64,000 nucleotides of DNA from Parerythrobacter aestuarii. Its GTDB lineage: Bacteria; Pseudomonadota; Alphaproteobacteria; Sphingomonadales; Sphingomonadaceae. How positions within the stretch are numbered: the stretch's first letter is position 1; the number at the start of each line of letters is the position of its first letter. The stretch is taken from contig NZ_JARBWD010000001.1 in NCBI RefSeq assembly GCF_030140925.1, positions 1,674,001 through 1,738,000 on the forward strand, given 5' to 3'. A model generated the notes under the pieces. It worked only from the letters and a program-made list of their open reading frames with translations. It did not search any database and had not been told where the DNA came from. This document shows positions 1 through 64,000 of this stretch, piece by piece. A program made the position numbers and the translations under genes.

Positions 1-2
1 AT

Positions 3-80
3 GCCGACTATGCCTTTATCGACAGCGGTTGGGGCGAAATCGAATTGACGGCGCAATCGATCCAGATCGCGTTCGACTGA
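3..80 (+). CDS. C-terminal end of an unidentified protein (partial)
   Basis: An open frame enters from the left edge and stops at the TGA at 78-80. The visible tail is about 25 residues and ends ...TAQSIQIAFD. The TGA lies 19 bases before the next gene, so the two may be co-transcribed. The fragment is too short to assign to a family. The alternating hydrophobic ending would suit a beta-strand, but that is only an impression. Confidence 0.5.
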   Translation, partial: ADYAFIDSGWGEIELTAQSIQIAFD

Positions 81-99
81 CACAGAAAGAATTTGAGTA

Positions 100-918
100 A
101 TGGCAGCCCTATCGGGTCTCATTCGCGTCATGGAAAAGGCTGCCCGCAAGGCGGGTGGCAAGCTGCGGCGTGACTTCGGCGAAGTCGAACATCTGCAGGT
201 AAGCCGCAAAGGCCCTGCGGACTTCGTCTCAAAGGCAGATCGTATCGCTGAGCGGACGATCTATGACGAGTTGATTCATGCCCGCCCCGACTGGGGATTC
301 GTGCTGGAAGAAGCAGGCATAATCGAAGGTGATCCGAACAAGCCGCGCTGGATCATCGATCCGCTCGATGGGACCAGTAATTTCCTGCATGGAATTCCGC
401 ATTTCGCAATCAGTATTGCAGTACAGGAACCCAAACTCGACGGTTCGGGCTGGGGCGAGGTAACTGCGGCGCTAATCTACCAGCCGATCACAGATGAGAC
501 ATACTGGGCTGAGAAAACTCGCGGTGCCTGGCTCCATGACGGACGCCTGCGCGTTTCCGCGCGACGCACCCTTCCGGAGGCTCTGGTTGCAACAGGCATC
601 CCGTTCCAGGGACATGGCGACTTCGCAGAATGGAGCCGCATTTTCGGAGCGATCGGCCCGGAAGTGGCCGGAATTCGCCGCTTCGGTGCGGCCTCGCTCG
701 ATCTCGCGTGGCTTGCTGCCGGCCGGTTCGACGGTTTCTGGGAGAGTGGCCTCAATGATTGGGATACTGCCGCCGGCTGCCTGATCGTGCGGGAAGCAGG
801 CGGCTTTGTCAGCGATTTCCGTGGCCGATCGCAGCCCATTCATTCGGCGCAGGTTCTGGCGGCCAATGATGCGTTGCACTCGAAGCTGCACAAACTTCTC
901 GCTAATGCGCTGAAGTAG
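100..918 (+). CDS. Inositol monophosphatase family protein (SuhB-like)
   Basis: A metal-dependent phosphatase of the inositol monophosphatase superfamily, 272 residues and full length for the family. Both signature motifs are present. The first is EEAG at residues 70-73 with DPLDGTSNF from 87, which supply the Mg-binding Glu and Asp residues. The second is WDTAAG at 221-226 with the third metal-binding Asp, followed by EAGG. In bacteria these enzymes hydrolyse inositol-1-phosphate or related sugar phosphates, and SuhB also binds transcription complexes. The exact substrate cannot be read from sequence. It follows the upstream partial gene by 19 bases and precedes tRNA-Leu. Confidence 0.93.
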   Translation: MAALSGLIRVMEKAARKAGGKLRRDFGEVEHLQVSRKGPADFVSKADRIAERTIYDELIHARPDWGFVLEEAGIIEGDPNKPRWIIDPLDGTSNFLHGIPHFAISIAVQEPKLDGSGWGEVTAALIYQPITDETYWAEKTRGAWLHDGRLRVSARRTLPEALVATGIPFQGHGDFAEWSRIFGAIGPEVAGIRRFGAASLDLAWLAAGRFDGFWESGLNDWDTAAGCLIVREAGGFVSDFRGRSQPIHSAQVLAANDALHSKLHKLLANALK

Positions 919-970
919 ACTACTTGCAGCCGAGGGCCGGCAGCGCTATCCGCCGCCCTCCTGGAAGCGT

Positions 971-1055
971 GCCCCTGTGGCGGAATTGGTAGACGCGCTC
1001 GACTCAAAATCGAGTTTCTAACGAAGTGCCGGTTCGAGTCCGGCCAGGGGTACCA
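971..1055 (+). tRNA. tRNA-Leu (CAA anticodon)
   Basis: An 85-nt class II tRNA with encoded CCA. The acceptor strand GCCCCTG (971-977) pairs with CAGGGGT (1045-1051), giving one G-U pair. The anticodon stem CTCGA/TCGAG (998-1002, 1010-1014) encloses the loop CTCAAAA, with anticodon CAA at 1005-1007, which reads UUG. A long variable arm follows, then the GGTTCGAGTCC T-arm. The discriminator A at 1052 is followed by CCA at 1053-1055. Confidence 0.97.
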
Positions 1056-1179
1056 ATCCGACAATCCCTTACCTGGCAACTTGGCCTTGTAACCTGTCGT
1101 GTCTCCTGCACGAATAGCGACGGGTTGAACGCGGCGTGGCAAGCGCACACAATGCCCGCCGCAAACAGGGGATTGCACA

Positions 1180-1764
1180 ATGACCTTCACACCTCGCGGG
1201 GCCGCCAAGGCTGTGGCCTGGGCTCTGCTGGCAACCGTCGCTACTCAGATATTCTACATGGCGGTGGTTGCGCCGACGGACGATGCGCTGTTGCGCAAGG
1301 CAACCTGGACGGCAGAGATGGCGCTGTTCTCGCTCGTCTTCGTAGCATCGCTTCCACTGGCTGGACGGAGCAAGGCACCGCTTGTCTGGTCAACCGTTGC
1401 CTTGGCAGGCGTGGTCAATGTCATCCAAGTGGGAATGGGGCTCGCTGAGTTCGGCCCGGCTCGTGAGGCAGCCGATGAACACGTATTCCGGACAGTTCTC
1501 AACGGCGCCTTCTTCCTCTATTTTCACGGAAAGGCGATGATGGGTCTCGCTGCGGTCGGGGTTGGCCTCGCAGCTATTCGGCAATCGAACACCACTGTGA
1601 GGATTATTGGTGGATTGTCGTTCCTGTCCGGTGCCGCTGCTGTCGTGCTTAATCTCTATAGTATGGCGAACGGGATGGACATCGTGTTTGCAGCGGGAGC
1701 GGCAGGTACGGTTGCGACAGCGTTCTTCGCCTTGATCGTTCTTGTAGGTAAGAATGAACCATAA
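1180..1764 (+). CDS. Multi-pass membrane protein of unknown function
   Basis: A 194-residue hydrophobic protein with about six predicted membrane spans. The first begins near residue 11, and the last ends close to the C-terminus at a short KNEP tail. I do not recognise a named family. No catalytic or ligand motif stands out, apart from a conserved-looking histidine in LYFHGKAMMGLA. It stands alone, 124 bases after tRNA-Leu and 106 bases before the SLC13 permease. Confidence 0.7.
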   Translation: MTFTPRGAAKAVAWALLATVATQIFYMAVVAPTDDALLRKATWTAEMALFSLVFVASLPLAGRSKAPLVWSTVALAGVVNVIQVGMGLAEFGPAREAADEHVFRTVLNGAFFLYFHGKAMMGLAAVGVGLAAIRQSNTTVRIIGGLSFLSGAAAVVLNLYSMANGMDIVFAAGAAGTVATAFFALIVLVGKNEP

Positions 1765-1825
1765 ATATCTGAATGGGATAGAAAAAATGGCATAGCCCAC
1801 AGGATAAGCGAGGCCCCGGAAGAGA

Positions 1826-1857
1826 TTACCGTTTGCGTCCTCCGAATGAGACGGTAA
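1826..1857. promoter_or_regulatory. Inverted repeat before the SLC13 permease gene
   Basis: TTACCGT (1826-1832) is repeated in inverse as ACGGTAA (1851-1857), separated by 18 bases, and ends 13 bases before the permease start at 1871. The arms could be an operator or a weak RNA hairpin. There is no U-tract, so it is unlikely to be a terminator. Confidence 0.25.
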
Positions 1858-1870
1858 CCTGTGCCTGGCT

Positions 1871-3685
1871 ATGATCGAGGCACCTTCCTTTCATGCGATA
1901 GCTGCCATGGTCGTAACGATCGCGATGTTCGTGGCCTTCGTTCGCGGCAAAATGTCGATCGAGATCATCTCGCTGCTCACCATCGCCGTTATTGCCGTCG
2001 GGCTCTATTTCTTCCCTCTCGACGGTCATAACCCGGCAGACGGCCTTGCGATCGCGTTTTCCGGTTTTGGGCACTACGCCCTCATTACCATTTGCGCGTT
2101 GATGATAATGGGGCGGGGGCTTGTCGTTACCGGAGCGCTGGAGCCGGCAGCGCGGTTCCTCGAAGGCGTCTTCAAATACAATCTCCAGCTTGGGATGCTG
2201 GTCAGCCTGCTGATCGCCTTTGTTCTCTCCATGGGGGTCAACAACACCCCGGTGCTGGTGCTGCTGATCCCGATCTTCGTCACGCTGGCGGCGAGGGGGG
2301 CCTTGCCCGCCTCGAAAACGCTGATTCCGCTCAACGCGGCATCGCTGTTGGGTGGGCTGGCAACGACGATCGGCACATCGACCAATATCCTGGTCGTCTC
2401 CATCGCGGTCGATCTGGGCATGGATCCGATGGGTGTTTTCCATTTCACACCGATCGTGCTTGTCGCAGCAGCTGTCGCCTTGCCGTACCTCTGGCTGGTT
2501 ATGCCTAGGCTGTTGCGCGACAACCGGGTCGAGAACCTGCAGCAAACGCGGCGGTTTCACACGCGACTGCGGGTTAATGCCGATAGCACTATAGCCAATG
2601 AGGAACTGGCGAGCGTAATTCCAAAGCTGCCTGCCGACTTCGAATTCCACCGGAAGGGTGATGGACCTGTCCGCCCGCAGGAACAGATCCATGTATCCGG
2701 CACGCACGACGCGCTTGAGGAAGCTATGCGCACGCTGGGCAGCGAAGTCGCTCCGGCGTGGGTGCTCGACAAGATCAAGCGCAAATCGAACGAGACCGGC
2801 AAGGACATCATCGTGTCGGAGATGGCCGTGACGGCTGACTCGCGACTGATCAGGCGTACCTTGCCCAGTTCGGGCATTGCCGATCTGTTTGGCGTCGCCG
2901 TTCTCGGGATCCACCGGCCTGACAGGCTGGTTGGAGAACGCGACACCTATAGTGAAGGTGGTGACCTCCGAATTGCGGAAGGCGATGTCTTGCTCGTCAT
3001 GGGTGTGCAGGAAGACCTGCAGGATTTTGCCCGTGGCGACAGCCTCCTCATTCTCGAAGGCATGCGCGAATTGCCGCGTCGATCCAAGGCATTGCTCGCG
3101 GCGACCATCATGGGCGTTTCTGTAGGCCTTGCCGCCTTTGGCTTCCTTCCTATCGCCATTGCGGCGCTGGCGGGCGCGATCGTGATGTTCGTGACCGGTT
3201 GCGTGAAGTTTGACCGGGTTGGGCGGGCCTTGTCGGGCCAGGTTATCGTTCTGGTCGCGGCAAGCATCGCAATCGGGCGAATCATCGACGAAAGCGGGGC
3301 AGCGGAATGGCTGGGGCAGGTGCTCGCCTACGGGCTGCGGTTCGATGCACCCGGATCGCTGCAGCTGGCCATCGTTATCGCAGCGATCATGCTGTTTATG
3401 ACCTTCCTGACCAATTTTGCGTCCAATGCCACAGCAGCAACAGTGGGGACGCCAATTGCGTTCAGCATTGCCAAACAGTTGGGTCTCCCGGCAGAGCCGC
3501 TGGTGCTGGCCGTCCTGTTCGGCTGCAACCTGTGTTACGCGACCCCGATTGCCTATCAGACAAACATGCTGATCATGGCAGAGGGGTCATACAATTTCAG
3601 CGACTATGTCCGCACCGGCATCCCATTGGTGCTGATCATGGTGACAACGCTCTCGTTCCTGTTGGCGCTGACCTACGGGATGTGA
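1871..3685 (+). CDS. SLC13-family permease with central TrkA-C (RCK_C) domains
   Basis: A 604-residue inner-membrane transporter of the SLC13/CitT-ArsB type. Residues 1-215 and 400-604 are membrane-spanning halves. The repeats NNTPVLVLLIPIF and NFASNATAATVGTPIAF are the paired hairpin-loop signatures of this fold. Between them lie two soluble TrkA-C type segments (about 225-300 and 310-395), which usually sense a small ligand or gate transport. The family imports dicarboxylates, sulfate or related anions; the substrate here is not readable. The M20 amidohydrolase gene follows 43 bases downstream in the same direction. Confidence 0.88.
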   Translation: MIEAPSFHAIAAMVVTIAMFVAFVRGKMSIEIISLLTIAVIAVGLYFFPLDGHNPADGLAIAFSGFGHYALITICALMIMGRGLVVTGALEPAARFLEGVFKYNLQLGMLVSLLIAFVLSMGVNNTPVLVLLIPIFVTLAARGALPASKTLIPLNAASLLGGLATTIGTSTNILVVSIAVDLGMDPMGVFHFTPIVLVAAAVALPYLWLVMPRLLRDNRVENLQQTRRFHTRLRVNADSTIANEELASVIPKLPADFEFHRKGDGPVRPQEQIHVSGTHDALEEAMRTLGSEVAPAWVLDKIKRKSNETGKDIIVSEMAVTADSRLIRRTLPSSGIADLFGVAVLGIHRPDRLVGERDTYSEGGDLRIAEGDVLLVMGVQEDLQDFARGDSLLILEGMRELPRRSKALLAATIMGVSVGLAAFGFLPIAIAALAGAIVMFVTGCVKFDRVGRALSGQVIVLVAASIAIGRIIDESGAAEWLGQVLAYGLRFDAPGSLQLAIVIAAIMLFMTFLTNFASNATAATVGTPIAFSIAKQLGLPAEPLVLAVLFGCNLCYATPIAYQTNMLIMAEGSYNFSDYVRTGIPLVLIMVTTLSFLLALTYGM

Positions 3686-3728
3686 GCGTTTTTCCGCTCC
3701 GGTTCGGTTTTGAGATGAAGGGAAGAGC

Positions 3729-5057
3729 ATGAACAAGGTTTGGGGAATCGGATCGGCGCTTGCGCTGGCTATGGTGCCGCAGGCAGCCCTGGCGGATGAT
3801 CTTCGCGATGATGTCGCCGACGACCTGCCCGGTTTGATGGAGGTGTACAAGGACCTGCATGCCAATCCGGAACTGAGCTTTGAAGAAGTCCGGACGGCGG
3901 CCAAGTTGGCAACGCTTGTTCGGGAGCTCGGGTTCGAAGTCACCGAAGGGGTTGGACAGACCGGCGTAGTTGCAGTCTTGCGCAATGGTGACGGTCCCAC
4001 CGTGATGTTGCGGGCAGATATGGATGGCTTGCCGGTGATTGAGCAGACCGGCTTGCCGTTTGCCTCCAAGGTCACTGCAACCCCGGCATCCGGCGTCACC
4101 ACCGGTGTCATGCACGCATGTGGGCACGATACGCATATGGCGGCGTGGGTAGGTGCCGCGCAGCTGCTGGTTGAGCGCAAGCAGCAATGGTCGGGTACGC
4201 TGGTCATGATCCTGCAACCGGCGGAGGAGATCGGCCTTGGCGCGCTGGCGATGCTCGACGACGGACTCTTCGAGCGGTTTCCCAAGCCCGATTATGTGCT
4301 TGGCTTTCATGATGCGGCGCAATTCCCTGCCGGCATGATCGGGTATTCCCCGGGCTTCGCGCTCGCCAATGTCGATAGCGTCGATATCACGGTAAAGGGC
4401 GTCGGTGGCCATGGGGCCTATCCGCATACGACCAAGGACCCCATTGTCATCGCCAGTTCGATCGTGATGCGCTTGCAGACGTTGGTAAGCCGCGAAAGCT
4501 CGCCGCTGGATCCCGCAGTGGTTACTGTCGGTAGCTTCCTGGCCGGTGCCAAGCACAACATCATTCCCGATGAGGCGCGGCTGCAGCTGACGGTACGCTC
4601 GTATAGCGATGCTTCGCGCAAGCTCCTGCTTGATGGCATCAAGCGGATCGCCCGCGCCGAGGCGCTGGCCGCCGGATTGCCGGAGGAACTATTGCCGGTC
4701 GTCACCATCGAAGATCCCTACACCCCGGCCACATACAACACCCCGGAATTTACCGAACAGGTGATGGCCGGGTTGCGTTTGCGTTTTGGCGGGGATCGCG
4801 TGATGCAGGTCCCATCCGTTATGGGCGGGGAGGATTTCAGCCAGTTCTACCGCGCAGATCGCGAGAATATCGAATCCCTGATATTCTGGGTTGGAGGCGT
4901 TCCGCAGGAGGACATGGAGAGGGCCGAACGCGGTGAGATCACCCTGCCATCGCTGCACAGTCCCTTCTGGGCGCCGGATGCCGAGAAAGTGATTGCAACT
5001 GCAACAGAAGCCATGGTTGCAACGACGCTCGACCTGATGGCGCAGAAAGGCGGCTAG
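3729..5057 (+). CDS. Exported M20 (M20D) family amidohydrolase
   Basis: A 442-residue zinc-dependent amidohydrolase of the M20D type, the family that includes hippurate and aminoacyl-amino-acid hydrolases. A clear signal peptide covers residues 1-22 (cleavage near ALA-D), so the enzyme should act in the periplasm. HACGHDTH near residue 130 provides metal ligands, PAEE the catalytic Glu and metal bridge, and GGHGAYPH lies in the lid/dimerisation domain. GGEDFSQF near the C-terminus carries the last motif. AAGGGAAG before the ATG is a good ribosome site. Its tail overlaps the convergent gene by 4 bases. Pairing with the SLC13 permease suggests that a released acid is then imported, which is inference. 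Confidence 0.9.
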   Translation: MNKVWGIGSALALAMVPQAALADDLRDDVADDLPGLMEVYKDLHANPELSFEEVRTAAKLATLVRELGFEVTEGVGQTGVVAVLRNGDGPTVMLRADMDGLPVIEQTGLPFASKVTATPASGVTTGVMHACGHDTHMAAWVGAAQLLVERKQQWSGTLVMILQPAEEIGLGALAMLDDGLFERFPKPDYVLGFHDAAQFPAGMIGYSPGFALANVDSVDITVKGVGGHGAYPHTTKDPIVIASSIVMRLQTLVSRESSPLDPAVVTVGSFLAGAKHNIIPDEARLQLTVRSYSDASRKLLLDGIKRIARAEALAAGLPEELLPVVTIEDPYTPATYNTPEFTEQVMAGLRLRFGGDRVMQVPSVMGGEDFSQFYRADRENIESLIFWVGGVPQEDMERAERGEITLPSLHSPFWAPDAEKVIATATEAMVATTLDLMAQKGG

Positions 5058-5596
5058 TAGTCGGATTCTTCCGGTTGTTGGCCGGGATTCGGATTGGCTC
5101 TCGAACGCGATGCCTCCGACATCTTCTTCATCGCCTCTCGCCGTTCTTCTTCCGTCCCGATGATCATCGGGTCATTGGTGCCGGCGAGCGATTTGCGAGT
5201 CTCGCTTGGCAACGCGAACCATTCCGCCTCCGTCAGGCCGAGCCGTTCCCAGATTTCCATGCCCGGCTTGGCACCCGGCGGCAGCCTGATGAAATCGCGC
5301 GAGCTAGAAGTGGCGGTTCCCATGCTGGCTGAACCTATGGCGCTGTCTGATCCGAAGCTACCAGCTGCCCCTGTCGCGTGCGGATCCTTGCGAATGATCT
5401 CCCGACTGCCGGAATTCTTGTCTGCTTCTTCGAGCCGGCGCTGCTCCGATTGCTTGGCCAGCTCGGTTTCGATCGCTTGCTGGGCCTCGCCGTCCGCAAG
5501 AACACCGACAAGCGCAGTCAAGCCAACCGTAACGATGGCGAAGTGGCGATACATCTTCGCCGTGTCGATCTTCTTGTGTTTCCGGTTGCGGATCAT
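5054..5596 (-). CDS. Hypothetical membrane-anchored protein
   Basis: 180 residues with a basic N-terminus (RNRKHKK) and one membrane segment at about residues 18-35, followed by a hydrophilic region rich in Ala, Glu, Ser and Gly. The stretch EQRRLEEADK may be helical. The segment IWERLGLTEAEWFALPSETRKSLAG looks like a small folded helical motif. The C-terminus is polar and probably disordered. No family is recognised. It converges on the M20 gene with a 4-base overlap. Confidence 0.65.
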   Translation of the reverse strand: MIRNRKHKKIDTAKMYRHFAIVTVGLTALVGVLADGEAQQAIETELAKQSEQRRLEEADKNSGSREIIRKDPHATGAAGSFGSDSAIGSASMGTATSSSRDFIRLPPGAKPGMEIWERLGLTEAEWFALPSETRKSLAGTNDPMIIGTEEERREAMKKMSEASRSRANPNPGQQPEESDY

Positions 5597-5654
5597 CTCG
5601 CCACAATAGCAGGAAATCGGTTAATCTTTCGCAAGGGATATGGTTTGAAAGTTG

Positions 5655-5686
5655 ACGGCCGCCGGGGCGTTAACCCCGACGGCCGT
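5655..5686 (-). terminator. Strong hairpin after the isocitrate lyase operon
   Basis: A 13-bp stem with one mismatch: ACGGCCGCCGGGG (5655-5667) pairs with CCCCGACGGCCGT (5674-5686) around a 6-base loop. It lies 42 bases beyond the stop of the small ORF after aceA. There is no clean U-run, so termination may be inefficient or Rho-assisted. Confidence 0.5.
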
Positions 5687-5728
5687 AGTCTCCTCCCCAG
5701 GAGATTGGTTTGCGTTCAGCTTGGCGGG

Positions 5729-5899
5729 TTAGCCATAGTTACCCAAGCGGTGGTGCAAGGCATTGATCTTGGCGAGTTCCTCGCGGTCCTCGGTCGCCTT
5801 TGCGTGGCTTTCCAGCGCTCGACGCAACAGCTTGAAGTCAGCGGTCGAGAGCAGGGCGCGGGCCCGGCCAGGTTCTTTGGCGGTGGTATCGCTCATCAT
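5729..5899 (-). CDS. Small conserved-looking ORF downstream of isocitrate lyase
   Basis: A 56-residue ORF beginning MMSDTTAKEPGRARALL and ending HHRLGNYG. A good ribosome site (AGGAG) lies 4-7 bases before its two tandem ATG codons (5899 and 5896). It follows aceA by only 8 bases on the same strand, so co-transcription is likely. The protein is charged, predicted helical and soluble, with no recognised domain. Its role is unknown; a regulator or stabiliser of the glyoxylate enzyme is speculation. Confidence 0.62.
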   Translation of the reverse strand: MMSDTTAKEPGRARALLSTADFKLLRRALESHAKATEDREELAKINALHHRLGNYG

Positions 5900-5907
5900 C
5901 ACTCTCC

Positions 5908-7506
5908 TTACGCAGCTTCGAACTGGTTCATGGTGTTGTCCTTGCCGCCAGCCTTGAGGGCCGCTTCACCGGCGAAGTATTCCTTGTGGTCGTCGCCGAT
6001 GTCGGAGCCGGCCATGTTCTGGTGCTTCACACAGGCGATGCCCTGGCGAATTTCTTCGCGCTGGACGTTCTTGACGTAGCCCAGCATGCCTTCGTCACCG
6101 AAGTAGCGTTTGGCAAGGTTGTCCGTGCTCAACGCAGCCGTGTGATAGGTTGGCAGGGTGATAAGGTGGTGGAAGATCCCTGCTTCGCGTGCGGCATCGG
6201 CCTGGAAGGTCTGGATACGGGCATCGGCTTCGGCAGCGAGTTCGGTCGCGTCATACTCGGCGTCCATCAAGCGGGCGCGGTCATAATTGGCGAGATCGCG
6301 GCCTTCCTCCTGCCAGGCGTCGAACACCTGCTGGCGGAAGTTGAGTGTCCAGTTGAAGCTCGGCGAGTTGTTGTAGACGAGCTTGGCATTCGGGATGACT
6401 TCGCGAATGCGGCTGACCATCCCCCCGATCTGGCCGATGTGCGGCTTCTCGGTCTCGATCCACAGCAGGTCGGCACCGTGCTGGAGCGAGGTGATGCAGT
6501 CTAGCACGCAGCGATCTTCGCCGGTCCCGGCACGGAACTGGTAGAGGTTCGAGGGCAGGCGCTTCGGACGCAGCAGCTTCCCTTCGCGGCTGAGGAAGAC
6601 GTCGCCATTCTGGATGTCAGCCGGATCGACCTCTTCGCAATCGAGGAAGCTGTTGTACTGGTCGCCCAGATCGCCTTCTTCCTTGGTGTAGGCGATCGAC
6701 TTGGTGAGGCCGGCGCCAAGGCTGTCGGTACGGGCAACGATGATACCGTCAGGAACGCCCAGCTCGAGGAAGGCATAACGGATCGCGCGGATCTTCTGCA
6801 GGAATTCCTCGTGCGGAACGGTAACCTTGCCGTCCTGGTGGCCGCACTGCTTCTCGTCCGACACCTGGTTCTCGATCTGCAGCGCGCAGGCACCGGCTTC
6901 GATCATCTTCTTGGCGAGCAGGTAGGTCGCTTCGGCGTTACCGAAACCGGCATCGATATCGGCAATGATCGGAACGACGTGAGTCTGATGCTCGTCGATC
7001 TTGCGCAGCAGGCGGTGCGTGTTGACGGCATCCCCGGCAGCCTTGGCTTCGTCGAGTTCGCGGAACAGGCCGCCCAGCTCGCGGGCATCAGCCTGCTTCA
7101 GGAAGGTGTAGAGTTCGCCGATCAGCGCCGGGACGCTGGTCTTCTCGTGCATCGACTGGTCGGGCAGGGGGCCGAACTCGCTGCGCAGGGCGGCAACCAT
7201 CCAGCCCGAGAGGTAGAGGTAACGGCGCTTGGTGCTGCCGAAGTGCTTCTTGATCGAAATCATCTTTTGCTGCGCGATGAAACCGTGCCAGCAGCCCAGC
7301 GATTGGGTATAGTTAGCCGGATCCTTGTCATAGGCCTCCATGTCGGCGCGCATGATCTTGGCAGTGTAGCGAGCGATATCGATGCCTGTTGGGAAACGGT
7401 TCTGGATCTGCATGCGGGCCGCCGATTCGGCGTCGATCGCATTCCAGGGCGCACCATTGGCTTCGATGGTGCTGCGCAGCTGGTTGATGGCGTTGCTGTA
7501 GGTCAC
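5908..7506 (-). CDS. aceA: Isocitrate lyase
   Basis: Cleaves isocitrate to glyoxylate and succinate, the first step of the glyoxylate shunt, needed for growth on acetate and fatty acids. The catalytic KQCGH is at residues 219-223, in the context DEKQCGHQDGKVTVPHEE typical of the long (about 530-residue) pseudomonad/sphingomonad form. DIDAGFGNAEAT upstream is the Mg/substrate region. I take the GTG at 7506 as start (532 residues): GGAG lies 7 bases upstream and homology begins at TYSNAINQLRS. The longer open frame to 7602 would add an atypical extension. The gene is divergent from the XRE regulator. Confidence 0.95.
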   Translation of the reverse strand: MTYSNAINQLRSTIEANGAPWNAIDAESAARMQIQNRFPTGIDIARYTAKIMRADMEAYDKDPANYTQSLGCWHGFIAQQKMISIKKHFGSTKRRYLYLSGWMVAALRSEFGPLPDQSMHEKTSVPALIGELYTFLKQADARELGGLFRELDEAKAAGDAVNTHRLLRKIDEHQTHVVPIIADIDAGFGNAEATYLLAKKMIEAGACALQIENQVSDEKQCGHQDGKVTVPHEEFLQKIRAIRYAFLELGVPDGIIVARTDSLGAGLTKSIAYTKEEGDLGDQYNSFLDCEEVDPADIQNGDVFLSREGKLLRPKRLPSNLYQFRAGTGEDRCVLDCITSLQHGADLLWIETEKPHIGQIGGMVSRIREVIPNAKLVYNNSPSFNWTLNFRQQVFDAWQEEGRDLANYDRARLMDAEYDATELAAEADARIQTFQADAAREAGIFHHLITLPTYHTAALSTDNLAKRYFGDEGMLGYVKNVQREEIRQGIACVKHQNMAGSDIGDDHKEYFAGEAALKAGGKDNTMNQFEAA

Positions 7507-7562
7507 GGTCAGTCTCCAATCTGGGGAAGCGGGGCTATGCAGTCTATTTCGCACCAGCAGCA

Positions 7563-7638
7563 TTACAGAGATAGAGAAAGTTACAGACTTTTTTGTCTTC
7601 AATCGCTAAGTCGGGCCTCATCGCGTGTAATAATGTAA
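7563..7638. promoter_or_regulatory. TTAC-type repeats in the aceA/regulator intergenic region
   Basis: The 143-base divergent region holds two direct copies of TTACAGA (7563-7569 and 7581-7587, 18 bases apart). Opposite in orientation is GTAATAATGTAA (7627-7638), which reads TTACATTATTAC on the minus strand. Spacing and symmetry suit binding of the adjacent XRE-family regulator and autoregulation. No known consensus was matched, so this is inference. Confidence 0.4.
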
Positions 7639-7649
7639 GGAAAATGACA

Positions 7650-9044
7650 ATGGCTGAACAGTCGCTTTTCGCCGGAGCAGCACTGCGAAGGCTGCGAAAA
7701 CGCGAAGGCATGACACAGGCTGCGATGGCCAAATTACTCGGCATTTCAGCTAGCTACCTTACATTGATGGAGAGAAATCAGCGCCCCGTCTCAGCGCGGG
7801 TGATCGTGCAACTGGCCGAACAGTTCGATTTCGATCCGCGGTCCTTGCGCGAAGATGAGGCGATTGGGGGACTCGATGGCCTGTACCGCCGACTCAAGGA
7901 TGAACGGTTCGCCGATCTCGATATCGACCGTGAAGAGGCGACCGAATTCCTCAACAATGCACCGCAGGCAGCAGCTGCATTTGCCCGGATGTTCGATGTG
8001 GGATCGGCTGATGTCGAGACATTCGATGATCCAATTGCCCTTTGCCGGCGCGAGATTGATCGGTGGCGCAACCACTTCGCCGATCTCGACGTTGCGGCTG
8101 AAGACCTGGCCGATACGCTCCGCCTCTCGCGGCAGGATTTCCTCGCCGCAGTGACCGATCGCCTGCGTGAGAAGCATCACCTCGCGATCCGTATCCTTCC
8201 GCGAGAAGTGATGCCTGACGCCATTCGTCGTTTGGATTTCCATGCCCGCCAGGTGCAGCTCTCGGAAATGCTATCGCCGGCGTCACGCAACTTTCAGCTC
8301 GCCCTTCAAATTGGTGAACTTGAACAAGGGCAGGTCATCGGCAGTATTGCCGCCGGGGCGGGCTTCCGGGATGAAGCGGCCCGCAAGCTGTTCGAGCGGC
8401 ACCTCTCAGGCTATTTCGCGGCCGCCTTGATGATGCCTTACGGCCGGTTCCTGCGGGCTTGCGAAGCGACGGGGTATGATCTGGAAGTGCTGACGCGCCG
8501 CTTCGGTGCCAGCGTTGAACAGGTGGCACAACGCCTCACAACACTGCAGCGTGTAGGTCAGCGCGGCTTGCCCTTCTTCATGGCGCGGTTCGACCGGGCA
8601 GGGCAGTTTTCCAAACGCATAGCGGGGGCCAGCGGGACAACACTGATCGACGGCGAGCATTCCTGCCCGCTGTGGCAGGTCCATCATTCGTTTGGACGGC
8701 GCGAGGGTTGGCTGGTGCAGGCGGTCCTGCTTGAGGAAAGTGCGGGCGGGCCTTCGCACTGGCTCACGATGAGCTATGCCGTGGCGTCCGACGAAGGAGC
8801 GGCTTCAGGCCAATTCGCCATTGCCCTCGGTCTCGAAGCCCGGCTCGCAGCCGACCTCGCCCAAGCCCAAGATGTGTCATCACGCCCGGAAGATGCCACG
8901 CGGATCGGGCTGGGTTGTGCCCGGTGCTATTGGCCAGATTGCCGCCAGCGGGCCTTGCCGCCACGTGGGGCGACACTGGAATTCGGGCTCATTTCGCGAC
9001 CGAACACCCCGTTTTCTTTCGGTCAGCGTTCTGCACTGAAGTAA
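7650..9044 (+). CDS. XRE-family short-chain acyl-CoA-type regulator (ScfR/RamB-like)
   Basis: A 464-residue transcription regulator. The N-terminal HTH (residues 5-60) contains GMTQAAMAKLLGISASYLTLMERNQRPVS. The centre resembles the IrrE-like metallopeptidase-fold region. The Cys-containing C-terminal DUF2083 segment includes CARCYWPDC. Proteins of this build sense acyl-CoA or carbon status and control glyoxylate, methylcitrate or propionate genes (RamB, ScfR/PrpQ types). The ATG at 7650 is preferred because AAGGA sits 8 bases ahead; the in-frame ATG at 7644 is too close. Divergence from aceA makes aceA its most likely target. Confidence 0.85.
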   Translation: MAEQSLFAGAALRRLRKREGMTQAAMAKLLGISASYLTLMERNQRPVSARVIVQLAEQFDFDPRSLREDEAIGGLDGLYRRLKDERFADLDIDREEATEFLNNAPQAAAAFARMFDVGSADVETFDDPIALCRREIDRWRNHFADLDVAAEDLADTLRLSRQDFLAAVTDRLREKHHLAIRILPREVMPDAIRRLDFHARQVQLSEMLSPASRNFQLALQIGELEQGQVIGSIAAGAGFRDEAARKLFERHLSGYFAAALMMPYGRFLRACEATGYDLEVLTRRFGASVEQVAQRLTTLQRVGQRGLPFFMARFDRAGQFSKRIAGASGTTLIDGEHSCPLWQVHHSFGRREGWLVQAVLLEESAGGPSHWLTMSYAVASDEGAASGQFAIALGLEARLAADLAQAQDVSSRPEDATRIGLGCARCYWPDCRQRALPPRGATLEFGLISRPNTPFSFGQRSALK

Positions 9045-9130
9045 GCTGAAATTAACCACGGAAGCCTGCGGATTGGGGCAATTTGCCGCTCAGTGTAAGA
9101 TTTACCGACATTTCATATCTTTCGCTTAAT

Positions 9131-9158
9131 CCGGAAATCCAATGAGAAGGATTTCCGG
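9131..9158 (+). promoter_or_regulatory. Perfect 10-bp hairpin in the 5' leader of the sugar transferase
   Basis: CCGGAAATCC (9131-9140) pairs perfectly with GGATTTCCGG (9149-9158) around the loop AATGAGAA. It ends 9 bases before the ATG at 9168. Being this close to the ribosome site it could modulate translation. Alternatively it could be a protein operator. It has no U-tract. Confidence 0.45.
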
Positions 9159-9167
9159 GCAGCGATC

Positions 9168-10553
9168 ATGATCCGCCTCTTCAAGCACTATATTCCGCAT
9201 GCCGTGCTGCTGCTCGGCCTGTTCGACCTTGCCCTGCTAATCGTTGCAGGTGAGGCCGCATGGCTTGTGCGGGCGTCGCAGATCGAAATGGACGCCGGGC
9301 CGATCATTGAACGGTTCGGGCTCCTCATGACCTTTGCGGTGATTGTCTGGACCGCGATGATTGCAGTCGGCGTCTACGGCGCGGAAGCCCTTCGCTCGAT
9401 GCAGTTCGCCGGGACACGATTGCTTGTTGCCATCAGCCTGGGGATCATCGCTTTGTCAGTGATCGATTTCGTTCTCCCGGGCGCGACGATGTGGCGCTCG
9501 ACATTGCTCTATTCGATGTTCATCGCGACCGGCCTCCTGGTAGCCAATCGCCTGATCCTTGGTAGCTTTCTCGGTACGTCGGCCTTCCGACGACGGGTGG
9601 TAGTGCTTGGGGCCGGCCCCCGCGCCAAGCGCCTGTCGGATCTGGCCAATCGCCCTGAGAGCGGGTTCGTGATCGTGGCTTACATCGCCATGACCGAAGC
9701 TGCCCGCGAGGTCCCGGAAGCCATCGCTCGCGAGGCTATTCATGACCTCGGACAATTCGTCAGCAATCTCGGCGCGAGCGAGGTCGTGCTGGCGCTGGAA
9801 GAGCGCCGCAATTCCCTGCCGCTGAAAGACCTGCTTCGGATCAAGACCAAGGGTGTGCACGTCAACGAATTCTCGAGCTTTCTTGAACGTGAAACAGGCC
9901 GGGTCGACCTCGACACGGTCAATCCCAGCTGGCTGATTTTCTCCGATGGTTTCAGCGCTGGCCGCACTTTCTCCAGCGCTGCCAAGCGGATTTTCGATGT
10001 GCTCGCATCCGGCCTGCTGCTGGTGATGACCCTGCCAGTAATCGCGCTTTTTGCGTTGTTGATCAAACTCGACAGCAAAGGGCCGGCGTTCTTTCGCCAG
10101 CCACGTGTCGGCCTCTATGGCGAGACTTTCGACGTCATCAAACTCCGTTCGATGCGGACCGATGCTGAAAAGGACGGCGTCAAATGGGCGGAAAAGGATG
10201 ACCCGCGGATCACACGGCTCGGCAAATTCATTCGCAAGGTTCGGATCGATGAATTGCCACAAACGTGGAGCGTGCTGAAAGGCGAGATGAGTTTTGTCGG
10301 GCCTCGCCCGGAAGTCCCGAAATTCGTTGGCGAGCTCGAGCAGGAACTGCCGTATTATGCCGAGCGCCATATGGTGAAGCCCGGGATCACCGGGTGGGCG
10401 CAAATCAACTATCCTTATGGTGCCAGCATTGAAGATGCTCGGCACAAGCTGGAATACGATCTCTACTACGCCAAGAACTACACGCCGTTCCTGGACCTCT
10501 TGATCCTGCTTCAGACCCTGCGGGTTGTCCTGTGGCCTGAGGGAGCGCGCTGA
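9168..10553 (+). CDS. XrtA/PEP-CTERM-associated polyprenyl glycosylphosphotransferase (EpsB-type)
   Basis: A 461-residue bacterial sugar transferase that loads the first sugar phosphate onto undecaprenyl phosphate for exopolysaccharide. There are four N-terminal membrane spans (about 12-140), then a nucleotide-binding-like domain (VVVLGAGPRAKRLSDL). The C-terminal catalytic domain from about residue 275 begins AAKRIFDVLASGLLLV, with FRQPRVGLYGETFDVIKLRSM, DELPQTWSVLKGEMSFVGPRPE and KPGITGWAQINYPYGAS. This matches the TIGR03013-type family that travels with PrsK/PrsR/PrsT. It begins a tight four-gene run, 5 bases before prsK. Confidence 0.9.
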   Translation: MIRLFKHYIPHAVLLLGLFDLALLIVAGEAAWLVRASQIEMDAGPIIERFGLLMTFAVIVWTAMIAVGVYGAEALRSMQFAGTRLLVAISLGIIALSVIDFVLPGATMWRSTLLYSMFIATGLLVANRLILGSFLGTSAFRRRVVVLGAGPRAKRLSDLANRPESGFVIVAYIAMTEAAREVPEAIAREAIHDLGQFVSNLGASEVVLALEERRNSLPLKDLLRIKTKGVHVNEFSSFLERETGRVDLDTVNPSWLIFSDGFSAGRTFSSAAKRIFDVLASGLLLVMTLPVIALFALLIKLDSKGPAFFRQPRVGLYGETFDVIKLRSMRTDAEKDGVKWAEKDDPRITRLGKFIRKVRIDELPQTWSVLKGEMSFVGPRPEVPKFVGELEQELPYYAERHMVKPGITGWAQINYPYGASIEDARHKLEYDLYYAKNYTPFLDLLILLQTLRVVLWPEGAR

Positions 10554-10558
10554 TCGAC

Positions 10559-12655
10559 ATGCTCTCCTTCTGGGCCTTTACCAGCTTCATGCTGCATCTG
10601 CTGGGAGCGGCTGCGTGCGCTATGGGTGTGGTCTGGCTTGTCAGGCAGCCAACGACCAAGCGGAGCGATCGCCGACCGACCATGGTTGCCTTGGCTATCT
10701 CTGGCGTATGGGCAGCGGTCGTCGCTGCTTATGGCATGGGTTCGGCTGCGGCGCAGCTGGCGGAAGCGGCGCGAAATATGGCGTGGCTCCTCGTGCTGTA
10801 CCGACTGTTCGCCCATGACGGGCGCGATCTGGCGATGGTCGGGGTACGTCCGGTCGTGGTCGCATTGGCCTTTGTCGTGCTGCTGCAACCCGCGTTGCTC
10901 TATGTCGACGACAACTGGGCGATCACGCAAGAGCTGGTGGCCGCTACGGAACAGACATCTGCCATGTTCCATATCCTGGTGGCGATCGGTGTGCTTGTCC
11001 TGTTGCACAACCTCTATGGTGGTGCTGCACGCGAGACCCGAGAGGCTCTCCGCTGGAGTGCCGCAGGCCTGGCCGGTTTCTGGGCCTTCGAGTTGAATTT
11101 CTACGTGGTGGCCTATCTCACCGGTGAGACAACCCCGGAGTTGGCAGCGATGCGTGGCCTGGTGGCGGGCCTCATGGCTCTTCCCCTCACAGTAGGAGCG
11201 AGCAATGGCCTCGCCGGGCGCAAATTGCAGGCGAGCCATTCGGTGGCGTTCCAGACATTGTCATTGCTGGTGATCGGTGGTTACCTCGTTCTGATGGTCG
11301 TCGCTGCAGAGCTGCTGTCCCTGCTGGGCGGCAATCTCGGACGATTGGCACAGATCGGCTTCCTGGTCGCGGCGGCAACAGTCACGTTGTTGTGGCTCCC
11401 CTCCCAGCGAATGCGGGGCTGGCTGCGGGTCACAGTGCTCAAGCACCTTTTCCAGCACCGCTACGACTATCGCGAAGAATGGATGCGGTTCACCCGCACC
11501 ATGGGCCAGACGGCGGAGGGTGCAGAAAGCCTGTACCAGCGCAGCGCCAAGGCTCTCGCCGATATCGTAGACAGTCCAGCCGCCCTGCTGTTCCTGCCGG
11601 GGGATGATGGCTTGTTGCGGGAAGCGGCGAGTTGGAACTGGCGGGGAGAGCAGCGTCCGGCGATTGAATTGCCGGGCGATTTGACCACTCGCCTGGAACG
11701 GGATGACTACATCCTCGAACTCGATGTAGTCCGGCAGGGCAAGCAGGATCAGGCGATCCTCCTGCCGCAGTCGCTGTTCACGGATCAGGATGCATGGGTT
11801 CTTGTCCCGCTAATTCACTACGACAGGCTGGTTGGCGTGGTGTTGATGGCGCGTCCGATGGTTCCGCGGAGGCTGGATTGGGAAGACTTCGATCTCCTGC
11901 GCGTGGTCGGCAGGCAATTGGCCAGCTACCTCGCCGAGCATGACAGCCACAGTGCGCTGATGGAGTCTGCACAATTCGATGATTTCAATCGCCGCATGGC
12001 GTTTGTGATGCACGATATCAAGAATCTCGCCAGCCAGCTTGCGCTGCTGACGCGCAATGCCGAAAAACACGCCGATAATCCCGAATTCCGTAAGGATATG
12101 CTGGTCACTCTTCGCAATGGGGCCGACAAGCTGAACCTGCTGCTCGCTCGGCTTGGAAGATATGGCACCGGACAGCCGAATGACGTGGCTCCGATCGACC
12201 TGGTGGCGACCGCTCGCCGTGTTGTCGGACGCTTTGAGAAGCATGGAACAGTTACGCTGACGCGCGCCGATTCCTGCATTGTGCTTGGCGATGCCGAAGG
12301 TCTGGAACAGGCTCTCGTGCACCTCGTCCAGAACGCAATCGATGCCAGCGATCCGGGAATGCCCATCGCTCTGGATGTTTCGTCGGACGGTCTCATCGGC
12401 CGTGTCGAAGTCATCGACAGTGGCAGCGGCATGGACGCCGAGTTTCTCCGCCACCGCCTCTTCAAGCCTTTCGTGTCATCGAAAGACGGCGGATTTGGCA
12501 TTGGTGCATTTGAAGCGCGGGAACTTGTTCGCGGGATGGGAGGGAGGCTCGATGTCCAGTCTCGCCCCGGCGTCGGTACCCGCTTCACGATAGCGATCCC
12601 CCTTTCCGAAGCGAGGCAATTCCTTGTTTCGAAATCCAGCCAGGAGGCAGCCTGA
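10559..12655 (+). CDS. prsK: PEP-CTERM/XrtA system histidine kinase PrsK
   Basis: A 698-residue membrane sensor kinase. Roughly eight transmembrane helices fill residues 1-285 and a GAF-type domain spans about 320-465. The kinase core has the phospho-acceptor His485 in FVMHDIKNLASQLALL, a sequence typical of PrsK. The ATPase domain has NAIDAS (N box), DSGSGMD (G1) and GGFGIGAFEARELV. It ends 2 bases before prsR, so kinase and regulator form one unit. In PEP-CTERM systems PrsK is thought to control a sigma-54 activator for exopolysaccharide and sorted-protein genes. That role is known by genomic association more than experiment. Confidence 0.9.
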   Translation: MLSFWAFTSFMLHLLGAAACAMGVVWLVRQPTTKRSDRRPTMVALAISGVWAAVVAAYGMGSAAAQLAEAARNMAWLLVLYRLFAHDGRDLAMVGVRPVVVALAFVVLLQPALLYVDDNWAITQELVAATEQTSAMFHILVAIGVLVLLHNLYGGAARETREALRWSAAGLAGFWAFELNFYVVAYLTGETTPELAAMRGLVAGLMALPLTVGASNGLAGRKLQASHSVAFQTLSLLVIGGYLVLMVVAAELLSLLGGNLGRLAQIGFLVAAATVTLLWLPSQRMRGWLRVTVLKHLFQHRYDYREEWMRFTRTMGQTAEGAESLYQRSAKALADIVDSPAALLFLPGDDGLLREAASWNWRGEQRPAIELPGDLTTRLERDDYILELDVVRQGKQDQAILLPQSLFTDQDAWVLVPLIHYDRLVGVVLMARPMVPRRLDWEDFDLLRVVGRQLASYLAEHDSHSALMESAQFDDFNRRMAFVMHDIKNLASQLALLTRNAEKHADNPEFRKDMLVTLRNGADKLNLLLARLGRYGTGQPNDVAPIDLVATARRVVGRFEKHGTVTLTRADSCIVLGDAEGLEQALVHLVQNAIDASDPGMPIALDVSSDGLIGRVEVIDSGSGMDAEFLRHRLFKPFVSSKDGGFGIGAFEARELVRGMGGRLDVQSRPGVGTRFTIAIPLSEARQFLVSKSSQEAA

Positions 12656-12657
12656 TC

Positions 12658-14022
12658 ATGGCAGATTCAAAGCCCAAGCTCCTTATCATTGAAGACGACG
12701 AAGGCCTGCAGGCCCAGTTGAAATGGGCGTATGAGGATTTCGACGTAACCATCGCCGGCAATCGCGACCAGGCACTGGCAGCCTTGCGTTCGGATGAGCC
12801 TGCCGTGGTGACACTGGACCTGGGATTGCCGCCAGATCCCGATGGCACGAGCGAAGGGTTTGCCGTGCTCGACGCGATCATGGCGATGAAACCGGATACC
12901 AAGGTAATCGTCGCATCCGGCCACGGTGCTCGAGAAAGCGCACTTCAGGCCATCGCACGCGGGGCCTACGACTTCTACCAAAAGCCCGTCGACATTGATG
13001 ATCTGGGGCTGATCGTGCGCCGCGCTTTCAACCTGCACGCAATTGAGCGCGAGAACCAGCGTCTGGCGGAGAAGGTCGGTGAAGAAGGCAAGGTGCTAGG
13101 CACGCTGATCACTGCGGCACCGGAAATGGCCAAGGTTGCCCGTACGATCGAACGGGTAGCCAATACCGATGTCTCGGTCATGCTGCTCGGCGCAAGCGGG
13201 ACCGGCAAGGAGCTACTGGCGCGCGGACTGCATGAAGCGAGTAATCGTCGTGCTGCAGCGTTCGTCGCGATCAATTGCGCCGCGATCCCTGAAAACTTGC
13301 TCGAAAGTGAGTTGTTCGGGCATGAGAAGGGAGCGTTTACGGGTGCGGTGAAGACCACCGAGGGAAAGATCGAGCAGGCCCATGGCGGCACGCTGTTCCT
13401 CGACGAGGTCGGCGACATCCCGTTGCCGCTTCAGGTCAAACTGCTCCGCTTCCTGCAGGAACGTACGATCGAGCGAATTGGCGGTCGCAAGCAGATCGCC
13501 GTCGACACCCGGATCGTCTGCGCCACCCACCAGGATCTTGAATCGATGACGGTTGCAGGCACTTTCCGCGAAGACCTGTTCTATCGCCTCGCGGAAATCG
13601 TCGTGAAAATACCGTCTCTGGCCGAACGTCCCGGCGATGCGGCGCTGCTCGCAAAAGCCTTCCTCAACCGCTTCGCCAAGGAAATGAACCCGCAGGTGAA
13701 GGGGTTTGCACCTGACGCATTGGCAGCGATTGATGGATGGGGCTGGCCTGGCAACGTCCGCGAACTCGAGAACCGTGTAAAACGCGCCGTCATCATGGCC
13801 GATGCCCGGCTGATCAGTGCAGAGGATCTTGACTTAGCGCCTGAAGGCGATGGAGCCGAACAGGCGCTCAACCTCAAGGCAGCGCGCGAAATGGCCGATC
13901 GGCGTGTCATCCGCCACGCATTGGCAAGAAGCGAAGGCAATATTTCCAGCACTGCAAAGATGCTCGGGATTAGCCGTCCAACGCTCTACGACCTGCTCAA
14001 GCAATATGATCTCCAGGCTTGA
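12658..14022 (+). CDS. prsR: PEP-CTERM-box response regulator PrsR (sigma-54 activator)
   Basis: 454 residues in NtrC order. The receiver domain (1-120) has the phospho-acceptor Asp54 in VTLDLGLPP and Lys109. The AAA+ domain has Walker A GASGTGKE at 178-185, the sigma-54 contact GAFTGA at 225-230 and the Walker B-type GGTLFLDEVGDIP. The Fis-type HTH at the C-terminus includes SSTAKMLGISRPTLYDLLKQY. It should activate RpoN promoters when phosphorylated by PrsK. prsT begins 17 bases before its end in another frame, which supports translational coupling. Confidence 0.92.
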   Translation: MADSKPKLLIIEDDEGLQAQLKWAYEDFDVTIAGNRDQALAALRSDEPAVVTLDLGLPPDPDGTSEGFAVLDAIMAMKPDTKVIVASGHGARESALQAIARGAYDFYQKPVDIDDLGLIVRRAFNLHAIERENQRLAEKVGEEGKVLGTLITAAPEMAKVARTIERVANTDVSVMLLGASGTGKELLARGLHEASNRRAAAFVAINCAAIPENLLESELFGHEKGAFTGAVKTTEGKIEQAHGGTLFLDEVGDIPLPLQVKLLRFLQERTIERIGGRKQIAVDTRIVCATHQDLESMTVAGTFREDLFYRLAEIVVKIPSLAERPGDAALLAKAFLNRFAKEMNPQVKGFAPDALAAIDGWGWPGNVRELENRVKRAVIMADARLISAEDLDLAPEGDGAEQALNLKAAREMADRRVIRHALARSEGNISSTAKMLGISRPTLYDLLKQYDLQA

Positions 14023-15784
14023 GATAAGGCGCATCTGGTTGCTGCTGGCTGCATGCGCTCTCGCAGCGTGCAGCGAAACCGAGGTCGAATTGCCGCCGCT
14101 GCAAAGGGTGACGTCGGCGCTCGAATCAGGCGACGGTTTTGGTGCCGAGCTGGTTCTGCGCCAGATGCTTGCCGATGGAACTTCACGTGATCGGTTGGCA
14201 GCATACATGGGAGAGGCCGAGCTGCTGCAAGGCCAGCCTGTGGAAGCCCGCAAGTGGCTAGGTGACGGCGAATTCTCGAAGGATACAGCCGGTAGAGGTT
14301 TTCATATCCTCGGCCGGCTCGAAATGCGTGAAGGAAATCTTCCGGCCGCCGGGCAGGCGTTTGACCGGGCGATTGGGTATATTCCCGAGGACCCGCAACT
14401 CTGGGTCGATATTGGTCGCCTGCGCTATCGCGGGGGGGAACAATCAATGGCGGTCGAAGCGGCGCTCAAGGCTGTCGAGCTCGATCCCGGAGATCCCGAA
14501 GCGCTGCTCTTTCGTGGGCAGTTGGCGCGGGATGCCGAGGGCATGGTTGCCGCTCTACCGTGGTTCGAGCAAGCGCTGGAACGGAGGCCTGACAGGCTCG
14601 ACCTCCTGGCCGAATATGCCGCGACGCTCGGCGAGGCTGGCGAAGCTCAGGACATGCTCGAGATCGTCCGCCGGATGGCTGAATTGAACCCGGGGTATCT
14701 GCGTGCCTACTACCTTCAAGCGGTGGTCGCTGCGCGCGCCGGGAAATACGATCTCGCTCGCAAGCTGTTGGTCCGCAGCGGGGATTTCGTGAAGAACAGT
14801 CCTGCCGGCAATCTTCTCGCTGGCGTTATTGACCTCGAGACAGGCAACTACGCCAGCGCTGCCCAGGTGTTCGACCGACTTTACCGACAACAGCCGCAAA
14901 ATGCCCGTGTGAGAGAACTGCTCGCGCGCTCGTTATCGATGGGAGGAAACCATCGCGAGCTTATCGCGCGTTTCGGAGAGGGGGCGCGGATGACCAGCGG
15001 GTCGCCATACCTCCAGGCAGTTGTTGCTCGTTCCCATGAAGCCTTGGGTCAACGTGAGCAGGCCGCGGCGCTAATCGATCTGGCTGCGGCCAGGGAAACG
15101 GGTAATCTGGTTGCGCTTCGACCAGCGGGGAATTTTGAAACCGTGTCCCGGCGTGATGCTCGCTCAGGTGAAGATGCCATGGCGCTCGTCCGCAACAACA
15201 TTGTCAATGGGCGAGGGAACGAAGCGATCCGCGTGGCGGAGCAGTTTCGCCAGCGTTTTGCCGGTTCAGCAGATGCATTGGCGCTGGCAGGTGACGCCCA
15301 GTTGGCTGGACGCAACGTATCGAAGGCCTTGCAGTATTACGCGCAATCGGCCCGCATCAGGCAATCATGGCCCCTCGCGCGACGCAGGATTGTCGCTTTG
15401 CGTGCTGCCGGTCGGAGCACAGAGGCACACAGCCTGTTGGAAAAATTTGTCAGCGGGCATCCTGCCGCACTCGAACCACTGATGCTGCTTGCCCGGGCGC
15501 AGTATGACCGCGGCAATTTGCCACGCGCTGCAGTTTTGCTCGACCATGCCATTCTTGTCGGGGCGGATCGAGATCCCGAGCTGCTGGCACTGCGGGCTGT
15601 CGTTGCGTTGCGACTGGACGATCCTGAGCTGGCGGAGATGCTCGCGCAGAGGGCGATGGAAGTGCAACCTACGCATCCCGCCTCGCTCCAGGCTTTGGCG
15701 ATGGTAGGGGGAGATGACCTTGCATCGGTGTTGATCGCGAAAGCGGACAATCTCGACCGGAGCGTCCAGCTCGCAAGGCGCTAG
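14006..15784 (+). CDS. prsT: PEP-CTERM system TPR-repeat lipoprotein PrsT
   Basis: A 592-residue predicted outer-membrane lipoprotein. The signal peptide ends in a lipobox at LAAC (cleavage before the Cys of CSETEVE). The rest is a series of TPR units, for example PEDPQLWVDIGRLRYRGGE and PGDPEALLFRGQLARD. TPR lipoproteins of this kind probably help polymer export or assembly. The start at the ATG at 14006 gives a canonical lipoprotein leader and a 17-base overlap with prsR. The open frame extends further upstream inside prsR, but that part is not credible coding sequence. It is shorter than the roughly 900-residue PrsT proteins of other lineages. Confidence 0.85.
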   Translation: MISRLEIRRIWLLLAACALAACSETEVELPPLQRVTSALESGDGFGAELVLRQMLADGTSRDRLAAYMGEAELLQGQPVEARKWLGDGEFSKDTAGRGFHILGRLEMREGNLPAAGQAFDRAIGYIPEDPQLWVDIGRLRYRGGEQSMAVEAALKAVELDPGDPEALLFRGQLARDAEGMVAALPWFEQALERRPDRLDLLAEYAATLGEAGEAQDMLEIVRRMAELNPGYLRAYYLQAVVAARAGKYDLARKLLVRSGDFVKNSPAGNLLAGVIDLETGNYASAAQVFDRLYRQQPQNARVRELLARSLSMGGNHRELIARFGEGARMTSGSPYLQAVVARSHEALGQREQAAALIDLAAARETGNLVALRPAGNFETVSRRDARSGEDAMALVRNNIVNGRGNEAIRVAEQFRQRFAGSADALALAGDAQLAGRNVSKALQYYAQSARIRQSWPLARRRIVALRAAGRSTEAHSLLEKFVSGHPAALEPLMLLARAQYDRGNLPRAAVLLDHAILVGADRDPELLALRAVVALRLDDPELAEMLAQRAMEVQPTHPASLQALAMVGGDDLASVLIAKADNLDRSVQLARR

Positions 15785-15834
15785 GCCGTCTCCACTCGAC
15801 TCCCCGCCTGGAAAGCGGCAGGGGAAGAGTGGCC

Positions 15835-16800
15835 ATGGCGTCTTGGTTCTCCCTCCTGCGCGATCCGATGATCGCCGTATTGCTCCTCGCAACTGCACTG
15901 GCGATCGTTTCCCCTGCAAAGGGGGAAGCGCGCGAGATCGCGGCGGGGATATCCAACGCAGCGATTTTCCTGCTCTTTCTTGTTAACGGCATGCGGATCG
16001 CCCGGCGGGAAATTTGGGCGGGCGCGCGCAACTGGCGGTTCTTCCTCCCGCTCGGGCTTTGGGTATTCGGAGCAATGGCGCTTGCCGGACTTGGATTTTC
16101 GACTCTGGCTAGCGAAGCGCTGCCCCCACTGGTTGCGCTCGGTTTCCTCTATCTTGGTACGCTCCCTTCGACGATCCAGTCAGCGACTTCCTACACCACC
16201 ATGGCCGGCGGTAACGCCGCTCTCTCGGTCATCGGGGCAGCCCTCATCAACATCGTCGGTGTTTTCATCAGCGCGCCCTTGTTTGCACTGCTGGGCGGAG
16301 GCGAGGCGGCCGATGTAGGAAGCGGTGTGATTACACGTATCGCACTGCTGCTGATCCTGCCGTTTGTGATCGGCCAGGCCGTGCAGGGGCTGACGTGGGA
16401 CTGGATCAGCCGCCATCGGAGCCGGATCGTTTGGCTCGACCGGATTGTGATCGGAATTGCGGTTTATGTCGCGTTTTCGGGTGCAGTCGAACAGGGCATC
16501 GGCCAATCCATCGAGCCGCGCGGATGGGCCATACTGCTTGGCCTGGTCATCCTGTTCCTGCTGCTTGCCAACATCGGCGTATGGTGGCTGAGCCGTTTGC
16601 TGCGTTTCCCTTTCAAAGACCGGGTCGCGTTTCTATTCGCGGGGAGCCAGAAAAGCGTGGCGATCGGCGCGCCGTTGGCGGCGTTGCTGTTTCCTCCAGC
16701 AGATGCAGGCTTCGTAATCGCGCCCCTGCTGCTCTATCACCTGATCCAGTTGATGGCGGCAGCACCGCTTGCGACAGTGCTCAGCCGTTCGGAGCGATAG
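15835..16800 (+). CDS. SBF-like (bile acid:sodium symporter superfamily) transporter
   Basis: A 321-residue inner-membrane protein with about ten spans. The segment GTLPSTIQSATSYTTMAGGN matches the conserved unwound-helix signature of the SBF-like branch (SLC10A7/YfeH type). A second glycine-rich element, GSQKSVAIGAPLAALLF, lies in the C-terminal half, as expected of the inverted-repeat fold. The substrate is unknown. The ATG at 15835 is spaced better from AGGGGA than the GTG at 15829. The 3' end overlaps the convergent DUF475 gene by 20 bases. Confidence 0.82.
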   Translation: MASWFSLLRDPMIAVLLLATALAIVSPAKGEAREIAAGISNAAIFLLFLVNGMRIARREIWAGARNWRFFLPLGLWVFGAMALAGLGFSTLASEALPPLVALGFLYLGTLPSTIQSATSYTTMAGGNAALSVIGAALINIVGVFISAPLFALLGGGEAADVGSGVITRIALLLILPFVIGQAVQGLTWDWISRHRSRIVWLDRIVIGIAVYVAFSGAVEQGIGQSIEPRGWAILLGLVILFLLLANIGVWWLSRLLRFPFKDRVAFLFAGSQKSVAIGAPLAALLFPPADAGFVIAPLLLYHLIQLMAAAPLATVLSRSER

Positions 16801-17851
16801 GCCCGTCGCTCTGGTGCTGGCGATTGTGCCGGATCGACCACCACAAGGACAAGCCGATCAGCATGGCGCCGATCAGCCCTGTGACGGTTTCCGGAATGTG
16901 CACCTTGGCCGAGATCAGCATGATCGCGCCCAGGACGATAATGGCCCAGAATGCCCCGTGTTCAAGGAAGCGATATTGCGCCAGCGTGCCCTTGCGGACG
17001 AGGTGGATCGTCATCGAACGGACGAACATGGCGCCGATCGATAAGCCAAGGGCAATCACCACCATGTTGTTGGACAAGGCGAACGCACCAATGACGCCGT
17101 CAAAGCTGAAGCTCGCATCGAGCACGTTAAGATAGAGGAATCCGCCAAGCCCGCTGCGCACGACTGCGCCTGCGAGACGCTGCTTCTCTTCATGCAGTTC
17201 CAGCATTGTATTGATACCTTCGACTGCAATGAAGGTCACCAGCCCGAGGATACCCGAGACGAGGAAAGTCAGGGCTTCGGACGGGTCGAGCAGCGTCGAA
17301 ATCCCCCACAGGGTGAGCAACAGAACTGCGATCTCGGCAGCCGGCAGGGCTGCGAATTTTGACAGCTGGCGCTCGAGCACACCGATCCAGTGGATGTCCT
17401 TGTCGAGATCGAAGAAGAACTTCAGACCGACCATGGCTAGGAAAGCGCCGCCAAAACCGGCAATTCCGACGTGAGCCGAGCTGACAATCCGCTCATATTC
17501 TTGCGGGTCGTTGAGCGATAAGTGGATGGTTTCGATCGGACCGAGCCCCGCAGCAATGGCAACTATTGCCAACGGGAACACAATCCGCATGCCGAAAACT
17601 GCAAAGGCAATGCCCCAGGTCAGGAAGCGCCTTTGCCAGACCTCGTCCATCTCCTTGAGCACAGACGCATTCACGACCGCGTTGTCAAAGCTCAGCGAAA
17701 TCTCGAGCACGGAGAGGACGACGATGATCCACAACATGCTGGCGGTGCCAGCGACTGTACCAGTGCTTTCCCACCCGTACCAGACGCCAAGGCCCAGGCA
17801 GAGCAAGGTAAAGAAGAACGAGAAGCCGTAAAAGCGCCAGAGGGTCTGCAT
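16781..17851 (-). CDS. DUF475 (TerC-superfamily) integral membrane protein
   Basis: A 356-residue membrane protein with about nine hydrophobic spans. The acidic-residue motif SLSFDNAVVNA near residue 52 and DASFSFDGVIGAFALSNN in the second half are the paired signatures of the TerC/DUF475 fold, whose relatives move or sense metal ions. The function of DUF475 itself is not established. It is convergent with the SBF-like gene with a 20-base overlap and lies 73 bases from panB, which is upstream on the same strand. Confidence 0.85.
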   Translation of the reverse strand: MQTLWRFYGFSFFFTLLCLGLGVWYGWESTGTVAGTASMLWIIVVLSVLEISLSFDNAVVNASVLKEMDEVWQRRFLTWGIAFAVFGMRIVFPLAIVAIAAGLGPIETIHLSLNDPQEYERIVSSAHVGIAGFGGAFLAMVGLKFFFDLDKDIHWIGVLERQLSKFAALPAAEIAVLLLTLWGISTLLDPSEALTFLVSGILGLVTFIAVEGINTMLELHEEKQRLAGAVVRSGLGGFLYLNVLDASFSFDGVIGAFALSNNMVVIALGLSIGAMFVRSMTIHLVRKGTLAQYRFLEHGAFWAIIVLGAIMLISAKVHIPETVTGLIGAMLIGLSLWWSIRHNRQHQSDGPIAPNG

Positions 17852-17924
17852 GGGTGGTCAGCTAGAACCTTTGATGCCGTCGGACAACGGTTTGCTTGTG
17901 ACCTTCCCCAATGCCGGCTGTCGC

Positions 17925-18794
17925 CTACTTGGGCTGGTAGGTCTGGTCTTCACCCGGGAAGGTGCGGGAACGGACTTCGTCGGCATAGGTCTTTGCCGTC
18001 TGCTCGATAATTTCCGCAATGGCGTTGTACTTCTTTACGAAGCGCGGGACGCGTTCGAACATGCCCAGCATGTCTTCCGTCACCAGCACCTGGCCATCGC
18101 ATCGGGCCGAGGCACCAATGCCGATGGTAGGGCAACTGACCGCCTCGGTGGCCGCAATGGCAATCGGTTCCACCACTCCCTCGATGACGATAGCGAAGGC
18201 ACCGGCTTCATCCAGCGCCTTGGCGTCGCTGACGATCTTGTCCGCCTCGGCATCGCTCCGACCGCGTGCCATATAGCCGCCAAGGACATTGACCGCCTGC
18301 GGGGTCAGGCCGACATGGCCCATCACCGGGATGCCGCGCTGGTTGAGGAAGGCGACCGTTTCCGCCATCGCTTCCCCGCCTTCGAGCTTGACCGCTGCGG
18401 CACCACTTTCCTTGAGCAGGAAGCTGGCGCTTTCGAAGGCGTGCTGCGGCGATTGCTCGTAGGATCCGAACGGCATGTCGACGACAACGACCGAATGATA
18501 GCTGCCCCGGACGACCGCTGCGGCGTGGTCGGCCATCATCCGCAAGGTCACCGGAATTGTCGATGGAAGGCCGTAAATGACCTGGCCAAGGGAATCCCCG
18601 ACCAGCAGCAGGTCGCAATGAGCATCGAGCAATTGCGCCTGCCGAGCGGTGTAGGCGGTCAGCATAACCAGAGGTTGTTCGATCTTGCCATCCTGCTTTC
18701 GCGCACGGATGCGTGGCACCGTCAGCCGCTTCATCGGTGCAGGGGTCGGATTGGCGCGGCTCGTGCTCGTATCGAGCTGGAATGTTGTCGACAT
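17925..18794 (-). CDS. panB: 3-Methyl-2-oxobutanoate hydroxymethyltransferase
   Basis: Transfers a hydroxymethyl group from methylene-tetrahydrofolate to 2-oxoisovalerate, the first committed step to pantothenate and CoA. 289 residues; the TIM-barrel motifs are evident: MLTAYTARQAQLLD, LLVGDSLGQVIYG with the metal-binding Asp, DMPFGSY, KLEGG, GHVGLTPQ, VIEGV and the catalytic-region IGIGAS. The family core starts near residue 20, after a short polar extension. Its substrate comes from the ilv pathway encoded further along the window. Confidence 0.95.
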   Translation of the reverse strand: MSTTFQLDTSTSRANPTPAPMKRLTVPRIRARKQDGKIEQPLVMLTAYTARQAQLLDAHCDLLLVGDSLGQVIYGLPSTIPVTLRMMADHAAAVVRGSYHSVVVVDMPFGSYEQSPQHAFESASFLLKESGAAAVKLEGGEAMAETVAFLNQRGIPVMGHVGLTPQAVNVLGGYMARGRSDAEADKIVSDAKALDEAGAFAIVIEGVVEPIAIAATEAVSCPTIGIGASARCDGQVLVTEDMLGMFERVPRFVKKYNAIAEIIEQTAKTYADEVRSRTFPGEDQTYQPK

Positions 18795-18930
18795 GGGAGC
18801 GGATTAGCGTTGCTATGCGGCAAAGGCAAAGCATCCCCCCTTGGCGAGCGCGGTATTTTCTTGCACTAAGGCCATATCAAGAGAGCGTGCCCAAGGGCCT
18901 GGGCTGGCGCATCGAGGGGAATTTTCACAC

Positions 18931-20370
18931 ATGGTAGCAGCAGCATCTGCAAGCGGCGCTTCGCGCGACGGGTGGTCTTCGCGTTCGGCATTTATCCTTG
19001 CCGCAATCGGCGCGGCCGTGGGCTTGGGCAACGTTTGGCGTTTCCCGACTCTGGCCGGAGAAAGCGGCGGCGGAGCCTTCGTGATTTTCTATATCGCCTG
19101 CGTTTTCCTGCTCGGCCTTCCTTTGGTGCTGTCGGAAATTTTCATCGGGCGCGCGGGTCAGACCGACGCGGTGGGATCGATCAAGAAAGTGGCCGAGGAT
19201 TCCGGTGCTTCACCCCGCTGGTCGATCTTCGGTGCGATGGGTGCCGTCGCGGCATTCCTCATCGTTTCCTTTTACTCCGTCGTGGCGGGCTGGGTTCTTT
19301 ATTATGCAGGCGTGATGGGCTGGGACCTGTTGCAGGCCATCGGTTCAGGCGAACCGTTCCGCGGAGCGCTGGTGGGTGAGAGCCAGGAAATGATCCAGGG
19401 CCGCATGGGCAATCTCTTCGCCAGCCCGGGAATGCTGCTATCGATGCACCTGCTGTTTATGGGTCTGACTTTATGGATCGTGGCGCGCGGGGTCGGCTCC
19501 GGGATCGAAAAGGCAGCGACGTGGCTGATGCCAATGTTCTTCGTGCTACTGGTAGGTATCACCATCTATGGCGCGGTGGTCGGCGACATGACCGACGCGA
19601 TCAAGTTCCTGTTCACGCCTGACTGGTCGAAATTGACGCCTGCGGTAATGAACTCGGCACTGGGGCAGGCGCTGTTTTCGCTGTCGCTCGGTGTTGCGGG
19701 ACTGATCACATACGGTTCTTACATCCAGGAAGGCAGCAAGCTCGGTTCGACTTCGGCGGCGATTGCGATTGCCGATACCAGCGTGGCGCTGATTGCCGGG
19801 ATGATGATTTTTCCCATCGTCTTTGCCGTTGGCCTGGACCCCGCGGCGGGGCCGACCCTCGTGTTCCAGACGCTGCCCTTCGCGTTCCAGTCGATGCCGG
19901 CGGGTGCCTTGATCGGCTTCCTGTTCTTCGTCCTTATCCTTGTGGCAGCTGTGACCAGCTCGATCTCTCTGCTCGAAGTTCCGACAGCATGGGGCATCGG
20001 CGAACGTGGCTGGAGTCGGCACAAATCGGCGCTGATTTTTGGCGGCGGGGCATTCCTGATCGGGATCGCTTGCCTGCTTGGCTACAATGTCTGGGCGGAC
20101 GTGCGCCTACTGGGATTCTGGTCGCTGTTCGAGAATACCGACATCCTCGATACGGTGGATGGCTTTACGGGCAAGGTCATGCTCCCGTTGGGTGCGCTCC
20201 TCACGTCGATCTTCGTTGGCTGGAAAGCCGACCAGAAGATGGTGCAGGACGTGACAGGTCTCACCGGGCCTATGTTCGGGGTGTGGCGTTTCCTGATCGC
20301 CTGGTTGTGCCCGCTGGCGGTCGGCATCATCCTTGTTACCGGCCTGTTCCCGTCGGTTCTGGGGGGATGA
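18931..20370 (+). CDS. Sodium-dependent transporter, NSS (SNF) family
   Basis: A 479-residue inner-membrane symporter of the LeuT fold. The first helix carries FILAAIGAAVGLGNVWRFP, the family's sodium/substrate signature. ITYGSYIQEGSKLGSTSAAIAIADT is the helix 6-8 region. It has about eleven spans, shorter than eukaryotic relatives, as usual for bacterial members. Amino acids or similar amines are typical substrates, which cannot be refined here. The start at the ATG at 18931 follows AGGGGA; the longer frame from 18841 adds an unlikely soluble extension. Confidence 0.9.
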   Translation: MVAAASASGASRDGWSSRSAFILAAIGAAVGLGNVWRFPTLAGESGGGAFVIFYIACVFLLGLPLVLSEIFIGRAGQTDAVGSIKKVAEDSGASPRWSIFGAMGAVAAFLIVSFYSVVAGWVLYYAGVMGWDLLQAIGSGEPFRGALVGESQEMIQGRMGNLFASPGMLLSMHLLFMGLTLWIVARGVGSGIEKAATWLMPMFFVLLVGITIYGAVVGDMTDAIKFLFTPDWSKLTPAVMNSALGQALFSLSLGVAGLITYGSYIQEGSKLGSTSAAIAIADTSVALIAGMMIFPIVFAVGLDPAAGPTLVFQTLPFAFQSMPAGALIGFLFFVLILVAAVTSSISLLEVPTAWGIGERGWSRHKSALIFGGGAFLIGIACLLGYNVWADVRLLGFWSLFENTDILDTVDGFTGKVMLPLGALLTSIFVGWKADQKMVQDVTGLTGPMFGVWRFLIAWLCPLAVGIILVTGLFPSVLGG

Positions 20371-20468
20371 TTTTCTCCATTGGCGTGCGCATAATTCGGG
20401 AGTAGCTCTCGCTTTCGACTGGCAGGGCGAGAGGGTCTCGCTGCGGGTCGGTGGGAGCTCTCCCGGTT

Positions 20469-22046
20469 ATGTTTCTTGATCGTGTAAAACCGCTCGATGC
20501 GATCCTTGCGACCGCTCAAAAGAAATCGCTGCATCGCTCGCTCGGGTGGCTGCAACTGACGCTACTGGGGATCGGCTGCGTTATCGGCACCGGCATCTTC
20601 GTTCTCACTGCAGTCGGGGCCCAGAAAGCGGGTCCGGGCCTGATGGTGGCTTTCGCCATTGCCGGGGCGGTCTGCATCGTGGCAGCGCTCTGCTATGCCG
20701 AGATTGCGGCGATGGTTCCTGTTGCGGGGAGCGCCTATACCTACAGCTATGCCACTATGGGCGAGTTCCTGGCGTGGACAGTGGGTTGGGCGCTGATTAT
20801 GGAATATGCGATTGCCGCCAGTGCCGTGTCGGTCGGATGGTCGGGATATTTCAGCGGTACGATCCTCAACGAATTCTTTGGTATCCAGTTGCCCGCCTGG
20901 CTCAGTGCTGGGCCTTTGGCACTTGGCGGTGCTGAAGGCGGGTTTGTCAACCTGCCGGCATTGTTCATCGCGCTGGTTGTTACTGGCCTGCTGGTGATCG
21001 GGACCAGCGAGAGCGCCAAGGTCAATGCGATCCTCGTCGCAATCAAGGTCACGGCACTGACCGCTTTTATCGCGCTCACGTTGACTAGTTCGGAATTCAG
21101 CGCCGAGAAGTTCAACCCCTTCCTTCCTGCGGGTCTGTTCGGGGGGTGGGGTACCGGTGTTGGAGCGGTCGGTGCGGCGGCGACGATGTTCTTCGCCTAC
21201 GTTGGGTTTGATGCGGTTTCGACTGCCGCAGAAGAGACCAAGGACCCCCAGCGGAATGTGCCTATCGGATTGGTGGGGTCGCTGCTCTTTTGCACTGTGT
21301 TCTACATCCTAGTGGCTGCCGGAGCGATCGGGACGCTGGGCGGTCAACCGATCATGGATGCCGCCGGTTTCCCGCTTGAGGCCGGGTCGGCTGAATTGGC
21401 GCGGCAATGCGCCATGCCAGAACACGCCGGTGCGCTGGTGTGCTCGAACGAAGCATTGGCACATGTCCTGCGGGCGATTGGTTTCTCCGGTATCGGTAAT
21501 ATGCTCGGCATCGCGGCTTTCCTGGCTTTGCCTTCGGTCATTCTCGTGCTGATCTTCGGACAGACCCGTATCTTTTTCGTGATGAGCCGCGACGGTTTGC
21601 TACCGGAAAGGCTCAGCGCCGTGCACCCGAAGTACAAGACTCCGCACGTGGTGACGATCCTGACCGGGCTTGCTGTTGCCATCGGTGCGGCGTTTTTCCC
21701 GGTTGGCCAGCTGGCTGACATTTCCAATGCCGGCACGCTCTATGCCTTCCTGATGGTTGCAGTGGCAGTGATGGTGTTGCGCAAACGGGATCCCGACCGC
21801 CAGCGACATTTCCGTGTGCCGTTTGTGTGGGTGATTGCGCCGCTGACGATCATCGGTTGCGTCCTGCTGTTCTTCAACCTGCCCAGTGCAGCGATGCTTT
21901 TCCTGCCGGGTTGGGGCCTGATCGGCATTGTGATCTACTTCGCCTACAGCCGTGGCCGGAGCCATCTGGGCCGCGGGATTGTCGAGGTTGTCGACGATGT
22001 TGCAGGCGAGGAGACGATGGTTCCCATCCATCCGGACCAGCCATAG
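20469..22046 (+). CDS. APC-family amino acid permease (cationic amino acid transporter type)
   Basis: A 525-residue permease with about twelve spans. LTLLGIGCVIGTGIFVLTAVGAQKAGPG is the classic APC helix-1 motif. AEIAAMVPVAGSAYTYSYATMGE and FFAYVGFDAVSTAAEETKDPQRNVP match the YfnA/CAT subgroup, which has a longer loop between the later helices. The Cys-containing loop ARQCAMPEHAGALVCSNEA is characteristic of this subgroup. I use the ATG at 20469, before MFLDRVKPLDAIL; a GTG at 20451 is also in frame. Confidence 0.9.
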   Translation: MFLDRVKPLDAILATAQKKSLHRSLGWLQLTLLGIGCVIGTGIFVLTAVGAQKAGPGLMVAFAIAGAVCIVAALCYAEIAAMVPVAGSAYTYSYATMGEFLAWTVGWALIMEYAIAASAVSVGWSGYFSGTILNEFFGIQLPAWLSAGPLALGGAEGGFVNLPALFIALVVTGLLVIGTSESAKVNAILVAIKVTALTAFIALTLTSSEFSAEKFNPFLPAGLFGGWGTGVGAVGAAATMFFAYVGFDAVSTAAEETKDPQRNVPIGLVGSLLFCTVFYILVAAGAIGTLGGQPIMDAAGFPLEAGSAELARQCAMPEHAGALVCSNEALAHVLRAIGFSGIGNMLGIAAFLALPSVILVLIFGQTRIFFVMSRDGLLPERLSAVHPKYKTPHVVTILTGLAVAIGAAFFPVGQLADISNAGTLYAFLMVAVAVMVLRKRDPDRQRHFRVPFVWVIAPLTIIGCVLLFFNLPSAAMLFLPGWGLIGIVIYFAYSRGRSHLGRGIVEVVDDVAGEETMVPIHPDQP

Positions 22047-22123
22047 TTTTTGGTGCATTGTGAGATCAGGGCCGTCCTCGGGGCGGTCCTTTTCGTATGA
22101 CCATTGCATATCCAGGCGCGATG

Positions 22124-22138
22124 GAACATAAACGGAAC
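22124..22138 (+). promoter_or_regulatory. LexA box upstream of imuA
   Basis: GAAC-N7-GAAC with spacer ATAAACG, the reverse complement of the alphaproteobacterial LexA operator GTTC-N7-GTTC. It lies 17 bases before the imuA ATG. imuA-imuB is a well-known LexA target, so a LexA operator is expected here. Confidence 0.85.
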
Positions 22139-22155
22139 ATACGAGTAGATTCGCC

Positions 22156-22953
22156 ATGCGCCCGACAGACACCCTGCCAGCGCTCCCGACTCTGGGAAGC
22201 GCCGATATCGCCGCCCTTTCGGCGGCGCGGAGCAATCGCTGGCGTCCGGGTCTTGCCCGGCAGGGGCAGTTTGCACGGCATAGCGAGGTTTTCGCCAGCG
22301 CGCGTGAAGCAAGCGGGGCGGGGGTGGCACTGTCGCTGGCACTGGACGAGCTGCGCTCGCGGGTTTCGGGCGAAACCGATGAGGCGGAGGATCGCCGGGC
22401 GATCATCTGGGTGCAGGACCGGCAGGCGGCGCGGCTGACCGGACGACCGTATCGCCCGGGCCTGCCGCAGGCGATCCGACACCGGCTCATCCATGTGCTG
22501 GCAGACAAGCCGCAAGACCTGTTGTTCGCGCTCGAGGAAAGTCTGCGCTGCCGCGAGGTGGCCTGTGTGATCGGCGAACTGGCCGGCAATCCGAAGGCGC
22601 TCGATTTCACCGCTTCGCGTCGCCTCAGCCTCGCGGCAGAAAAGCATGGCGTGTCGCTGTGGCTGGTGCGGCTCGATGCCGCGCGCGATCTTTCGTCCGC
22701 CCGCCTCAGGTGGGACGTGACCAGCGCGCCATCGCCTGCCCCCGAATGGAACCCGCAGGCTCCGGGCATGCCGAGCTGGAAAGCCGAACTGTTCCGGGCG
22801 CGCAGCCATGCGCCGGGCAAATGGATGATGCGTGATGACGGTACAGGATGTGTCGCCAGTCGCCCGCACCACAATGACGGCAAGCGATCCGCCCCGGCGA
22901 ATCCTTTCCATCTGGTGCGCGCGTCTCGCGATCGATCGCTGGCGGCTTGCTGA
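22156..22953 (+). CDS. imuA: ImuA, mutasome accessory protein
   Basis: A 265-residue RecA/SulA-related protein that pairs with ImuB and DnaE2 in damage-induced mutagenesis. The recognisable core is PGLPQAIRHRLIHVLADKPQDLLFALEESLRCREVACVIGEL (residues roughly 100-140). It is followed by SRRLSLAAEKHGVSLWLVRLDA, then WKAELFRAR near the C-terminus. The last 119 bases overlap the start of imuB in another frame, as is usual in imuAB operons. The LexA box lies 17 bases upstream, so SOS induction is expected. Confidence 0.93.
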   Translation: MRPTDTLPALPTLGSADIAALSAARSNRWRPGLARQGQFARHSEVFASAREASGAGVALSLALDELRSRVSGETDEAEDRRAIIWVQDRQAARLTGRPYRPGLPQAIRHRLIHVLADKPQDLLFALEESLRCREVACVIGELAGNPKALDFTASRRLSLAAEKHGVSLWLVRLDAARDLSSARLRWDVTSAPSPAPEWNPQAPGMPSWKAELFRARSHAPGKWMMRDDGTGCVASRPHHNDGKRSAPANPFHLVRASRDRSLAAC

Positions 22954-24439
22954 AGGGTGCGAGCGGGGGGAAGGGCCAGACGCCGAACCGCTCGCGCTGA
23001 TCACCGAGACCGCCCATGGCCCGCGGATCGACGCGGCCAACAATGCTGGCACCGCTGCCGGTGCGCGCAAGGGGATGATGCTGGCCGATGCGCGGACGCT
23101 GTGTCCGCAGCTGAAAGTTGCTCCCTCCGATCCCGCCGGCGATCTCGATGCGCTGGAGAAGCTCGCGCTGTGGGCACAGCGCTGGGGGCCATGGAGCGCG
23201 CTCGACCCGCCCGACGGAGTGATCGTCGATGTCGCTGCGGTTGCGCACCTGTTCGGCGGGGAAGCGACGCTGCTGGCCGATGCGCAGGCGCTGTTCGAGA
23301 AGCGCGGGATCACCGCCCGGCTCGCCATTGCACCCACTGCGGGGGCGGCCTGGGCGTTGGCGCATCATGGCCCGCCGCGCAGCATCCTGTCGCCCGATGA
23401 CGATATGGCCACGCGCCTGTCCGAACTGCCTGTCGCAGCACTGCGGCTTGACGACGATGTCATCACCATCCTGCGCCGCCTGGGCCTCAAGAAACTCGGC
23501 GAACTGGGCTCTGTCGGCCGCGATGCACTGCTGCGCCGGTTCCGCAACCGCCGTTCGCCCGCTGCCAACCCGCTGGTGCGGATGGACCAGCTGCTGGGCA
23601 AGGTGCCGGAACCGCTGCTGCCTGTCATCGCCCAGCATGATCCGCTGGTCCAACGGCGCCTGCTGGAGCCGATCCGGCATCGCCAGCTCCTCGACCAGGT
23701 GCTGGCCGACTTGGCCGAAGACATGGCGCGCGAGCTGGAAGGGCAGGGCAAGGGCGCCCGACGGCTCGAACTGGGCCTGTGGCGGGTCGATGGCGAAGTG
23801 GTGGTGCGGCGGCTCGAACTCGCCGCCGCCACCCGTGATCCGGCGCATATCTGCCGCCTGTTTTCCGAGAAGCTCGAGGGGATCGACGCCGGTTTCGGGA
23901 TCGAGACCGTGCGCTTGCGCGCCAGTTGGGCCGAGCCGCTAGCGCTGGCGCAAGGGGATATCGAGCAGGCGGCAGAACAGCATGGCACTTCGCTCGCGGC
24001 TTTTATCGACCGGCTGACCACGCGACTCGGCGCTCAAGCGGTGCGGCGTCCGATACCCTATGGCAGCCACATCCCCGAACGGGCCCAGCGCTGGCAGCCC
24101 CCGCTGGAGTCGCCGCCAAGCGAGCAGGAGGAACTGCGCTTCCACACCCGCCCGCTCAAGCTGCTCGACCGGGCCGAGCCTATCGCAGTTCTCTATGCCA
24201 CCCCCGATGGCTATCCCCAGCGCTTCCGCTGGCGCGGCAAAGTGCATGAGGTGACCCGCTGCGAGGGGCCTGAACGAATCGCGCCGGAATGGTGGCGCGA
24301 ACGCTCGACTGTGCGCCTGCGCGATTACTACCGGATCGAAGACAGCAAGGGGCGGCGCTACTGGATCTATCGTCACGGCATCATCGGCGATGGGCGGGGT
24401 GGCTTGCCCGAATGGTTCCTGCAGGGTCTATGTGCCTAG
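22835..24439 (+). CDS. imuB: ImuB, catalytically degenerate Y-family polymerase
   Basis: About 534 residues. It has the Y-family fold, but the metal-binding acidic residues of the N-terminal and SxDE motifs are missing: the first motif reads RRILSIWCARLAIDRW, the second DGVIVDVAAVAHLFGGE. This is typical of ImuB, which acts as a sliding-clamp-binding adaptor between ImuA and DnaE2. HhH-like repeats follow (LRRLGLKKLGELGSVGRDALLRRF). The ATG at 22835 is used; GTG 22832 and ATG 22874 are alternatives. The 3' end overlaps the opposite-strand PilZ gene by 4 bases. dnaE2 is not adjacent but lies 4.4 kb further on. Confidence 0.93.
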   Translation: MTVQDVSPVARTTMTASDPPRRILSIWCARLAIDRWRLAEGCERGEGPDAEPLALITETAHGPRIDAANNAGTAAGARKGMMLADARTLCPQLKVAPSDPAGDLDALEKLALWAQRWGPWSALDPPDGVIVDVAAVAHLFGGEATLLADAQALFEKRGITARLAIAPTAGAAWALAHHGPPRSILSPDDDMATRLSELPVAALRLDDDVITILRRLGLKKLGELGSVGRDALLRRFRNRRSPAANPLVRMDQLLGKVPEPLLPVIAQHDPLVQRRLLEPIRHRQLLDQVLADLAEDMARELEGQGKGARRLELGLWRVDGEVVVRRLELAAATRDPAHICRLFSEKLEGIDAGFGIETVRLRASWAEPLALAQGDIEQAAEQHGTSLAAFIDRLTTRLGAQAVRRPIPYGSHIPERAQRWQPPLESPPSEQEELRFHTRPLKLLDRAEPIAVLYATPDGYPQRFRWRGKVHEVTRCEGPERIAPEWWRERSTVRLRDYYRIEDSKGRRYWIYRHGIIGDGRGGLPEWFLQGLCA

Positions 24440-24855
24440 CCGCCAGCGACCAATCCCCTGCGCCCACGCCGTGCAACAGGGATGTTGCCGAAGTTTGCAA
24501 TCGGACCCGATTCCACTTCCTCAATATAGACAGTCGCGTTGAACACGGCCTGCGGGATAGGCCGCTCGAAAACGAAGCCGCACCGGCCATCTTCCGTCCA
24601 CACCACAGTGCCGAAAAATTCGCGCCCGTTCCAAGAGAGTAGGCCCGACACACCTTTCGCAGGAGGAGTTTCGGTATCAAAGCGAGCCCCTGTGCGAGAG
24701 AGGTCCGACAGGACCACATCCAGAACCCCGCCATGCGTTTCGAAACAAGCTGGGCAATGCACCGTCTGGCGCTGCATCTTGCGGCGTTCTTCCCGCACCG
24801 GCTCTGTCAGTTCCTGCCCCCCTGACAGCATGGCCATCGCCTGCATCCTGTTCAT
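24436..24855 (-). CDS. PilZ-domain protein
   Basis: A 139-residue cytoplasmic protein. The PilZ pattern is visible: a basic element RRKMQR near residue 27, followed by DLSRTGARFDTE with the D/NxSxxG signature. Later strands match LLSWNGREFFGTVVWTEDGRCGFVFE. Such domains usually bind cyclic di-GMP, although the first Arg motif (RxxxR) is only approximate here. Start chosen at the ATG at 24855 with GGGGTG upstream; the longer open frame is less likely. It converges on imuB with a 4-base overlap. Confidence 0.78.
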   Translation of the reverse strand: MNRMQAMAMLSGGQELTEPVREERRKMQRQTVHCPACFETHGGVLDVVLSDLSRTGARFDTETPPAKGVSGLLSWNGREFFGTVVWTEDGRCGFVFERPIPQAVFNATVYIEEVESGPIANFGNIPVARRGRRGLVAGG

Positions 24856-24952
24856 CTGTGCACCCCGTTTTTCCTTATGGGACCGGAATGCCTTGCAATG
24901 GTTACCCATGGGGCAGCGTAAATGGTTAGCGGCGCAGGAAGGATACAAAGAA

Positions 24953-24990
24953 AGGCCCGCCCCATGACGTCACGATCACAAGGCGGGCCT
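24953..24990 (-). terminator. Rho-independent-like terminator after the carbonic anhydrase gene
   Basis: AGGCCCGCC (24953-24961) pairs with GGCGGGCCT (24982-24990). On the minus strand the hairpin is followed by TTTCTTTGT. It is 31 bases beyond the carbonic anhydrase stop. Confidence 0.65.
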
Positions 24991-25021
24991 GATATATCCT
25001 GCAGGCAGGATGGGGGGGATC

Positions 25022-25756
25022 TTACTCTGCCGGTGCAACCAGCAAGCGGTTGCCAAGCGGCTGCACGGAACGTGCCGACGGGCCAAGCGCTTCATACAAC
25101 GCTTCGATCTGTTCGGCGCTGGCGGTCATGGTATTGCTGGCGACATGCCAGTTGACGCCTTCGCTGCACGGCGGCGTGGTGAGCGAACCCATGTAACGAT
25201 AGACCGTGAGATCGGCCGGGATCATGGCCGAAGTGTCGAGCATTACATCGGTGCCGGCGCCGGTGGTCATGGCGGCGATGATCTTGTCGAGTTCCGGGTT
25301 GGCATCGCCTTCCACGAACATGACGCCAATGACGCCCAGCGCGCCGTCGTCGGTGGCATGCACGAAGTGCGCAACCAGCGGGTGACGCTCTCCGTCGAAG
25401 GCGTGTTCTGCCGGAGTGTGGAAGTGTACTTGCAGCAGGTTGAAGTGCTGCGTGCCCGAATGCATGAACTGGCCCGGTGCGAAGTCGACCTGGACCTTCT
25501 CTTCACCCACGACCAGCTTGCCACCGGTGGCGCCGTAATTGGTCATGACGGTGATATTGCCGATGACCTTGGACGAGCCGAGATCGATCGGTGACTGCAT
25601 GTCACCGGCATCGCACATCGCATAGTCGGGGTTCACCTTCGACCATTCTTCCGGGGTCGTGCCATCGCCAAAGTTCCAGTCCTTGCCATGATGGTCAAAG
25701 GCGAAGGCGGGTGTGGCAGCAAGCGCGGTGGCTACGAGAAAAGCAACGGGTTTCAT
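25022..25756 (-). CDS. Exported alpha-class carbonic anhydrase
   Basis: Interconverts CO2 and bicarbonate, here in the periplasm. 244 residues; the signal peptide at 1-19 ends AFA-F. Zinc ligands appear in LLQVHFHTPAEHAFDGERHPLVAHFVH (the HFH pair plus a later His). QSPIDL and SLTTPPCSEGVNWHV are further alpha-CA signatures. A single Cys pair (one in the N-terminal DYAMCDAG, one in PPCSEG) matches the usual disulfide. The gene sits on the opposite strand between the two halves of the DNA-damage cluster. Confidence 0.93.
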   Translation of the reverse strand: MKPVAFLVATALAATPAFAFDHHGKDWNFGDGTTPEEWSKVNPDYAMCDAGDMQSPIDLGSSKVIGNITVMTNYGATGGKLVVGEEKVQVDFAPGQFMHSGTQHFNLLQVHFHTPAEHAFDGERHPLVAHFVHATDDGALGVIGVMFVEGDANPELDKIIAAMTTGAGTDVMLDTSAMIPADLTVYRYMGSLTTPPCSEGVNWHVASNTMTASAEQIEALYEALGPSARSVQPLGNRLLVAPAE

Positions 25757-25994
25757 ATCCTACTCCTACTTGGCGAGAGTATGGCGGGAGTAGGGGCCAC
25801 ACGCTCGCATCTTGCGAAACTAATTGGCCGATACTGTGAAGGTGTTAATCGGCCTGGTGTTGCGTCCGACATCACGAATGCTTGTGCATTCGCCAGAGGG
25901 GCCCGGTCCGTGCCCCCAATACGCCATCGGAAAACCTTGGTTCCCGGCTTTCGGCTAGGAGTTGCAAATTTTGAACTGGTGCGTGTGCAGGAAG

Positions 25995-26009
25995 GAACAT
26001 ATAAAGAAC
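25995..26009 (+). promoter_or_regulatory. LexA box at the start of the radical SAM gene
   Basis: GAAC-N7-GAAC with spacer ATATAAA, the same form as the box before imuA. It ends 2 bases before the ATG at 26012. Bound LexA here would block transcription of the radical SAM-udgX unit and possibly dnaE2. It lies in the 255-base divergent region shared with the carbonic anhydrase gene. Confidence 0.78.
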
Positions 26010-26011
26010 AT

Positions 26012-27256
26012 ATGTCCGCTCAGACGATCCTTCAAAAGCTCGAAATCCTTGCAGATGCGGCGAAATACGATGCCTCCTGCGCATCGTCAGGCACGGCGAA
26101 GAAGAACTCTCTCGGCGGGAAAGGTATCGGCTCGACAGAGGGGATGGGCATCTGCCACGCCTATGCGCCTGATGGTCGCTGCATCTCGTTGCTCAAGGTA
26201 CTGCTGAGCAATCACTGCATCTTCGACTGCCATTATTGCATCAACCGCAAGAGCAGCAATGTCCGCCGTGCGCGCTTCACGCCGCAGGAGATCGCCGACC
26301 TCACCATCAGTTGCTACAAGCGCAACTATATCGAAGGGCTGTTCCTCTCTTCCGGCATCATCAAGAGCTCCAACCACACGATGGAACAACTGGTGGAGGC
26401 AGCGCGGATCCTGCGCGAGGAGTATGATTTCCGTGGCTACATCCACCTCAAGTCGATCCCCGAGGCCGACCCGGAGTTGATCAGGCAAGCCGGGCTTTAT
26501 GCCGATCGCCTCTCCATCAATGTCGAACTGCCGACCGAGGCCGGGCTGACGCGGCTCGCGCCGGACAAGGATGCACGCCAGATCGAAGGCGCCATGGGCG
26601 GAACCAAGTCGGCGATTATCGAGGCGAAGGATGCGAGGAAGCGTTTTCGCCACGCGCCGCGCTTTGCCCCGGCCGGCCAGTCGACGCAGATGATCGTCGG
26701 GGCGGACGGGGCGAGCGATGCCGATATCGTCGGCAAGGCGAGTGGGCTCTACGGCACCTTCGGGCTGCGGCGGGTCTATTACAGTGCTTTCAGCCCGATC
26801 CCTGATGCCAGCGCGGTACTGCCCCTCAAGCGTCCGCCGCTGGTGCGCGAACACCGGCTTTACCAGTCGGACTGGCTGATGCGCTTCTATGGCTACCAGC
26901 CCGGCGAGATCGTGCAGGCGGCGGAGGCCGACGGGATGCTGCCGCTCGATATCGACCCCAAGCTGGCCTGGGCGATCAAGTTCCGCGAACACTTCCCGGT
27001 CGATGTCAACCGCGCGAGCCGCGAGCAATTGCTGCGCGTGCCGGGGCTGGGGACACGGGCGGTCGGCAGGATACTGATCGCGCGGCGGCACCGGACCTTG
27101 CGGCTTGAAGATGTCGCGAAGCTGACGGTTTCGCTCGCCAAGGTGCGGCCCTTCATCGTCACCTGCGACTGGCGACCGACCTTGTTGACCGACCGCGCCG
27201 ATTTGCGACGGATGCTCGCGCCGAAGCAGGAACAGCTGGAGTTGTTTGCGGCATGA
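26012..27256 (+). CDS. Radical SAM protein of the UDG-linked family (putative DNA modification/repair)
   Basis: 414 residues. The radical SAM [4Fe-4S] motif is CIFDCHYC, with Cys69, Cys73 and Cys76 (CX3CX2C). A C-terminal helix-hairpin-helix, VDVNRASREQLLRVPGLGTRAVGRIL, suggests DNA contact. The N-terminus contains KNSLGGKGIGSTEGMGICHAY, typical of the family seen next to UdgX-type glycosylases. Distant relationship to spore photoproduct lyase is plausible, but the reaction is unknown. The ATG at 26012 fits the family start and the LexA box; the longer open frame from 25688 would run through the promoter. It overlaps udgX by 4 bases (ATGA). Confidence 0.9.
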   Translation: MSAQTILQKLEILADAAKYDASCASSGTAKKNSLGGKGIGSTEGMGICHAYAPDGRCISLLKVLLSNHCIFDCHYCINRKSSNVRRARFTPQEIADLTISCYKRNYIEGLFLSSGIIKSSNHTMEQLVEAARILREEYDFRGYIHLKSIPEADPELIRQAGLYADRLSINVELPTEAGLTRLAPDKDARQIEGAMGGTKSAIIEAKDARKRFRHAPRFAPAGQSTQMIVGADGASDADIVGKASGLYGTFGLRRVYYSAFSPIPDASAVLPLKRPPLVREHRLYQSDWLMRFYGYQPGEIVQAAEADGMLPLDIDPKLAWAIKFREHFPVDVNRASREQLLRVPGLGTRAVGRILIARRHRTLRLEDVAKLTVSLAKVRPFIVTCDWRPTLLTDRADLRRMLAPKQEQLELFAA

Positions 27257-28698
27257 CCGCCCTAAACGCTCTTGGGCAAAACGTCCGCCTCGGCGCCTAT
27301 TACGCGGTCAACCTGCCGCGGCCCGACGACTTTACCTTCTGGCGCGAGCGGGCGCGGCAGCTGGTGCAGAGCGATGTCCCTCCTGACCGGGTGGCATGGA
27401 CCCTGCCGGGTGGTCCGGGCGACTTGTTCACCGGTGGAGATACGCGGCTGCCGGTCCCGCCTGCCGATGCCCGGCCGATCCGGGCCAGCAAGCGTTTCCT
27501 GCAGCTGGCACGCAATGCCGCGCTGCATTCGGACCCGGAGCGGTTCGCGCTGCTCTATCGGCTCGTCTGGCGGCTGCAGTCGAATCCGCGGCTGATGGAG
27601 GACTCGACCGATGGCGATGTCCGCCGCGTGGAAGAACTCAACAAGGCGGTGCGGCGCGACAGCCACAAGATGCACGCATTCGTCCGCTTCCGGCAGGTGA
27701 AGGAAGAGGGTGGCGGCGAACACTATGTCGCCTGGTTCGAGCCCGAGCATCACATCCTGCGCGCCAATGCCGGGTTCTTCAAACGCCGTTTCGCCAATAT
27801 GCGCTGGTCGATCCTGACCCCGCGCGGGACGCTGCACTGGGATGGGCAGGTCATGCGCGAAGGGCCGCCCGCGCAGAAAGGCGACGCACCGCAGGGAGAT
27901 CCGGCGGAAGACCTTTGGCGGACCTATTACGCGTCGATCTTCAACCCGGCGCGGCTGAAGGTCGGGGCGATGCTCTCCGAAATGCCCAAGAAGTACTGGA
28001 AGAACCTGCCCGAAGCGTCGCTGATCCCCGAACTCATTGCCGGGGCACAATCGCGCGAGGCAGCGATGGTAGCGGCGGGCGCACGCGATGTGGTGGAACG
28101 GCCCGACAATCTCAAAGCCATCGATCGCGCGATCCACCAGTGCCGCCAGTGCGATATCGGCTGTCTCGATAATCAGGCGGTGATGGGCGAGGGGCCTCAT
28201 GACGCCACTTTGATGATCGTCGGTGAGCAACCGGGGGAGCAGGAGGATCGCGCCGGCCGGCCTTTCGTCGGGCCGACCGGGCAACTGCTTGATCGCTACC
28301 TCGAGCAAGCCGGGATCGAACGGCGCAGCGCCTATGTCACCAATGCAGTGAAGCACTTCAAGTTCACGATGCGCGGCAAGCGTCGCCTGCACCAGTCGCC
28401 GACGGCCAAGGAGATCGATACCTGCCGCTGGTGGCTGGAAAGCGAGCGCGCTTTGGTGCAGCCGAGGATCGTGCTGGCGCTGGGAGCGAGCGCAGCGCGC
28501 GGGATGCTGGGCAAGACTGTCAGCATGGCCAAGGTGCGCGGCGCCCCGATGGTGCTGGAGGACGGCAGTGAATTGTGGGTAACGGCGCACCCTTCTTACC
28601 TCCTGCGCCTCGATGGTGCGGCACAGGAGGAGCAGGCGGCGCTGTTCGCACGCGATCTCGCTGCGGTGAAGGCGCGGTTGGGGGAGTTGGGAGCGTGA
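27253..28698 (+). CDS. udgX: UdgX-type uracil-DNA-binding protein with N-terminal DUF4130
   Basis: 481 residues. The N-terminal half (about 1-250) is a DUF4130-like domain. The C-terminal half is a family 4-like UDG. Motif 1 is GEQPGEQEDRAGRPFVGPTG from residue 324; the UdgX-specific loop is KRRLH at 376-380, whose His380 corresponds to the residue that forms a covalent bond to uracil-DNA in mycobacterial UdgX. HPSYLLR follows at 446. Cys297, Cys300, Cys304 and Cys391 are candidates for the [4Fe-4S] cluster. It is translationally coupled to the radical SAM gene. The dnaE2 start follows 126 bases later. Confidence 0.92.
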   Translation: MTALNALGQNVRLGAYYAVNLPRPDDFTFWRERARQLVQSDVPPDRVAWTLPGGPGDLFTGGDTRLPVPPADARPIRASKRFLQLARNAALHSDPERFALLYRLVWRLQSNPRLMEDSTDGDVRRVEELNKAVRRDSHKMHAFVRFRQVKEEGGGEHYVAWFEPEHHILRANAGFFKRRFANMRWSILTPRGTLHWDGQVMREGPPAQKGDAPQGDPAEDLWRTYYASIFNPARLKVGAMLSEMPKKYWKNLPEASLIPELIAGAQSREAAMVAAGARDVVERPDNLKAIDRAIHQCRQCDIGCLDNQAVMGEGPHDATLMIVGEQPGEQEDRAGRPFVGPTGQLLDRYLEQAGIERRSAYVTNAVKHFKFTMRGKRRLHQSPTAKEIDTCRWWLESERALVQPRIVLALGASAARGMLGKTVSMAKVRGAPMVLEDGSELWVTAHPSYLLRLDGAAQEEQAALFARDLAAVKARLGELGA

Positions 28699-28716
28699 CG
28701 CGCTCACAAACCTTGT

Positions 28717-28803
28717 CCGTCGCCCCTGCGAAGGCAGGGGCCCATATATCCTCGCAGCAACTTGCAACCGTTATCTGGATCCCTGCCTGCGCAGGGATGA
28801 CAG
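28717..28803. repeat. Palindromic repeat element (two-arm) between udgX and dnaE2
   Basis: Two short palindromes joined by a spacer. The left arm is CCCCTGC-GAAG-GCAGGGG and the right arm TCCCTGC-CTGC-GCAGGGA, followed by TGACA. The architecture matches the element inside dnaE2 and the one between ilvN and ilvC. It fills nearly all of the 126-base gap. Confidence 0.75.
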
Positions 28804-28824
28804 CGCGCTGAGGGCCTGTCCGTC

Positions 28825-31800
28825 ATGCCCGACCAGCCCCTAACCCCCGACAAGCGCCGGATCGAGCTCGATCCCGATGCGATAGACCCACCGCCCCGTG
28901 CAACTTTCGTGGAACTGGGGCTGGTGAGTTGCTTCAGCTTCCTGCGCGGGGCGAGCGATGCAGTCGACCTGGTGATGACCGCCCACGCCCATGGCTATGA
29001 CGCGATTGGGATTGCTGACGCCAACACCATGGCGGGCGTGGTGCGGATCCATACCGAGGCGCAGACGCTCAAGCTACGCCCGGTCATCGGTACGCGGATC
29101 GAAACGGTCGAGGGACTGTCCTTCCTGGCCTATCCGAAAAACCGCGCCGCCTATGGCCGCCTGTGCCGCCTGATCAGCGCCGGTCGGATGGCGACGCTCG
29201 ATGGCGAATGGCAGGTGAAGGGCGAGTGCGACATCTCGCTCAGGATGCTGGCCGAGCATAGCGAGGATGTGCAGCTGATCCTGCTCCCGCCGGACGATCT
29301 GGAGACGGAGTTCACCATTGAAGTGGAGAGCAACGTAGTCCCCTTCCGTCACCCCGGACTTGATCCGGGGTCCCACTGCACTTCGGGCGCAGCGCAAAAG
29401 GAAGTGGGACCCCGGCTCGGGGGCCGGGGTGACGAGAGAGTTGAGTTCAAGGGCAAGTTTCCCGATCTCCTGCCCCATCTCACCCGCCAGCTACCCACGT
29501 TTCGCCACCTCGCCGCGAGCTATCTTTATCGTGGCGATGACCTTGCCCGGATCGACCGGCTCGATGCGCTCGCGAGGACCAATAGTCTGACCATTCTCGC
29601 GACAAATAACGTTCATTATCATGTGCCTGAACGGCGTCCCTTACAGGATGTCATGACCGCGATCCGCCACAAGACGACCGTCGCCAGGGCCGGACACCTG
29701 CTGCATGGCAACGCCGAGCGCTATCTCAAGCCGCCCGAGACGATGCTGCACCTGTTCGCCCGCTGGCCACACGCCATCGCCGCAGCACGCGAAGTGGCAG
29801 ATACCTGCAATTTCAGTCTCGAAGAGCTCAGATATGAATATCCGCAGGAGATCTATCCTGACGGCATGACGCCACAGCAATTCCTCGAGAAATCGGTCTG
29901 GAAAGGCTCGAAAACGCGTTATCCCAATGGCTTACCCGAGAGTGTGCGTGATACCCTGCTGCGCGAACTGGCGCTGATCGAAAAGCTCGATCTCGCGCGC
30001 TACTTCCTCACCATCAAGGATATCGTTGATTTTGCACGCGAAGGTGTCTCGCCGCCGATCCTGTGCCAGGGGCGGGGCAGTGCGGCGAACTCGGCAGTGT
30101 GCTTCGTGCTTGGGATAACCAGCGTAGACCCGGCCAGGCACCAGCTGCTGTTCGATCGCTTCATTTCAGAGGAGCGCAAGGAACCGCCCGATATCGACGT
30201 CGACTTCGAACACGAGCGGCGCGAAGAGGTTATCCAGCATATCTACAGCAAGTACGGTCGCCACCGTGCAGGGCTGTGCGCCACGGTGATCCACTATCGC
30301 CCGCGCATGGCGATCCGCGAGGTTGGCAAGGCGATGGGCCTCAGCGAGGATGTGACCAGCGCGCTGTCGCGCACCGTCTGGGGCGGGTGGGGGCGCGAGA
30401 TCGGCGAAGACCATGTCGCCGAGACCGGGATGGATGTTAGCGATCCGCAGCTGAAACGGGTTCTGACTCTCACCCGGCAAATGATTGGAATGCCGCGACA
30501 TCTATCCCAACATGTCGGCGGGTTCATCCTCACCGAAGGCGCGCTGACGGAGACCGTGCCGATCGGCAATGGCGCGATGCCCGACCGCAGCTTCATCGAA
30601 TGGGACAAGGATGACATCGAAGCGCTTGGCATCCTCAAGGTCGACGTGCTGGCGCTGGGGATGCTGACCTGCATCAGGAAATGCCTCGATCTGCTTGAAA
30701 ACCATCATGAAAGGCGGATCGAACTGGCCACAGTCCCGCGCGAAGATCCCGAGACCTATGCCATGCTGCGCAAAGGGGATTCGCTGGGGGTGTTCCAGGT
30801 CGAAAGTCGGGCGCAGATGAACATGCTGCCGCGCCTGCGCCCCCGCGAGTTCTACGACCTGGTGATCCAGGTCGCGATTGTCCGTCCCGGGCCGATCCAG
30901 GGCGACATGGTGCATCCCTATCTCAAGCGGCGGCGCGGGGCGGAAAAGGTCGTGATTCCAGCACCTTCGCCTGAGCATGGCCCGCCGGACGAGCTCTCCA
31001 GCATCCTCGGGCGCACGCTGGGCGTGCCGATCTTCCAGGAGCAGGCGATGAAGATCGCCCTCGATGCGGCAAAATTTTCCAGCCTGGAAGCCAACCGCCT
31101 GCGCAAGGCAATGGCAACCTTCCGCAGCCGCGGCATGGTCGACGAGTTGCAGGACATGATGGTCGGCCGCATGGTCACCCGTGGCTATGATCCCAACTTT
31201 GCCGAGCGCTGCTTCAACCAGATCCGTGGTTTCGGTGAATACGGCTTCCCTGAGAGCCACGCAGCGAGTTTTGCGCACCTGGTCTATGTCTCGAGCTGGC
31301 TCAAATGCCATTTCCCCGCCGCCTTCGCCTGCGCTCTGCTCAATTCGCAGCCAATGGGGTTCTACGCTCCGGCGCAGATCGTACGCGATGCGGCCGAGCA
31401 TGGCGTCACGGTGCTGCCGGCTGACGTCAATCATTCGGATTGGGACTGCACGCTGGAGCAGGTGGGTGAGGCACGCGATGCCCGCGAGGGTCGTTTCGAC
31501 CGTCACATCGCGCTGCGCCTGGGCCTACGGCAGGTCGATGGCTTGCCCGAGCATGTGGCGGCCCAGCTGATCGCAAACCGCGAAAGTCAGGGGTTTTTCG
31601 ATGACGTCATGACGTTGCGGGATCGTGCAGGCATCGGCCCGGCGCATGTCGAACGGCTCGCCAGCGCGGACTGTTTTGGATCGCTGGGTCTGTCACGACG
31701 TCAGGCGCTGTGGGATGCCCGCAGCTTGCTCGCCGGGCCCGATCTCCCGCTGTTCCGTGCGGCACAGGAGCGTGATGAAGGGGCGGAACGACGTCAGACC

Positions 31801-32454
31801 GTCTTGCCCGCGATGCCGCTGAGCGAGGAAGTGGTGGCGGATTACCAGACCATGCGGCTGAGCCTGAAGGCGCATCCCATGGCCTTCCTGCGCCCTGAAC
31901 TGGCCGAACGTGGCTTTGTGCGAGCCTGTGACCTCAGGGATCGAAAGTTCCGCAGCATGGTGCAGGTCGCCGGTGTAGTGCTGATCCGCCAGCGCCCGGG
32001 CAGCGCCAAGGGTGTCTGCTTCATCACCCTCGAAGACGAGACGGGGGTGGTAAACTTGGTCGTCTGGCCCGATCTCAAGGAGAAGCAGCGCAAGGTGGTG
32101 ATGGGTTCACGCCTGATGGAGGTGCGGGGGCGCGTGGAATATGACGACGAGGTAATCCACGTGATCGCCCATCACATGACCGATGCCACCCACCAGTTGG
32201 CGCGCCTGTCCGAAGACATGCTGCAGGCACCGCTCGCGAGAGCCGACCATGTCAACAATCCCCTTCCTGAAAAACACAATTTAGGAAAGGGTTTAGGCGC
32301 TGAAGTTGTCACGACCTACGATCCGGTCGAACCGTGGCAGGAGGGCACCGGCGCACAAAAGATCCGTCCCCGCGAACTGATCGACGAATTGCCACCGACG
32401 CGCGGTCATCCCCGCAATGCGCGAATCATTCCCAAGTCACGCGATTTTCACTGA
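28825..32454 (+). CDS. dnaE2: Error-prone DNA polymerase III alpha subunit DnaE2 (ImuC)
   Basis: 1209 residues. The PHP domain begins at VELGLVSCFSFLRGASDAVDLV. The polymerase core keeps the catalytic acids in PDIDVDFEHERREE (455-468), with later signatures GRGSAANS, GFPESHAASFAHLVYVSSWLK and a C-terminal OB fold (VQVAGVVLIRQRPGSAKGVCFITLEDETG). DnaE2 performs lesion bypass with ImuA and ImuB after SOS induction. Residues about 175-204 are a translated palindromic repeat inserted within the PHP region, which helps explain its large size. dnaE2 usually follows imuB directly; here it follows udgX. Confidence 0.95.
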   Translation: MPDQPLTPDKRRIELDPDAIDPPPRATFVELGLVSCFSFLRGASDAVDLVMTAHAHGYDAIGIADANTMAGVVRIHTEAQTLKLRPVIGTRIETVEGLSFLAYPKNRAAYGRLCRLISAGRMATLDGEWQVKGECDISLRMLAEHSEDVQLILLPPDDLETEFTIEVESNVVPFRHPGLDPGSHCTSGAAQKEVGPRLGGRGDERVEFKGKFPDLLPHLTRQLPTFRHLAASYLYRGDDLARIDRLDALARTNSLTILATNNVHYHVPERRPLQDVMTAIRHKTTVARAGHLLHGNAERYLKPPETMLHLFARWPHAIAAAREVADTCNFSLEELRYEYPQEIYPDGMTPQQFLEKSVWKGSKTRYPNGLPESVRDTLLRELALIEKLDLARYFLTIKDIVDFAREGVSPPILCQGRGSAANSAVCFVLGITSVDPARHQLLFDRFISEERKEPPDIDVDFEHERREEVIQHIYSKYGRHRAGLCATVIHYRPRMAIREVGKAMGLSEDVTSALSRTVWGGWGREIGEDHVAETGMDVSDPQLKRVLTLTRQMIGMPRHLSQHVGGFILTEGALTETVPIGNGAMPDRSFIEWDKDDIEALGILKVDVLALGMLTCIRKCLDLLENHHERRIELATVPREDPETYAMLRKGDSLGVFQVESRAQMNMLPRLRPREFYDLVIQVAIVRPGPIQGDMVHPYLKRRRGAEKVVIPAPSPEHGPPDELSSILGRTLGVPIFQEQAMKIALDAAKFSSLEANRLRKAMATFRSRGMVDELQDMMVGRMVTRGYDPNFAERCFNQIRGFGEYGFPESHAASFAHLVYVSSWLKCHFPAAFACALLNSQPMGFYAPAQIVRDAAEHGVTVLPADVNHSDWDCTLEQVGEARDAREGRFDRHIALRLGLRQVDGLPEHVAAQLIANRESQGFFDDVMTLRDRAGIGPAHVERLASADCFGSLGLSRRQALWDARSLLAGPDLPLFRAAQERDEGAERRQTVLPAMPLSEEVVADYQTMRLSLKAHPMAFLRPELAERGFVRACDLRDRKFRSMVQVAGVVLIRQRPGSAKGVCFITLEDETGVVNLVVWPDLKEKQRKVVMGSRLMEVRGRVEYDDEVIHVIAHHMTDATHQLARLSEDMLQAPLARADHVNNPLPEKHNLGKGLGAEVVTTYDPVEPWQEGTGAQKIRPRELIDELPPTRGHPRNARIIPKSRDFH
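29347..29434. repeat. Palindromic repeat inserted in frame within dnaE2
   Basis: Left arm palindrome CCCCGGA-CTTGA-TCCGGGG and right arm CCCCGGC-TCGGGG-GCCGGGG, with outer inverted ends CGTCACC and GGTGACG and inner matches CCCACT/AGTGGG. The reading frame of dnaE2 stays open through all 88 bases, coding for RHPGLDPGS near residues 175-183. This peptide is a typical translation of alphaproteobacterial intergenic repeats. Confidence 0.85.
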
Positions 32455-32466
32455 GGAAGGGTCGCC

Positions 32467-33165
32467 TCAGGCAGATTCGAGCGAGTAACCAGCAGAGCGC
32501 ACCGTACGGATCGGGTCGTCTGCCCCGGGCACCTCAATTGCCTTGCGCAGGCGGCGGATATGCACATCGACCGTGCGCAGCTCGATATCGCTGCCGGTAC
32601 CCCACACACCGTCGAGCAGCTGGTTTCGGCTGAACACGCGGCCAGGGCTCTCCATGAAGAATTTAAGCAGCCGATATTCAGTCGGGCCAAGCTGCAAGAT
32701 TTCACCCCGGCGCTTCACCTTGTGCGCAACCGGATCGAGATGAATGTCGCCGACCTGGATGGTCTCGCCAGCGAGCGCCGGGCGAATGCGCCGCATGACG
32801 GCGGCAACGCGGGCCAGCAGTTCACGCGGGCTGAAAGGCTTGGTGACATAGTCGTCAGCCCCGGTATCGAGCCCTCGAATGCGGTCATCCTCGGCCTCGC
32901 GCGCGGTCAACATGATGATCGGGACATGGGCGGTCGCCTTGTCGCGCCGCAGGCGCCGGCAGACCTCAATGCCGCTGGTTCCTTCGATCATCCAGTCGAG
33001 CAGGATCAGGTCCGGCACATCCTCGCTGGCAAGCAGCAAGGCCTCATCACCGTCACCAGTGACGCGGACCTGGTAGCCTTCGTTGGTGAATCGATATTCC
33101 AGCAGCTCCGAAAGAGCAGGATCATCCTCCACCAGGAGGAGTTTGGCTGACGGCACTTCTACCAC
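32467..33165 (-). CDS. phoB: Phosphate regulon response regulator PhoB
   Basis: A 232-residue OmpR-type regulator. The receiver domain has the acidic pair EDD near residue 13, the phospho-acceptor Asp in LILLDWM and KPF near residue 110. The C-terminal winged helix contains LGPTEYRLLKFFMESPGRVFSRNQLLDGVWG and TVDVHIRRLRKAI. It binds Pho boxes under phosphate starvation. It is the last gene of the pst-phoU run, 70 bases after phoU, and converges on dnaE2. Confidence 0.95.
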   Translation of the reverse strand: MVEVPSAKLLLVEDDPALSELLEYRFTNEGYQVRVTGDGDEALLLASEDVPDLILLDWMIEGTSGIEVCRRLRRDKATAHVPIIMLTAREAEDDRIRGLDTGADDYVTKPFSPRELLARVAAVMRRIRPALAGETIQVGDIHLDPVAHKVKRRGEILQLGPTEYRLLKFFMESPGRVFSRNQLLDGVWGTGSDIELRTVDVHIRRLRKAIEVPGADDPIRTVRSAGYSLESA

Positions 33166-33235
33166 CCCATGTAATTACCTTGGCGATGGCTAGTAAGGCA
33201 ATCCAGCGTCAGGATTGTTTCAACGGTGACAGTTT

Positions 33236-33904
33236 TTAGTCAGCGTCAGCCGGATAATCTCCGGTGACCGCAAAGTGCACCATTTCGGCAACATTGGTCG
33301 CATGGTCGCCGATCCGCTCGATATTGCGTGCGATAAAGAGCAGCTGTGCGGCGCTGGAGATCGTCGCAGGATTTTCCACCATGTGACTGACAAGGTTGCG
33401 GAAAATGCTGTTGTAAAAGGCATCGACCTTCTCGTCGGTGGCAATTACCTCGAGCGCCAGTGCCGCATCACGCGCGGAATAGGCAGTCAGTACGTCATGA
33501 ACCATTTCAGCGGCAATATCGGCCATGGCCGGCAGCAAGGTAAGCGGCTCGAACCGATCATGACCTTCAATCCGGCCGACCCGCTTGGCGATGTTCTTGG
33601 AATAGTCGCCAATCCGCTCGACAACGCCGGCGATCTTCAAGGCAGCGATGACCTCACGCAGGTCGTCGGCCATTGGCGCACGCAAGGCGATGATCCGCAC
33701 CGCCAGCTTGTCGACTTCGGATTCGAGTGCATCGATTTCCTTGTCGCCTTGCACGACCTTGGCTGCACGCTCTTCGTCGCCCTTGACCAGCGCCGCGAGG
33801 GACTCCTGCAAAGCGACCTCGGCTAGCCCACCCATCTCTGCGATCAACCCGCGCAGGCGGGTGATGTCCTCATCAAAGGCTTTTACTGTGTGTTCCTGGC
33901 TCAT
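33236..33904 (-). CDS. phoU: Phosphate signalling protein PhoU
   Basis: A 222-residue all-helical protein with two repeated three-helix bundles. The repeats are marked by [28 protein letters not shown] and [23 protein letters not shown], each carrying the acidic ExxxD-type metal-binding helix typical of PhoU. It links the PstSCAB transporter to the kinase PhoR and keeps PhoR quiet when phosphate is plentiful. Its start overlaps the pstB stop by 4 bases. Confidence 0.95.
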
Positions 33905-34689
33905 CCGTATCGTCCGGTAATGTAGTCTTTTGTACGCTCTTCCAGAGGATTGGTGAAGATTTCTTCGGTGGGGCCATATTCGACCATTTCACCAAGGTGG
34001 AAGAAGGCCGTGCGCTGCGAAACGCGGGCGGCCTGCTGCATGGAGTGTGTGACGATCACAATGGCATAGTTGCCCTGTAATTCGTCGATCAATTCTTCGA
34101 TCTTCGCTGTCGCTATCGGATCGAGCGCAGAGCATGGCTCGTCCATGAGGATCACCTCTGGATCGACTGCAATGGCTCGGGCGATGCAAAGGCGCTGTTG
34201 CTGCCCGCCGGAAAGAGCCGTGCCTGACTCCTGAAGGCGATCCTTCACTTCGTTCCAAAGGCCTGCACGCTGGAGCGAGCGTTCCACGATACCGTCGAGC
34301 TCGGTCTTGTCATTGGCAAGGCCATGGATGGTCGGGCCATAGGCGATGTTGTCATAGATCGACTTGGGGAAGGGGTTGGGCTTCTGGAAAACCATCCCTA
34401 CTCGTGCCCGCAGCTGCACGACATCCATGCTGCTGCCGTAAATGTCCTCGCCATCGAGTTCGATGGTTCCTTCGACGCGAGCGGTGGGAATGGTGTCGTT
34501 CATACGGTTAAGGACGCGCAGGAAAGTCGACTTGCCGCAGCCCGACGGGCCGATGAATGCCGTCACGAACTGGGCCGGGATCCCGATGGATACATCGTTG
34601 ATCGCGCGTTTGTCGCCATAATAGACCGAGACATTGCTTGCCCGCATTTTCGGGTTCGTCGGCTGTTCCATGTCGTGGATGATGGTCAC
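33901..34689 (-). CDS. pstB: Phosphate ABC transporter ATP-binding protein PstB
   Basis: A 262-residue ABC ATPase. It has Walker [10 protein letters not shown] near residue 51, the signature [16 protein letters not shown], Walker [14 protein letters not shown] and the switch His in IVTHSM. It energises phosphate uptake at the inner membrane through PstC and PstA. Four-base overlaps join it to pstA upstream and phoU downstream. Confidence 0.97.
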
Positions 34690-35948
34690 CAGGTCTTCTC
34701 GAATTTGTTGCGGAGGTAGATGGCAAGGCCGTTCATAAGCAGCAGGAACAGCAGGAGCACGATAATAGCGGCACTGGTCCGCTCGATGAAGCCGCGGTCG
34801 ATTTCATCGGACCACAGGAAAATTTGCACCGGTAGGACGGTGGCGGGCGAGGTGAAGCCATCAGGCGGGGTTGCGACGAATGCCCGCATGCCGATCATCA
34901 ACAGTGGTGCGGTTTCGCCCAGCGCCCGGGCCATGCCGATGATGGTACCAGTCAGGATTCCGGGCAAAGCCAGCGGCAGGACGTGATGGAAGACGACCTG
35001 CACCGGAGAAGCACCGACGGCCAACGCCCCGTCGCGAATCGATGGGGGAACCGCCTTGATGGCATTGCGCCCGGAAATGACAATCACCGGCATGGTCATG
35101 AGCGCGAGCGTCATCCCGCCGATCAGCGGCGCAGAACGCATGTTGGGGAACATCCAGAGGAATACTGCAAGACCCAGCAGACCGAAGATGATTGAAGGAA
35201 CTGCTGCCAGATTGTTGATCGAGACTTCGATGATGTCGGTCCAGCGGTTCTTGGGCGCATATTCTTCGAGATAGACTGCGGCCAGCACACCGATGGGGAA
35301 TGCCATCACGAGTGTCACCAGCATGGTAAGCATCGAGCCTTTGAGCGCGCCCCAAATACCCACCATTTGCGGATCGGTCGCGTCAGATCGTGTCAGGAAT
35401 CCCTGGTCGAAATTGGCGTCGAGCTTACCTTCTGCCTCCAGCTTGCTGGCCAACTGCTGGATTTCAGGTGTCCCTTCGCCATCCACACCTTGCGCTAGGT
35501 CTCCCGATGCTGGGAGCCAGAAAACGGTTTCCTTGGCCATCAGAGAAGGGTCGGCAACGATCTGCTGGGCGACTTCCCGCCAGGCCTCGTCGCTGACCTC
35601 GGCCGCACCTTCAGCGCCCAATTCCTGGGTGGCAGCGAAATCGACGACCTGCGGCAAACCCTGCAACTGCAGCGATTGAACGGCACCTGTCGCCTTCAGC
35701 GTCTGCGCGTCTGCGGCAATGCCAGATTCCGCCAGATTGATGGGGACCCTTAACTCATCGCGCTGAAACCCGGAAATGCCGGTCAACAGCATGTTGCCCA
35801 GCAGCAGGATGAGGATGGCGACGGAAAATGCAATCGCGCCAAGCCCGATCAGCTTGAAGCGCTTCTCTGCGGCATAGCGCTGCTTCAGGCGCTTCTCGAA
35901 CGCCGGCGTGCGAGTGGGCCCGCCTTCGGTGGGTGCGGAACTATTCAT
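34686..35948 (-). CDS. pstA: Phosphate ABC transporter permease PstA (extended N-terminus)
   Basis: A 420-residue permease. The C-terminal 240 residues are the standard six-span BPD transport domain, with [12 protein letters not shown] as the EAA-loop region. Residues 1-180 hold one membrane span and a large periplasmic insertion, as in alphaproteobacterial PstA with DUF3333. It overlaps pstC by 8 bases and pstB by 4, so translation is probably coupled. Confidence 0.94.
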
Positions 35949-37326
35949 AGGCTTCCCGGAACCGCTTGACGACGCTGAGCGCGATGAAGTTCAGGCCCAG
36001 TGTGACCATGAACAGGACAAACCCCAGCGCGAAGGCGCTGAGTGTGGCGGGATGATCGAAGCTGCCTTCACCGGTCAGCAAGGCAACGATCTGCACGGTC
36101 ACCGTGGTCATGGCTTCGAGCGGGTTGGCGGAGAGATTGGCGGCGGTCGACGCGGCCATCACCACGATCATGGTTTCGCCTATCGCACGGCTGATGGCGA
36201 GCATGACCCCAGCGACGATCCCGGGCAGGGCGGCGGGGATAAGTACACGCTTGATGGTTTCCGACTTGGTCGCACCCATGGCCAGGCTGCCGTCGCGCAT
36301 CGCCTGCGGGACTGCGGCGATGCTATCGTCAGCCATGGATGACACGAACGGAATGATCATCACGCCCATGACAAGCCCCGCAGCCAGTGCGCTTTCGCTC
36401 GAGGCATTCGAGATGCCGACGGAAATCGCGATATCGCGAATAAAGGGTGCCACGGTCAGCGCTGCGAAATAGCCATAGACCACGGTCGGGACGCCGGCGA
36501 GGATCTCAAGCGCAGGCTTGAGCCACTTGCGCCACTTCGGATTGGCATATTGTGTGAGGTAGATCGCGCTCATCAGCCCGAGCGGAATCGCTACGATCAT
36601 GGCGATGATGGCACCGATAAAAATCGTGCCCCAGAACAGTGGGATAGCACCATAGCGATCGCCCTGCGGCGCGTCCGGATTTGCCATGGGGTCGGGATTC
36701 CAGCTGGTCCCGAACAGGAAGTCTATCGGCGAAACCATCCCGAAGAACCGTATGGTCTCGAAAATAAGGCTCGCAAGGATACCGAACGTCGTGAGGATCG
36801 CGACCAGCGAAGCGACCAGAAGGATCACCATCACACCTTTTTCGACCCGATTACGGGCATGAAAATCGGGCTTGAGCCGGGTGTAAGCCCACAGGCCTGT
36901 AACGACCGCGATGCAAGCCGCCAGTGCGGCGCCGATCCAGTTGTAGAAGGAGATTGCTTCGCGAAACGGTTCGACCAGTCCGCTTGCAGCGGGATTGAAG
37001 ACACTAGCCGAAGCGCCCGTCGCCACGGCGCGGGCTTCTGCGAGCATGGTATCGCGCTGAAATCCGAAGGCGGGCAGGGCCTGTGCCGCCGGGTCGGCCA
37101 TAACCGACTGCAGCACCAGCGAGGGGGCCAGTGAGCTCCAGATAATCGCGAAAAGGATCATCGGTATGCCGACCCAGAGAGCGACATACCAGGCATGATA
37201 ATTGGGGCGTGCCAACATTCGGCGATCGGGTGACGCCCTCAGGAAAGACCATGCCCGAGCGCGACCAGCCAGCCAGCCTGCAAGCCCGAGGGCAATAGCC
37301 AAGAGAAGGAGGAATGCTGGCGACAT
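35941..37326 (-). CDS. pstC: Phosphate ABC transporter permease PstC
   Basis: A 461-residue permease. About 200 N-terminal residues (two or three spans and a periplasmic loop) precede the transport domain, beginning near WGTIFIGAIIAMIVAIPLGL. The EAA-loop signature is AISRAIGETMIVVMAAS. This long form is usual in alphaproteobacteria and partners DUF3333-type PstA. It is the first gene of the pstC-pstA-pstB-phoU-phoB run; a Pho box lies 122 bases upstream. No pstS gene lies before it. Confidence 0.94.
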   Translation of the reverse strand: MSPAFLLLLAIALGLAGWLAGRARAWSFLRASPDRRMLARPNYHAWYVALWVGIPMILFAIIWSSLAPSLVLQSVMADPAAQALPAFGFQRDTMLAEARAVATGASASVFNPAASGLVEPFREAISFYNWIGAALAACIAVVTGLWAYTRLKPDFHARNRVEKGVMVILLVASLVAILTTFGILASLIFETIRFFGMVSPIDFLFGTSWNPDPMANPDAPQGDRYGAIPLFWGTIFIGAIIAMIVAIPLGLMSAIYLTQYANPKWRKWLKPALEILAGVPTVVYGYFAALTVAPFIRDIAISVGISNASSESALAAGLVMGVMIIPFVSSMADDSIAAVPQAMRDGSLAMGATKSETIKRVLIPAALPGIVAGVMLAISRAIGETMIVVMAASTAANLSANPLEAMTTVTVQIVALLTGEGSFDHPATLSAFALGFVLFMVTLGLNFIALSVVKRFREAYE

Positions 37327-37447
37327 TACCTGAATACGTCCCTGAAGGTTTCCAAGTGAATCCGTGGCTCGATTATCCGGGCGATCTGTAGCGATCCCTG
37401 CTGCGGACCTGGGCCAGCATTCATCCCCTGCGCCTTGATGAAGCTGT

Positions 37448-37465
37448 ATGACAGATTGATGACAG
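37448..37465 (-). promoter_or_regulatory. Pho box upstream of pstC
   Basis: On the minus strand two exact CTGTCAT repeats are separated by four bases (CAAT), the canonical 11-bp-spaced PhoB site. It sits between the phoR stop and the pstC start (37326), so PhoB should drive the pst operon separately from phoR. Confidence 0.9.
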
Positions 37466-37476
37466 TGCGCATCGGA

Positions 37477-38712
37477 TCAGGCCACCTTGTCATCCGGTTC
37501 TGGCAAGGGTCGCCCGATCGCCGCCATTTCCGTTTCGTTCCAGCGCGGAATGCGAACGGTGATCGTCGTGCCTACGCCCGCTTCGCTGGCAATATCGAGC
37601 CTGCCCCTGTGACGCTGCACGATATGCTTCACGATCGCCAGTCCGAGCCCGGTCCCGCCTGAGGCAAGGCTGCGACCTGGATCCGTGCGATAGAAGCGCC
37701 GGGTCAGATGTGGCAAATGCTCGGCACTGATGCCGGGACCGCGATCAATGACTTCCAGCTTGGTATCGCCATTGGCGGCGGTTGATAGCCGTACAGTCAC
37801 CGGCGATTCCGCTCCGCCGTACTTGAATGCATTGTCGACGAGATTGCGAACCAACTGTTCGACCTGCTGTTCGTCCCCGGCAATCGGATACTCACCGGCG
37901 AGGTCGAGTTCCAGCCTGCCGTCGCGCTCTGACGAGATCGAAACATCGCGCGATGCCCGCTCAACCAGCTGTCGAAGGTCGACCCGCGACTGTGGCCGCT
38001 CATGCTTTTCAGCCTCGATTCGTGACAGCGACATCAGGTCGCTGACAAGCGCCTGCAACCTGCGAGCTTCGCGATGGATGGTATCGAGAAACTTCTTGGC
38101 CGTGGACGAGTCAAGGTTCTCTGGCGCTTCGCTGAGGGTTTCGACATAGCCTATGATCGAAGCGAGTGGTGTGCGCAGTTCATGGCTGGCGTTCGCGACG
38201 AAGTCGGTGTGAGCGCGACTGATATCGACTTCGGCTGTCTTGCTAACCAGTTCCAGGACCGCCAGTTCGTTTTCCATCTGATAACGTGAGAGACGCCAGA
38301 TATCCTTGGGTCGCACAAGCCCGGTTATGATGGCCTCACCAGCAGTCTTGCGATCGACCAGCGACACCGCTTCGGGATGGCGCAAGGCAACTCTGACATC
38401 CTGACCGATGATGTGCTTGCCCAGGATATTACGTGCCGAACGATTGGCAATGATCACGCGGTTGCGTTCTGTGAGGAGAAGTGGTGAGCCGGAATGCTCG
38501 ATCATTTCGGCCATCCCTTCGCGTGAGAAGGGTGTCTCCTGAGGCCTTGCAATAAGCTCTCGCGGGGTCGGCCTGACCAGCCATAGTGAACCCGTCCAGA
38601 CGACCAGCGCCAGGAAAGCGAGCAAGGGATCAACCCCTGCGAGTGCGAGCACGACTGTCGTCGATACTGCCAGAGCAAAGCCAGACCAGGGAAAGGAATC
38701 ACCCGCTTCCAT
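37477..38712 (-). CDS. phoR: Phosphate regulon sensor histidine kinase PhoR
   Basis: 411 residues. Two N-terminal membrane spans (about 10-45) have almost no periplasmic loop, as usual for PhoR. A PAS-like domain spans 70-150. The phospho-acceptor His is in FVANASHELRTPLASIIGY. The ATPase has NLVDNAFKYG (N box), DRGPGIS (G1) and GGTGLGLAIVKHI (G2). It phosphorylates PhoB when phosphate is scarce. It lies upstream of pstC, separated by 150 bases that hold the Pho box. Confidence 0.94.
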   Translation of the reverse strand: MEAGDSFPWSGFALAVSTTVVLALAGVDPLLAFLALVVWTGSLWLVRPTPRELIARPQETPFSREGMAEMIEHSGSPLLLTERNRVIIANRSARNILGKHIIGQDVRVALRHPEAVSLVDRKTAGEAIITGLVRPKDIWRLSRYQMENELAVLELVSKTAEVDISRAHTDFVANASHELRTPLASIIGYVETLSEAPENLDSSTAKKFLDTIHREARRLQALVSDLMSLSRIEAEKHERPQSRVDLRQLVERASRDVSISSERDGRLELDLAGEYPIAGDEQQVEQLVRNLVDNAFKYGGAESPVTVRLSTAANGDTKLEVIDRGPGISAEHLPHLTRRFYRTDPGRSLASGGTGLGLAIVKHIVQRHRGRLDIASEAGVGTTITVRIPRWNETEMAAIGRPLPEPDDKVA

Positions 38713-38831
38713 GTTTGCGGGCCTTAGTGATCTTGGCAGGGTGGTTCCAGCCGGGCCGTGGACAAAGCCGTGTATTGCGCGAGATTGCGCGAAAAATGGA
38801 TGCTCAGCGATGTTTGAAATGCGCCTCCGGG

Positions 38832-38906
38832 TGGTGACCCGTACGGGAATCGAACCCGTGTTTCAGCCGTGAAAGGGCCGCGTCCTAACCGCTAGACGAA
38901 CGGGCC
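38832..38906 (-). tRNA. tRNA-Glu (UUC anticodon)
   Basis: A 75-nt tRNA with encoded CCA. On the minus strand the acceptor GGCCCGT pairs with ACGGGTC. The anticodon stem CGGCC/GGCTG encloses CTTTCAC with anticodon TTC. The T-arm includes GGTTCGAATC-type sequence. CCA corresponds to TGG at 38832-38834 on the plus strand. Confidence 0.97.
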
Positions 38907-38997
38907 AAAGGTGCCCATCCCGGAGGCGAGCCGCGCAATTAGGGATGTGAATTCGAGCGGTCAAGTGTTGAATGCACATGACAGCGAGGTTTTGCGT

Positions 38998-40785
38998 TCA
39001 ATCAGCCCAGGCAGCGTCTTCCAGATGCAGTTCAGCTGCCGGCCGCGCTCCCCAATCGTCGATCTTGGCCCGGCCTGCCAACCACAGTTTTCGCCCGCGC
39101 GCACTGTGCAGGATTGCCTGGCCCCAATCTGTTTCCGCCGCCCGGAATGCGATTGCCTTGATGGAACCTCCCTCAGGGCTGCCCGCGATCAAGCGAAGGT
39201 GGTCATTCCCGACGATATCGGCCTTGATGACATGCACTGGCCCGATGGCCACGCGCGGCCCGGGCCATCCTACGCCATAAGGACCGGCCCGGTCGAGCGA
39301 GTGCACGAGCTCGGGCGTAAGGCCCCGCGGGCCGACCGCCAGGTCTAGAGTCATGACCTGCTCCGCCATGGCCCGACCGACCGGTCCTTCAAGCCGTTCA
39401 CACAGCCAATCATGAAAGGTTTCGATCTTGCCTGATTCGATCGTCAGTCCGGCGGCCATGGCGTGCCCGCCGCCTGCAACCAGCAAATCATCTTCGCGCG
39501 CGCCGATAATCGCTGCGCCCAGATCCACGCCGGATATCGAGCGCCCCGATCCCTTGCCTTCACCGGTCTGGCCGTCGACAGCGATAACGATAGTTGGCTT
39601 GCCAGTCTTTTCCTTGATCCGCCCAGCCACGATCCCGATCACTCCGGGATGCCAGCCTTCACCTGATACCAGGTGGACAGGGCGATTGTGCTGTCCGGAC
39701 AATTGCGCTTCGGCATCGGCCTGAACGGCAGCCTCAATGGCACGGCGCTCTTCGTTCAGCCCGGACAGCTGCGAGGAGATGGTCCGCGCCTCGTCAGGAT
39801 CCTCAGTTGTGAGCAACCTGACCCCGAGAGTAGATTCTCCGACGCGACCTCCTGCATTGATACGCGGGCCTAGAGCAAACCCGAGGTCGCTGCATATCGG
39901 GGCCCGTTTGAGCCTGCTGGCGTCGATCAAGGCACTCATGCCGGTATTATTGCGCTTCGCCATGACCTTCAGCCCTTGCGAAACAAACGCCCGGTTGAGG
40001 CCATGCAGAGCAGCGACATCTGCAACAGTGCCAAGTGCGACGAGATCCAGCAGGCCGCGGATGTCCGGTTCGGCCCGGTCGGTGAAGTAGGCGCGCTCTC
40101 TCAGTGTGCGAACCACGGCGATGGCAAGGAGAAACGCCACACCCACGGCAGCCAGGTGCCCGTGGGCGGCGGCTTCATCGGTTTCATCGAGTCGGTTGGG
40201 ATTGACCAAAGCGATCGCAGGCGGGAGTTCTGGTGGACATTTGTGATGATCCACGACGATGACATCGACCCCGGCATCTCGTGCCATGGAAAGTGCTTCC
40301 TGGGCCATGGCACCGCAATCGACGGTTACGATCAGGCTCGATCCACCCCGGCCAATCTCGACCAATGCCTCGCCGCTTGGGCCATACCCTTCGAGCAGGC
40401 GATCCGGGATGTAATAGTCGGCATCATGGCCAAGCAACCGGAAGAGCCGGATCATCAACGCAGCACTGGTCGCGCCGTCGACATCATAGTCGCCGTAAAT
40501 CGTTACCTTCTCGCGGGAGATAATCGCCTGTGCGATCCGTTCCGCCGCTGTATCCATATCCTGGAAGCAAGATGGATCGGGCAGGAAACCACCAAGTGTC
40601 GGCGTGCGATGGCGATCCAGATCATCGCGATCCACCCCACGTGAGAGCAGTAACTGAGTGACGATATCGTCTTCCAGTCCGATGGCTCCTCCATCGAGTT
40701 CCATATTGCCGCCTCGCCATCTCCAGGCACGACCGGATAGCGAGCAGGAAACGCCAAAGACGTGAGATAGAGCATGCGATGCCAT
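38998..40785 (-). CDS. recJ: Single-stranded-DNA-specific exonuclease RecJ
   Basis: A 595-residue 5'-3' ssDNA exonuclease for recombination, mismatch and base-excision repair. It has the DHH motifs: IYGDYDVDGATSAALM (motif I), VTVDCG (II), VVDHHKCPPELP (III, the DHH itself) and DLVALGTVADV (IV). The C-terminal DHHA1 half has GEGWHPGVIGIVAGRIKEK and GGGHAMAAGLTI. The N-terminal VFGVSCSLSGRAWRWRGGN supports the start at 40785. Confidence 0.96.
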   Translation of the reverse strand: MASHALSHVFGVSCSLSGRAWRWRGGNMELDGGAIGLEDDIVTQLLLSRGVDRDDLDRHRTPTLGGFLPDPSCFQDMDTAAERIAQAIISREKVTIYGDYDVDGATSAALMIRLFRLLGHDADYYIPDRLLEGYGPSGEALVEIGRGGSSLIVTVDCGAMAQEALSMARDAGVDVIVVDHHKCPPELPPAIALVNPNRLDETDEAAAHGHLAAVGVAFLLAIAVVRTLRERAYFTDRAEPDIRGLLDLVALGTVADVAALHGLNRAFVSQGLKVMAKRNNTGMSALIDASRLKRAPICSDLGFALGPRINAGGRVGESTLGVRLLTTEDPDEARTISSQLSGLNEERRAIEAAVQADAEAQLSGQHNRPVHLVSGEGWHPGVIGIVAGRIKEKTGKPTIVIAVDGQTGEGKGSGRSISGVDLGAAIIGAREDDLLVAGGGHAMAAGLTIESGKIETFHDWLCERLEGPVGRAMAEQVMTLDLAVGPRGLTPELVHSLDRAGPYGVGWPGPRVAIGPVHVIKADIVGNDHLRLIAGSPEGGSIKAIAFRAAETDWGQAILHSARGRKLWLAGRAKIDDWGARPAAELHLEDAAWAD

Positions 40786-40868
40786 GTTCGGATACTAGCC
40801 TGCTTAAGCCACCGGGCAAATGCAACGGGATTGACTTTCGACAGCTGGCAGCGAACCCTTGGCATGTG

Positions 40869-41354
40869 ATGCAATCCGGCAAACTCCTCATTGCCTGGCA
40901 CAGTCGAACCGGAGCGAGCCGGGCGATGGCCCACAGTGCTGCTGTGGGAGCGGGCGATGGTTCCCTCCTGCTTGCTGCCGAAGATGTCTGTGCCGATCAC
41001 CTGTTGCAGGCGGCTGGCTATCTTTTCGTGTGTCCCGAGAATCTCGCAACCATGAGCGGGATCATGAAAGACATGTTTGATCGCTGCTATTATCCGGTTC
41101 TTGGAAAGATCGAGGGACGTCCTTACGCTACGGCTATCGCTGCGGGATCGGACGGCGAGGGCGCACAACGGCAAATTGACAGGATTGCCAAGGGCTGGCG
41201 GCTCAAGCGTGTGGCTGATCCGCTCATCATTTGTACGGAAGCTCAGCAGCCCGAGGATATCCTGCGAGAAAAGCGACTTTCAGGTCACCAAATGGTCCAG
41301 TGTCGCCAACTGGGCGAGGCATTGGCATCCGGACTGGAAATGGGCATTTTCTAG
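40869..41354 (+). CDS. Flavodoxin-like NAD(P)H-dependent oxidoreductase
   Basis: About 161 residues. The N-terminal strand-loop LLIAWHSRTGASRAMAHSA is a flavodoxin-type phosphate loop for FMN (T/S-x-T-G pattern). YLFVCPENLATMSGIMKDMFDRCYYP resembles the second FMN loop of flavodoxin-fold reductases. The start at the ATG at 40869 is supported by this fold; the earlier frame adds a non-homologous tail. It is divergent from recJ with 83 bases between starts. The redox partner is unknown. Confidence 0.75.
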   Translation: MQSGKLLIAWHSRTGASRAMAHSAAVGAGDGSLLLAAEDVCADHLLQAAGYLFVCPENLATMSGIMKDMFDRCYYPVLGKIEGRPYATAIAAGSDGEGAQRQIDRIAKGWRLKRVADPLIICTEAQQPEDILREKRLSGHQMVQCRQLGEALASGLEMGIF

Positions 41355-41438
41355 AAAACTGTATCCATCACGGATGGTTATCGCCCGCAGCGACTCGACT
41401 ACGCCCTCAAATCACGGCAGAAATAGTTCGGGCAGCAA

Positions 41439-42245
41439 TTGGAGGTCGGGTCGATTCCTAGTGAAGACCATCGAGCAGGATCGCGGTATCGCGAGCCGGA
41501 CCTTCTTTATCTCTTCCCGCGGGAAGGGCGTCCGGATTTTCCAGCAGTTCGTAACGCGGTCGATGCCAGCGAAGGCGTTTCGATTTCGCTAGACCCTCTG
41601 GGCTCCGAACATGGAACTGATGGATTAAATGGTCCGGATACGCTGTGGATCGAGTTGCACTATGAAGGGCTGACCTTCGATCTGTCGGGCCTCGCCCCTG
41701 GCAAGCCAGCGGCTTTGCCGCGCATACAAAGCTGGCTCGGAATTCCGGATCACAAGCATGCCGAGGCGCTCCGTTGTGTCGGCTTGGCGTTTGGTCCCCA
41801 TATCCGTGCGGGGAGCTCCACTCTCCCCGTGTTGCGGGGCTTTCTCGATGTCGCTGCCAAGCTGAGTGTGTCGCTGGATGCCTGTCGCGGCGTTTGCTGG
41901 GCTGCCTCAGGAACAGTCATCTCGTGTGATGCATTCGTGCAGCTGGTCGACCGTTGGTTCAAGGACGGTGTTCTACCCGATTACCTCTTCGCTTCGCTGA
42001 AGAGCAATAGTGAGGGTGCGCTTGAAACCTGTGGGCTGGCATACTTTACGGGCCAGGAGCTGGAGATACATCCGGGATTGGTTGGAGACCGGCATCAAGC
42101 GAGCCTGCTGGCCCTGCGTATCGTCAGCCAGTTGGTCCACCGCGGGGCACTAACGAAAGCGGAGCATGCCATAGCACCAGATGGGTCAGTGCTTCAGCTC
42201 GTTCCCACACCCGACGGGAAGACCGTTCTCGTCGGGGCTGGTTAG
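41439..42245 (+). CDS. Unrecognised protein of about 268 residues
   Basis: The frame stays open from the stop at 41424 to the TAG at 42243. No ATG lies near the beginning; TTG at 41439 is the nearest possible start, so the true start is uncertain. The sequence is soluble with mixed alpha/beta character. Segments such as DTLWIELHYEGLTFDLSGLAPGKPA and DKAHAEAL-like repeats do not match a family I know. Low Cys and no obvious motif. It lies 84 bases after the flavodoxin-like gene and converges on the nitronate monooxygenase gene. Confidence 0.55.
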   Translation: MEVGSIPSEDHRAGSRYREPDLLYLFPREGRPDFPAVRNAVDASEGVSISLDPLGSEHGTDGLNGPDTLWIELHYEGLTFDLSGLAPGKPAALPRIQSWLGIPDHKHAEALRCVGLAFGPHIRAGSSTLPVLRGFLDVAAKLSVSLDACRGVCWAASGTVISCDAFVQLVDRWFKDGVLPDYLFASLKSNSEGALETCGLAYFTGQELEIHPGLVGDRHQASLLALRIVSQLVHRGALTKAEHAIAPDGSVLQLVPTPDGKTVLVGAG

Positions 42246-42254
42246 ATTCCGGTC

Positions 42255-43232
42255 TCAGCCGTAGGGAGCTGAATTGGCCAGAAGCGCATCGCGGGCAGCG
42301 AGATATTCGGCCTCCAGCCTGGCAACGCGCTCTTCAACAGTTTCGACAGCCTTGACCGCACCGACCCCCTGGCCCGATCCCCATATATCCTTCCATGCCT
42401 TGGCCTTGGTGTTACCACCACTGCCGAAGTTCATCTTGGACGGATCGCTTTCCGGCAGGTTGTCGGGATCGAGTCCCGAGCTTTCGATCGAGGAGCGCAG
42501 GTAGTTGCCGTGCACGCCGGTAAACAGGTTGGTGTAGACGATGCCTTCGGCGCTCCCCTCAACGATGCCTTGTTTGTACCCCGGGTCGGCATTTGCTTCA
42601 TGCGTGGCGATCCATGCACTGCCGATATAGGCAAAGTCGGCGGAAAGCGCTTGCGCAGCCAGGACCGAGCGACCGTGAGCGATTGCTCCCGACAGTGCGA
42701 CAAGCCCGTCAAACCATTCGCGAATTTCCTGCATCAGCGCGAAAGGAGACTGGGTGCCTGCATGGCCGCCGGCCCCAGCGGCGACCGGGATCAGGCCCGT
42801 CGCACCTTTCTCGATAGCTTTCTGAGCGAAGCGATTGTTGATCACGTCATGCAAAGTGATCCCGCCCCAATTCTTGACGGCGTCAAAAACCTCGGTCCGT
42901 GCTCCTAACGAGGTGATCACCATGGGCACTTGCCATTTCTCGCAAGTTGCCATGTCGGCATCGAGCCGGTCGTTGGACTTGTGGACGATCTGATTGACGG
43001 CAAAGGGCGCCGCCGGACGATCCGGGTTTTCCCGGTTATGCTTGGCCAGTTCCTCGGTAATCTGGTGCAGCCATTCATCAAGAAGGGATTGCGGCCTGGC
43101 ATTGAGCGCGGGGAAACTGCCGATAATCCCCGCCTTGCACTGGGCAATGACGAGCTCCGGCCCGGAGACGATGAAGAGCGGCGAACCGATGACAGGGAGG
43201 CGCAGTTTGTCGAACGGGGCGGGAAGCGGCAT
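42255..43232 (-). CDS. Nitronate monooxygenase / 2-nitropropane dioxygenase family protein
   Basis: A 325-residue FMN-dependent TIM-barrel enzyme. PVIGSPLFIVSGPELVIAQCKAGIIGSFPALNAR is the N-terminal FMN-binding start of this family. GLIPVAAGAGGHAGTQSPFALMQEIR holds the GGHAG loop, and a catalytic His corresponds to that region. Members oxidise alkyl nitronates or act as enoyl reductases; the substrate here is unknown. The ATG at 43232 is chosen: GGAG lies 8 bases before it, and the longer frame starts at a TTG. Confidence 0.87.
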   Translation of the reverse strand: MPLPAPFDKLRLPVIGSPLFIVSGPELVIAQCKAGIIGSFPALNARPQSLLDEWLHQITEELAKHNRENPDRPAAPFAVNQIVHKSNDRLDADMATCEKWQVPMVITSLGARTEVFDAVKNWGGITLHDVINNRFAQKAIEKGATGLIPVAAGAGGHAGTQSPFALMQEIREWFDGLVALSGAIAHGRSVLAAQALSADFAYIGSAWIATHEANADPGYKQGIVEGSAEGIVYTNLFTGVHGNYLRSSIESSGLDPDNLPESDPSKMNFGSGGNTKAKAWKDIWGSGQGVGAVKAVETVEERVARLEAEYLAARDALLANSAPYG

Positions 43233-43312
43233 CCAGTGAACTCCGGTTTTGTTTTGCAATTGATCGCAGCGCTTATGCGGTAGCGTCGCTGTTGTCGAGG
43301 GGGAGCTGTGAT

Positions 43313-44365
43313 CTACGCGAGCAGGTCTTCGATGTCATAGACTCTCGCCGCAGTACCGGCGAACAGTGCACGCTTCTCGTCATCAGAGTGGCCGCGTGCG
43401 AGACGTTTGAAGGAATTCCACAACACGTCGTAACTCGCACCCCATCGATCGACCGGATAATTGCTTTCAAACATCCCGCGCTCGGGTCCAAAGGCTTCTA
43501 TGCAAGTTTCGATGTAGGGGCGCCACAGCGCCGCCAAATGCTCCGAGCCGTAGCCCATGGCGGGACCATCTTCCGGCAGGCCACAGAACGCCATGGCAAG
43601 ACCACCGAGCTTGATTGAAACATTGGGGCATTCGGCCAGTTCATGGATCGCATGGCGCCAACGGTCGAAGTTTTCATGCAGGGTGCCACGATAGCTGGCG
43701 ATGTTGAGTGGTGTCCCGCAGTGGTCGAGTACGATGGGCTGGTCCGGGAAGGCTCGGGCAAGATCGGTGACATCCCCAATCTGCGGCTCCAGCACCCAGG
43801 CATCGAAAGTCAGTCCCAATTCACCCACGTGTTTGAAACCTGTGCGGAAGGTGCTGTCCCGATACAGGCCCTCTGGTGCATGGAAGGGTGCACCCAGGAC
43901 CGCAGGATCAGCGTCCCACGCACCTTGATGGCGGATACCCTTGAAGCGAGGAGAAGCAGCCATGAGGGCTTCGAGGACCGGCCTTGCACCATCGCCCAAC
44001 AACAAATCGGCATGGCCAAGTATGGCATGGCACGGACGATAGCTTCCATAGATGCCACTTGCCCCCTGTGCGGCGACACCGTTGACGAATTCTACCTCGC
44101 CGACAACTTTCTTAGCCTCCCCATAGGCACCATTGTAGAATGCTCCGCATTCCATGAAGCAGGTGCCGACGATGTTATGGCCGCCTGGAATTCCGCCCTT
44201 GGTATCTGCCTGCAACTCATCGAAGGTGTAGTAAGCGGCATCAATCAAAGCGGCGATGAAATCATGATGTGGTTCCTGCAGGGCAGGGAGCATTGGCCTG
44301 AGGTCCCACAGGTGGTGATGCGGATCGATGATCGGCAGGTCAGGTTCGAGAATCGATTCGGTCAT
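43313..44365 (-). CDS. Amidohydrolase family (amidohydrolase 2) protein
   Basis: A 350-residue TIM-barrel metal hydrolase. The N-terminal DPHHHLWDLR supplies HxH metal ligands. FKGIRHQGAWDAD, VLDHCGTPLNIASY (a later ligand His) and the Asp region MFESNYPVDRWG complete the family pattern. Members are lactone hydrolases or decarboxylases. It shares a direction with the nitronate-monooxygenase-like gene 80 bases downstream, so the two may serve one catabolic route; that is inference. Confidence 0.85.
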   Translation of the reverse strand: MTESILEPDLPIIDPHHHLWDLRPMLPALQEPHHDFIAALIDAAYYTFDELQADTKGGIPGGHNIVGTCFMECGAFYNGAYGEAKKVVGEVEFVNGVAAQGASGIYGSYRPCHAILGHADLLLGDGARPVLEALMAASPRFKGIRHQGAWDADPAVLGAPFHAPEGLYRDSTFRTGFKHVGELGLTFDAWVLEPQIGDVTDLARAFPDQPIVLDHCGTPLNIASYRGTLHENFDRWRHAIHELAECPNVSIKLGGLAMAFCGLPEDGPAMGYGSEHLAALWRPYIETCIEAFGPERGMFESNYPVDRWGASYDVLWNSFKRLARGHSDDEKRALFAGTAARVYDIEDLLA

Positions 44366-44688
44366 GCTGGGCTTCCTCTCCCGTGAAATCCGTCAGGTGG
44401 AACACATGGAACACTGTCCGGGAGATTGGAAGGGGGTGGCTGCATGGTACCTCGCCGGCCTGATGCTGTGGGCAGATGGGGGTGGGGGCTGTCCTGACGT
44501 GGGGTCGCCGAAGGCGAGAAACGAGGCCGTTTGGGTTCGATACCATCAACTCCAGGCGAAGGCTCCGGACAAGATGTCTTTCGACGCAATATTGTTGCTC
44601 CGGCAATAGTTGCATTGTGCAATGCGATAGCACTCGCCAGCGGGCATGAAATGTTGTAACCTCCCATGTGATTTTGGGGAGAAGAACA
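44366..44688. other. 323-base intergenic region between amidohydrolase and vWA genes
   Basis: No convincing gene is seen. It should hold two divergent promoters. One notable element is GCATTG-TG-CAATGC (44612-44625), a short palindrome 63 bases before the vWA start. No tRNA-like or repeat structure was found here by eye. Confidence 0.5.
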
Positions 44689-46494
44689 ATGGGTTATTCT
44701 ACATTGAAGCGTCACCTTGCTCTCGGAGCTACCTGTGCTGCGCTCCTGATAGGCGGCATCCCCCTTTCCGCTCAGGACTCTGCGCCTACTGAGGATGATG
44801 AGGACTATTCGTCAGGGACAATTATCGTAACGGCTACCCGCATCCGTCAGGGCGGTGCACAGGACATCAAACATTTCCGTTCGGTCTCGCTGGATGGCAA
44901 CTTTTTCCCTCCCGCATCAAGCCTCACTATGGAGGGGCTGTTGGGCGAGCATGACCTGACCCTGCCGAGCGTGCGTGATTGCGACCAGCTCTTCTGCGTT
45001 GCCGCGCATTCCATGCCCGCCGCGCTTCCCGGCAGGCCGCAGGATGACCTGTTTATCGGCCTGGGTTTCGAGAGCGGAGTAGACGAAGAAGCCTACAAAG
45101 GCGAACCGGTCAGCCTGATCGCGGTGGTCGACCGTTCCGGCTCCATGTCGGGCGAGCCGCTTGCGCGGGTCAAGGAAGGGCTGCGTTCGGTCGTCCGCAA
45201 CCTGCGCGAAGGCGATCGCTTCGGGATTGTCATCTACGGTAGCGACACCGTCGTCCACCTGCCGGTGACGGATGTTGCCGGCAATGTTGCTGACATCAAC
45301 CGGGCCATCACGGGGATCGAGATAAACGGGTCCACCTATATGGAGGCCGGCCTCAAGCTGGGCTACGCGACCGCGTTCAAGGAGCTCGAGACGGCGCGCG
45401 GAAAGACCCGGCTGATGCTGTTCACCGACGAGAATCCCAACGTCGGCAATACGGCTCCCGAAGGCTTCATGGGCCTTGCGACCGAAGGTTCGCGGCGCGG
45501 TGTGGGCCTGACCACCATCGGCGTGGGCGTCCACTTCGATGCCCAGCTGGCGACCAAGGTTTCCAGCGTGCGTGGCGGGAACCTGTTCTTTGTCGACCGT
45601 GAAGGCGATGCATCTGCGCTGTTTGCAAAGGAACTCTACAACATGGTCGGCGAGGTCGCGCACGATGTTGCGATCAGCATTGACCCGGCCGACGGTTACA
45701 AAGTGACTGGAGTATTCGGAGTTCCTGCCAACCTGATGACCCAGGCAGATGACGGGACCATCACCGTGACTATTGGCAGCGCGTTCCTGTCCAGCAATGG
45801 TGGCGGCATTTACGCAACCCTCGGCAAGGCCAGTGGACTTGAATATCTGCCGGTGAAGGACCTGGGAGGCGTCGCACCGGCGCAGGTCTCGATAGCCTAT
45901 ACCGATGCGATTTCCGGCAAACAGGAAGCAGATAGCGTCGCTGTCATGCCCATCGCTGATGCACCCCCAGAGCGCTTGCTGGCCGCGCAAATGCTGGTCG
46001 ATGAATACCTTACGCTTAGTGACGCGCTCGCCATTCATCACAAGGGCGGGGACAAGAAAGCAGTCTATCACGCGCTCAATGGCCTTAGCCAACGTATCGA
46101 GCAGGCCGGGCTCAAGGGCTTCGACAAGGAAGTTGAACTGGTTACCGGATTGCGCGACCGCGCGGCATATCTTGCCGGTTTCTCCGGCGAGTTACCCAAG
46201 GCCCTCAAGCCAATGACAGCGGTTGGGGAATGGCGCGTCTTGCGGACTGCAGGTGTCGAAGACCTCGATAGCGGGGACCTGGTCGAACTCACCAGGTATG
46301 GTGAATTCATCACCCAGCGTACCAAGGGTCGCAACAAGGGCGAAGAAATCTACCAGGATTTCGAGATCAACGAGAAAGAGATCTACATCCGCGGCACGGA
46401 CCTGGTGCTGACCTATCTCGTCGAAGGCGACCGCATGCGCCTGAAAGACCGTCGCGGGGTCGAGATCCTGCTCGAACGAAGCGAGACGAGCTAG
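44689..46494 (+). CDS. Exported von Willebrand factor A-domain protein with TonB-box-like N-terminus
   Basis: 601 residues. A signal peptide (1-28) ends LSA-QD. GTIIVTATRIRQGGAQ at 43-58 looks like the TonB-box/N-plug start of sphingomonad TonB-dependent receptors, yet no beta-barrel follows. The vWA domain starts near residue 140 with the MIDAS motif DRSGSMS at 148, followed by GSTYMEAGLKLGY and LFTDENPN. The C-terminal third is a mixed domain with EYLTLSDALAIHHKGGDKKAVYHAL. GGGGAGA precedes the ATG at 44689. The role is unknown; a periplasmic metal-dependent adhesion or assembly factor would fit. Confidence 0.82.
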   Translation: MGYSTLKRHLALGATCAALLIGGIPLSAQDSAPTEDDEDYSSGTIIVTATRIRQGGAQDIKHFRSVSLDGNFFPPASSLTMEGLLGEHDLTLPSVRDCDQLFCVAAHSMPAALPGRPQDDLFIGLGFESGVDEEAYKGEPVSLIAVVDRSGSMSGEPLARVKEGLRSVVRNLREGDRFGIVIYGSDTVVHLPVTDVAGNVADINRAITGIEINGSTYMEAGLKLGYATAFKELETARGKTRLMLFTDENPNVGNTAPEGFMGLATEGSRRGVGLTTIGVGVHFDAQLATKVSSVRGGNLFFVDREGDASALFAKELYNMVGEVAHDVAISIDPADGYKVTGVFGVPANLMTQADDGTITVTIGSAFLSSNGGGIYATLGKASGLEYLPVKDLGGVAPAQVSIAYTDAISGKQEADSVAVMPIADAPPERLLAAQMLVDEYLTLSDALAIHHKGGDKKAVYHALNGLSQRIEQAGLKGFDKEVELVTGLRDRAAYLAGFSGELPKALKPMTAVGEWRVLRTAGVEDLDSGDLVELTRYGEFITQRTKGRNKGEEIYQDFEINEKEIYIRGTDLVLTYLVEGDRMRLKDRRGVEILLERSETS

Positions 46495-46519
46495 AGCTAC
46501 ATTTCATACTCATGAATTG

Positions 46520-46550
46520 AAAAGGGCCGGAACTCATGTCCGGCCCTTTT
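46520..46550. terminator. Bidirectional terminator between the vWA and aldolase genes
   Basis: A perfect 12-bp stem AAAAGGGCCGGA/TCCGGCCCTTTT around a 7-base loop, with A/T ends giving a U-tract on both strands. It serves the converging vWA and aldolase genes. Confidence 0.88.
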
Positions 46551-46569
46551 GCGATGAGTTACCCGCGAT

Positions 46570-47364
46570 CTAGTCGCGGAAGCTCGGATCCATACGGTCC
46601 AGTTTCCGCAGCAGCGCCGGCCAGGCCAACATGTTGGCTACCATTCCCATACCTTCGGGCTTGGTCTGCTCCCGGACCTTCTCCGGCGTACCTTGCGGCG
46701 GATTGTGCAGCATCTCGCGACCGCCGGCGAGCATCTTGACCTGCGCATCACAGGCGCGCTCGACGAAATAAAGCCGCAAGAAGCATTCGGCGACAGTCTT
46801 GCCGATGGCCAGCGTGCCGTGGTTGCGCAGGATCATCACGTGCTTGTCGCCCATGTCCTGCACCAGGCGCTCGCGCTCCTCGAGATCGGTCGCGATGCCT
46901 TCATACTCGTGATAGGCGATGTCCGCGCGGGCGATCATGCCAGTCTGGGTATGCTCCATCAGCCCGTCGCTCATCGCGCTCACGGCCTGCCCGGCGGGCG
47001 TGTGCAGGTGCATCACCGCGTGCGCATCTTCGCAATTCATGTGCAGTGCCGAATGGATGGTGAAGCCGGCCGGGTTGACCGGGTGCGAGGTCGGCAGCAC
47101 CGGCTTCCCCTCGACGTCGATCTTTACCAGCGAGGAAGCGGTGATCTCGTCGAACATCATGTCATACGGATTGATCAGGAAATGATGCTCGGGCCCCGGC
47201 ACGCGGGCCGAGAGGTGGGTGAAAATCAAATCGTCCCACCCGTAATATGCCACAAGGCGATAGGCGGCGGCGAGGTCGACGCGGACCTGCCATTCTTCTT
47301 CGCTGACGGAGCCGCGGATGTGGCTGTCGTCATTGGCGCTCTTGGTTTCGAGTACTGTGGCCAT
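46570..47364 (-). CDS. Class II aldolase/adducin family protein
   Basis: 264 residues. Zinc-ligand pattern MHLHTPAGQAVSAMSDGL (HxH) with a later His in MILRNHGTLAIGKTVAECFLRLYFVERAC, typical of the fuculose-aldolase/adducin fold. YGWDDLIFTHLSARVPG is the N-terminal substrate/phosphate region. Members cleave or decarboxylate sugar or hydroxy-acid phosphates; adducin-like members lack known substrates. It lies 27 bases downstream of the HD-domain gene, so they are probably co-transcribed. Confidence 0.88.
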   Translation of the reverse strand: MATVLETKSANDDSHIRGSVSEEEWQVRVDLAAAYRLVAYYGWDDLIFTHLSARVPGPEHHFLINPYDMMFDEITASSLVKIDVEGKPVLPTSHPVNPAGFTIHSALHMNCEDAHAVMHLHTPAGQAVSAMSDGLMEHTQTGMIARADIAYHEYEGIATDLEERERLVQDMGDKHVMILRNHGTLAIGKTVAECFLRLYFVERACDAQVKMLAGGREMLHNPPQGTPEKVREQTKPEGMGMVANMLAWPALLRKLDRMDPSFRD

Positions 47365-47391
47365 CGGGCTGCTCCTCTAATGTTCCTGCAA

Positions 47392-47979
47392 TCAATCTAC
47401 GGCGGCTTTGTACACGCTGGCGCGCGGACGTTCAAACAGACGCATCACCATCGGTTCGAAGAATTCCAAGGGCAGCGTGTCGTAGTCCGGATCGAAGGCC
47501 GGGCAATCGTACTTGTCGATGAATTCCTTCGTCGCCTCGAAATAGGGCGAGTCGGCATATTTGTCTCGCATGTCCGGATCGAGCCCGATGAAATGGAAGA
47601 AGTTGTTGCCCTGGAAAATGGCGTGGTGCTTGACGATCCAGTGCAATTCTTCCGAGAGGAAAGGCTCCATGATCGCAGCGGCGATATCGGCGTGGTTATA
47701 GGCTCCGAGCGTATCGCCGATGTCGTGTAGTAGGGCCATCACCACATAGTCTTCGGGCTTGCCGTCGCGATAGGCGCGGGTAGCTGTCTGCAGGCAGTGT
47801 GTCAGCCGGTCGACGGCAAACCCGCCGCAGTCGCCTTCGAGCAGGCGCAAATGATCGAGAACGCGCGCACCGCCGCTCTGCGCGAAGGGCTTCATGTGCG
47901 ACATGATGATGTCCCAGTCTTCCTGCGTGCCTTCGGTCATGGTGTGGAAGGCGGCGGTCTTGTCGAGCACGTCGGTCAT
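47392..47979 (-). CDS. HD-domain protein (possible PhnZ/MIOX-type di-iron oxygenase)
   Basis: 195 residues. The HD pattern includes His61 (LTHCLQ), His85-Asp86 (ALLHDIGD), His96, and the cluster around His113-His119 (HWIVKHHAIF). The compact size and C-terminal EFIDKYDCPAFDPDY resemble HD oxygenases such as PhnZ and inositol oxygenase rather than large phosphohydrolases. This is a comparison from memory, not a search. It is upstream of the aldolase gene and divergent from the Crp/Fnr regulator, 67 bases apart. Confidence 0.72.
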   Translation of the reverse strand: MTDVLDKTAAFHTMTEGTQEDWDIIMSHMKPFAQSGGARVLDHLRLLEGDCGGFAVDRLTHCLQTATRAYRDGKPEDYVVMALLHDIGDTLGAYNHADIAAAIMEPFLSEELHWIVKHHAIFQGNNFFHFIGLDPDMRDKYADSPYFEATKEFIDKYDCPAFDPDYDTLPLEFFEPMVMRLFERPRASVYKAAVD

Positions 47980-48046
47980 CGCGATGATCCTCTCCCGAAT
48001 CGATTGAACTTGTCATCTGTTATCTAGCCGTGCATCACGACTAAGA

Positions 48047-48700
48047 ATGCAAAGGACTTATCATTTCTCGAACATTGGGCCGACCAGGGCGGAAGGTGAC
48101 ATCTTTGCGATTCTGGTGGAGGCCGGTCGCCGTCAGGTCTTTGACCATGGCACGCAAGTGCTTCACCGAGGTGACCCGCCGAAGGGGTTCTGGTTGATAG
48201 AAGAAGGACAGGTAATGGCCTGTCGGTTCACCAGGGAAGGGGAACGTATCCTCTATGGCGTCCTCGGTAGTGGCGACCTCATTGGCGAACTGGCTTGCTT
48301 CACTGGCTTGCTCCAACAGATGAACGCCTTCGCTGAAGGCAGCGCCACCTTGGTGTGGGTTCCACTGCCCCAAATTGACGGATTGCTTGAAGATGAGCCG
48401 CAATTTGCGCGCTGGTTGCTCAGCGCGATGGCGCACAAGATGCGTCTGGCATTGGACAGGATTGAAGTCGACTCCAGCCTTTCCGCCAAGGCCCGCATCG
48501 CTCGCGTCCTTGCAGACCTGGTTTTGGAAGAGGGACAGGATCTGGAGATAACCCAGCAGCAACTGGCCGATTTCATAGGGGTTTCACGCGTGACTGTTGG
48601 CCAGGTCTTGGGGGCCCTCGAACGTGAGGGGTTGGTGCAGCGGAACTACAGCAGGATCCGCGTGTGCAATGCTGGTGGCCTTGTCGAACTGGCCGGTTGA
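48047..48700 (+). CDS. Crp/Fnr-family transcription regulator
   Basis: 217 residues. The N-terminal cyclic-nucleotide-type beta-roll spans about 25-120 (HGTQVLHRGDPPKGFWLIEEGQV, GSGDLIGELACF). A dimer helix follows, and the C-terminal winged helix has EITQQQLADFIGVSRVTVGQVLGALEREGLVQ. There is no N-terminal Cys set for an Fe-S cluster, so it is not an oxygen-sensing FNR of the classic type. Effector unknown. Divergent from the HD-aldolase pair, which is the obvious candidate target. Confidence 0.9.
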   Translation: MQRTYHFSNIGPTRAEGDIFAILVEAGRRQVFDHGTQVLHRGDPPKGFWLIEEGQVMACRFTREGERILYGVLGSGDLIGELACFTGLLQQMNAFAEGSATLVWVPLPQIDGLLEDEPQFARWLLSAMAHKMRLALDRIEVDSSLSAKARIARVLADLVLEEGQDLEITQQQLADFIGVSRVTVGQVLGALEREGLVQRNYSRIRVCNAGGLVELAG

Positions 48701-48798
48701 ACTTATCTCCATACCAGTTTGACGAAAAGCGCGGAGGTTAAGACCCCGTTAGGCAATATTGTCTAACAGGTGCCCGGTGGGAAATCGGGAGAGGACAG

Positions 48799-50145
48799 GT
48801 GCACCACGAGAAGATCGATCTGCAGGCAGCTGAAGATGCAGAACGCCTTAAATCCTTCGGAGTTTCGGACAAGGCCAATGAAGCCTTCGTCAAGATCGCC
48901 GACTTGCTTCGTCCGCATGCACGCGAACTGGCTACCACATATCTTGATCACTTTCTGGATTTTGCCGGCCTGATGGTGACCCCTGAACAGCGTGAGTTCC
49001 AGATCGGCAAGACTGCTGCTTACAGCGCCAATAAATATACCCCGCCAATCGACGGTGAATGGATCGCCCGCGTGCGTAAGATGGGCCAGATGCAGTACAA
49101 GCTCGGCACTGACGCATACGCCAATCTCGGGGCCCTGAGCCGCTCACAGCGCCAGTCCGCCGCAATCATCTTTGCCGGCGCAGACAGTGTTTCCGAGGGC
49201 CAATACCTGGTGGAACAGTTCATGCGTGTTGCTGCGCTTGAATCCGAGATCATGATGTCGACAATCCAGCAGGAACATCATGCGGCCTACCGCGCCAAGG
49301 CGGCAGAGCAGGCGCAAAAGTTCCGTAGCGAGATCGCGTCTGCCGTCGAAGAAGCCGTCACCAAGAGCCGTTCTTCGCGCGAGCAATGCGAAGAAGCCGC
49401 CAATATGACCAACCAGCTGCTCAATTTGGCGAGCGAAGTCGCAGCGTCCTCGCAGCAATCGTATAGCGCGATGGCCGAAGCGGCTCAGACGTCCGGCGGG
49501 ATCAAGGATACCATCGAAACCATCAAGCATGATCTCGCAGCGACCGTTTCCTCGCTGCACAGCGCCACATCGGTAGCGGACAAGGCCGCTCATAATGCCG
49601 ATCAACTCGCTGATCACAGTACGTCGATCGAAAAAATCCTGCAGCTGATCAAGGCCATCACTGAACAGACCAACATTCTGGCGCTGAATGCCACCATCGA
49701 GGCGGCGCGCGCAGGTGAGGCAGGGCGAGGTTTCTCTGTCGTGGCCAATGAGATCAAGGATCTGGCCGGTAAGACCGCCCGCGCGACAGATGAAATCGCC
49801 GATCGCCTCGGTGCGATTGAGGAAGTGGCGGCAAACTCGACAGATTCAAACCGTGAAATGTTGGCCACCTTCGACCAGATCCGCAGTTCGGCCGACCGTT
49901 TGACCGACATCATGCAGGAGCAGTCCTCAAATGTGACCCGCATCGCGGCTTGCGTGGACGAAACTGCGACCAGCGCGGAAGCCTCGACCAATGTCATGGC
50001 CCAGATCACCAGCATGGTTGAAGGCATTGCCTTCGATCTCGGGACAGTGACCCAGAGCGCTGGCGAGCTGGACGGCGATATTGCCGAGCTCAAACTCCAT
50101 GCTGACAATTTCGTCGCCAGTCTTTCACAGGTCAACCGCAGCTAG
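48799..50145 (+). CDS. Soluble globin-domain methyl-accepting chemotaxis protein
   Basis: 448 residues with no membrane span, so cytoplasmic. Residues 10-165 form a protoglobin-like sensor ([18 protein letters not shown] and [21 protein letters not shown]). The signalling domain has the hallmark hairpin [31 protein letters not shown]. Compared with HemAT-type sensors, the proximal-His position appears to be Gln99, so haem binding is doubtful. The start is a GTG with GGAGAGG just ahead. Its 3' end overlaps the opposite-strand leuA by 4 bases. Confidence 0.88.
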
Positions 50146-51857
50146 GTTGTAGGGGAACCAACCGATCCATTGGCCGCGCTCAGCACCGCTCGGACGCTGG
50201 CCGTGGCGACGTCTTCGTCGATCCCGCAACCCCAGATGGTTTTGCCTTCCGGCGTGCGACACTCGAGATAGGCGGCCGCACGGGCATCGGTCCCTGTCCC
50301 AAGGGCATGCTCGGTATAATCGAGTACTTCTAGCTGGACTCCGAAAGCTGCACGTAGAGTTGCCATGACGCTGGAGATCAGGCCGTTACCGCGCCCGCTC
50401 ACGCTTTGCTCCTTGCCGTCAACTGCAATTGTTCCGGCAAACAAGCGGGTGCCGTCGCTGGCACGGCTTTCTTCGTAGCTCACCAGCTGGAAATGCTTGG
50501 GGTGGGTCTGAACATGATAGGCGGTCTTGAAAGTCTGCCAGATATCAGCCGCGTTGAGCTCACGCCCGAGCCGGTCGGCCATTTCCTGCACATGTGGTGA
50601 GAAATCGGCCTGCATTTTCTTGGGGAGCTTGAGGCCCTGATCCTGCTCCAACACCCAAGCGAAACCGCCTTTGCCGCTTTGCGAATTGACCCGGATCACG
50701 GCTTCGTAATTGCGACCGAGGTCAGCCGGGTCGATCGGGAGGTATGGCACCCGCCAACGCTCGTCGTTTTGGCGCTCGTGCGCGGCGAAGCCCTTCTTGA
50801 TGGCGTCCTGGTGGCTACCGGAGAAGGCTGTGTAGACCAGTTCACCGCCATAGGGGTGGCGTTGGTGCACGGGGATCTGATTGCAATATTCGACCGTTTC
50901 GATGACGCGATCGATGTCGGAGAAATCCAGGCCCGGATCTACCCCTTGCGTGTACATGTTGAGCGCCATGGTCACGAGGCAGCAATTGCCGGTCCGCTCG
51001 CCATTGCCGAACAGGCACCCTTCAACGCGATCAGCCCCTGCCATCAAGCCGAGTTCCGCTGCTGCGACGCCAGTGCCGCGATCATTGTGGGTGTGCAGGC
51101 TGATGATCGCTCTCTCGCGATTCGGCAGGTGACGGCAGAAATATTCGATCTGGTCGGCGTAGATATTGGGGGTTGCTGCCTCGACCGTAGCCGGCAGATT
51201 CAGGATGATGGGCCTTTCGGGTGTGGGCTGGAGCACTTCCATCACTGCTGCGCAAACCTCGATGCTGAAATCGATTTCGGCGGTGGAGAAGGTCTCGGGC
51301 GAATACTCGAAGTGCCACTCGGTGTTCGGGCGCTTGTCGGCTTCGTCTGCGAGAACCTGTGCCCCCTTGATCGCGACCCCGACGACCTCGTCGGTTGTCA
51401 TGCCGAACACGATTTCCCGCCAGGCAGGGCTGACCGCGTTGTAGAGATGGACAATCGCAGCACGCGCACCGTCGAGGCTTGCGAAGCTGGTACGGATCAG
51501 CTCTTCGCGGCTCTGCGTCAAAACCTGCACCAGCACGTCGTCGGGAATACGCCCTGAGCGCACCAGGCCCTGAATGAAGTCGAACTCGGTTGCCCCGGCG
51601 CTGGGGAAGCCGACTTCGATTTCCTTGATCCCTACTTCCACCAGCAGGTCGAAGAAGCGGTTCTTCTTCACCGCATCCATCGGGTCGATGATCGACTGGT
51701 TGCCGTCGCGCAGGTCGGTGCTGAGCCATCGCGGCGGGCTGCCGATGGTGCGGCTCGGCCATTGACGATCAGGCAAGTCGATCTGCGGGAATGGGCGATA
51801 CTTACCGGACGGATCGCTCAACATATTGCGCATGCGATTTTGGGGCTGGGTACTCAT
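50142..51857 (-). CDS. leuA: 2-Isopropylmalate synthase
   Basis: Condenses acetyl-CoA with 2-oxoisovalerate, the first committed step to leucine. 571 residues of the long LeuA2 type. [15 protein letters not shown] is the N-terminal catalytic signature. The metal-binding [16 protein letters not shown] (HxH) is followed by [22 protein letters not shown]. The C-terminal regulatory domain ([20 protein letters not shown]) probably mediates leucine feedback. A possible leader peptide lies upstream. Confidence 0.96.
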
Positions 51858-51938
51858 GGTCTCGGCTTTTCGAAATCTGGTCAGGTGCTGCTGCGATACC
51901 CCTTGAGCGCGTGGCGCGCTCTTATCGCACGCCGAACG

Positions 51939-51989
51939 TCACGCCCAAGGGCGTGTAAGTCGAATAAGCAGTCCGATCTTCGTAGCCAT
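51939..51989 (-). promoter_or_regulatory. Possible leader peptide and hairpins before leuA
   Basis: A 16-residue ORF, MATKIGLLIRLTRPWA, lies 81 bases upstream of leuA. It has three Leu codons (CTG, CTT, CTT), two of them CTT, a codon expected to be uncommon in such GC-rich DNA, and two Ile codons. Its end overlaps the hairpin CACGCCC-TT-GGGCGTG, and GAGCGCG-CCA-CGCGCTC follows before leuA. This could be a leucine attenuator, but it lacks both a strong ribosome site and a U-tract. Confidence 0.35.
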
Positions 51990-52079
51990 GCAGGCTGTAT
52001 GCGGACAAGGTGAGGGCTTGTAAAGGCAAAGCTCAAGCGGCATCGCAGGTAATTATCTTTCACCACAAGAAGGCCTGCC

Positions 52080-52532
52080 ATGTCCGAAGAGTCCACTGGA
52101 GAGAACGAAGTCACCCATTCCCTCTACGAAACCATGGGGCTGGTCCGGATTATTGATGTAGATCCGGCAGGGCGTGCGAGCCTGGAGTATGAAGCTAAGC
52201 GAGAGCAATGCCATTCGGGAGGGGTGGTGCAAGGCGGCTTCATCAGCGGGTGGATCGACGCTGCAATGGCGCACGCTGCAATGGCCAGGAACGGCGAAGG
52301 CATCGTACCTATGACGCTCGAACTCAAGGTTAGTTATTTTGCGCCGACGCGTCCCGGCCCGGTCATTGCCGAGGCATGGGTCGAGCGACACGGCAAACGC
52401 ACCAGCTTTTACGAGGGCCACCTCAGAGACAAGGATGGAACTGTCCTCGCCAAGGCAACCAGCACCATCCTGCTGGCCGATGTTTCGCGCGTGTTAGCAG
52501 CTTCGAAGAAGGCGACAGGGGATGCTGCATGA
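52080..52532 (+). CDS. PaaI-type hotdog-fold thioesterase
   Basis: 150 residues of the acyl-CoA thioesterase hotdog fold. HSGGVVQGGFISGWIDAAMAHAAMA is the family's active-site helix and loop region. GIVPMTLELKVSYFAPTRPGPVIAEAWVERHGKRTSFYEGHLRDKDGTVLAKATSTI gives the sheet and C-terminal strand pattern. The substrate is probably an acyl- or aryl-CoA. The next gene starts inside its stop codon (ATGA), so they form an operon. Confidence 0.88.
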   Translation: MSEESTGENEVTHSLYETMGLVRIIDVDPAGRASLEYEAKREQCHSGGVVQGGFISGWIDAAMAHAAMARNGEGIVPMTLELKVSYFAPTRPGPVIAEAWVERHGKRTSFYEGHLRDKDGTVLAKATSTILLADVSRVLAASKKATGDAA

Positions 52533-53650
52533 GCGATATTCGTCCCTTTACGCTCGATGTTTCGCAAGCAGAGATCGATCGCCTCCACCGGAAGATCGAT
52601 GATACCCGCTGGCCCGAACCGGAGACGGTAGATGACTGGTCGCAGGGGACACCGCTGGCAGATTTGCAAGACCTCGTGGCGTACTGGCGTGACGGTTATG
52701 ACTGGCGGGCCTGCGAAGCAAAGCTCAACAATTTCGGGCAATTTGTGACAGAGATCGAAGGGCTCGACATCCATTTCCTTCACATACGGTCCTCACAAGA
52801 AGACGCGCTTCCCTTGGTTCTAACGCATGGTTGGCCGGGTTCTGTGAGGGAATTCTTCGATGTCATCCCGCTGCTCACAGAACCCGCAAAGGGACAGGCA
52901 TTCCACCTCGTCATTCCGTCGCTCCCCGGGTTCGGATTTTCGGCCAAGCCGGTCACGACCGGATGGGGGGTCGAGAAGATCGCTTTGGCTTGGTCCGCCC
53001 TGATGAAGCGACTGGGCTATTCGCGATGGGTAGCGCAAGGTGGAGACTGGGGCTCTGCAGTGACCACGGCCATCGGTGCCCAGGCTCCCGAGGGTTGCCT
53101 TGGCATCCATATCAACATGCCGATCGGCAGGCCCGGCCCGGACGATCTCGCCAACCCAGCGCCTGACGAGGCGAAGGCGCTCAAGGCACTGCAATTCTAC
53201 CAGGACTGGGATTCGGGATACTCCAAGCAGCAGAGCACCCGTCCGCAGACGGTTGGCTACGGGTTGGTCGACTCGCCTGTTGGACTGGCGGGCTGGATAT
53301 TCGAGAAGATGTATGCGTGGACCGATAATGCAGGTTCGCCGTTCGATGCACTCTCGAAAGATGCGATCCTCGATAACATCATGCTCTACTGGCTTCCGGC
53401 TACAGGGGCTTCGGCCGGGCGGCTGTACTGGGAAAGTTTTTCCAAATTTGGCGAAGGCGAAGTCGCAATTCCCAGCGGCGTGAGTGCCTTTCCGAAAGAA
53501 ATCATCCCCGCACCGCGCAAATGGGCCGAGCGACGGTATACCAATCTCATCTATTGGAATGATGTGGCCAGAGGCGGACATTTCGCAGCTTGGGAGCAGC
53601 CAGAACTCTTCGTTTCCGAGCTTCAGGGGTGCTTTTCCAAGCTGCGTTGA
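52529..53650 (+). CDS. Epoxide hydrolase (EHN-domain alpha/beta hydrolase)
   Basis: 373 residues. An N-terminal EHN domain (FTLDVSQAEIDRLHRKIDDTRWPEPE) precedes an alpha/beta-hydrolase core. HGWPGSVREF is the oxyanion HGxP motif, and GGDWGSAVTTAIG carries the nucleophile Asp. The catalytic-His region is ARGGHFAAWEQPELF. The pair of ring-opening Tyr residues is expected in the lid. It opens epoxides to diols. It is coupled to the thioesterase gene by an ATGA overlap; together they suggest hydrophobic-compound catabolism, which is inference. Confidence 0.9.
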   Translation: MSDIRPFTLDVSQAEIDRLHRKIDDTRWPEPETVDDWSQGTPLADLQDLVAYWRDGYDWRACEAKLNNFGQFVTEIEGLDIHFLHIRSSQEDALPLVLTHGWPGSVREFFDVIPLLTEPAKGQAFHLVIPSLPGFGFSAKPVTTGWGVEKIALAWSALMKRLGYSRWVAQGGDWGSAVTTAIGAQAPEGCLGIHINMPIGRPGPDDLANPAPDEAKALKALQFYQDWDSGYSKQQSTRPQTVGYGLVDSPVGLAGWIFEKMYAWTDNAGSPFDALSKDAILDNIMLYWLPATGASAGRLYWESFSKFGEGEVAIPSGVSAFPKEIIPAPRKWAERRYTNLIYWNDVARGGHFAAWEQPELFVSELQGCFSKLR

Positions 53651-53772
53651 AACTACTTAGGTCACCCGCAAGAAGGGCATCATCTTTGTAACGCTATCCA
53701 GTTCGTGCCTCCGAATTTCCCCACCCTGGATTGGAGGTAACGGGCCCATCCTGGCCCCTGTCTTGGCCCGAT

Positions 53773-53815
53773 GAGGAAGGGGCACCCGAAGCGATCGCAC
53801 AGGTGCCTCTTCCTC
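53773..53815. terminator. Bidirectional terminator between epoxide hydrolase and lldD-like genes
   Basis: GAGGAAGGGGCACC (53773-53786) pairs with GGTGCCTCTTCCTC (53802-53815), 14 pairs with one G-T. T-rich sequence follows on the plus strand. Confidence 0.7.
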
Positions 53816-53823
53816 CTTTCATC

Positions 53824-54975
53824 TCATTTGCGCCAACGCAGTCGCTCAGGCGTCAGTTGGCTGGTCGTTGTCACGCCCATCAATCGCATCCCCCGCTCGA
53901 TCTCGTCCTTCAATATGCCGACGGCGCGTTCGACTCCAGCCTGGCCTGCTGCAGCCAAGGCATAGAGATAAAGCCTGCCCCCGCTGGCCGCTGTTGCACC
54001 GGCACAGACGGCCTTGAGCGCATGCGTGCCGCGCCGGACACCGCCGTCACAGATGATCTCGATCTCACCGCCGACCGCATCGACGATCTCTCGCAACTGG
54101 TCGAAGGGCGCGCGACTGCCATCGAGTTGCCGTCCGCCGTGGTTGGAGATCATGATCGCATCGGCACCGATTTCGACCGCCCGGCGCGCATCGGCGGCGC
54201 TCATCACGCCCTTGAGGCAAAAGGTGCCGCCCCAGTCCTGCCTGATCTTTGCCGCCGTATCCCAGTCCATCGAGGTATCGAGCATGGTGTTGAAATAATC
54301 GGCGATAGAAACTGCCCGGCTCGAACCTTCGCTGACATGGGTGTCCAGATTTGGAAGGCGGAAATTCTCGCGCAGCAGATAGTTGAGCGTCCATTGCGGG
54401 CGCGTGGCATAGCTCCACACAGCGCTGGGCGAGAAGCGGGGCGGGGTGGTGAAGCCACTGCGGAGGCAGCGCTCGCGCTTGCCGGAAACTATGGTGTCGA
54501 CTGTCAGCGCCAGTGCATCGAACTGCGCAGCCTGGCAGCGTTCGATCATTGACTGGTTCAGACCCTTGTCCTTGTGGACATAGAGCTGGAATAGTTTGGG
54601 CCCGCTGGTGAGCCCCGCGATTTCCTCGATGCTGCGGGTCGCAAGGCTGGAGATACCGAACCACAGGCCATACTTGTCCGCTGCCCGCGCAACCGCAGTC
54701 TCGCCCTGCCAATGGAAGGCGCGTTGCACCGCAGTGGGACTGAGCAGCAGGGGAAGGGTGCTCCTGCGGCCCATGATCGTGCAGCCAGTGTCGATCTCTG
54801 CCACTCCCGCCAGCACATCAGGGACCAGGTCGGCATCGTCATAGGCACTGGTGTTCCTGGCCTTGGTGAGCTCGTCATCCGCAGCACCGTCGATATAATC
54901 GAACACCGGCCACGGTAGCCGCGCCTGCGCCAGCTTTCGAAAGTCGTCGATATTGTGGCAATCGGAGAGTCTCAT
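53824..54975 (-). CDS. FMN-dependent alpha-hydroxy-acid oxidising protein (lactate dehydrogenase/glycolate oxidase family)
   Basis: 383 residues, full length. WPVFDYIDGAADDE is the N-terminal family signature. LFQLYVHKD is an FMN-contact strand, and ISNHGGRQLDGSRAPFDQL carries the catalytic His/Arg motif. DGGVRRGTHALKAVCAGATAASGGRLYLYAL is the phosphate-binding C-terminal element. Members oxidise L-lactate, mandelate or glycolate. It is coupled by a 4-base overlap to the upstream DUF6151-like gene. Confidence 0.91.
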   Translation of the reverse strand: MRLSDCHNIDDFRKLAQARLPWPVFDYIDGAADDELTKARNTSAYDDADLVPDVLAGVAEIDTGCTIMGRRSTLPLLLSPTAVQRAFHWQGETAVARAADKYGLWFGISSLATRSIEEIAGLTSGPKLFQLYVHKDKGLNQSMIERCQAAQFDALALTVDTIVSGKRERCLRSGFTTPPRFSPSAVWSYATRPQWTLNYLLRENFRLPNLDTHVSEGSSRAVSIADYFNTMLDTSMDWDTAAKIRQDWGGTFCLKGVMSAADARRAVEIGADAIMISNHGGRQLDGSRAPFDQLREIVDAVGGEIEIICDGGVRRGTHALKAVCAGATAASGGRLYLYALAAAGQAGVERAVGILKDEIERGMRLMGVTTTSQLTPERLRWRK

Positions 54976-55571
54976 GCGCGGCCCAATGCTTGCTGTTCCT
55001 CAAACGTGAGGTGACGCGGTTTTATGACTGGCTCGAGCGTCTTTGCATCGAACAAAGGATTGCGTCGGCGATCGCCGGACGCAATGTCCTTGATCATTCG
55101 CGTGAAGAACCTGCGCAGGAGCCTGCTCATTGTTAACTCTGGCAAGCCGCTGGTATCGCCCTTGGCATCTTTCAGGAAAAGGTGCCCCAACGGATCTCCC
55201 AGACGCAATCTGCTTTCGACATCGCAATTTCCCAACAGGGTCGTGACATAGGGCAAACGCCCGTTCTTGTAGGTATTGAACATCGGGGTTCCACAACAGC
55301 GCGCGTACCAGCGCAGTGTCGGCGCATCGGTCATATGGAGTCCGGCAAGCTCATCCAATCCGCGATCGATCTGAAGCCGGGCGCAGCGCGACTGGTAGAG
55401 CGCAGTGCCGTCGTGATCATCAAGGAACCGGGATTCCTGACCGAAATGCCGCACTAGATCGCGGCAGTCGGTGCAATGACAAACGACGTGGTCGCCCTGC
55501 TTGCAATCAGCATGCTCTACCTTGCCGGCTACGGCACCGCATTTGCAGGCAAAATGGAGATCGGCAGTCAT
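54972..55571 (-). CDS. GFA/DUF6151-like cysteine-rich protein
   Basis: 199 residues. The N-terminus has FACKCGAVAGKV and HCTDCRDLVRHFG, and ARCCGTPMFNTY follows. These paired cysteines resemble the zinc sites of glutathione-dependent formaldehyde-activating (GFA) enzymes and their DUF6151 relatives. The C-terminal third is family-specific. The exact reaction is not known. It is the first gene of a two-gene unit with the alpha-hydroxy-acid oxidase. Confidence 0.75.
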   Translation of the reverse strand: MTADLHFACKCGAVAGKVEHADCKQGDHVVCHCTDCRDLVRHFGQESRFLDDHDGTALYQSRCARLQIDRGLDELAGLHMTDAPTLRWYARCCGTPMFNTYKNGRLPYVTTLLGNCDVESRLRLGDPLGHLFLKDAKGDTSGLPELTMSRLLRRFFTRMIKDIASGDRRRNPLFDAKTLEPVIKPRHLTFEEQQALGRA

Positions 55572-55631
55572 GCGTGAACCCTACCGCGCTGTTGCCTCGC
55601 ACGGTAGGGGTTTCGGCCCAGTTGCACGCAT

Positions 55632-56276
55632 TCAGTCGCGTTCAAAGGCGACGCTGATATCCAGTTCCACGTCCGTTCCGACCAGCCCGATACCATAATT
55701 GACGTCCCACTCGGTCCGGTCAATTATTGCCCGAGCTTCAAATCCAACGGTTTCCTTCTTGCTAAAGGGGTTGGTGCCGGCACCGGTAAGATTAACAAGC
55801 ATGGTCACCGGTCCGGTCTTGCCGTTCATCGTCAGCATGCCGGATACGACCGCGGTGGTATCGCCGGTCTTGCGAACAGAGGTCGAGACAAACTTTGCAG
55901 GTTCGGGATCCGGACCAAAGAAGTCCGGTGCTGCTCCGTCTTTCCCGGGCCGGAACAGGTGATCCCTTAAACCATCGCTCGAAACTGCGACCGATGCGAT
56001 CGGGATTGTGATGTCGAACCCTGCTTCCTCAATAGCTGCAGGGTCCATGGTCATGGTGCCGGTAACTTGGCCGAAGATGCCGAGATAATCGTTGAAGCCG
56101 AAATGGCTGACGCGCCAGCCGACCTGGGTGTGTGCAGGATCGATGGTGTAGCTGCCAGCCTGAACCCGGCTCGCATCGACGATGCCTGGAGGCTGGGGTG
56201 CATCCTGCGCGGCGATAGTGGTGGCAGTGAGCGTTCCAGCCCCAAGCAGGGCGAGCGCGAGCAGTCTTTTCTTCAT
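55632..56276 (-). CDS. YceI-family periplasmic lipid-binding protein
   Basis: 214 residues. The signal peptide (1-22) ends IAA-QD. The mature protein is a lipocalin-like YceI barrel: YTIDPAHTQVGWRVSHFGFNDYLGIFGQVTG is the typical opening. EARAIIDRTEWDVNYGIGLVGTDVELDISVAFER is the closing strand set. Relatives bind polyisoprenoids. GGAGG precedes the ATG at 56276. The ORF extends upstream to 56336, but that extension is not plausible. Confidence 0.9.
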   Translation of the reverse strand: MKKRLLALALLGAGTLTATTIAAQDAPQPPGIVDASRVQAGSYTIDPAHTQVGWRVSHFGFNDYLGIFGQVTGTMTMDPAAIEEAGFDITIPIASVAVSSDGLRDHLFRPGKDGAAPDFFGPDPEPAKFVSTSVRKTGDTTAVVSGMLTMNGKTGPVTMLVNLTGAGTNPFSKKETVGFEARAIIDRTEWDVNYGIGLVGTDVELDISVAFERD

Positions 56277-56348
56277 GCGAACCTCCGGTCTGTCCCGTCC
56301 TCTTCCCAACAAGGCAGGACAGCCGAGGTTCCGCATAACGACAAGCGC

Positions 56349-57478
<1,130 letters not shown>

Positions 57479-57498
57479 TGGAAATTCTTGATGCTGCG

Positions 57499-58014
57499 CT
57501 AGATCGCCTCCGCGCCGCGCATCATCCCGACGATGCCGGTCCGGCCAACCTCTACCAGGCCGAGCTCACGCATCAGGGCAATGAAACTGTCGACCTTGTC
57601 GGGCGGGCCGGTGATCTCGAAAATGAAGCTCTCGGTCGTGGTATCGACCGGGCGAGCACGGAAGATGTCGGCGAGGCGCAGGGCCTCGACACGCTTCTCG
57701 CCCGTGCCGGAGACTTTCACCAGCGCGAGCTCGCGCTCCACATGTGGACCTGCTTCGGTCAGGTCAGTCACTTTGTGTACCGGCACGAGCCGCTCAAGCT
57801 GGGCATGGATCTGGTCGATCACCTCGGGCGGTCCGTTGGTGACGATGGTGATGCGGCTGATCGCATGGTCTTCGGTAATGTCCGCCACGGTAAGGCTGTC
57901 GATATTGTAGCCTCGCGCAGTGAACAGGCCGGTGATCTTGGCGAGGATACCCGGCTCGTTATCAACGGTAACGGCAAGAACGTGCCGCTCGGCGGCTTTT
58001 GCAGTGATTTTCAT
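57499..58014 (-). CDS. ilvN: Acetolactate synthase small (regulatory) subunit
   Basis: A 171-residue ACT-domain protein. HVLAVTVDNEPGILAKITGLFTARGYNIDSLTV is the valine-binding ACT domain; the C-terminal half has a second small domain (SFIFEITGPPDKVDSFIALMRELGLVEV). It activates IlvB and gives feedback inhibition by valine. It follows ilvB by 12 bases. The symbol ilvH is used for the same role in some genomes. Confidence 0.94.
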   Translation of the reverse strand: MKITAKAAERHVLAVTVDNEPGILAKITGLFTARGYNIDSLTVADITEDHAISRITIVTNGPPEVIDQIHAQLERLVPVHKVTDLTEAGPHVERELALVKVSGTGEKRVEALRLADIFRARPVDTTTESFIFEITGPPDKVDSFIALMRELGLVEVGRTGIVGMMRGAEAI

Positions 58015-58026
58015 GGCGCTCGCCCC

Positions 58027-59784
58027 TTACACCAAAGCCTTGGCTTCGTCGTCCATGGTACCTTCGACCCGGTCGCCATAGAGCAGCATTTCGGTATGCG
58101 CGGCTCCCGAAGGTATCATCGGGAAGCAATTGGCTTCCTTTGACACGAGGCAATCAACGATGACGGGACCATCAGCGGCGAGCATGGCTTCGATCCCAGC
58201 GTCGAGACCGGCTTCATCCTCGATGCGGATACCGGTCCAGCCATAGGCTTCGGCCAGCGCTACGAAATCGGGCAGGCTGTCGGAATAACTGTTCGAATAG
58301 CGGCTCTCATAGGTCAGTTCCTGCCACTGGCGGACCATACCCATGTATTCGTTGTTGAGGATGAAGATCTTGACCGGCAGGCGATACTGGCTCGCAGTGC
58401 CGAGCTCCTGGATGTTCATCTGGATCGAGGCTTCCCCGGCGATATCGATCACCAGGCTATCGGGATTGCCCAATTGTGCTCCGATCGCGGCCGGCAGGCC
58501 ATAGCCCATTGTGCCGAGGCCGCCGCTGGTAAGCCACTTGTTCGGGCCGAAGAAGCCGAAGTACTGCGCCGCCCACATCTGGTGCTGGCCAACTTCCGTG
58601 GTGATGATGGGATCGTGATCCCTGGTGAGTGCGAAGAGGCGCTCGACCGCCTTCTGCGGCATGAGCGCGTCCTTCTTTTCTGGATAGGCCAAGCACTCGC
58701 GCGCCCGCCAGCCCGCGATCCGGGCTTTCCATTCACCCATGTCCTGTGGCTTGCGATCACCCCATGCAGCAATCAATTGCTCAAGCACGGTGCCACAATC
58801 GCCGACGATACCGAGATCGACCGGCACGATCTTGTTGATGCTGGCGCGGTCGATATCGATATGGATCTTCTTCGCCTCGGGAGCGAAAGCGTTGAGCCTG
58901 CCCGTCACCCGGTCATCGAAGCGCGCACCGACGGCGATGATCAGGTCGGCCTTGTTCATCGCCATATTGGCTTCGAACGTCCCGTGCATGCCCAGCATGC
59001 CGAGCCAGTCTGGATGATCGGATGGGAAAGCGCCGAGGCCCATCAACGTTGAGGTGAGCGGTGCATTGGTTAGCGACTGCAGCGTCCGCAGCGCTTCGCT
59101 GGCCTTGGGGCCGGAGTTGATGACGCCGCCGCCTGTGTAGAACACCGGGCGTTGCGCCGCCGCGATCATGTCGATGGCATCGAGCACTTCCTCGGCATGG
59201 GCAACCGTGCGAGGCTGGTAGCGGAAAGAAGCCAGCGGCTTGGCTTTCTCGGCCGCATCGGCATCGGCCATGGCGATCTGTACATCCTTGGGGATGTCGA
59301 TCAGCACTGGTCCTGGACGACCGGATGTTGCGATCCGGAACGCCTCGTGAATGGTCGGTCCGAGTTCGTCGGGATTCTTCACGAGATAGTTGTGTTTCGT
59401 ACAATGCCGCGTGATGCCCACCGTATCGGCTTCCTGGAACGCATCCGTGCCGATCAGACCGCTGGGAACCTGGCCGGTGATGACGACCATGGGGATCGAA
59501 TCCATGTAGGCATCGGCGATCCCGGTCACTGCATTGGTTGCCCCCGGGCCGCTGGTAACCAGCACAACACCCGGCTTGCCGGTGGAACGGGCATAGCCCT
59601 CTGCCGCATGCGCAGCACCGGCCTCGTGACGGACGAGAATATGCCGGATGCGTTCGTCCCCGAACAGCTCATCATAGATCGGCAGGACCGCGCCGCCCGG
59701 ATAGCCGAAAACGAACTCGACGCCTTCACGAACGAGGCAATCGACGAGGATCGCCGCTCCACTGCGTTCGCTAGGGGGTGTCAT
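58027..59784 (-). CDS. ilvB: Acetolactate synthase large (catalytic) subunit
   Basis: A 585-residue thiamin-diphosphate/FAD enzyme joining two pyruvates or pyruvate with 2-oxobutyrate. [16 protein letters not shown] and [18 protein letters not shown] hold the catalytic Glu. The ThDP-binding region is [29 protein letters not shown]. The start at the ATG at 59784 follows GGAG by 8 bases; the longer open frame from 59886 begins within a likely promoter. It leads the ilvB-ilvN-ilvC operon. Confidence 0.95.
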
Positions 59785-59857
59785 TTCCAACTCTCCAGTA
59801 AAGATCAGGCCCGGCGCTCTGGGTAGAACGTCGGGCCCGAGGGGTTTGTCCAAGGCC

Positions 59858-59886
59858 CGTGTACGAGTCTCTTTATGTCCTGTCAA
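59858..59886 (-). promoter_or_regulatory. Candidate sigma-70 promoter for ilvB-ilvN-ilvC
   Basis: On the minus strand TTGACA (59881-59886) is followed after 17 bases by TACACG (59858-59863), a good -35 with a weak -10. It sits just beyond the miaA stop and about 75 bases before ilvB. Confidence 0.45.
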
Positions 59887-59889
59887 ACG

Positions 59890-60840
59890 CTAATTTTGGA
59901 ATAATCCTTCAAAAACGTCTTCCAGATTGAAATTCGCTTCGTCAACTCGCGCCCAGTCCGCGGGTGGTTGGTTGCGGAACCAGGTGTATTGCCGCTTCGC
60001 ATAATTGCGTGTGGCCTGCTGCCCGGCAGCGATCGCATCCTCGACCGCGTCCACGCCTTGCACAAAGGCGGCAATTTCGGGAACGCCGATAGCACGCATG
60101 ACAGGCAGAGCCGGATCGAGATTTCTTTCTAGCAGCTGAGCAACTTCTTCCACCCCGCCATGCTGCATCATCAGTTCGAACCGCCGATCACAACGCTCGA
60201 ACAGCCAATCCCGCTCTGGCAGCAGGATCAACGGGTGGAGATCAACCAGATCCCCAATCCCGCCAACCAGCGTACGTCTTTGCCAGACATGCAAGGGTGT
60301 GCCGGTAGAACGGACAACCTCAAGCGCGCGCGCCATACGCTGGGAATCATTGGCATTGAGTCGCTCGGCTGCGACGGGATCCTCTTCGACCAGGCAAGTC
60401 CGCAGCTCCCGGGTTGCCAGCTTGCGCACGGCAGAGCGAACATTGGTGTCGATGTCCGGAATGGGCGCAATACCTTCCAGCAGGGTGCGCATGTAGAGTC
60501 CGGTCCCACCACACAGGATCGGTACGGCACCCTTCGCGTGAAGCTGGCCTATCTCGCGCTTGGCAGCGTCGGCCCAGTCTGCGGTACTGCAGGCCACGCC
60601 ACCGTCCCAGGTTCCAAACAGGCGGTGTTCGATGCCGGACATGTCTTCCGGGCATGGACGTGCGGAGACTATGCGCAGATCGGCATAAACCTGCTGGCTG
60701 TCGGCATTGAGGACCACCGCCTCCCGGCCACGGTCCTTCAACGCCAGGGCTAGCTGCACTGCCACATCGCTCTTGCCGCTGGCAGTAGGCCCTGCAATGA
60801 GCGCCAGCGGCCCGCCAATCGGAGAATCTTCTTTGCTCAT
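59890..60840 (-). CDS. miaA: tRNA dimethylallyltransferase
   Basis: 316 residues. Adds a dimethylallyl group to A37 of UNN-reading tRNAs. It has the P-loop GPTASGKSD near residue 16, LNADSQQVYADL, the central tRNA-contact region and C-terminal YAKRQYTWFRNQ. The start at the ATG at 60840 gives the normal N-terminus; the longer open frame runs through serB on the other strand. The first 44 bases overlap the proposed serB start, which is divergent. Confidence 0.94.
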   Translation of the reverse strand: MSKEDSPIGGPLALIAGPTASGKSDVAVQLALALKDRGREAVVLNADSQQVYADLRIVSARPCPEDMSGIEHRLFGTWDGGVACSTADWADAAKREIGQLHAKGAVPILCGGTGLYMRTLLEGIAPIPDIDTNVRSAVRKLATRELRTCLVEEDPVAAERLNANDSQRMARALEVVRSTGTPLHVWQRRTLVGGIGDLVDLHPLILLPERDWLFERCDRRFELMMQHGGVEEVAQLLERNLDPALPVMRAIGVPEIAAFVQGVDAVEDAIAAGQQATRNYAKRQYTWFRNQPPADWARVDEANFNLEDVFEGLFQN

Positions 60841-61714
60841 TGCCCGCCTGATAGCAGACCAAGTCGACCTGTTGAGCCGTATCGAAGCGCTCAAGGCAAA
60901 GCTTGAGCCGGAAGGGATGGCTTTTTCTGCCTCGGCAGAGCAGGCTGGCCCTAGAATGCTCCTGGAATTCCAGACCATAGGCAGTCGCCGCATCCTGCGC
61001 GATTCACTGGAACAGGTCTTCCCTGACAGCGATGGAATGATTGCGGACAACTCCATAGAGGTACCGGCTCTGTTCGTGTCCGACATGGATTCGACCATGA
61101 TCGGGCAGGAGTGTATCGATGAACTCGCGGACTATGCCGGTCTCAAGGACCATATCGCCGCGATAACCGAACGGGCGATGCAGGGGGTGCTCGACTTCGA
61201 GGCCGCGCTACGGGAACGGGTAGGTTTGCTCAAAGGCCTTGATGAAGGAGCAATCCAGCAATGTCTTGATGAACGCATCCGACCAAATCCGGGGGCTCGC
61301 ATCCTGGTCGAGACACTCAAGTCCAAAGGCTGCAAGACGGTGCTCGTGACCGGAGGGTTCCATCATTTCGCCGATCCGGTCGCGCAACAGATCGGTTTCG
61401 AGAAGGTGGTTGGTAATCGCCTCGATGTGGCAGGCGGGTTCCTTACCGGTGAACTGGCGGGACCCGTGGTGGATAGCGCTGTCAAGAAGTCGGTTCTCGA
61501 TCGTGAAATGGGTGTGCTGAAGGCTGGCACAACAAGCCTCGCGGCGGGCGATGGCGCGAACGACATCCCCATGCTCAGGGCTGCAACTATCGGCGTGGCC
61601 TATCATGCCAAGCCGAAGGCGCGCGAGGCCGCCAACTGCTGGATCGGGCGCGGTGACCTGACTTCGATCCTCGATCTCTTGGGTGTTCCTCGCGACGAGT
61701 GGTCAGGATCATGA
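60797..61714 (+). CDS. serB: Phosphoserine phosphatase
   Basis: A 305-residue HAD-family enzyme making serine from phosphoserine. SDMDSTMIGQECIDELADY is motif I with the nucleophile Asp. VTGGFHHFADPVAQQIG is motif II and GDGANDIPML is motif III/IV. An ACT-like N-terminal domain precedes it. The first ATG at 60797 overlaps miaA; a non-ATG start such as TTG 60833 is also possible. Downstream is a Coq4-family gene with an operator-like palindrome between. Confidence 0.92.
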   Translation: MSASGPPIGESSLLIARLIADQVDLLSRIEALKAKLEPEGMAFSASAEQAGPRMLLEFQTIGSRRILRDSLEQVFPDSDGMIADNSIEVPALFVSDMDSTMIGQECIDELADYAGLKDHIAAITERAMQGVLDFEAALRERVGLLKGLDEGAIQQCLDERIRPNPGARILVETLKSKGCKTVLVTGGFHHFADPVAQQIGFEKVVGNRLDVAGGFLTGELAGPVVDSAVKKSVLDREMGVLKAGTTSLAAGDGANDIPMLRAATIGVAYHAKPKAREAANCWIGRGDLTSILDLLGVPRDEWSGS

Positions 61715-61740
61715 CAGCGGATGGCGCATTCATCCTATAT

Positions 61741-61754
61741 TGACATTACTGTCA
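61741..61754. promoter_or_regulatory. TGACA-N4-TGTCA palindrome before the first coq4-like gene
   Basis: TGACA-TTAC-TGTCA, extended by TAT before and GTA after. It also supplies a TTGACA -35 element. It lies 40 bases before the start at 61795, and the same palindrome recurs at 63372-63385. Confidence 0.6.
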
Positions 61755-61794
61755 GTACTACCGGGAAAGAAACGTCAGCCCCTGAAGTCCTGCC

Positions 61795-62631
61795 ATGACC
61801 GAAACAATTCGTAACTTTCCCGTCGGCACCCAGGTCGACATGGCTCCTGACGGGACCATTTTCCGCCATCCAGATCGCCCTGAGCCGCGCCGTAACATTC
61901 GCGCGGCTGTGCATCATTTCCGCGAGTTGCTGAAGGACAAGGAAGACACGTCGCATGTCTTCAAGATCTTCGAAGCGCTGCCATCGGCCAAGTTTGTCCC
62001 CATGGCCCGACGGTTCGCGCTGAGCCGCGAAGGGCAGCGGGTACGGGAGAGCGAACCCTACCTCCCAACCATCCTCGACGATCATGAAGCGTTGCGGCAG
62101 ATGCCGGCAGGGTCGGTGGCCCATGCCTATTGCGAATTCATGGAACGCGAAGATCTGACCGCGGCGGGTCTCGTCGAAGAAGGTCAACGAGCCTGGCCCG
62201 ATCGCCCGCATTACGGTGACCTGATCGAGTGGTACGCGTGGCGACGACGCGACACGCATGACTTGTTGCATGTCCTGACCGGATACGGCCGCGATGCGCT
62301 GGGCGAACAATGCGTGTTGGCGTTCACATATGGCCAGAATGGTGGCTTCGCACATCTGTTCATTGCCTATCTCGGCGCGCTCAATGTGAAGCGGGGCGTC
62401 AAGACGTCTGCCCCCGTGCTACGGGCGGTTCGGCAGGCGCACAAGGCCGGCGCAGGGGCGCCCCGCTTGTGTGAAATGCCGATCCGGCAATTGCTTGCGA
62501 TGCCGCTCGACGAGGCCCGGGAACTGATGAGAGTCGGTGATCCGAGCGAATACTACCGTTGCCATCGGCTGTGGCGTGATCGCGGGATCGATCCCTACGA
62601 CCTCCTGGGCAAGGATCTAGCCGAAGCCTAA
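61795..62631 (+). CDS. Coq4-family protein (ubiquinone biosynthesis-like)
   Basis: 278 residues. Coq4 signature RRDTHDLLHVLTGYGRDALGE near residues 150-170 with the zinc-type HDxxH pattern. FMEREDLTAAGLVEE precedes it. Coq4 proteins organise or perform a decarboxylation/hydroxylation step of ubiquinone synthesis in mitochondria; bacterial roles are less settled. A second paralogue begins 1.6 kb away with the same upstream palindrome. It overlaps the convergent nitroreductase by 4 bases. Confidence 0.86.
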   Translation: MTETIRNFPVGTQVDMAPDGTIFRHPDRPEPRRNIRAAVHHFRELLKDKEDTSHVFKIFEALPSAKFVPMARRFALSREGQRVRESEPYLPTILDDHEALRQMPAGSVAHAYCEFMEREDLTAAGLVEEGQRAWPDRPHYGDLIEWYAWRRRDTHDLLHVLTGYGRDALGEQCVLAFTYGQNGGFAHLFIAYLGALNVKRGVKTSAPVLRAVRQAHKAGAGAPRLCEMPIRQLLAMPLDEARELMRVGDPSEYYRCHRLWRDRGIDPYDLLGKDLAEA

Positions 62632-63314
62632 AGCCAGGTGGAGATTTTCTCGAGCGGCTTTTTCTTCAGCGCATAGGTCGGGACAGTCGCATCAGGTGAG
62701 GGTTGGCCGACGACGACAACCATAAGCGGCTTCTCGTGTTCGGGCCGCCCGCAGAGCTCCCGCAGGAAGCCCATGGGCGATGGGGTGTGCGTGAGTGTCG
62801 CAAGACCTGCTTCGTGCAGTGTCGTCAACATCATGCCGACAGCTATCCCAACGCTCTCGCTGACATAATAGTTCTGCGTCCGAGCGTCCTCTTCAATACC
62901 ACCCTTGCGTTGTGCAAACACGACGATGAGGTAGGGAGCCGTTTCCAGGAACGGCTTGCTGGCGTCGGTGCCGATCGGGGCAAGAGCATCAAGCCATTCC
63001 TTTCCCGCCTTGGCCTTGTCGCCATCTTCGCCATAAAACTGGCGTTCCTCGCGCTCGGCTGCTTCTCGAATGGCGCGCTTCTTTTCCGGGGTCGAAACAA
63101 CGGCAAAGTGCCAGGGTTGGTGGTTTGCCCCGTTGGGTGCACCGCCGGCAGCAAGGATCGCCTGTTCGACAACCTCCCGCGGTATTGGGGCGTCGGAGAA
63201 GAAGCGGCATGTTCGGCGCTGTGCGAGTTTCTCTCGCAAGGCTGTGGCGCGTGCGATGCGCGATTCGTCGTCCATTTCAGGGAGAGTGTATGGAACCGAT
63301 TCATGATCTTGCAT
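62628..63314 (-). CDS. Nitroreductase-family flavoprotein
   Basis: A 228-residue FMN-dependent reductase. RRTCRFFSDAPIPREVVEQAILAAGGAPNGANHQPWHFAVV is the FMN-binding N-terminus. YYVSESVGIAVGMMLTTLHEAGLATLTHTPSPMGFLRELCGRP completes the dimer cofactor site. It resembles the BluB/iodotyrosine deiodinase-like branch by its RxxxxxF spacing, but no specific assignment is made. It is divergent from the second Coq4 gene and 3'-overlaps the first. Confidence 0.9.
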   Translation of the reverse strand: MQDHESVPYTLPEMDDESRIARATALREKLAQRRTCRFFSDAPIPREVVEQAILAAGGAPNGANHQPWHFAVVSTPEKKRAIREAAEREERQFYGEDGDKAKAGKEWLDALAPIGTDASKPFLETAPYLIVVFAQRKGGIEEDARTQNYYVSESVGIAVGMMLTTLHEAGLATLTHTPSPMGFLRELCGRPEHEKPLMVVVVGQPSPDATVPTYALKKKPLEKISTWL

Positions 63315-63371
63315 GACACGGTCTATGGCGGCGCTGAGTAATGATTGGAAGGGGCCTGCAGCTCACAGTAT

Positions 63372-63385
63372 TGACAGCAATGTCA
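63372..63385. promoter_or_regulatory. TGACA-N4-TGTCA palindrome before the second coq4-like gene
   Basis: TGACA-GCAA-TGTCA with TAT/T before and GTA after, matching the site at 61741. It lies in the 105-base divergent region between the nitroreductase start (63314) and the second Coq4 start (63420), so it may control both. Confidence 0.6.
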
Positions 63386-63419
63386 GTAAGGGGCAGATTT
63401 CGGCGAAGAGGAGCTGAAT

Positions 63420-64000
63420 ATGAGCCTGTCTGATCGCCCGCTAGTCCACCCCGACCGCAAAGTCTCCGGGTTTCGGCCCTTCAAGGCCTTCCATCACTTC
63501 AGCAAGCTGGTGAAAGACAAGGAAGACACCGAACAGGTTTTCCATATCATCGATGCGCTGAAGACCCGGAAGAGCGTGCGCCAGATGGAGGAATTCCTCG
63601 CCACGGACGAAGCGAAGATCCTGCTGGAGCGGGATGAAGAGCTCCCGAAACTTCTGGATGATCATGCGCGCTGGAGCCAATGTCCGCCGAATTCACTGGC
63701 TAGGCATTACATTGATTTCATGGAGCGCGAACAGCTGACGGCAGCCGGGCTGGTGGCCGAAAGCTACAAGTTCAAGCCGAAAGAGGAACGGCTGCCCGAC
63801 CTCTATGAATGGTACATTGAGCGGTTGCGCGACACGCATGACCTGTTCCACGTCCTCACCGGTTATGGGCGCGACCCGCTGGGTGAGATGTGTCTGCTTG
63901 GATTTAGCTACGAACAGAACCATTCGCCCGGGGTACTCTTCATCACATTGATGGCGGCACGCCAGAACAAGAAGGAGAGCGGCCTCAAGGAGCCGGTCGA
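63420..64000 (+). CDS. Second Coq4-family paralogue (runs off the window)
   Basis: The first 193 residues are visible. The Coq4 motif RLRDTHDLFHVLTGYGRDPLGEMCLLGF is intact. KAFHHFSKLVKDKEDTEQVFHIIDAL near the N-terminus is shared with the first paralogue (HHFRELLKDKEDTSHVFKIFEAL), so they are recent relatives. GAGGAG lies 6-8 bases before the ATG. The gene continues past 64000. Confidence 0.88.
   Translation, partial: MSLSDRPLVHPDRKVSGFRPFKAFHHFSKLVKDKEDTEQVFHIIDALKTRKSVRQMEEFLATDEAKILLERDEELPKLLDDHARWSQCPPNSLARHYIDFMEREQLTAAGLVAESYKFKPKEERLPDLYEWYIERLRDTHDLFHVLTGYGRDPLGEMCLLGFSYEQNHSPGVLFITLMAARQNKKESGLKEPV

Follow-up and report, generated by a model that had tools for sequence, protein, structure and literature searches.

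A conserved leucine leader upstream of leuA in two LeuA subfamilies is a probable attenuator of leuA translation

Of known systems, the leader described here most resembles the LEU element located before leuA in Actinobacteria (Seliverstov et al. 2005, PMC1262725). According to the portion of that paper available to us, the element's Leu codons are predicted to form pairs with the leuA Shine-Dalgarno sequence below a pseudoknot, and the authors considered control via leader translation unlikely there. The two systems are alike in that both are computational predictions, the ORF ahead of leuA has Leu codons in a run, these codons are predicted to pair with the leuA Shine-Dalgarno region (in our case as a property of the group), and no terminator is involved. 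However, the LEU element contains a pseudoknot, whereas the inner part of the present leader is a nested, covarying helix formed with the leader's end (only nested structures were examined here), and the LEU element occurs in a different phylum with no sign of common descent. As described in the excerpts consulted, the leuL systems of E. coli and Shewanella also place a short Leu-containing leader with alternative helices before leuA (PMC6123439, PMC2659441), but these use a terminator, while in our case a U-tract is rare and the ORF is probably leaderless. Similarly, the trpL/rnTrpL leader of Sinorhizobium meliloti is an alphaproteobacterial leader ORF on an mRNA that starts with AUG, but it concerns tryptophan and attenuates transcription, with a small RNA as product, and leuA is absent from the available text (PMC10117765). 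The uORFC-8-2 motif before cysS in Rhodobacterales is another alphaproteobacterial uORF whose conserved control codons were found by comparison, although it concerns cysteine and carries an intrinsic terminator with a U run; the word 'leucine' is absent from the portion of the text available (PMC8632094). No alphaproteobacterial leuA leader was found in the literature searched, which took in few subscription papers; Vitreschak et al. 2004 might treat this leader.

The leader ORF is located on the minus strand at 51939..51989 of the window, the 64,000-nucleotide stretch of DNA analysed here. Its codons, from 51989 to 51939, are ATG GCT ACG AAG ATC GGA CTG CTT ATT CGA CTT ACA CGC CCT TGG GCG TGA, which encode MATKIGLLIRLTRPWA* (asterisks denote stop codons), and its stop lies 81 nt before the start of leuA. 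The latter gene (50142..51857, minus strand) encodes a 'type 2' 2-isopropylmalate synthase that scores above cut-off against the NCBIfam models NF002991.1 (857.8 bits) and TIGR00970.1 (801.2 bits). The first-pass annotation had pointed to a possible leucine leader before leuA that contains three Leu codons, including two CTT, and the minus-strand reading and the conservation in relatives bear this out; CTT accounts for 12.8% of Leu codons in the 40 long ORFs of the window. It had also described a reading frame that ends in a CACGCCC-GGGCGTG hairpin with a second hairpin following, and both are seen in the window sequence, the first (with a TT loop) overlapping the leader stop codon. The folding energy of the leader piece is unremarkable, with 8 of 200 shuffles folding equally well, as did 22 of 200 for a longer piece of the window. 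What places the leader above chance is its conservation, not folding energy alone.

Several other features are located in the same window. The protein encoded at 48799-50145 (plus strand), presumably a globin-coupled sensor, combines a protoglobin domain with a methyl-accepting chemotaxis signalling domain, and a Crp-type regulator lies beside it at 48047-48700 (plus strand). The ORFs at 56349-59886 (minus strand), which we take to be ilvB, ilvN and ilvC look-alikes, are on the strand of leuA about 4.5 kb upstream, and the first has TPP-enzyme domains. No leuA-type leader was seen by eye before the ilvB-like ORF. In addition, a match to the terC cis-regulatory RNA (Rfam RF03067, 52.3 bits) occurs at 25858-25914 (minus strand).

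To assess conservation near the window's family, we sampled the 80 leuA loci that ranked best for LeuA protein similarity, whose titles include Erythrobacter, Qipengyuania, Novosphingobium and their relatives, together with four loci from the same genus; the leader was unknown to this selection. The core CTN CGA CTT ANN CGC CCT TNG GCG is present with no more than three substitutions in all 84 of these loci besides the window's own, one of them (L049) having a core interrupted by a run of N, and the comparison across relatives called for by the first-pass annotation thus came out in favour of the leader. One locus (L045) uses a TTG start and another (L026) has GTG at the usual place of the ATG. 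Most leader peptides have an ending like LRLTRPWA, and a clade with TAG in place of TGG ends in LRLTRP*; the stops move by whole codons (PWA* or P*). A covariance model termed R1, built from 79 sequences (alignment A1), matched 143 of the 246 genomes from the order, which we take to be Sphingomonadales in the class Alphaproteobacteria, with Sphingomonadaceae as the window's own family. Twenty genomes of the same family were listed as lacking an R1 match, and 16 of these were searched for the window-type LeuA. No match was found in 15, and one gave a weak match at 26%, and the absence of the leader therefore tracks the absence of this LeuA. These 15 genomes (G098, G107, G116, G118, G124, G139 and others) may belong to leucine auxotrophs or carry another LeuA.

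A broader model, R2, was made from 74 sequences (alignment A3; alignment A2 was left out because it contained antisense echoes) and matched 58 of the 385 genomes sampled over the class, 53 of them outside the window's own family. Downstream genes were read for 70 of the 143 R1 genomes and for 25 of these 53 R2 genomes, and in all 95 cases the gene is leuA, of two LeuA subfamilies that were told apart by motif, with NCBIfam applied only to the LeuA proteins of the window and of the type-1 example L175 (TIGR00973). Among the R1 matches read (L086-L155, the window's included), 58 are upstream of type-2 LeuA by this motif criterion. The remaining 12 precede type-1 LeuA, recognised by FDTTLRDGEQSPG, and comprise eight from other families of the order and four from the own family. 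Outside the own family, all 25 R2 matches read are upstream of type-1 leuA. Both models mostly yield one match per genome, and second matches are mostly antisense echoes. The class leaders include Leu-rich examples such as MAARAFTFASGTLLLALLLIFGAGRLIGP* (L161) and MYIVGTVLLLSLLLLLGAGRLIGP* (L164), and in L204 the frame continues beyond the Pro codon.

The class was also sampled by way of the gene. A LeuA protein search matched 46 of 106 class genomes, from which 45 upstream regions were fetched, and 27 of these contain R2 on the sense strand at E 0.01 or better with filters off. The other 18 loci had no sense-strand R2 match at this threshold; two of them (L232 and L233) appear by eye to be divergent members. 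By sequence comparison, then, the leader tracks leuA function across two LeuA subfamilies and not one gene family. We regard the existence of a conserved, widespread leucine leader of leuA as strongly supported.

The leader contains a conserved codon pair, CGA CTT (51957..51962, minus strand), whose CTT is the proposed stall codon. In counts that are partly circular because the loci were chosen by a pattern containing the core, CGA is found in 124 of 124 type-2 and 47 of 49 type-1 loci, the codon 5 nt before the helix B arm described below is CTT or CTA in all 124 type-2 loci and CTT in all 49 type-1 loci, and the fifth codon from CGA encodes Pro in every locus of both types. For comparison, 15.9% of the Leu codons used by window ORFs are CTT or CTA. 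Leu codons represent 37% of the codons from the start to CGA in family representatives versus 10.7% in window ORFs. In three leuA-anchored class loci (L213, L214 and L216), a Leu codon stands in place of CGA, with CTT unchanged. The gap between CTT and the arm is without indels in alignments A1 and A3, and a ribosome stalled at CUU would cover the helix B arm. The stop follows directly after Pro in 40 of 49 type-1 loci (for example L161 and L172-L197) and two codons later in 87 of 124 family loci.

A promoter scan identified a -10-like hexamer, CATACA (51996..52001, minus strand), 6 nt before the leader ATG, and a -35-like hexamer, TTTACA (52019..52024, minus strand), giving the layout TTTACA-17-CATACA-6-ATG. 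The best promoter match falls 6 or 7 nt upstream of the leader ATG in 26 of 45 loci, and the mean score peaks there (z 7.5 at 7 nt). A Shine-Dalgarno-like tetramer precedes the leader in five of the 45 loci. This promoter spacing suggests that the transcript probably starts at the leader AUG, making the ORF leaderless, which would fit the weak ribosome site noted in the first-pass annotation. Many leaderless mRNAs have been reported in Caulobacter, in a paper whose available text has no mention of leuA (PMC4117421), and trpL of S. meliloti is likewise described as leaderless in the excerpt consulted (PMC10117765).

Structurally, helix B joins a 5ˊ arm in the leader's last codons (CCCTTGGGCG; 51942..51951, minus strand) to a downstream 3ˊ arm (CGCTCAAGGG; 51900..51909, minus strand). 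In A1 and A3, 96.7% and 89.9% of cells are paired, respectively, compared with 22.9-62.7% and 21.0-57.1% when the arms are slid. Five of ten pairs have changed on both sides in A1 (equalled in 1 of 500 shuffles), and the covariation value is 0.173 versus 0.121 for shuffled alignments (0/500). In A3, nine of 12 pairs have changed on both sides (17/500 shuffles), there are 77 doubly changed cells (0/500), and covariation is 0.311 versus 0.189 for shuffled (0/500) and at most 0.143 for slid arms. Hairpin A, CACGCCC-TT-GGGCGTG (51940..51955, minus strand), is largely kept in relatives, as the first-pass annotation had asked to see, with 90.6% (A1) and 81.1% (A3) of cells paired. It has more doubly changed cells than shuffles in both alignments, although its doubly changed pairs are no higher than in shuffles (280/500 in A1, 431/500 in A3). 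Hairpin A and helix B share one strand and are mutually exclusive, and comparative evidence favours the downstream arm at 51909-51900 over that of hairpin A as the partner of the shared strand. Between the arms of helix B is an inner hairpin C, GGCGTGC...GCGCGCC (51913..51933, minus strand), which is variable in relatives and whose arms are also paired in the predicted fold.

The first-pass annotation had viewed this arrangement as the classic layout of attenuation control, a description that holds for the conserved Leu leader and the alternative helices and fails for the terminator. No terminator-like site was found in the window, and a U-tract (at least 5 T in 8 nt, no more than 20 nt past the 3ˊ arm) is present in only two of 45 family loci and six of 31 class loci. 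An intrinsic terminator was therefore rejected, and the leader lacks the U-tract terminator of a classical transcription attenuator of the E. coli leuL type. It does probably belong with ribosome-mediated attenuators in the broad sense, having a conserved Leu-codon ORF and alternative structures that could be selected by ribosome position, as judged from the modelled overlap of a stalled ribosome. A search of Rfam 15 gave no match in window positions 51800-52200 at E values up to 10, and in ten loci it returned only microRNA-model matches at L164:2093-2174, away from the L164 leader.

We also compared the leader with the leuA ribosome-binding region (-30..-1; 51858..51887, minus strand), which is the proposed 3ˊ side of a further helix, D. 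The evidence comes from group tests, the window alone being suggestive. The family set has 136 loci, of which 126 are distinct and 124 have a usable start, reduced to 44 representatives below 62% identity. The class set of 49 type-1 loci (in some cases one place fetched twice) gave 31 representatives. A second class set was drawn from the 45 leuA-anchored loci, 19 of which had both core and start located; 16 were new, ten of these being R2 matches, and this set was separated from the first by exact match around the core alone. The leader start was taken as the most upstream in-frame ATG in tests of the 126 loci and as the ATG at the usual distance in later tests. Because the block -30..-1 was picked after viewing the family set, the class sets serve as replication.

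In the 126 related family loci, own pairs of leader and leuA region are better than mismatched pairs by 2.29 ± 0.40 kcal/mol, and own pairs are better in 67%. The mean duplex energy for the 44 family representatives is -17.06 versus -14.05 for mismatched pairs (sd 0.42; 0/5000 as good), and 29 of 5000 mismatched sets were as good for the 31 class representatives. When DNA upstream of the leader was used as a control, these counts were 4171/5000 for the family and 941 and 1007/5000 for the class. A stem score for leader -27..+6 against leuA -30..-1 gave z 5.6 in the family (n=44, 0/10000), 9/10000 in the class (n=31) and 7/10000 in the ten further class loci. The combined class sets (n=41) gave z 5.3 with 0/10000, and the same result on repetition. 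Mapping located the family peak where 13-nt leader windows that begin 26 to 18 nt upstream of CGA meet leuA windows beginning at -19 and -14 (z up to 3.8), with a nearby peak (z 3.7) in the 31 class representatives, which have the other LeuA. The family signal is stronger in the variable leader codons (z 5.9) than in the constant core (z 2.5), and in the class the core (z 3.9) exceeds the variable codons (z 2.6). Examples of the pairing are UGGUCCUUCG:CGAAGGACCA (L195), UUCUCUCCU:AGGAGAGAA (L231), UCCUUCGACU:AGUCGAAGGA (L186), CUUCGACUU:AAGUCGAAG (L072) and CGAUUCUUCG:CGAAGAAUCG (L204). These comparisons indicate that complementarity of the leader to the leuA ribosome-binding region is a property of the group. 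Against the model, a Shine-Dalgarno-like tetramer is rare before leuA, being present in five of 45 family loci.

Control blocks were mostly without signal, including leuA -60..-31 (z 0.4 and 0.3), leuA +1..+30 (z 0.6 and 1.6) and DNA upstream of the leader (z -0.4, 1.5, -0.5 and 0.9). The block +7..+45 is not clean, with z 2.3 in the family (132/10000), z 1.0 in the class, and t -3.6 against the leader in the 126 related loci. One group fold had suggested that CGACUUA pairs with early leuA codons, an idea that was rejected given these +1..+30 and +7..+45 values and the lack of such a peak in the map. Likewise, there was no clear signal for pairing of the leuA ribosome region with the helix B 5ˊ arm (-0.44 ± 0.32 kcal/mol) or with the inner region (-0.51 ± 0.39 kcal/mol). 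The leuA ribosome site of one clade resembles the helix B 3ˊ arm, which we judged to be coincidental. A clade of 12 loci (L025, L032, L050, L052-L054, L056, L057, L061, L062, L066 and L067) has an extra GC-rich stretch and a repeated GATAAG-like sequence before the leuA start.

The consequence of stalling was modelled as the energy needed to open leuA -22..-3. For the class (n=40), the predicted cost is 10.7 kcal/mol when the own leader is free and 7.3 when a ribosome is stalled at CUU, while foreign leaders give 7.7. The corresponding family values (n=44) are 7.7, 6.3 and 6.4. Stalling is predicted to lower the cost by more than 0.5 kcal/mol in only 28 of 40 class and 24 of 44 family loci, and the family difference is weaker for the region -18..+6 (0.84 ± 0.56). 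In five loci picked for a strong helix D (L204, L195, L186, L231 and L165), the predicted folds have D enclosing B, and D is lost when the ribosome is stalled. For the window itself, the leader pairs with its own leuA region at -18.7 kcal/mol compared to a foreign mean of -15.8 (sd 3.2), with 23 of 123 foreign regions pairing better, which is not significant. Its opening energies are 6.8 free, 5.7 stalled and 5.9 foreign (sd 1.6), and its predicted folds include neither helix D nor the switch, the minimum-energy fold having a local hairpin at the ribosome site. Among its four congeners, the opening energies of L083 and L084 agree with the model, L085 is neutral and L082 is opposite; for the L083 duplex, 94 of 123 foreign ones are better. 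Because the window alone is not significant, it is the group that supports helix D in this genome, and we infer that the helix works here.

The leader, both covarying arms of helix B and the group-wide complementarity between leader and leuA emerge from comparison of sequences. We consider it probable that they constitute a leucine leader-peptide attenuator, most likely one acting on leuA translation, since the covariation of the leader with the leuA ribosome-binding region points to translation control. In the proposed mechanism, transcription would begin at or near the leader AUG, such that a leaderless 16-codon ORF opens the mRNA. When leucine is plentiful, the ribosome would reach the leader stop and depart, permitting the leader's last codons to zip with the downstream arm as helix B and the codons preceding CGA CUU to pair with the leuA ribosome-binding region as helix D. 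Together, B and D would form one long nested hairpin that closes leuA. Presumably, a shortage of leucyl-tRNA would cause stalling at the conserved rare CUU, 5 nt before the 5ˊ arm. Halted there, the ribosome would mask the leader segment together with some of this arm, thereby blocking both helices and leaving leuA to be translated. The stalling, the direction of the response and the translational output are likely features of such a device.

Transcription attenuation, in which the stall and hairpin switch would govern an unusual intrinsic terminator (helix B plus hairpin C) or Rho when leucine is plentiful, is in our assessment unlikely. The mutually exclusive A and B structures around the stop codon would suit it, and the spacer between the 3ˊ arm and leuA has more C (0.33) than G (0.21) in family and class loci, which Rho could use, but the rarity of U-tracts and the lack of a terminator-like site in the window argue against it, and it leaves the covariation between the leader and leuA -30..-1 unexplained. 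Far less probable still is nascent-peptide arrest, whereby the conserved R-L-x-x-P end would cause stalling when free leucine, not uncharged tRNA, is sensed. The fixed Pro (a partly circular count) and the stop directly after it in most type-1 loci are what such arrest might produce, although most family loci stop two codons later, CGA gives way to a Leu codon in three class loci, and the Pro codon lies within helix B, which can account for its constancy.

We give equally little credence to a structured 5′ UTR, whether a stability element or a protein site, in which the leader is untranslated and the ORF is incidental. This would agree with the conservation of CGACUUA and both arms as nucleotides and with the scarcity of Shine-Dalgarno-like tetramers before the leader, but would not be expected to hold a start codon in place behind the promoter, to enrich Leu codons between the start and the core, or to shift stops by whole codons.

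With somewhat less assurance than for translational attenuation by the leader peptide, we favour the view that this motif is an undescribed, class-wide attenuator whose Leu codons serve as the anti-ribosome-site of leuA and so combine sensor and lock in one, with CUU placed 5 nt before a covarying arm. It would serve two LeuA subfamilies, be leaderless in the window's family, and represent an independent invention of the logic proposed for the LEU element. LeuA catalyses the committed step of leucine synthesis, and if this reading is correct, the regulation of leuA could be read from one motif in much of the class, and the motif would constitute a new RNA family. The system could also be used to study attenuation that involves no terminator and takes place on leaderless mRNA. 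Furthermore, it would suggest that pyrimidine-rich Leu codons are suited to an anti-Shine-Dalgarno role, which would explain how one design could arise twice.
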